This document shows, piece after piece, positions 1 through 21,926 of a DNA stretch of 21,926 bases (within the stretch, counting starts at the first letter, position 1; every line of letters starts with the position of its first letter). The notes beneath the pieces are model-generated. The model saw nothing but the letters and a program-made list of their open reading frames with translations, did not search any database and was not told the DNA's origin. The stretch is from a virus. The translations under genes and the position numbers were made by a program. The stretch spans positions 1 through 21,926 of the IMG/VR virus record IMGVR_UViG_3300019093_000584. The stretch is one strand, 5' to 3'.

Positions 1-524
1 ACCAATAAGTCCATCAAGCCGTCATTGTTCAAGTCATCCACACAGGCTCCGTGTGCAAAAGTCGATTCTGCAAATCGTTGCTCAACAAATTGTCCCGATT
101 GACCCCAATAGATTCTGCTGTAATCTCGTCGTAAATACGGACCATCAAAGAAGGCAGGAAGAAAGATATCGTTCTTACCATCATTGTCTAGGTCTACTAT
201 AAAGATTTTATGACTGCCTGGATATCTATTGGTCGGCAGGTATTGCAAGGTTCGATCAGTCAGTGTGCCATCGGTGTTTTGTATCAAGACCCAGAGGTAA
301 GCATCATCTGCTGTGCCTGACCAGCCGCCAATGACCACATCTTCTAATCCGTCACCATTCAAATCACCCACAGCGGTATTCCAGTTGCCACCATTTACGG
401 CAGATAAATCCATAACTTTATTGATGGTGGACGCTGTTGTAGTGGTAGTGGTAGATGAACCACCACCGCCTCCCCCGCAGGCCGAAAGTAGTACTAAAGT
501 ACTAATTATCAAAAACTTACGCAT
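1..524 (-). CDS. Lipoprotein with FG-GAP/VCBS-type repeats (3' end cut by window)
   Basis: This gene starts at ATG 524-522 and stays open to the window edge, giving 174 visible residues. The N-terminus is a short signal peptide (MRKFLIIST, then LVLLSAC) ending in a lipobox L-S-A-C, so Cys16 should be lipidated and the protein exported by Sec and anchored in a membrane. A run of six glycines and then six threonines forms a linker. The rest holds three D-x-[ND]-x-D-G calcium-loop repeats (DLNGDGLED, DLDNDGKND, DLNNDGLMD) spaced about 50 residues apart, as in FG-GAP/VCBS beta-propeller proteins. Such proteins usually bind partners or glycans outside the cell. A consensus promoter lies directly upstream (554-582), so the gene has its own transcription start. 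A phage lipoprotein expressed in the infected cell could block superinfection or change the surface; this is inference. The C-terminus is unseen. Confidence 0.85.
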   Translation of the reverse strand, partial: MRKFLIISTLVLLSACGGGGGGSSTTTTTTASTINKVMDLSAVNGGNWNTAVGDLNGDGLEDVVIGGWSGTADDAYLWVLIQNTDGTLTDRTLQYLPTNRYPGSHKIFIVDLDNDGKNDIFLPAFFDGPYLRRDYSRIYWGQSGQFVEQRFAESTFAHGACVDDLNNDGLMDLL

Positions 525-528
525 AAGT

Positions 529-549
529 ATTCCGAAATAGTTTAGGAAT
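529..549. promoter_or_regulatory. Imperfect dyad, possible operator in the 5' leader of the lipoprotein gene
   Basis: ATTCC-g-AAA-tag-TTT-a-GGAAT is a 21-base dyad with 8-base arms, interrupted by one non-pairing base per arm, between the -10 box at 554-559 and the start codon at 524. A further half site, TTTTGGAAT, lies in the promoter spacer (565-573). The placement suits a repressor site or a leader hairpin. No binding protein is known. Confidence 0.35.
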
Positions 550-553
550 ACAC

Positions 554-582
554 AGTATACATTATTTTGGAATATTTGTCAA
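554..582 (-). promoter_or_regulatory. Sigma70-type promoter for the lipoprotein gene
   Basis: Read on the minus strand, TTGACA (582-577) and TATACT (559-554) are separated by exactly 17 bases, close to the bacterial housekeeping consensus. The TGA inside TTGACA is the stop codon of the upstream 167-residue gene (579-581). Transcription would begin near 547, leaving a leader of about 20-25 bases. Confidence 0.8.
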
Positions 583-1082
583 TGGTCTACAAAGTCAATG
601 ACATTGCCGTCTGCGTCTGCACAAATAATACGCACAATATCACCTGCTTCGTTTTGAATTTCAATTGGTCCCCAAATCCACCATTCGGTTTCGTCTTGAT
701 GCCAAGGATCGTCCTCACGCTCTTCCAGTTCATAAACACCATTTTCGTCAAGGAACTCACGAATCTCTTGTTCGGCATCCTCGTCTAGGCCTTCGACTTC
801 AATGTCATACCAGCAGCCGCCGTCATCCATGTCAATCAGTTCAACATTGTCAATGTTGTTGACTTCGCAGTCTAGCATATTGATACTGTCTTTTGATCCA
901 TCACCGCCGGGCACTTCTGTGAACTCAAACTCAGGAGGATTGTCATCTGAGGTTTCCACAGTCCATGAACCCCAACGGAATCCATTGGTAACAGTTATAT
1001 GGCCGTTGCCGGTGTCTTGTACATAAGTTTCAACTTCTTGCACATTCTTTTTGTGGTATGTTCGTACTGTCCAAATTGCCAT
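579..1082 (-). CDS. Conserved-looking acidic phage protein, 167 residues, unknown function
   Basis: I do not recognise a family. The start is ATG 1082-1080, preceded by AAGGAG at 6-base spacing (minus strand AAGGAG-AATATT-ATG). An in-frame upstream extension to 1175 exists but overlaps folE and lacks such a site. The protein begins MAIWTVRTYHKKN, is strongly acidic (many D and E, such as EGLDEDAEQEIREFLDENG) and is rich in tryptophan near the C-terminus (EWWIWGPIEI). It has no signal peptide or membrane segment, so it is probably cytoplasmic. The ribosome-binding site overlaps the folE stop codon (1093-1095), so the two genes are co-transcribed and probably translationally coupled. Its stop codon forms part of the next promoter's -35 box. 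A role linked to folE is possible, but nothing in the sequence shows it. Confidence 0.75.
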   Translation of the reverse strand: MAIWTVRTYHKKNVQEVETYVQDTGNGHITVTNGFRWGSWTVETSDDNPPEFEFTEVPGGDGSKDSINMLDCEVNNIDNVELIDMDDGGCWYDIEVEGLDEDAEQEIREFLDENGVYELEEREDDPWHQDETEWWIWGPIEIQNEAGDIVRIICADADGNVIDFVDH

Positions 1083-1092
1083 AATATTCTCC

Positions 1093-1824
1093 TTAACGTG
1101 GTGCAAAGTCTTGTTGCAGTTTGATATTGTCCATAAACTCTTTCTTAACGCCTGCGTCGTCTTTGAACGCACCACGGAGTACCGTGGTCTGTGTCAAACT
1201 ACTGTGTGCCATAATGCCGCGATTCTCACAACAACCATGTGTGGCCTGTATATAAACACCTACGTTTTCGCTGTCAGTGGCCCTTTGTATTTCCCGAGCA
1301 ATATCAATACAAAGTTCCTCCTGGAGAGTACCTCTGCGGGCACACCATTGTGCGATACGTGTGTACTTGGACAAGCCAATAAGTTTGTTAGCAGCCAAAA
1401 TACCAATATAAGCAACACCAACAACGGGTTGGTGATGATGACTGCACATACTACGAAGCTCACTGCGAACAACGAGCATACCTTCGTAACGGTCCGCCGA
1501 ATCATTTGGAAATGCTGTTGCATCGGGTTCTGGTTCATATCGGCCTGCCATTATTTCGTTGTAGTACATCTTGGCCAGCCTACGTGCTGTGCCGCGACTG
1601 TTGGGATCTGTTTCTCTATCTATCAAGAGTGCATCTAACACACCTTCGAATGCCTCAGTGGCTTCGTCAATCAGTGCAGATTTAATTACAGGGCTCATGT
1701 ATTCGCTGATATTGTCTCCAGCCCAGAAGCGACGATTTTCTTGCCGCATCTTGTTACGTATCACTTGTGATAGATTTTGACTTGTGTCGGCAACTTCTTT
1801 CGTTGCCTTAGATTTTTTGCTCAA
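1093..1824 (-). CDS. folE: GTP cyclohydrolase I (FolE)
   Basis: FolE converts GTP to 7,8-dihydroneopterin triphosphate, the first step of both folate and 7-deazaguanine (preQ0) synthesis. The 243-residue protein carries the zinc site C127-S-H-H130 in the motif MCSHHHQPVVG and the third ligand in HGCCENRG (C198 or C199), plus the conserved LIGLSKYTRIAQWCARR and GIMAHSSLTQT stretches. The usual C-E-H-H is replaced by C-S-H-H-H, a form I associate with phage and queuosine-type FolE. The start is TTG (1824-1822), with GGAG seven bases upstream. An in-frame stop shortly further upstream and the absence of an ATG support this choice. Its own promoter lies at 1855-1883. With DpdA and the QueD-fold protein elsewhere in the window, it most likely feeds DNA modification, though folate supply for nucleotide synthesis is an alternative. 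Confidence 0.95.
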   Translation of the reverse strand: MSKKSKATKEVADTSQNLSQVIRNKMRQENRRFWAGDNISEYMSPVIKSALIDEATEAFEGVLDALLIDRETDPNSRGTARRLAKMYYNEIMAGRYEPEPDATAFPNDSADRYEGMLVVRSELRSMCSHHHQPVVGVAYIGILAANKLIGLSKYTRIAQWCARRGTLQEELCIDIAREIQRATDSENVGVYIQATHGCCENRGIMAHSSLTQTTVLRGAFKDDAGVKKEFMDNIKLQQDFAPR

Positions 1825-1854
1825 TTTAGTTCTCCGAGTTATGGCCGTTGATTA

Positions 1855-1883
1855 ATTATAATATCACGCAAACTTAAAGTCAA
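1855..1883 (-). promoter_or_regulatory. Sigma70-type promoter for folE
   Basis: On the minus strand TTGACT (1883-1878), a 17-base spacer and TATAAT (1860-1855) match the housekeeping promoter consensus. The -35 box lies inside the last codons of the aminotransferase gene and the stop codon (1864-1866) lies within the spacer. The leader to the folE TTG start is about 25 bases. Confidence 0.8.
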
Positions 1884-2445
1884 TGGTTCTCAAGTCCGGA
1901 TATTGAATATATTTAGGTTCTTGATCTACCAAAGCAAGTTTTTCAATGCCACGTGTGCAATCTTCCAGGGTAGGGCAATAGTGCCAACCTGGACCGTAGC
2001 ATTTGACCGAACTCCAGGGTGTGATGTGTAGATCTCTACCATCACTGCGCCAACGACTCAGCACACGATAGGCTTCGGCGTCATCGGTCAATACAGCACC
2101 CACACGTCCAAGTTGCAATGGCTTGCCATTTCCAAAACTCAAGCACTGCATCTGTCCTGGTCGATACATGCCTTGACGCAACAGTCTTGCACTATCCCAT
2201 ATATTGGTTTCGTGAAATCGATATTCACCAGTCCAAAGTTCTTCGATCAAGTCAAAATCAATGTAAAGATTTCTCAATGTCTGTGGCACACTGAGATATG
2301 TATAGGCTGTGAATCGACAGTGCTTGATGATTTGATATCGAAAACACATTTCTAGAGCGTGAGTGCAACCATCTGTGGCCACCACATAAGGAGCGCCGGT
2401 AAATCGTGCTAGACGATCTTCAAATTCAAATAATGCGTCATACAC
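1864..2445 (-). CDS. Short DegT/DnrJ/EryC1/StrS-type PLP aminotransferase
   Basis: DegT-family enzymes use pyridoxal phosphate to aminate keto-sugars attached to nucleotides. This 193-residue protein shows the fold's landmarks in order: ATDGCTHALEM near residues 23-33 (cofactor phosphate loop), IWDSARLLRQG with D84 (the Asp that contacts the pyridine nitrogen) and SFGNGKPLQLGRVGAVLTDD, whose K108 is the expected Schiff-base lysine. Family members usually have about 370 residues, so this is a minimal form lacking most of the C-terminal domain. It could be catalytically reduced or act in a complex. The start is GTG 2445-2443, overlapping the end of galE by eight bases, which couples the two genes and argues for a joint sugar-nucleotide role. 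It is the last gene of the long operon. A decayed remnant is possible, but no frameshift is visible. Confidence 0.75.
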   Translation of the reverse strand: MYDALFEFEDRLARFTGAPYVVATDGCTHALEMCFRYQIIKHCRFTAYTYLSVPQTLRNLYIDFDLIEELWTGEYRFHETNIWDSARLLRQGMYRPGQMQCLSFGNGKPLQLGRVGAVLTDDAEAYRVLSRWRSDGRDLHITPWSSVKCYGPGWHYCPTLEDCTRGIEKLALVDQEPKYIQYPDLRTIDFKFA

Positions 2446-3415
2446 GGCTGTACCACTTCCAAGCTGAGTCTACAATTTGTTCTAAGGTTGAGTGTTCTGG
2501 AGTCCAACCAATGATGGATCGAGCAACATCAGCTCTTGCAACAAGACGATCAGGATCACCGGGTCTGCGCGGGCCCGTATCTACCAAAAAATCTCCATGC
2601 CGTTCACGCACATAGTCGATGATCTGTTGATTGCTGATACCTGTGCCGGTGCCTAGATTCATTGCGGCCGCATGGTAGTTGCCTTTGTTAAACACCCAAT
2701 CAATGGCCTGCAAGTGTGCCTGGGCAATGTCCCAGACATGTACATAGTCTCTGATGCAGGTACCGTCGGGTGTGGCATAGTCTGTGCCGTTCAAGGTAAA
2801 GGTCTTGTTGGCCAATTTGGCTTCTAGTATTCTAGCAATGATATGACTGGCGCCAGCGGCCTGACCAAGATCTATTTGATCTGCAACGCCAGCACCCGCG
2901 GCATTGAAATATCTAAAGCTGACACTGGGCATTTGATAGGCATCAAAGTAATCGCTGAGCATGCGTTCTACCACGTGTTTGCTGATACCATAGGGACTGA
3001 TGGGCAGTTTGAGATCTGTTTCGACCACTGCTTGGCCGCTCACAGGATTACCGTACACACTGGCACTGCTACTGAACAACACCAACGGCTTGCGTTTGAG
3101 ATCTTTGAGATGTGTCATCAGGGTCTCAGTCTTGCTGATATTGTTCCAGTAATACTTTGCAGGATCTGCAACACTTTCACCCACCATGGTATCCGCGGCA
3201 CAATGTACCACAACATCTGGCTCTAACTCAGAAATCCACATGAGACTACTTCGATGAGCAAAGTCCGAGTGTAAGTATCCACTGACATCTGTTAGTGTGT
3301 GTTCTCTACGCTCGCGATCGATAACAAACACTTCGTTCTTGGAATTTTGAAGTCGCAATGCTCTTGAGATATGACTACCAATGTAACCACATCCGCCAGT
3401 GATAACAATTTTCAT
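2438..3415 (-). CDS. galE: UDP-glucose 4-epimerase (GalE-type SDR)
   Basis: GalE interconverts UDP-glucose and UDP-galactose (or their N-acetyl forms) using bound NAD. The 325-residue protein begins with the Rossmann motif TGGCGYIGSH (residues 6-15). It then has SSSASVYGNP around 115-124, the catalytic pair Y142-x3-K146 in SPYGISK, the typical RYFNAAGAG and the substrate segment GTCIRDYVHVWDIAQAH. Length fits the family (about 338 in E. coli). The start ATG overlaps the stop of the SGNH-like gene as ATGA, and its own end overlaps the aminotransferase start, so all three are co-translated. It presumably supplies a sugar nucleotide for the glycosyltransferase at 5047-6237; the acceptor is unknown. 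Related SDR sugar epimerases or dehydratases are an alternative, but the motif pattern fits GalE best. Confidence 0.92.
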   Translation of the reverse strand: MKIVITGGCGYIGSHISRALRLQNSKNEVFVIDRERREHTLTDVSGYLHSDFAHRSSLMWISELEPDVVVHCAADTMVGESVADPAKYYWNNISKTETLMTHLKDLKRKPLVLFSSSASVYGNPVSGQAVVETDLKLPISPYGISKHVVERMLSDYFDAYQMPSVSFRYFNAAGAGVADQIDLGQAAGASHIIARILEAKLANKTFTLNGTDYATPDGTCIRDYVHVWDIAQAHLQAIDWVFNKGNYHAAAMNLGTGTGISNQQIIDYVRERHGDFLVDTGPRRPGDPDRLVARADVARSIIGWTPEHSTLEQIVDSAWKWYSRV

Positions 3416-4125
3416 ATGTATTTCTTTTCTTGTAAAAACGGAATAATTACATTGTCGGTAAATTTTTTATGTTGGTCGGGGGACGGATGATATGGATCAT
3501 TATCTTTGAATGGCAACCCTGAGTGGTCTCTAGACCATTCGTGTTCGCCCTCAACTGGTAAAAAATTCTCAAAATTAATTTGTTTGTACAGATGTTCTAC
3601 ATCAATGTGATTAACTAGTCCCTTGTCAAATACTTCGTTAGTAAAAGTTGACATAAAATAACGAACACCATGCAGTTGCAAAAACCACTGTACTCGCAAT
3701 ACATGCTCTATTGTATAAATTTGAGAACCAATGTTATCGTAATAGTGTGTAAAATATTGTTTTGCAAAATTATTTTTCCAAAACCAATTTAATAATACCC
3801 AATTACTATCAGCATTTTTAACAAACTTGGTGGGATTTTGTCTCCAGCCTTCGTCAATCTCAAACTTAGGTGTCTCCTGTAGATACACATCATGTCTGTC
3901 TCTTCCAGACCACATAACACCAACTAGGATATCTTCAGGTTTGTATAGTTTTAGTGCTTCAGTGACTTCGTAAATTACTTTACGACTTATCAAGCCATTA
4001 CCAGTACTGCCCAACCCGGTATGTCGGTGCTCACTATTGGGAAAATTTTCTCCCAAGTGTACCGGCCAAGTTTGTTCCCATTCTGGATCACTAAAGCTAC
4101 ATCCACTGGTGATAACTATTTTCAT
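3412..4125 (-). CDS. SGNH/GDSL-hydrolase-like protein
   Basis: The 237-residue protein begins MKIVITSGCSFSDPEWEQTWP. The G-C-S-F-S motif matches block I of SGNH-type esterases (nucleophile Ser), and DPYHPSPDQHKKF near residues 211-223 matches the D-x-x-H block V. An intermediate G-x-G-S-T-G-N motif (GLGSTGNGL) resembles block II with Gly and Asn. Such enzymes remove acetyl or acyl groups from sugars, or occur as uncharacterised carbohydrate-linked phage proteins. The gene is clearly richer in A+T than its neighbours GalE and BI-1, hinting at separate acquisition. It sits directly in front of galE with a 4-base overlap and one base after the 68-residue gene. Catalytic activity is not proven; the family assignment rests on short motifs. 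Confidence 0.65.
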   Translation of the reverse strand: MKIVITSGCSFSDPEWEQTWPVHLGENFPNSEHRHTGLGSTGNGLISRKVIYEVTEALKLYKPEDILVGVMWSGRDRHDVYLQETPKFEIDEGWRQNPTKFVKNADSNWVLLNWFWKNNFAKQYFTHYYDNIGSQIYTIEHVLRVQWFLQLHGVRYFMSTFTNEVFDKGLVNHIDVEHLYKQINFENFLPVEGEHEWSRDHSGLPFKDNDPYHPSPDQHKKFTDNVIIPFLQEKKYI

Positions 4126-4126
4126 T

Positions 4127-4333
4127 TTAGTTATCGCGATCCATTTCTGATGCTTCTTTGATTAGAATGACTAGATCTTCAATGGTAGGAACCAAGATCT
4201 TTGCGCTCTTCCAATCGTCATCTTTGCGACCACTGATTTCAAGCATATAGCCATTGTCGTACATGTTGACTGTAAATGATTCATTTACTTTGTCTAGTTT
4301 GTCTGCGATTTTGCTGATTTTCTTCGTTGCCAT
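4127..4333 (-). CDS. Small phage protein, 68 residues, unknown function
   Basis: Start ATG 4333-4331 follows a weak GGAAA ribosome-binding site that overlaps the stop of the BI-1 gene. The protein (MATKKISKIADKLDKVNES...) has a basic, helical N-terminus followed by a segment with alternating polar and hydrophobic residues (FTVNMYDNGYMLEISGR), probably beta strands, and a final acidic helix. It has no signal peptide or membrane segment. The compact alpha-beta plan and conserved operon placement suggest a real small soluble protein; function cannot be deduced. Confidence 0.7.
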   Translation of the reverse strand: MATKKISKIADKLDKVNESFTVNMYDNGYMLEISGRKDDDWKSAKILVPTIEDLVILIKEASEMDRDN

Positions 4334-4335
4334 AA

Positions 4336-5022
4336 TTATTTCCTATCTCCAAAAAGTTGTAATAAATTCAAGAACAAGTTGATAAAGTCCATGTACAGAG
4401 TTAATGCACCACGAACTTCTGCCGAATCATCAGTTTCTACACTGAGTTCTTCACGAATCTTCTGTGTGTCATAGGCAGTGAGTCCCAGAAAGATAATGAT
4501 GGCCAGTGCGGATATCACCATCTGTAACACAGTTGATCCAATGAAGATGTTGACAATGCTGGCAATGCAGATGGCAATTAGGCCCACCAACATAAACTTG
4601 CCAACGCTGTCTAGACTCTGTTTGGTAAAGTAGCCATAACCACTCATGACCGCAAACAGAATGGCAGCACCCATGAATGCACTCGCAATCGATCCCATGG
4701 TAAACACAGCAAAGATCATTGAGAAGCTGAGACCCATCAAGGCCGCGAAACCGTGCAAACACAACTGTGCTACCGGTTTACTGGGGCTGTTGCCCAGTAC
4801 CATGGCAACACCAAATATGGCCACCAAGGGTGAAAAAATCACAATCCATTTCATCACTCCGGTAAAAAAGAATGCCAACAACTCTGGGCTGGTGCCCACC
4901 AAGTAACTCACAATCATTGATACAATCACTGCCAGGCTCATGTGTCCATACACACGGCCCATTGCGGCATTGACGGCAGGTGCATCGCGATAGGTATTAA
5001 CAGAAATAAGAGGTGCATACAT
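4336..5022 (-). CDS. Bax inhibitor-1/YccA family integral membrane protein
   Basis: BI-1 (UPF0005) proteins are seven-helix membrane proteins implicated in calcium or proton leak and in stress responses; the bacterial role is unsettled. The 228-residue protein shows about seven hydrophobic segments (near 27-45, 50-78, 87-108, 111-134, 141-160, 166-188 and 205-224). It also has the family-typical late motif LTAYDTQKIRE, whose Asp belongs to the conserved acidic pair, followed by ALTLYMDFINLFLNLL. The start is ATG 5022-5020, because AAGGAG lies eight bases upstream; a TTG one codon earlier is possible but too close to that site. The length fits bacterial homologues such as YbhL. In a phage this is host-derived cargo that may delay host membrane failure or tune lysis; that is inference. 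Confidence 0.92.
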   Translation of the reverse strand: MYAPLISVNTYRDAPAVNAAMGRVYGHMSLAVIVSMIVSYLVGTSPELLAFFFTGVMKWIVIFSPLVAIFGVAMVLGNSPSKPVAQLCLHGFAALMGLSFSMIFAVFTMGSIASAFMGAAILFAVMSGYGYFTKQSLDSVGKFMLVGLIAICIASIVNIFIGSTVLQMVISALAIIIFLGLTAYDTQKIREELSVETDDSAEVRGALTLYMDFINLFLNLLQLFGDRK

Positions 5023-5046
5023 CAAATTGTCTCCTTTAAGTATTGA

Positions 5047-6237
5047 TTAGAATTTGCTTTCATGAGTGTGCCGGCGATAGTCTGTGGTCATACGTAGCCA
5101 GGCGTTGCCTTGACCTTCTAGGATATCTACAATGCGATCCACAGTACCGTCGGTCCAGTTGCTGATCTGACCCATATTGTTATGGGGCTTTTCCAGTAAC
5201 CGTTCAAGTTTGTTAAGGGCGTCTTCTATACTCCAAGGGATATAGAGCCTATCACAGTCATTGGCAAAAGATTCAGGGAAGCTACGATAAGCAGGATACA
5301 GTACATTCGATCCCAGAGTGTCAGCTTCGCTAACGGTGTTTGAAACCCAATCTTGTAAAGCACAATTAAATAACACACGAGTATCATTAAGGAGAGCATA
5401 GTAGTCATTCTTTTCTAAATCTTCATGGATTACCAATGTACCTTGTTGTTGCATACGTCTAGTACGTTCCATGTAACTGTCGTTATTGTACTTGAGTTTG
5501 GCACCCGAGAATACACAAAACTCCACATACTTACTTGGGTGTCTAGCGTTCCAGGCATCAATCAAGTCCATGAAGAAGTCTGGTTGCTTCTCTTGATCCC
5601 AACGTGCGGCAAAGCCCACACGATGCTTGCGATCACCAAATGGACGTAGTGTACCCGGCACACGTTCACGCACTTCTGCCTTGCCAAATGCCAATCCTGA
5701 GATATTGTAGATAGGGCAATCCCAACCTGCAATCTTCATGTGCATGACCATTTCTTCGTTAGTCGCAAGTACAGCGCCACCACTGTCTCGAACCATTTCG
5801 CAAACCATCTTTTCATAAAGCCCCATCCATCGTCCCATGCCCCAAACGTGGACAAAGTCATCAGGATCGATAGATTGTGCAAGACAGCGTACAAAAATGC
5901 GAGGACGCAGTTCTGCAGGAACTTGGTTAAGGATGTAACCGAGGCTCTCAAAGCCTGGTTGGAACATGTCTTCAAAGTAGATAACATCTTCACTGGTAAC
6001 TTCTCCTTGTTGCATAAGTCGCACTAGATTCATCATCTGGCTCATGCTAAAGTAACTGCGACCGTGTGCGTCTAACACTTGCCCCACCACAATCTTTTGA
6101 CTGTTGTCTAAGGTCAAGCCCGGCACATAGACCACATCTAGGCCACGTCGATCAAACACACGACGATTCCACTCAGTTAGTTGTAGTGTATAACGAGCCT
6201 TGTAAGACTCTAATCCCATGTAATAGAGCTTACGCAT
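5047..6237 (-). CDS. GT-B-fold glycosyltransferase-like protein
   Basis: The 396-residue protein has a two-domain plan. The N-terminal half has no clear motif. The C-terminal half starts around residue 205 with RVGFAARWDQEKQPDFFMDLIDAW, the usual entry strand and helix of GT4-like enzymes. It continues with VEFCVFSGA, a YYALLNDTRVLFNCALQDWVS segment and S-E-A-D-T-L-G-S-N-V-L-Y-P-A (302-315), which corresponds to the nucleotide-sugar-binding E-x7-E region. No membrane segment is present, so it should act in the cytoplasm. Start ATG 6237-6235 lies two bases after the stop of the upstream gene. With galE and the aminotransferase in the same operon it probably transfers a UDP-linked sugar. The acceptor could be modified DNA, a virion protein or a host glycan. 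Family membership is likely, substrate unknown. Confidence 0.75.
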   Translation of the reverse strand: MRKLYYMGLESYKARYTLQLTEWNRRVFDRRGLDVVYVPGLTLDNSQKIVVGQVLDAHGRSYFSMSQMMNLVRLMQQGEVTSEDVIYFEDMFQPGFESLGYILNQVPAELRPRIFVRCLAQSIDPDDFVHVWGMGRWMGLYEKMVCEMVRDSGGAVLATNEEMVMHMKIAGWDCPIYNISGLAFGKAEVRERVPGTLRPFGDRKHRVGFAARWDQEKQPDFFMDLIDAWNARHPSKYVEFCVFSGAKLKYNNDSYMERTRRMQQQGTLVIHEDLEKNDYYALLNDTRVLFNCALQDWVSNTVSEADTLGSNVLYPAYRSFPESFANDCDRLYIPWSIEDALNKLERLLEKPHNNMGQISNWTDGTVDRIVDILEGQGNAWLRMTTDYRRHTHESKF

Positions 6238-6239
6238 GA

Positions 6240-6509
6240 TCAGTACCTGTTGGGACGATAGTTGTTGTCACGTGGGCGGAAGTTGGTGCGCTCGGGTTTT
6301 GGATGCGGACTCCAGTTGTCTTTGGGATACTTACCGGCCAACACACGTTGAAATTCACCCCAGGGTGTTTTTTCGTAATACAGATGTGCTTCGTTAAACA
6401 CATAGCCCTGCTTGATGCAGAACTCTCGATAGTCGTCCAAATCATCATAGATGTTTGAAACTTCAGGCTTCATTCTTAGATATTTTTCAAGCCATTTTGG
6501 TTGTGACAT
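6240..6509 (-). CDS. Small phage protein, 89 residues, unknown function
   Basis: Start ATG 6509-6507 is preceded by AAGGAG at good spacing, which overlaps the stop codon (6520-6522) of the QueD-fold gene, so translation is coupled. The protein begins MSQPKWLEKYLRMKPEVSNIYDDLDDYREFC, a helical acidic region. Its C-terminal tail is rich in proline, asparagine and arginine (PERTNFRPRDNNYRPNRY), probably disordered and possibly nucleic-acid binding. No known domain was recognised. Its place between the QueD-fold gene and the glycosyltransferase is the only hint of function. Confidence 0.72.
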   Translation of the reverse strand: MSQPKWLEKYLRMKPEVSNIYDDLDDYREFCIKQGYVFNEAHLYYEKTPWGEFQRVLAGKYPKDNWSPHPKPERTNFRPRDNNYRPNRY

Positions 6510-6519
6510 AATAGTCTCC

Positions 6520-6963
6520 TTAGATTACGATTGAAAGATTTGGACGGGTAAGGTTGTAGTTGATGACGCATCCGTTTTCACCGTCCTCGGATACTTCAAT
6601 AGTGACATTGCGACCAGGGTAACGTCCTGCAATTTGTATGTACAAGTCATCTGCCATCATCTCGCAACTCTTGTAGTCTAGTGCTAGTATAGCATCTTTG
6701 TATAAGTTTTCCAACCAGCGTTTGAATTGAATAAACTCAATGTCACGATCATTATGGAACACATCTATTGCCACACGGAAGTGGAATATGTGTCTGTGTG
6801 GGCTACCTAGAAAGCTAACATCATAAGCATCTCCGGTGGCCAACGCAGGATCAGTTGCGGCAGCCGGATAACAGTGAATGCCTTCTTTTTGGAAGGTTAC
6901 AAATATAGTGCGTTGCGCCGCATCTTTGATGCGTTCTACAGTTTCTCTTGCTTCTTGATTCAT
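6520..6963 (-). CDS. QueD/6-pyruvoyltetrahydropterin synthase-fold protein (divergent)
   Basis: QueD turns dihydroneopterin triphosphate, the FolE product, into 6-carboxy-tetrahydropterin. This 147-residue protein follows the T-fold plan by eye. GIHCYPAA carries H30, matching the AAH zinc ligand. HRH (H56, H58) stands in for the HGH motif. RDIEFIQFKRWLENLY matches the G-x-I-x-D-F-x-x-L-K helix, SCEMMADDLY matches P-T-S-E-x-L-A, and EVSEDGENG carries the late Glu (E126). The Cys normally found a few residues before HGH is absent (FLGSPHRH), and the L-D-H motif reads L-D-Y, so chemistry may differ. Start ATG overlaps the stop of the Cys-rich gene as TGATG. Placement in the DpdA operon, with folE downstream, supports a role in 7-deazaguanine supply. 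The fold is an inference from motif order. Confidence 0.65.
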   Translation of the reverse strand: MNQEARETVERIKDAAQRTIFVTFQKEGIHCYPAAATDPALATGDAYDVSFLGSPHRHIFHFRVAIDVFHNDRDIEFIQFKRWLENLYKDAILALDYKSCEMMADDLYIQIAGRYPGRNVTIEVSEDGENGCVINYNLTRPNLSIVI

Positions 6964-7217
6964 CAGTATCTACTTCCTGGTTGTCCTGGCTCATTGCTGT
7001 TGGTGCAAGCCAGAGTGTGGTCTGTTGCGTGTGGACAACGTTTGTTGCCACACGTGGCACATACAATCATTCTTGTTGTGTCCTGAGTACAAGTATAGCA
7101 GTGACACGTGATTTCTGCAACCTTGTTCTTACCAAAAATACGATCAAAGTTGTTGCCAAATGTGGTTTGATCTACACTGAAAGGTCTTGGCGCTGACCCT
7201 TTTCCTCCATCACCCAT
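6963..7217 (-). CDS. Cys-rich, probably zinc-binding small phage protein
   Basis: The 84-residue protein begins MGDGGKGSAPRPFSVDQTTFGNNFDRIFGK, an N-terminus I associate with small hypothetical proteins of many tailed phages. Its C-terminal half has seven cysteines and several histidines: C38-H-C40-x2-C43, C53-x2-C56-x4-C61, H63, H67 and C71. It ends with the segment NEPGQPGSRY. This pattern suggests one or two zinc sites or a small metal cluster. The start ATG 7217-7215 overlaps the preceding gene by eight bases, and the stop overlaps the QueD-fold start, so three proteins are made in step. A contribution to the 7-deazaguanine pathway, for instance as a partner of DpdA which lacks an evident TGT zinc motif, is speculative. 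Confidence 0.75.
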   Translation of the reverse strand: MGDGGKGSAPRPFSVDQTTFGNNFDRIFGKNKVAEITCHCYTCTQDTTRMIVCATCGNKRCPHATDHTLACTNSNEPGQPGSRY

Positions 7218-7752
7218 TGGTTACCTCGTCCTTTGTGTATTTAGACCAGTCTGTGAATACTGAACGATTTTTTAGTTTGTGTACGCTATGGCACCAAACT
7301 CCAGGATTGGTTGCACGAAAGTCTCGATCATCGATCTTGATGGTGGCATTGTAATTGAGCATCTGAATGTAAGGCACCTTGACACTGATCATGGGAATGA
7401 AGTTGTTGTATTCACAAAACATTCCTTCGTGAAGACCTTCCACACAGGCCACATCAATGTCTAGTGTACAAAGATATTCGCGATCCAAGAATGGGTAGAT
7501 CATCTGTTCCCAAGGACGCCATACGTCCAAGTCATTGACTCCGCACAAAGGAAAGCTCTGATTGGCACCAAAGTAGATGTGTCGAATATGTTTTGACTCA
7601 TCCTCGTAACTGGCAAAGTCATCGATCCAATCTTGGATTTCTTGTACAGGCTGAACACCCACAACAAACAACGTTTGTAGTCCAAATGCAGGCGTGTGTT
7701 CTACCTCAGTGCCAGTAAAGAATTTTACTGTTTCGTGACCAGCTCTAATCAT
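7210..7752 (-). CDS. Unassigned protein of the DpdA operon, 180 residues
   Basis: I do not recognise a characterised family. ATG 7752-7750 is chosen as start because GGAG lies six bases upstream and the dpdA stop ends one base before it; a TTG four codons earlier would sit on that ribosome-binding site. The protein starts MIRAGHETVKFFTGTEVEHT. It alternates short strands and helices: LQTLFVVGVQ, RHIYFGANQSF, LCTLDIDVACVEGL, FIPMISVKVPYI, NYNATIKIDDRDF. It ends with NPGVWCHSVHKL. The repeated hydrophobic strands ending in acidic residues resemble a TIM-barrel-like or radical-SAM-like core, but no C-x3-C-x2-C cluster motif is present. Its position between dpdA and the QueD-fold gene makes it a candidate for the QueE-equivalent step or a DpdA partner; this is inference. 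Confidence 0.75.
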   Translation of the reverse strand: MIRAGHETVKFFTGTEVEHTPAFGLQTLFVVGVQPVQEIQDWIDDFASYEDESKHIRHIYFGANQSFPLCGVNDLDVWRPWEQMIYPFLDREYLCTLDIDVACVEGLHEGMFCEYNNFIPMISVKVPYIQMLNYNATIKIDDRDFRATNPGVWCHSVHKLKNRSVFTDWSKYTKDEVTNG

Positions 7753-7753
7753 A

Positions 7754-9301
7754 TCATTCTCCAAATAAGTTGTCGTTCAATACCGGTTGTGCTTTGGGTT
7801 TTTTTTCGGGTTTGTCGTTGCCCAGGTTGCCCACAATTTCTATATGACGATTGGCCATGGTACGTGCGTTTTTGGCCTTTTTACCTTTGAATCCGCGTGT
7901 GCCCACAATCTCCATCCAGTAGCTGTCGTACTGTTCAATAATTTCTTCAGCAGTGGCTCTATCAGGAGCAGCAAATATGGCCTCCACAATATCTTCGAAC
8001 AATTCTTGTGTAGGAGCACTGTAACGCATCATGGCCGGATGCTCTCCAGCATCAAAACGTCTGTTGGCTTCTTGTACAGCAGTCAAGTGCATCCAGACAT
8101 TATGACCCATCAACAATGCATAACTGAAACTGTCCCACGATGTCCGGCCTTCTTTGCCGTTCTTGTTGACATCTCCGGGCGCATAGATACAGATATCTTT
8201 CATCTTGAGCATATCACTGATGGGGCTTTCTTGCCAAGTGTCATAAATTTTGTCAGCCACAACACCCGAGGACCACTTGCGTGTGTCTGTGGCATATCGC
8301 TTGTCATCGGCTGATGGAGCCATTCGGTACGACCATTTTGAGTCGTGTTCAAACACATTTTCAAAGTACACCTGTCCATTGGCAGTGGCGAGGAATGGGC
8401 TGGCACAATCAAAGGAAATAGTAAAAGCCGGATTAACGTATTTTCTAACTGCCCTTTGAATCACGGTGAGTAGCACAGCCCATTCCAACTTTGATGTGCC
8501 CAAAAAGTGCATCCAATCATGTATGCCTTCCTGTAACAAATTATCATAGCGCAAGGCCACTAGGCGTCGCAATACCAAGTGTACATCACACATGTTCTGT
8601 CCACCCATGCTCCACCCATCAAAATGTGTATCTGGATACTTGACAGGATCACAGTACTCTTTCATGATATCGTACCACTGGTCGGCACTGTCGTGGTTGT
8701 CACCTTGCAACACATTCAAGAATCGGGCTCCGCCGTTGTTTTTTCCTCGACGATGCCGCATAAAATATTCATTGTTGAATTTGGTGGCATCCACAGCTTC
8801 TTGCAATGTGGTAATTTGACAGGCCTTTGATGCTTTCTTGTCATGAATGACCCAAGTGGGAATATCAAGAATCATGCCATAATCAGCAACACCATCCATC
8901 CATTTGAGAACGGCATCTCTCTTGCCTTGTGCCTTGGTACAACCAGAGTTGGCACGCCAGTCACCTTCCCACAGGCCTTTGGCAATTTGGAATCCACCAG
9001 AGTCACCCAACATAAATGTTCCAGGCTCACGATTACGCACCATGTCTTCTGCCCAGTCTTGTTTGGTCAAATCTAGATTGGCGTGACCACCCGAGTACAG
9101 ACTCCACCGATATGGAAACAAGGCCTGTTGACTATTGAGCCAGTTCATTTGTTCTAGATCTGTGAGTCCTTGTGGGAAACGTGCAGGATCCACATACTGC
9201 TCGTTTCTTTGTTTGCCTATAAAGGTTGCATAGAAACCAGAAATCGCAGGTAAGAATACTGCATAGTCATTTTGTTTTGCTGTTAGATTATCTTGCTTCA
9301 T
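7754..9301 (-). CDS. dpdA: DpdA-like DNA 7-deazaguanine transglycosylase (TGT superfamily)
   Basis: DpdA exchanges guanine in DNA for a 7-deazaguanine base such as preQ0 and is related to tRNA-guanine transglycosylase (TGT). The 515-residue protein shows TGT landmarks in order. F-M-L-G-D100-S-G-G-F-Q carries the base-recognition Asp. MILDIP (D146), LNVLQG (195-200) and W-S-M-G-G (230-234) match the TGT substrate-binding Asp and glycine-rich loops. HFLGTS (265-270) and F-D298-C-A-S-P match the F-D-C-V-x-P motif with the nucleophilic Asp. The TGT C-terminal C-x-C-x2-C-H zinc site is not visible. A basic, Lys-rich tail (KKAKNARTMANR) could hold DNA. The start lies inside the sulfotransferase gene (14-base overlap) and the stop is one base before the next ATG. 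A tRNA-acting TGT is less likely in this phage context. Confidence 0.78.
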   Translation of the reverse strand: MKQDNLTAKQNDYAVFLPAISGFYATFIGKQRNEQYVDPARFPQGLTDLEQMNWLNSQQALFPYRWSLYSGGHANLDLTKQDWAEDMVRNREPGTFMLGDSGGFQIAKGLWEGDWRANSGCTKAQGKRDAVLKWMDGVADYGMILDIPTWVIHDKKASKACQITTLQEAVDATKFNNEYFMRHRRGKNNGGARFLNVLQGDNHDSADQWYDIMKEYCDPVKYPDTHFDGWSMGGQNMCDVHLVLRRLVALRYDNLLQEGIHDWMHFLGTSKLEWAVLLTVIQRAVRKYVNPAFTISFDCASPFLATANGQVYFENVFEHDSKWSYRMAPSADDKRYATDTRKWSSGVVADKIYDTWQESPISDMLKMKDICIYAPGDVNKNGKEGRTSWDSFSYALLMGHNVWMHLTAVQEANRRFDAGEHPAMMRYSAPTQELFEDIVEAIFAAPDRATAEEIIEQYDSYWMEIVGTRGFKGKKAKNARTMANRHIEIVGNLGNDKPEKKPKAQPVLNDNLFGE

Positions 9302-10022
9302 AAAATTTTATTTTGTCCATTAGTTCAAAGTCACACCAGAACCATTTGTTTAGATTATACTTTTTATATTGGTCATTGTCAATGACATATTTGATAAATT
9401 CTTTAAAACATTTTTTCTGATATCCAGTAGTGCCATAATCACCTTGGCTAACATTCTCTGCAGTTATGTCTGCAAAGTTATTAGTATAGCCTCTAGAGGC
9501 CAATAAATGAGAAAAATTCTTGTTGAATTCTTTATCAATTTTGATCCACGTACATCTATTTAGATCGATATTGCGAAGAAATACGCATTGTCGGTCGGTA
9601 TGATCATCAAAAGTTATACGATCAAATATAATTGACATACCCAATTTTTCACCTAGCAAAGGCCACAAATCATAATTAAATGGTTCGCAGATACTGTCAA
9701 CTGCATTAACATTATACATCAACAAGTATTCAAATATACCACTGGCCCAACGGTCAATCGGATCTCTCCAGGCCACAACAATGTTGGCATCTGGATAGTC
9801 ATATACAGAAGCAAACTGCCAATCGATATCTGTTAGTCCAGCCTTAACCGTCGAACTTGAATTCTTGGGTATATTTAGATAAAATGTTTTTTTATCAGGG
9901 CTGATTAATCCTTCGCCCAAGGAGTGCCCTCTATTGGCCCAGATACGATTCCAGTTGAGCTCGACCTTACTATCGGTTAATGTAATAAAGTCAAGCTCTT
10001 TGTAACTGAAATTTAATTCCAT
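9288..10022 (-). CDS. Sulfotransferase-like protein
   Basis: The 244-residue protein resembles PAPS-dependent sulfotransferases. F-Y-L-N-I-P-K-N-S-S-S-T-V-K (47-60) matches the phosphosulfate-binding loop, and NIVVAWRDPIDRWASG (80-95) matches the 3'-phosphate-binding motif with Arg-Asp-Pro and a following Arg. TDRQCVFLRNID (142-153) recalls the H-x-x-P-Q family segment of membrane-glycan sulfotransferases, though the exact residues differ. No membrane anchor is visible. The gene is AT-rich compared with the clamp gene before it and dpdA after it. Its ATG overlaps the clamp stop (TAATG), and its end overlaps dpdA by 14 bases, so it is built into the operon. It could sulfate a sugar or nucleoside; the acceptor is unknown. 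Confidence 0.7.
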   Translation of the reverse strand: MELNFSYKELDFITLTDSKVELNWNRIWANRGHSLGEGLISPDKKTFYLNIPKNSSSTVKAGLTDIDWQFASVYDYPDANIVVAWRDPIDRWASGIFEYLLMYNVNAVDSICEPFNYDLWPLLGEKLGMSIIFDRITFDDHTDRQCVFLRNIDLNRCTWIKIDKEFNKNFSHLLASRGYTNNFADITAENVSQGDYGTTGYQKKCFKEFIKYVIDNDQYKKYNLNKWFWCDFELMDKIKFYEAR

Positions 10023-10753
10023 TACTTTTTCTGTGCTGGAAGAATATAGTTGTATTCAGCAATGCCTGAATCCACAGTGATCATGGCGGCACCTTCGTCA
10101 CTGATCTTAAGAGTTTTGTCTCCAGTTTGTGCCAGGATAGCCATCACTGCTGCCACAGGCCAATCCCAAGGCTTGGACAAAGAACCCGATACTCCGGCTT
10201 GGAACACAAAGTTGCCTGAGTGACTGCCTGGATCGCCAAAATAAAATATCAAATTACCATTTTCAACCTTGGCCACAAATGTGGTTTCTTCACTGTTGGC
10301 ACTGGCCTGTGCTCGTAGACGAGTGATACCTGCCACTGTGGGCACAATGTCTACACCCCACTTGACACCTTTGAATTTGACTGACTTGAGTTTGTCGTTG
10401 ATAATTTCTGCCATCATAAAACGATAGTCGTTTTTAAAGTCACCTGTTTTGTTTTCAAAGTGAATGCCTGACAGTACATCCACACCATTACGGTTTTGTG
10501 TGACCACAGTGATCTTGGGATCTTCTCGGTAGTCCTCAAGATTCAAAATAGTTTTTAGTTTGCTCAGATTGGGCATACCAAATGTACCAATAAATTCTGG
10601 TACTGGATTTTTAAATCGTGCCTGCACAATAACGCTTTTGTCTTCGGCCAGGCCGTCAATGGTGGTTTCTGTGTCAGTGCCGGTAATTTTAATTAGGTCA
10701 ATGAAACCAAGCCCGTGAGTATGTTGTACGATGTCTAATAGATAATCTCTCAT
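10022..10753 (-). CDS. 45: DNA polymerase sliding clamp (T4 gp45-like)
   Basis: The clamp is a trimeric ring that holds the replicative polymerase on DNA and, in T4, also activates late transcription. The 243-residue length fits gp45 (228 in T4). Typical features are two repeated alpha-beta domains of about 110-120 residues and the C-terminal strand pair K-I-S-D-E-G-A-A-M-I-T-V-D-S-G-I-A-E-Y-N-Y-I-L-P, a sequence I associate with phage clamps. VSGSLSKPWDWPVAAVMAIL just before it matches the helix that precedes these strands. GGAGAA sits six bases before ATG 10753-10751. A near-consensus promoter (10780-10808) starts a new transcription unit here, so the clamp is the first gene of the long operon. 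The clamp loader genes (44, 62) are not in the window. Confidence 0.85.
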   Translation of the reverse strand: MRDYLLDIVQHTHGLGFIDLIKITGTDTETTIDGLAEDKSVIVQARFKNPVPEFIGTFGMPNLSKLKTILNLEDYREDPKITVVTQNRNGVDVLSGIHFENKTGDFKNDYRFMMAEIINDKLKSVKFKGVKWGVDIVPTVAGITRLRAQASANSEETTFVAKVENGNLIFYFGDPGSHSGNFVFQAGVSGSLSKPWDWPVAAVMAILAQTGDKTLKISDEGAAMITVDSGIAEYNYILPAQKK

Positions 10754-10779
10754 AAGTTCTCCGTGTTGAGTAATGTTGA

Positions 10780-10808
10780 AGTATACTAGACTATGCGTGG
10801 AATGTCAA
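10780..10808 (-). promoter_or_regulatory. Sigma70-type promoter for the clamp/dpdA operon
   Basis: On the minus strand TTGACA (10808-10803), exactly 17 bases, and TATACT (10785-10780) match the housekeeping consensus in both boxes. The TGA within TTGACA is the stop codon of the methyltransferase gene (10805-10807), the same arrangement as at 554-582. The leader to the clamp ATG is about 20-25 bases. Continuous close spacing downstream suggests it drives genes down to 1864. Confidence 0.85.
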
Positions 10809-11743
10809 ACAAAACGGGGACGAATTTCACCTAATGCCTGATGTGCTTTGACCGTTTCTAAATCACCAGGACAACGAAGTTCAATCCAATTCAACACACC
10901 CGAATTGAATGATTCTGTGTGTGCTATTTCAAAACCCACTTCTTGTGCCATGGCAACCAATTTACTGCGTGGCACATAACTGTTCCAGCGACCTTCTGCA
11001 TAGGCGGCACCTGTGGGTGTTTCGCCATCGTTGTAGGTAAACATCAAAGTTCCGCCGGGACGTAACAATTTGAGCAGACCTTTAAGATAGATATTGATCG
11101 TTGGTAATGCTAGGTAATTGAAGTAATCCCAACTAAAAATAAATCCAAACTGATTTTGGGGCAACGCTGAAAAATCTGGTATGACATTGATGATGTACTG
11201 TCTCAGTCTACTTTGATACAGTCCCGAAAACTGTTGGGAAGTTTTTTCAAGGAAACGTCGATCTAGATCTACCAGATACAATGGATCGCCGGCAACAAGA
11301 TGCGATGTCATTTCTCCAGTGTTACAACCCAGTTCCATTCCTGGGTAATGCCAGTCGCTATAGTAGCGTATACGATTGATCAATAGGTCCTTGGCATTGT
11401 CTGGCACACTCATTGAACGATTTATTCTATGTTCGTGATTCATCATGGACCTATTGAGTTCTTCGTCATAGGTACCACTAAACAACTCATAGGTCACCAG
11501 TTCAATGTGTTGATCCAATTCGCGAATAAACTGTTCTCTAGTGCCGTGTTGTGCCTGGATCCGTTGAATTAGGTCAGTGTATGAGGTGATGTTTTGATGT
11601 ATGTATTCAGCATACGCAGGTGATAGATCACGTTCTAAATCAGTCAATTGAGATACCACTTGTGTCAATTCCGTAACGGTACAATCCACGTTGTATTCAT
11701 CGTGCAGGCGTTGTCGAAATTTTACTAGATCATACAGTTTCAT
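10805..11743 (-). CDS. Class I SAM-dependent methyltransferase-like protein
   Basis: The 312-residue protein has a helical N-terminal domain of about 125 residues (acidic, coiled-coil-like) followed by a Rossmann-type methyltransferase domain. Motif I is M-E-L-G-C-N-T-G-E-M-T (136-146) and the acidic end of strand 2 is LVDLD (157-161). SWDYFNYLALP follows at the motif IV position, and LLRPGGTLMFTYND matches the late family motif. The sequence lacks the D/N-P-P-Y motif of DNA adenine or cytosine-N4 methylases and a PCQ motif, so a DNA base target is not indicated; a sugar, small molecule or protein is more likely. It follows the polymerase gene after a 26-base gap that holds a dyad (11746-11767) ending three bases from the ATG. 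No good ribosome-binding site is visible. Confidence 0.8.
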   Translation of the reverse strand: MKLYDLVKFRQRLHDEYNVDCTVTELTQVVSQLTDLERDLSPAYAEYIHQNITSYTDLIQRIQAQHGTREQFIRELDQHIELVTYELFSGTYDEELNRSMMNHEHRINRSMSVPDNAKDLLINRIRYYSDWHYPGMELGCNTGEMTSHLVAGDPLYLVDLDRRFLEKTSQQFSGLYQSRLRQYIINVIPDFSALPQNQFGFIFSWDYFNYLALPTINIYLKGLLKLLRPGGTLMFTYNDGETPTGAAYAEGRWNSYVPRSKLVAMAQEVGFEIAHTESFNSGVLNWIELRCPGDLETVKAHQALGEIRPRFV

Positions 11744-11745
11744 TG

Positions 11746-11767
11746 ATATACACCATCTGGTGTATAT
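11746..11767 (-). promoter_or_regulatory. Perfect 10-base dyad between polymerase and methyltransferase genes
   Basis: ATATACACCA and TGGTGTATAT form perfect 10-base arms around a 2-base centre, filling almost the entire gap between the polymerase stop (11770-11772) and the methyltransferase ATG (11743). There is no T-run, so a simple terminator is unlikely. In RNA it would fold into a hairpin over the expected ribosome-binding position. As DNA it fits a repressor site. Confidence 0.6.
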
Positions 11768-11769
11768 AT

Positions 11770-14433
11770 TTATTCGAAAGTAAACAGTGCATCAAAAGTA
11801 GTGGCAATTTGAGTATTTTCATTGATACGCCAATCTAGCACACCCAGCAAGTTTTCTACCTTTTGATCCACAATGGTGGTCTCCATCAAGGTATCATCAA
11901 ACGGCAAGTCCTTGAACCACTGTGGAATATGTGTTTCATCTGTGGGATAGCCCACCGAAGTATAACCCAAGGGATTATCTTTGAGTTTGCACACAATGGT
12001 TTTCATACCATCAATGATGCTCAGGCTGTACTGATCTCCATGCATCCGGCGCAGAGTATTCCAGTTCATTGCGGCTCTCACGTGCCCAGGCATATTGGCT
12101 TTGCCCAGTCGTTCTTCTTCTTTGGTATAGTTGGTCAAATTGTTCACACGCTTGGGTGTGCCTTTTTCCCAGGCCGGTCGGTCTTGGAACGCATACTTGA
12201 AGTCTCGAACCTTGTTGAATATGTCTTCTTTGTTGGCACCAGTCAACACATCCAACAACAACTCGCTCAAAAAGTCTTGTACAACCTTGGGAGTATCCGA
12301 TCGTTTCAGGTCCAAGCCCATGGCTTTTACTTTGCCAGGTTTGCCGTGGGTGTCCAGTCGTTTGCCTTCTAGATCTGTGATCAACACAGCATAACGTTTC
12401 TTCTTGATAAACAGGCCCTTTTCGGCCACCAGTTCACGACCACCTTTGATCAGCGATCCATTGTCTCTGGGCACGTGACAAGCACGTTCCATGAACGCAG
12501 GAAAACTATCGTTTACTTGATCCGCGATCTGGTCGTAGAGTTGGATACATGTTTCTTTAGACCACTCCATCCGCCCGCCAAGGACTTCCTCTTTGACTGC
12601 GGGCCAGGCTGAGAAATAGCACGAATCGGTATCGCCGTAAATAATTGCCGGACCAGTGTGGTCGTATGTGCCGAAGATGCACTCGTTGATGTATGCGTCC
12701 ATGTGCCTAGCGATGATGCGCCCAGTGAGCGTAGTGCTTTGGCCAATGCGTTTATCGAAGAACCGACAGCCCGGGTTGAGGATCGCCCCGTAAAGACTGT
12801 TGAGGTTAATTTTTTTGACAAGTTGTCGTTTGTCCCAAAACGCAATGTCCTCAGCAGTTTCTGCGGCTTTCTTTTTCGCTTGCATTTCTTTTCGTTCAGC
12901 ATACCATCTCTCCAATAGTCCAGGCACAACGGCCTTTTGTTCATAACTAAAAATAGTTCCATTAGCACTCAGCATCCAGGGTTGATTGCTGTCAAATATC
13001 ATGCGCCACACATCTGCGGCACTCATCACATCGCTAGATTTGTCGTGTTCCCAGTCAATGGTCAGTTCTGTTCCGGCTTGGCATTCCATGACCGCAGTAT
13101 ATTCAAGAGTACCAAACATGTTTTCCCAGGCATCAGCAAAACTGCTACCTGAGGCCATTTTGTCCTTGATATACCTGTCGGTCATGATCGGCCGGAGTTG
13201 TCCAACGATGGACTCTTGGGCCATGTTAAGAGCACGGATCGCTGAGGGGTACAGCGAGTTGATGTCGATTGCACCAATGTATTCGTGTATTCCTTTTTTG
13301 GGGAAAGCAACATAGGCACCTGCGGCTTGTGTATCACCATGATCATCTTTTCCTTTTCTGTTAGGGACAACTAGTCCTCGTTGATGTGCTTCGTTAATAA
13401 TCGCTTGCTCAGTAACGGCCACTGCACCCATGGTGGTTTGCAGTAGCACAGTATTGTCGTGTGCCAGTTCATTGGCCAGATCAAGAAAGCGTAGCTTCTT
13501 GTCCAGTTTGGCCAACAACAGGGTGTCTTGTCTGTTGTAGTCAATGAACTTGGGAAAATCTTTGTTGTACAGTTGATCCAGGGTGCCTTCGTATTGTGTT
13601 TTACGTTCTTCTAGCTCATACTCGCCAATGGCATCTAGACTATAACTGTGACGCTCTTCATAGGTGTACTTGCGATACAGTTGCATGTAGTCCAGATGCA
13701 CACGACCCAACAGGTCAAATGTGATGTTCTCAGCACCAAAACGTTCAAAGGTGCGTTGCTTGGGCAGTTGATTCCACAAACAGAATCTGCGTGTGTCGTC
13801 TTTGCTCAAGACCTTGGTGATACGCATGACAGTGTAAGGAATGTCAAAACCTTCCGAGTTCCAACCTGACAAGATATCTGCATCATCAATCAAGTCTAGG
13901 AAAGTGTTGAGCATGTCCTCTTCACGTTCAAACAAGAAACAGTTTTCATATCGGTCACAAATCTCTTGTGCAGTCTGCCATGTATAGCTCTTGGGAGGAA
14001 CAACTAGAGTAACCAACTTGTCCATCCAGTCCAAATACAAACTGATGGCAGTGATGGCATTGAAAGGATCTTCGGGCTTGCTGTAGCCACGTACAGGATC
14101 AAAGTCTACCTCAATGTCAAAGAACGCTGTTTGTAGTTTAGGTGATGAGGCACCAATATAGTTTTCTTCCAGACAGCGAAAGATGGGATTGATATCTGAT
14201 TCCCAAAGACGTTTGTTGGAATTTAGTTTTAATTCCTTTTGGAATTCTTTGTTGTTGCGACTGTTGAATCTGCTGACCGGAGTGCCATACACTGTGCGGA
14301 ACTTGCCACGCGGGTCATCATAATAGAACACATAGTTGGCAGGATACTCTCGGTAGGTACGTTCTCCACCAACACGTTCTACCACGTGAATACGATCTTT
14401 GGCACGATCGTAAAGTGCGTCAATATAACTCAT
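11770..14433 (-). CDS. 43: Family-B replicative DNA polymerase (T4 gp43-like)
   Basis: This is the phage replicase, with 3'-5' proofreading and polymerase activities. The 887 residues match gp43 (898 in T4). Exonuclease motifs are FFDIEVDFD (D106, E108), DADILSGWNSEGFDIPY (184-200) and YNRQDTLLLAKL (D303). Polymerase motif A is DINSLYPSAIRALN (390-403), motif B is KINLNSLYGAIL (541-552) and motif C is IYGDTDSCYF (598-607), with catalytic D601 and D603. All key acidic residues are intact, so both activities should be present. AAGGAG lies seven bases before ATG 14433-14431. The gene is third after the promoter at 15083-15111, and a hairpin (14483-14500) sits in its leader. No intein or intron is visible. 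The stop leads into the dyad before the methyltransferase gene. Confidence 0.97.
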   Translation of the reverse strand: MSYIDALYDRAKDRIHVVERVGGERTYREYPANYVFYYDDPRGKFRTVYGTPVSRFNSRNNKEFQKELKLNSNKRLWESDINPIFRCLEENYIGASSPKLQTAFFDIEVDFDPVRGYSKPEDPFNAITAISLYLDWMDKLVTLVVPPKSYTWQTAQEICDRYENCFLFEREEDMLNTFLDLIDDADILSGWNSEGFDIPYTVMRITKVLSKDDTRRFCLWNQLPKQRTFERFGAENITFDLLGRVHLDYMQLYRKYTYEERHSYSLDAIGEYELEERKTQYEGTLDQLYNKDFPKFIDYNRQDTLLLAKLDKKLRFLDLANELAHDNTVLLQTTMGAVAVTEQAIINEAHQRGLVVPNRKGKDDHGDTQAAGAYVAFPKKGIHEYIGAIDINSLYPSAIRALNMAQESIVGQLRPIMTDRYIKDKMASGSSFADAWENMFGTLEYTAVMECQAGTELTIDWEHDKSSDVMSAADVWRMIFDSNQPWMLSANGTIFSYEQKAVVPGLLERWYAERKEMQAKKKAAETAEDIAFWDKRQLVKKINLNSLYGAILNPGCRFFDKRIGQSTTLTGRIIARHMDAYINECIFGTYDHTGPAIIYGDTDSCYFSAWPAVKEEVLGGRMEWSKETCIQLYDQIADQVNDSFPAFMERACHVPRDNGSLIKGGRELVAEKGLFIKKKRYAVLITDLEGKRLDTHGKPGKVKAMGLDLKRSDTPKVVQDFLSELLLDVLTGANKEDIFNKVRDFKYAFQDRPAWEKGTPKRVNNLTNYTKEEERLGKANMPGHVRAAMNWNTLRRMHGDQYSLSIIDGMKTIVCKLKDNPLGYTSVGYPTDETHIPQWFKDLPFDDTLMETTIVDQKVENLLGVLDWRINENTQIATTFDALFTFE

Positions 14434-14482
14434 TTGTTCTCCTTGTATAATTTTGAGCTTACACTTACTCTACATGCCGTTT

Positions 14483-14500
14483 ATAGTCCGGCGAGACTAT
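14483..14500 (-). promoter_or_regulatory. Hairpin in the polymerase gene leader, possible translational operator
   Basis: ATAGTC and GACTAT form a perfect 6-base stem around the 6-base loop TCGCCG, about 50 bases before the polymerase ATG in an otherwise AT-rich 73-base gap. In T4 and RB69, gp43 binds a leader hairpin to repress its own synthesis; that the same happens here is inference. No T-run follows, so it is not a standard terminator. Confidence 0.4.
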
Positions 14501-14506
14501 GTGTAT

Positions 14507-14797
14507 TTACGCTACCAACATTCTCACCAGACCTATTGTGTCGATGGTGGTAAGCAGGCAATAATTAGCCAGCATACCAAAGGAACGACGACTATAAGCG
14601 CACCAAGCATATATAGCACAACCTGCAATCCAAATGGGGTATAAAGCCAAGAGAGGTGGTGTTGGAACGGTGAGTGCCATAGTGATAGAACAGCCAATGC
14701 TAATAGCCCAAGCAAGGACCTCAAGACAAAAACGAATTCTATTACTCTTGTAGTCTTGGCTGATCCAGTCACCGATTCCATTTACGATACCTATCAA
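14507..14797 (-). CDS. Small three-helix membrane protein, 96 residues
   Basis: The protein shows three hydrophobic segments (about residues 23-42, 49-68 and 72-94) with short loops, including VPTPPLL and the basic YSRRSFG turn, so it should be an inner-membrane protein. The pattern resembles small phage proteins distantly similar to nicotinamide transporter (PnuC-like) half units, but I cannot assign it firmly. The start is TTG 14797-14795, overlapping the stop of the dsbA-like gene as TTGA. Another reading frame with an ATG at 14781 gives a less coherent sequence and is rejected. It is co-transcribed with dsbA and the polymerase. Confidence 0.7.
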   Translation of the reverse strand: MIGIVNGIGDWISQDYKSNRIRFCLEVLAWAISIGCSITMALTVPTPPLLALYPIWIAGCAIYAWCAYSRRSFGMLANYCLLTTIDTIGLVRMLVA

Positions 14798-15060
14798 AGG
14801 GTCTTGCCTACAGTTTCCAAGATGGTGTTGAGTTCGTCGTGATCACGATTGGTTTCGCCCAACCGTGCCTTGTGTGCAATACGTATTGCTTTTTTGAGCG
14901 TGGCTGGTTTGATTTCTAATTCTTCAGCAATGGCCTTGACAGTATCATTTAGGCCTTCGTTGAGGTCCTGAACTTCTTGCATGACCTGCATACCTTCATT
15001 GATCAATTGTGTGAGTTTGATTTTGGCATCGCCGTTGAAACTACGATTGTAATCCGACAT
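14794..15060 (-). CDS. dsbA: DsbA-like double-stranded DNA-binding protein of T4 type
   Basis: T4 DsbA (89 residues) binds double-stranded DNA near late promoters and assists late transcription. This 88-residue protein (MSDYNRSFNGDAKIKLTQLI...) is almost fully helical. Its segment EGLNDTVKAIAEELEIKPATLKKAIRIAHKARLG looks like a helix-turn-helix DNA-binding unit and agrees with my memory of DsbA homologues from T4-like phages. The start is ATG 15060-15058, with AGGAG seven bases upstream; a longer in-frame version to 15126 would run through the promoter -10 box and is rejected. It is the first gene of the replication transcription unit. Its stop overlaps the start of the membrane protein gene. 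Confidence 0.8.
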   Translation of the reverse strand: MSDYNRSFNGDAKIKLTQLINEGMQVMQEVQDLNEGLNDTVKAIAEELEIKPATLKKAIRIAHKARLGETNRDHDELNTILETVGKTL

Positions 15061-15082
15061 GAGTATCTCCTGTAAAAACACT

Positions 15083-15111
15083 ATTATACACAGTGTGTTG
15101 TACAAAAGCAA
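15083..15111 (-). promoter_or_regulatory. Sigma70-type promoter for the dsbA-polymerase operon
   Basis: On the minus strand TTGCTT (15111-15106), a 17-base spacer and TATAAT (15088-15083) give a good housekeeping promoter. The spacer contains the odd-length palindrome ACACA-G-TGTGT (15088-15098) and an adjacent TTGTACAA (15098-15105), both possible regulator sites. Transcription should start near 15076, giving a leader of about 15-18 bases. Confidence 0.75.
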
Positions 15112-15206
15112 GAGGAAAATGCTCACTTTATGGGTTCACGGTAGCGAATCGTTACTACCAAGGCCAGCAGCCGGCCGCCCTCGCAACTAGTGCGGTCCTA
15201 AGGGTG
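15112..15206. other. Non-coding GC-rich structured stretch between two operons
   Basis: No reading frame with a start is credible here on either strand. On the minus strand two hairpins follow each other: GGCCGG-CUG-CUGGCC (15176-15162, one G-U pair) and GGUAG...CUACC (15159-15140, 10-base loop). The stretch is visibly richer in G+C than its surroundings. It may end transcription of the 39-residue gene, although no T-run is present, or encode a small RNA. Not a tRNA: no acceptor stem or T-arm could be matched. Confidence 0.45.
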
Positions 15207-15326
15207 TTACTTTTTCTCTGCAGGTCTTTCGATCGCAGGTGGAAAATAGGGTTCAATCACATAATGGGTGGCGGTCCACCAACCAAACGCAGTTATAAAT
15301 CCGTATAAAAAAATTTCGATGATCAT
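15207..15326 (-). CDS. Small single-span membrane peptide, 39 residues
   Basis: Translation from ATG 15326-15324 gives 39 residues: an N-terminal hydrophobic helix (IFLYGFITAFGWWTATHYVI) followed by a proline-rich polar tail (EPYFPPAIERPAEKK). The ATG overlaps the stop of the hydrolase gene as ATGA, and AGGA lies eight bases upstream, which together argue that it is real. It would sit in the inner membrane with one span. Many phages encode such tiny membrane proteins; function is unknown. It ends the structural-side operon. Confidence 0.65.
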   Translation of the reverse strand: MIIEIFLYGFITAFGWWTATHYVIEPYFPPAIERPAEKK

Positions 15327-15892
15327 GATAATATCCTTTCTTTGATGAGCTCAACAACCTGATCGCTGAGTACCACTTCATAGTGGTTGTATTCAATTTC
15401 AATTAACTCCATGCCTTCGGCATGATGACGCTGGCTATCAACTGTGACAATGCCATCATTGGCACCGTGTATCCAAGGAGCCGAGCCACGCACTGTGACA
15501 ACGTTGGTCCAAGGATGCTGAATTTTGATTTGGTCGGCGTGTCTCATGGGCCACGACGCAGATCCTATGTCGCGCAACAGTCGACTGAATGGCAAAAAGT
15601 ATTTGGCAAAGTCTGCACTTTCAGCACCACCATAGGGTGTGCTCAGGGTCACTGCACCCAACACCTGATGGGGAATAAGATTGGCCAAATGTAACGCATA
15701 GATGCCGCCCAGGCTGTGTGCCACAAAAAAGATACGGTCAATGCCTGCCAGTGCCGTTTGCATTTGTACAAGATTGTTTTTGAATCCATGGTGACTGTCA
15801 TAGTTGAGCACCATGTCCTCACCACCAATGTGTTCACGTAGGTAGTTGAAACTTTCGATGGTGGCACTGGCACCGTGTATGTAGACCAACAT
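15323..15892 (-). CDS. Alpha/beta hydrolase (lipase/esterase-like)
   Basis: The 189-residue protein starts MLVYIHGASAT, with the oxyanion-hole motif Y-I-H-G. The nucleophile elbow is A-H-S60-L-G-G (G-x-S-x-G with Ala at the first position). The acid residue is probably D146 in HGANDGIVT, and the His is H170 in YNHYEV. The set is a complete catalytic triad in the expected order. It is short for the fold, similar to PGAP1/lipase-like small esterases. There is no signal peptide, so the enzyme is cytoplasmic unless released at lysis. ATG 15892-15890 lies one base after the stop of the radical SAM gene; a longer start would overlap that gene by more than 30 bases. The substrate is unknown; a lipid, acylated sugar or peptide ester is possible. 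Confidence 0.82.
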   Translation of the reverse strand: MLVYIHGASATIESFNYLREHIGGEDMVLNYDSHHGFKNNLVQMQTALAGIDRIFFVAHSLGGIYALHLANLIPHQVLGAVTLSTPYGGAESADFAKYFLPFSRLLRDIGSASWPMRHADQIKIQHPWTNVVTVRGSAPWIHGANDGIVTVDSQRHHAEGMELIEIEYNHYEVVLSDQVVELIKERILS

Positions 15893-15893
15893 A

Positions 15894-17090
15894 TTATTCT
15901 CTATACTCCGGCCATAACTGTTCAAACTTCAAAGGAAATGTAGGCCAATATTTTGTTTCCTGTATTTGATGCCACGAATAAAGATAATCAGTATTGAGTT
16001 TTGCACTCTGTATAGATCTAAGACTGTTTGCCATATCTGATAAAAATTTTCCGTTGACATGATCAATTGGGTCCTCTGAAGGATTTTGTTCAGTTGCCTG
16101 CCCAGGATGAAATTTTATAGATTTTTCCAATTGATCAATTGCTTGTTTTAAATATTTATTTGGCAACAAACTCACAGACAAAACATCTGGACTTGTTAAT
16201 TGATTCCATCTCATATCTGGTAAGTTATAATCTTTAAAATATTCGTGTAATTTGACCAAATCTAATGCATTGTATATACAATATTGACTGGTAATACCGA
16301 TACGATGATTGGGTTTATCTGCAACTGCTTCTTGCAGGTATTTGAGATTTTTGTACATCAATGCCCAACTACTTCCGTGCCTGACATAGTCAAATTGATC
16401 TTCAACTGTTTCAAAACTAACGTCCCACATCACTTTTTCTTTTAACAACAATTTTTTAAAAATTTTATTATTTTCTAATGGAACGCTAAGATTGGTGATT
16501 ACATTAATATGTACATCGTTGGACACCAAATCCAACAACAACTCATTTTCTTTTTGAAGTAAAGGTTCGCCACCTAACAAGGCAATGTTTTTCAATGTTG
16601 AATTGTGTTGTTTGATAAAATTCACAATGTCACTGATGGTATCAGTATAATCAATTCGTTCCTGGGGTTTCTTATCAAGCATGGCCCATTGACTACTTGA
16701 AGTTTGATTACAATACACACAGCTAAGATTACAAGTATTACTCCAGCGTATGTCTAAATTTTGCAAATAAAAATCCCCAATATTGGTCACGTTCAAAGAT
16801 TTAGATTCAGCAATATCATTGTACCAGGTACGTTCACTGTTGTTTGAAAAATTTTCTGCAATCAAACAATTTTTACAGTTACTATCTGTTTGATTGTTTA
16901 CCAGATTATGTTTAATGTCAGTTAATACATTTGACTGTATTAATTCGGTAATTGGAATTTTTCTTAAATTACCAATGTTGGTATTTGCACCACAACAAGT
17001 TTGGTATGATCCGTTGGTGGTTATATGGATATTGGTCCAAGGCGCATAGCAGAAATTTTTTCCAATGGCGCCATCTAATCGAACCGACAT
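15894..17090 (-). CDS. Twitch-domain radical SAM protein
   Basis: Radical SAM enzymes use a 4Fe-4S cluster to cleave S-adenosylmethionine and modify a substrate by radical chemistry. The 398-residue protein has the cluster motif C120-x3-C124-x2-C127 (TCNLSCVYCNQ) and the SAM-binding GGEP in ALLGGEPLL. Before it lies an N-terminal half-SPASM (twitch) region with FCYAPW (C14), TCC (C32, C33) and C72-x2-C75, suited to a second Fe-S cluster. Proteins of this plan are common in marine phages; substrates are unknown and may be peptides or sugars. The gene is notably AT-rich with runs of A and T, unlike Dps and the hydrolase on either side, so transfer is likely. Start ATG 17090-17088 lies four bases after the Dps stop. 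It is not a QueE by layout. Confidence 0.88.
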   Translation of the reverse strand: MSVRLDGAIGKNFCYAPWTNIHITTNGSYQTCCGANTNIGNLRKIPITELIQSNVLTDIKHNLVNNQTDSNCKNCLIAENFSNNSERTWYNDIAESKSLNVTNIGDFYLQNLDIRWSNTCNLSCVYCNQTSSSQWAMLDKKPQERIDYTDTISDIVNFIKQHNSTLKNIALLGGEPLLQKENELLLDLVSNDVHINVITNLSVPLENNKIFKKLLLKEKVMWDVSFETVEDQFDYVRHGSSWALMYKNLKYLQEAVADKPNHRIGITSQYCIYNALDLVKLHEYFKDYNLPDMRWNQLTSPDVLSVSLLPNKYLKQAIDQLEKSIKFHPGQATEQNPSEDPIDHVNGKFLSDMANSLRSIQSAKLNTDYLYSWHQIQETKYWPTFPLKFEQLWPEYRE

Positions 17091-17094
17091 AAAG

Positions 17095-17529
17095 TTATTT
17101 TAAAACAGATTTCAACATCCACGAATGTTTACGATGTGCATCTTGACGATCAGCATAGAAGTTGCTGAGGCCGTATTCGTGTTGGTTGTCAGCAAGATTA
17201 TACACAACCTTGAACATTTCACACATCTTTTCGCTGTCGGCCAACAGTTCCTGCATCATGTCGCTGGCAGGACGAACCACTGTTTCGTCAGGGATTTGGC
17301 TCAACATGCTAAGACGTTCAAAGCTGGCAGGAGTGTAAGCACCCAACTTGCGAATGTTTTCTGCAAACGGGTCGATACTGGCATAAACTTCTTCGTAAAT
17401 ATTACCAAACAGTTCGTGATACTGCGGGAAGTTCGACCCTTCTACATTCCAGTGAAAGAATTGTGCTTTAATAAAGAAAGCATATTCACTGGCAAATGCT
17501 ACCTTACTGGCTTTGATTAAATCTTCCAT
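17095..17529 (-). CDS. dps: Dps-like ferritin (DNA protection from starvation)
   Basis: Dps forms a dodecamer that oxidises and stores iron using peroxide and can shield DNA. The 144-residue protein shows the Dps ferroxidase residues in order: H26 in FFHWNVEG, H38 in YHELF, and D53 and E57 in YASIDPFAENIRKLG. The four-helix bundle continues through the second helix pair (MMQELLADSEKMCEMF, DNQHEYGLSNFYADRQDAHRKHSWML). The lysine-rich N-terminal tail of E. coli Dps is absent. The ATG shares one base with the stop of the preceding 45-residue basic gene (TAATG), so the two may act together, for instance with the basic peptide binding DNA; this is inference. The protein could protect phage DNA or manage iron during infection. 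Confidence 0.9.
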   Translation of the reverse strand: MEDLIKASKVAFASEYAFFIKAQFFHWNVEGSNFPQYHELFGNIYEEVYASIDPFAENIRKLGAYTPASFERLSMLSQIPDETVVRPASDMMQELLADSEKMCEMFKVVYNLADNQHEYGLSNFYADRQDAHRKHSWMLKSVLK

Positions 17530-17666
17530 TATCTACCTTGTCCTCTGTATGCTTTGAAGCTGGCCCGCTTGGTTTTGTTCATGGTGCTGGTCTTGGCACG
17601 TGTGCAGGCCTGACTGGTCTTTTTGACCACACGTTGAATTTTTGATGTTGTTGCAATTTTTGCCAT
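17529..17666 (-). CDS. Small, strongly basic protein, 45 residues
   Basis: ATG 17666-17664 preceded by AAGGAG (7-base spacing) opens a 45-residue frame ending in TAA 17531-17529. The protein (MAKIATTSKIQRVVKKTSQA...) carries about a dozen Lys and Arg residues and only polar or small residues otherwise, with no acidic residue at all. It should bind nucleic acid or the acidic face of a partner. A good ribosome-binding site and the coupled TAATG junction with dps support it as real. It resembles no family I can name. Confidence 0.72.
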   Translation of the reverse strand: MAKIATTSKIQRVVKKTSQACTRAKTSTMNKTKRASFKAYRGQGR

Positions 17667-17680
17667 AGTTGATCTCCTTG

Positions 17681-20600
17681 TTAAATGTCGTATCCTGCGT
17701 GACGCATCTGCATTAAATGACGCTCAATTGACTCGTCTAGGTCTTCCTTGACTGAACCTTGATTTTGTGTTTTTAATATCTTGCCCTGGAATCGTATTAC
17801 CATATTTGAAAAATACACATCATTGGCTTCCAAACGATCGGTTACAAAATCCGATGCCTGATACATTTGTGATTTGGCATCACCTTTGAAACGTCCTGTC
17901 AAATCAAATTCTTTAGAGTCACCATCAATGAATACTGTGACCATCAATTTGTTTGGATCTGCCTGATCAGCGGCCTGTGCCATACCGCCCACGGCAGCAC
18001 CAGCAGCCACAGCACCTGCACCTCGTAGAAATCCTCTACGGCTGATGTCTTCGTTCATGTCCATGTCTCTAGTCAAGGGCTGTTGATGCTTGGGTTGCAG
18101 TAGAGCCTGACGCCGTTTGTTGGTGTGTTGACCGCCTGCACCACTTGAACGTTTGGCAGCCAATATGGCGTGTCCAGGATCTCTGGGCTTGGGCATCTTT
18201 GGTGTGGCACGACCCATGCTTTCCGCCACACCTTGCTTATTTAGAAGTGCATCTTGATATGCTCTTGTAGCAGGACCTAATACACTATGTACCTCATTGG
18301 CAAACCCTGAAGAATATTGTTCTTTGCCACTTGAAATCACATCTGCCCATCTAACAACGCCATCTAAATAGTTAGACCATTTTTGTGTCGCAGGATTATC
18401 TTTAAGTTGCAATGCAACATCTTTTACTTGTTGAGCAAAATATCGAGGATTTTGTGGTGCTTGTCTAGATGCGGCCATCTTTAAGATATCAGTCAATCCA
18501 GCCAATACATCCGAGTTTTCATTAATTGCATAGCCTTCCGCCATACCTTTTTTAGTATCAAACTGTGCCACAGGCTTGCCATTGACCAGAGCCATGATAG
18601 GGGCGCCCGGCATCTTGGCTTGTATAAATTTAACATCAGGATGCTGTTGTTGAATGCTGGCCATCCAGGATTTACTATCTTGGCCTGTGCTTTCTTTTAC
18701 ACCTTTTCTAGTATAAGTTGGAAGGGTTGCAACATATGCTTGCATCTCATCTCTGGCCGCTTTGCGATGATCTATACCTGTTTGTAAAGCCTTATTGAAC
18801 TCTGGATTGAACTTGCCTGTCCCAACAGGCTTGACACCGCCTGTGCTATTGTTGTTGCCATCAGTACCTTGCTCTACTTTTACCCAAGACAGTGTTTTAC
18901 CATCGGGCAACGTGGCACGACATGGTCCGTCAATCATTTTTGCACAAACAATTTTAGCGTCTGGAAATTTAGTTTGAACTAACTGTAGCCATCGTTGTTG
19001 AGTAAGACCTTTGTCATTGACTGCACGACCGATACCAGTTTCACCTAACTTCTTTGGTTCAACATCAGTTGCATCATCATTCTTATAACCCAGTGCTGGT
19101 GGTTTTTTATATGGTAATTGTTGGCTAGTGTGCCATTGTTGTGGTCTAGTGAAACCCGGCTTGAGTGGTGAACCGGTATCTTGGTCAAAGTCATCTTCGG
19201 GTTCTGCAGTGGGTCGCTGTGGGCGACCGGGTCTTTGTGGGCGTGTAGGACGTTCAGTATTGAATTGTTCTCTTTCTGCTTGACGCATATTGAATTCGGC
19301 TTTCATTTTAATCAATTCATGCGTGTCGGCATGTAGAATCTTTTCCATGTCTTGCATGTGTGACATTTGTAGTGTACGTAATTCTTGGGTGTATTGTTTA
19401 TCAATCTTTGCCATCTCATGTTTACGTTCGGCTTCTGTATTTGCTTTTTCCCATGCAAATCTTTCCATCTCCATTTTTTCTTTATGAAGTTGTTGACGCT
19501 GTTCTTCAAAGTCTTGTTTAGCCTGACGTTGCAGTTCTCTACGCCCGCTTGCACCTATGTTTAATTCATCTTCCTGATTTTGTGCTTTTACTCTTGCGGC
19601 GTGTAGAATATCATCAAGTTGATCTGGTGTCTTATTCAATGTGTTGTAACTATCGATAATTCCGGCTTTAACTAACGCATCACGCTTTTGATCTCTAGTC
19701 ATCTCATCCCAACCTTGTAATGCAGAATGGTTGACACCCTCCGCCACACCTTGCATTAATCCAGCTTTTTGCATCGCTGCCGCTGTAGATGGGCCAACTT
19801 TCATAGCAGTGTCTACTATTTTGCCATCCTTTATTAGAAGATAACGTGCCGGACTTCTAATAATAGCAGATCCATTGCTGCCACGATTTAAGGTGTAGCT
19901 TATACCACTTTGTGTATCTAAAACTGCGTTGACTGTGTGTCCGGCAACATCTATGGTTGTTAAAACAAATCCGTTCCCTAATTCTTGCTGTTGATCAGCT
20001 TGTACTTTACTTGCCGCGCCAACACCAGCGGCTCCCAACGCGGTTGCACCCAATCCTCGTAAGAATCCTCTACGATCAATTTCATCTAACTGATCTTGAG
20101 ACTCAAATGGTGTCACAGGTTTCTTTTTAACTCTGGCAACTCCGCCTGCGGGGCTAACTCGCGTGGCCAATCTATTGTTGCCTAGGCTTTTGGTTTCTCT
20201 GTCGTCACGCTTGAAGTTTGGATTTTTGTTGTAGAAGTCTTGACTTTGCTTGTTCATCCGGCTAGTGTCTTTTTCACCTTCCGCCACACCTTTATCGTCC
20301 GGTTTAATGAATTGTATTTTGCGGCGCATTCTCATAGCATCAATTGCTTCACCTGGATCGTGTTGCCATACTATCTTACCCGTACCATCAATAATTTTCC
20401 AATCAGCATCAAATGACTTAGGATCAGCGGTCCGTAAAAACTCTATTTCCTCTTTGGCTTGATCAAAAGTTGAAAATTCCTCTATAAATTCATTGCTAAT
20501 ATACATTTTGAATGGCCCAAATCCACCTTCACCGGGCGCAAATTCGTTCAGTGAACCTTCCGACACACCTTGCTGTTTATGTCGCTTGGCATCGTTCTCG

Positions 20601-20935
20601 CCTTGCTTGATGGTGGCCTTGACAATGCCCTTGAAACGTTTGTTGCCGCGTTCAACGTCACCACGTGCATCAGCAGCCGACGCATCTGTACCTGCGGCCT
20701 TTTTGTAGTCGCCTAGAATTTTGTTGCTGATCTCGTCCAACTGTACATCACGAGCTTCAGCAACTACACCGTTGTTGCCCACGCCCATCATTGTGACCGG
20801 TTTCTTTTTACTTTCCCAACGACTGGTGCCTGAGCCAATGGGACTGGCTGCACTCTGCACTTGGTTGTCCATGACACCTGTGGTTCCTGGTGCCGGAGGT
20901 CTCTTGGGTGCTTCAAACAAGTTATACAAATTCAT
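17681..20935 (-). CDS. Giant modular protein with repeated G-V-x-E-G/S junctions
   Basis: No overall family is recognised. ATG 20935-20933 (MNLYNLFEAPKRPP) starts one base after the previous stop with AGGA upstream; an upstream in-frame start would overlap that gene by 59 bases. The 1084 residues comprise unlike segments separated by near-identical motifs: QGVSEG (122-127), KGVAEG (215-220), QGVAEG (395-400), KGVKES (744-749), KGMAEG (796-801), QGVAES (901-906) and, weaker, GSVKED (1060-1065). Segments include two twin-arginine-like stretches, RRGFLRGLG (288-296) and RRGFLRGAG (966-974), each followed by an Ala/Gly-rich run; a charged coiled coil (about 463-560); a Pro-Arg linker (561-576); and two related 48-residue units (643-690 and 751-798). 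Similarity to T4 prohead-protease sites (hydrophobic-x-Glu before Gly, Ser or Ala) suggests a virion polyprotein; this is inference. Confidence 0.8.
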   Translation of the reverse strand: MNLYNLFEAPKRPPAPGTTGVMDNQVQSAASPIGSGTSRWESKKKPVTMMGVGNNGVVAEARDVQLDEISNKILGDYKKAAGTDASAADARGDVERGNKRFKGIVKATIKQGENDAKRHKQQGVSEGSLNEFAPGEGGFGPFKMYISNEFIEEFSTFDQAKEEIEFLRTADPKSFDADWKIIDGTGKIVWQHDPGEAIDAMRMRRKIQFIKPDDKGVAEGEKDTSRMNKQSQDFYNKNPNFKRDDRETKSLGNNRLATRVSPAGGVARVKKKPVTPFESQDQLDEIDRRGFLRGLGATALGAAGVGAASKVQADQQQELGNGFVLTTIDVAGHTVNAVLDTQSGISYTLNRGSNGSAIIRSPARYLLIKDGKIVDTAMKVGPSTAAAMQKAGLMQGVAEGVNHSALQGWDEMTRDQKRDALVKAGIIDSYNTLNKTPDQLDDILHAARVKAQNQEDELNIGASGRRELQRQAKQDFEEQRQQLHKEKMEMERFAWEKANTEAERKHEMAKIDKQYTQELRTLQMSHMQDMEKILHADTHELIKMKAEFNMRQAEREQFNTERPTRPQRPGRPQRPTAEPEDDFDQDTGSPLKPGFTRPQQWHTSQQLPYKKPPALGYKNDDATDVEPKKLGETGIGRAVNDKGLTQQRWLQLVQTKFPDAKIVCAKMIDGPCRATLPDGKTLSWVKVEQGTDGNNNSTGGVKPVGTGKFNPEFNKALQTGIDHRKAARDEMQAYVATLPTYTRKGVKESTGQDSKSWMASIQQQHPDVKFIQAKMPGAPIMALVNGKPVAQFDTKKGMAEGYAINENSDVLAGLTDILKMAASRQAPQNPRYFAQQVKDVALQLKDNPATQKWSNYLDGVVRWADVISSGKEQYSSGFANEVHSVLGPATRAYQDALLNKQGVAESMGRATPKMPKPRDPGHAILAAKRSSGAGGQHTNKRRQALLQPKHQQPLTRDMDMNEDISRRGFLRGAGAVAAGAAVGGMAQAADQADPNKLMVTVFIDGDSKEFDLTGRFKGDAKSQMYQASDFVTDRLEANDVYFSNMVIRFQGKILKTQNQGSVKEDLDESIERHLMQMRHAGYDI

Positions 20936-21530
20936 TTTATACAGTTCCTGGTGGTTTGGCGGCAGCGGCCTTTTCTTGTTGATTGGCCTTGTCAATCATC
21001 ATTTTCAATGATGTGGCCATCTGCGGATTCTTCATAACATTGGCCAATTGCGGTGCTAGTGTACTGGCAATTTTTTGATCAGCAGGATTTAATTGTGTAC
21101 CAGTATCAGCTTTGGTCATGGTGTTAGTGGCCTTGGTAACATCCAGTCCTGGTACACTGGTCTTTAGTTTTGCTAGACTCTGTTTGAGTGCTGCCGCGGC
21201 CTTGGGATCAACTGGTTGTGCAGGCGTAGTCTGTGCTGGATTACCAGCCGCAGGTGCTGTGGGCTGTGGAGGATTGTTGGCGCCCAGTTCAGTTATTTTG
21301 TCAGGTGACTTTTTGTAATTTTGTTTCTCTATGCCCTGACGGATATCATCTTCAAGATCATTCACAATCAAATGTAGCAGTTCTTTGGCAGCACCGTCGC
21401 CCCAGGTTAGACTTTTGACAATGGCGTGTGCGCCTTCTTTACCAACTCGGTCAACTATGTTTGTCAGTAGTTCTTTGGTCAAATGCGGCAGGCCTTCTGG
21501 ATCACCTTCGTTTTCCTTTACACCAAGTTC
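17744..21530. repeat. Dispersed short DNA boxes encoding the G-V-x-E-G/S junctions
   Basis: On the plus strand a box close to TTCCGCCACACCTTGC recurs at 18221-18235, 18536-18550 (CCATACC variant), 19739-19754, 20279-20293 and 20558-20573 (CGACACACC variant). More degenerate copies lie at 18692-18706 (TTCTTTTACACCTTT), 17744-17761 and, in the adjoining gene, around 21512-21530. Spacing is irregular (about 150 to 1050 bases) and flanks are unrelated, so this is not a tandem repeat. The DNA is conserved beyond what the protein motif needs in several copies, which would allow recombination between modules. Confidence 0.75.
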
Positions 21531-21926
21531 TTTTTCCCGACGATACTCCTCAGGACCGCGGTAGACTTTTTCTTTGGGAGCCTGTGCCTGTTGCTGTTGT
21601 CTACGAGCCAGCAGTTTGGCAGAGAATTCGTCTGCCGGTGCTGTTTTATTTTTGGCAGGCGTCTTGGTACTAAATCCAAATATACCTTCGCCTAGACCTT
21701 CTAGTTCTTCTGCGGGCCAGGATTGGTAACTGTTACCATTCACGTCACCGGCACGTACCACAAACACACCGCCGTTGTCGTAGCCGCCTTCGTCTTCGCC
21801 AATTTCCCAGCCCATTCGAGCCAAGACCTTTTCAATTTGCATTTGTATGGCTTCGTCGCCGGCCCACCACATTCTAGCGTACTTGTGCAAGGCATCGTCT
21901 TCACCACCGCTGTCACCGTCATCGGC
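20937..21926 (-). CDS. Probable structural protein, 5' end outside window
   Basis: The frame is open to the window edge: 12 codons upstream of the TTG at 21890 continue without a stop (ADDGDSGGEDDA), so the true start lies beyond 21926. The visible 329 residues have three parts. The first is a compact N-terminal region (LHKYARMWWAGDEAIQMQIEKVLARMGWEI...) that looks like a small domain. The second is a charged linker containing ELGVKENEGDPEG, a variant of the G-V-x-E junction motif of the next gene, followed by a helical segment (LTKELLTNIVDRVGKEGAHAIVKSL...). The third is an Ala/Pro/Gln-rich low-complexity stretch (PPQPTAPAAGNPAQTTPAQP) and a helical C-terminus ending in AAAAKPPGTV. The stop is one base before the next ATG. 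The shared motif and spacing link it to the 1084-residue protein as a possible common virion system. Confidence 0.75.
   Translation of the reverse strand, partial: ADDGDSGGEDDALHKYARMWWAGDEAIQMQIEKVLARMGWEIGEDEGGYDNGGVFVVRAGDVNGNSYQSWPAEELEGLGEGIFGFSTKTPAKNKTAPADEFSAKLLARRQQQQAQAPKEKVYRGPEEYRREKELGVKENEGDPEGLPHLTKELLTNIVDRVGKEGAHAIVKSLTWGDGAAKELLHLIVNDLEDDIRQGIEKQNYKKSPDKITELGANNPPQPTAPAAGNPAQTTPAQPVDPKAAAALKQSLAKLKTSVPGLDVTKATNTMTKADTGTQLNPADQKIASTLAPQLANVMKNPQMATSLKMMIDKANQQEKAAAAKPPGTV

Follow-up and report, generated by a model that had tools for sequence, protein, structure and literature searches.

A modular phage ORF punctuated by hydrophobic-x-Glu sites: a candidate polyprotein of T4-type internal head proteins

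The question raised by this locus is what kind of product a phage obtains from a 1084-residue ORF whose dissimilar segments are set apart by repeats of one short motif. The ORF lies in the window, the whole stretch of DNA analysed, which is a 21.9 kb virus record and probably a fragment. Polyproteins in the style of RNA viruses are not usually associated with tailed phages. A previous sequence-only reading of this DNA proposed a polyprotein, an interpretation that appears right in kind, stronger than originally put, and is well supported by the evidence from sequence. The ORF probably codes for a chain of internal head proteins of the T4 type, which would be cut by a gp21-type protease and whose units would be exchanged as in-frame cassettes. 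The shuffling of cassettes, the conservation of the linker as DNA, boundaries other than GVAE and a second modular ORF upstream are additions to the earlier reading.

The program-made ORF list places the gene start at a TTG at 20995. The ORF check in the window supports an ATG at 20935, with the stop codon ending at 17681; this ATG is the better start because it yields the amino terminus MNLYNLFEA that is common to locus L005. The second modular ORF is found directly upstream, open at the window edge, and has units in common with L018 and L079. Relatives of the unit at its start (KYARMWWAGDE...GGVFVVRAGDVNGNSY) are found in L018, L033 and L045, beside other neighbours. Neither the window DNA nor the 1084-residue protein has a direct match in annotated phages. 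The genes of the locus are as follows (in all features an arrow marks a proposed cut).

17681..20935, minus strand: putative modular polyprotein ORF, 1084 aa, MNLYNLFEAPKR...MRHAGYDI, defined by homologues and unit structure.
20937..21926, minus strand: second modular ORF, directly upstream, open at the window edge, containing GLGE↓G and GVKE↓N.
17095..17529, minus strand: Dps/ferritin-like gene (PF00210), a marker of the polyprotein locus in relatives by synteny.

A short, strongly basic ORF (MAKIATTSKIQRVVKKTSQACTRAKTSTMNKTKR...), possibly coding for a DNA-binding peptide, occupies 17530–17666 between the modular ORF and the Dps-like gene.

The motif G-[VM]-x-E-[GSNADT] is present at six sites of the ORF (aa 123, 216, 396, 745, 797 and 902), all of which read G-[V/M]-x-E-[G/S] within a linker of the form [Q/K]-G-[V/M]-x-E↓[G/S]. 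Shuffling the residues of the ORF gives a mean of 0.195 sites and a maximum of 4, six or more being found in 0 of 20,000 shuffles. The seven G-V-x-E-G/S motifs originally counted are thus reduced to six strict ones (shuffle mean 0.2); the seventh, GSVKED (aa 1060–1065, S-V-K-E-D), fits just the looser hydrophobic-x-E↓small rule. Sites obeying that rule in any form number 13 in the ORF, against 5.6 ± 2.2 expected.

20555..20569, minus strand: linker 1, GVSE↓G, aa 123–127; motif at DNA and protein level, pLDDT <50.
20276..20290, minus strand: linker 2, GVAE↓G, aa 216–220; motif at DNA and protein level, pLDDT.
19736..19750, minus strand: linker 3, GVAE↓G, aa 396–400; motif at DNA and protein level, pLDDT.
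18689..18703, minus strand: linker 4, GVKE↓S, aa 745–749; protein motif, pLDDT.
18533..18547, minus strand: linker 5, GMAE↓G, aa 797–801; motif at DNA and protein level, pLDDT.
18218..18232, minus strand: linker 6, GVAE↓S, aa 902–906; motif at DNA and protein level, pLDDT.
17741..17755, minus strand: linker 7, SVKE↓D, aa 1061–1065; weaker match, pLDDT <50 at 1052–1063.

The linker Glu is nearly invariant (97–100%). It is kept in 147 of 152 copies in a codon-drift test, where one codon was left free with the other five near consensus and the copies selected by the search itself were removed, and in 33 of 33 in loci found by protein similarity alone. Two positions ahead of Glu, 172 of 176 copies have V, M, I or L. 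The residue in between varies (A in just 71%), the upstream Gln is present in 56%, and Glu is followed by G in 45% and otherwise mostly by A, D, E, S or N. This pattern, in which Glu and the hydrophobic residue are held and their neighbours drift as such a protease would allow, bears out the likeness to gp21 sites noticed in the sequence-only reading, and the hydrophobic-x-Glu↓small linker would belong to the specificity class of T4 gp21 sites. The T4 cut site is given as L/I-X-E in the available text of PMC9026906. At the linker's hydrophobic position V or M outnumbers L/I, and V-x-E is considered within the gp21 class yet not identical to it because T4 gp21 favours L/I and the capsid protein of this phage group apparently carries L-x-E. 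Several hydrophobic-x-E sites fall inside units (e.g., LNE↓F, IEE), so that sequence alone cannot fix which sites are cut; the true cut sites are probably ten or more, including an LDE↓I that immediately precedes an internal twin-arginine (Tat) signal.

It is very improbable that the motif is an ordinary flexible linker, or a protein-binding motif, of a multidomain structural protein unrelated to gp21. The sites do lie in predicted disordered stretches, as would those of any linker, but generic linkers do not hold an invariant Glu two residues past a hydrophobic residue, and stand-alone homologues in T4-like phages feature the same type of site where a targeting sequence ends. All seven linkers fall within, or border on, stretches with pLDDT <50 in an AF2 model of the ORF built from eight sequences, some of these stretches being short gaps between more confident segments (743–753, 795–810, 1052–1063). 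The model is weak (mean pLDDT 51) and 593 of its 1084 residues are below 50, so that the linker pLDDT lends mild support only.

The segments between motifs were described as unrelated in the sequence-only reading, and comparison across loci agrees: several unrelated domains are present per chain, with units found singly in differing contexts. Homology blocks terminate no more than 3 aa from a GxxE site at 13.2% of their ends, versus 3.6% for rotated sites (0 of 200 rotations as high), a 3.7-fold enrichment that is descriptive because the blocks are non-independent and the shared motif lengthens alignments. Their right-hand ends peak exactly after Glu, and other hydrophobic-x-E sites are likewise enriched at block ends. 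Fourteen whole-segment insertions were found between relatives, most of them with Glu↓small-type sites at both edges as judged by eye. Boundaries that the sequence-only reading did not include are likely at the following sites.

20729..20740, minus strand: likely extra boundary LDE↓I, aa 66–69; the homology of the N-terminal unit to other phages starts here.
20078..20089, minus strand: likely extra boundary LDE↓I, aa 283–286; directly before a Tat signal, where homology to G014 (L337) starts.
19037..19048, minus strand: likely extra boundary LGE↓T, aa 630–633; L002 homology ends and L075 homology begins, few residues apart.
18047..18058, minus strand: likely extra boundary MNE↓D, aa 960–963; before the second Tat signal.

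The Tat unit of the window matches G014 from residue 285, at LDE↓I, and the segment preceding it matches other phages. DUF6321, a unit that is also found alone, usually follows hydrophobic-x-Glu↓S/T/A directly: hydrophobic-x-E is present no more than 10 aa upstream in 47 of 61 distinct contexts, usually at −1/−2, versus a background of 15%. Single-unit DUF6321 proteins read MKTYKEFLFE↓S (MKTYKEFLFE↓S-PAW) and MKSFKAFITE↓T. The contexts that lack the site are mostly of the form KKT-AAW; these exceptions and the starts that read MAKT-AAW, which are very short, are probably from viruses of other types. Within the 1084-residue ORF, the mini-units at 18866–19018 (aa 640–690, RWLQLVQTKFPDAKIVCAKM...) and 18551–18688 (aa 750–795, SWMASIQQQHPDVKFIQAKM...) resemble a duplicated pair that has since diverged.

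Conservation of the linker extends to its DNA. The nucleotide sequence (AGCAAGGTGTGGCGGAAGGC) is maintained over about 20 bp with sharp edges, rare codons included, and is matched five times in the window versus 0.11 expected (copies at, e.g., 20276–20297, 19736–19757 and 18218–18239). Silent positions are conserved, GCG reaching 72% in the linker versus 7% in the same ORFs and GTG 68% versus 20%. The skew is repeated in loci found via DUF6321 and not chosen by motif (10 of 13 and 11 of 14), and extends to codons where the amino acid changes. Since the linker is conserved as a sharp element of this kind, the units act like in-frame cassettes. Most simply, linkers would have spread together with cassettes through recombination; common descent alone, or codon effects on translation, could also account for the conservation of the DNA. 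A freely inserting DNA element is disfavoured because 257 of 261 near-matches are in frame within open frames. A cellular origin of the motif was considered as well: 257 Gb of cellular genomes have 26 exact 18-mer matches, all single and none repeated, which makes them chance-like.

These same properties of the DNA, namely its sharp edges over some 20 bp and codons that are skewed even at changed amino acids, would be expected if linkers were scars or recombination sites that undergo no proteolysis, the product being a single multidomain injected "polyvalent" protein; large multidomain injected proteins do exist, as described in the available text of PMC5512222. This explanation is nevertheless improbable. 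The Glu is invariant while the codons adjoining it drift, boundaries are found also at hydrophobic-x-E sites with unrelated DNA, and a free DNA element would not need to be in frame in open frames as the near-matches are. The chain would be directed to the head by its amino terminus.

20909..20935, minus strand: capsid-targeting-like N-terminus MNLYNLFE↓A, ending in a predicted cut site, identified by N-terminus comparison.

Amino termini that resemble a capsid-targeting sequence (CTS) and end in hydrophobic-x-Glu are found in 59 of 99 ORFs of this kind (60%), versus 189 of 1211 genes (16%). Other such ORFs start with MRAQEFITE↓G, MKTTDFITE↓N or MRFTEFISE↓D, to be compared with MKTYQEFIAE↓A in T4 IPII and IPIII. 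The N-terminus would probably serve to target the entire chain to the core of the prohead. Genome-wide, CTS-like N-termini exceed the number in shuffled N-termini clearly in some genomes only (G011, 27 genes versus 14; G008, 12 versus 5; G007, 21 versus 10), an excess that suggests further internal head proteins elsewhere in these three genomes.

The protease is encoded by relatives of the window. PF03420 (gp21) is found in 7 of the 24 long records searched and gp23 in the same seven, so that the search for a gp21-type protease in carrier genomes, which the sequence-only reading had proposed as a check, gave the answer it anticipated. The T4 portal is present in those seven records and in one more, whose sequence breaks off within the portal gene. 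Every record that spans the head operon thus has gp21, gp23 and portal together. In the five genomes inspected in full, this operon runs from portal through a small gene, a gene for a gp67-like acidic protein, gp21 and a gp22-like gene to gp23, where roles other than those of gp20, gp21 and gp23 were assigned by reading. The expectation that other substrates share V-x-E is borne out in part: the capsid protein of relatives has a likely site of the same class, with Leu instead of Val (L-x-E↓N/S). No gp21 is found in the window's own record, a 21.9 kb fragment. Two records of 262–266 kb carry the ORF and no gp21; both lack portal and capsid genes as well. G014 starts immediately beyond its relative's head operon, and in G007 most of the matches listed are away from the head operon; both are partial genomes of the same phage group. 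The sheath family PF04984 has no match in any record and is uninformative.

The gene order of the window is common to G011, G015, G002, G010 and, partly, G008; among the seven motif-bearing records that span the head operon and have gp21, five share this order partly or fully. In G011, G015, G002 and the window the modular ORF is beside a Dps-like gene near DNA polymerase, and its units differ. Judged by capsid and polymerase, the closest isolates belong to the giant T4-like phages, e.g., Sinorhizobium phage Phosso, Vibrio phage 2.275.O and PA5oct. The collinear block includes GTP cyclohydrolase I (1093–1824, PF01227) and a conserved 515-aa protein (7754–9301); related isolates have 7-deazaguanine genes near the polymerase, which makes DNA modification plausible. 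Homologues in G015 are found for a membrane protein at 4336–5025 that reads like the Bax-inhibitor-1 family (assigned by reading) and for an FG-GAP repeat protein with a lipoprotein-like N-terminus that runs off the window (3–524).

ORFs of this kind are numerous. The exact 16-mer AAGGTGTGGCGGAAGG is present in at least 120 virus stretches, many with 2–4 copies, and these stretches and other loci together hold at least 144 ORFs with the motif and more than 300 motifs. The [QKE]GV[AS]E form is restricted to one to three ORFs per whole genome. Units between motifs have a median length of 88 aa, and 31 groups of internal units recur across different ORFs and neighbourhoods. Pfam matches across 62 such ORFs include DUF6321, GNAT, GP88, Tat signals, DUF5872, cytidine deaminase and ParB-like families, with no peptidase family among them; among the PHROG matches of units are a phage protein kinase and virion structural proteins. 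Small, charged units of no known family are common, and most units have no known fold.

The abundance of such small, charged units would also suit a gp21-cut chain that merely fills the core or scaffold, in the manner of T4 gp22, gp67 and gp68, and whose fragments mostly exit the head and do nothing in the host; in T4, core proteins undergo cutting at numerous sites and most of the fragments leave, according to the available text of PMC9026906. A filler role is unlikely, since the gp22 and gp67-like genes stand separately in the head operon, the units vary from phage to phage, with some matches to enzyme or effector families (GNAT, cytidine deaminase, ParB-like, a phage protein-kinase PHROG, Tat signals), and single-unit relatives show the layout of T4 internal proteins. 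We infer that the units more probably act as delivered cargo. Two of them in the window carry Tat signals.

19997..20080, minus strand: internal twin-arginine signal peptide IDRRGFLRGLGATALGAAGVGAASKVQA, aa 286–313, by sequence.
17972..18046, minus strand: second internal Tat signal ISRRGFLRGAGAVAAGAAVGGMAQA, aa 964–988; Pfam PF10518, E 2.7e-7.

The Pfam TAT_signal match falls on the second copy (aa 964–988) and not on that at aa 286–313. In four cases, a small sample, the Tat signal starts few residues after [LM]-x-E, and a cut there would therefore expose the signal. Export of Tat-bearing cargo is speculative.

In the sequence of events proposed for the polyprotein, the gp21-type protease would cut after the Glu of hydrophobic-x-Glu↓small during head maturation, at GVSE↓G, GVAE↓G, GMAE↓G and GVKE↓S and also at LDE↓I, LGE↓T and MNE↓D. 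Roughly 8–12 small proteins would be freed, stay with the DNA and enter the host at infection. Phages would swap and duplicate the in-frame units through recombination at the shared linker DNA, and gene content at the locus would consequently change fast. A more far-reaching version, which we regard as possible but rather doubtful, is that the ~20-bp linker is at once recombination and protease site, so that any captured unit would be translated, targeted to the head, released and injected, and some Tat-bearing cargo, exposed by the head protease, would be exported to the periplasm of the infected cell. If cleavage holds, the punctuation rule would allow part of the injected protein repertoire of a large uncultured group of giant phages to be read directly from sequence, as a list of separate candidate effectors and anti-defence proteins, and would show how phages build and exchange such cargo quickly.

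No phage polyprotein with such punctuation was found described in the literature searched, in line with the claim of the sequence-only reading that none was known. The same units also occur in modular hypothetical proteins encoded in the structural gene region of cultured cyanophages (L218 2357–3172; L217 1445–3301). Those of P-SSM2 (PSSM2_123) and Bellamy (gp123) share units such as CYYKVKSRY... and DUF6321 strung in one gene, often with hydrophobic-x-E before a unit; they differ by heterogeneous linkers in place of the GVAEG punctuation and are annotated as hypothetical. In phiKZ and SPN3US many head proteins are cut after Glu by a gp21-related protease, some of them multiply, and are ejected (PMC9026906, PMC10052503). 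Their motifs are S/A-x-E or A-x-E, the SPN3US cuts remove N-terminal propeptides, and the available parts of these sources describe no chain of exchanged units. The defence proteins DarA, DdrB and DarB of P1 are targeted to the capsid and carried into the host, and two of them, DarA and DdrB, undergo proteolytic processing (PMC9024508, PMC5512222); the P1 proteins are few and large, and repeated punctuation or cassette exchange is absent from what is available of these descriptions.

Single T4-like internal proteins and "polyvalent proteins" are the close precedents. Polyvalent proteins, which are encoded by phages and by conjugative elements (Iyer et al. 2017, PMC5512222), are also long and multidomain, are thought to be delivered with DNA and have exchangeable effector-like domains; the available text draws an explicit analogy to viral polyproteins and proposes release via embedded peptidase domains, which are often present. 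The ORFs studied here have no peptidase domain among the 62 scanned, and their separators match a head protease that would act in trans. T4 IPI, IPII, IPIII and Alt likewise have an N-terminal targeting sequence that ends in hydrophobic-x-Glu, and the T4 precedent combines L/I-X-E cutting with a CTS (available text of PMC9026906). The gp21-type protease and gp22/gp23 operon of that system are also found in the window's relatives, and stand-alone units have the same layout. The T4 proteins have a gene each, are cut at the N-terminus (Alt also at the C-terminus) and carry L/I-x-E sites, whereas here many units share one ORF with internal sites that are mostly V-x-E. The novelty lies in the way that head-protease punctuation, a chain of many units and the exchange of cassettes at the linker come together. 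Until cleavage is shown, the ORF is best called a variant of the T4 internal-protein and polyvalent-protein theme.
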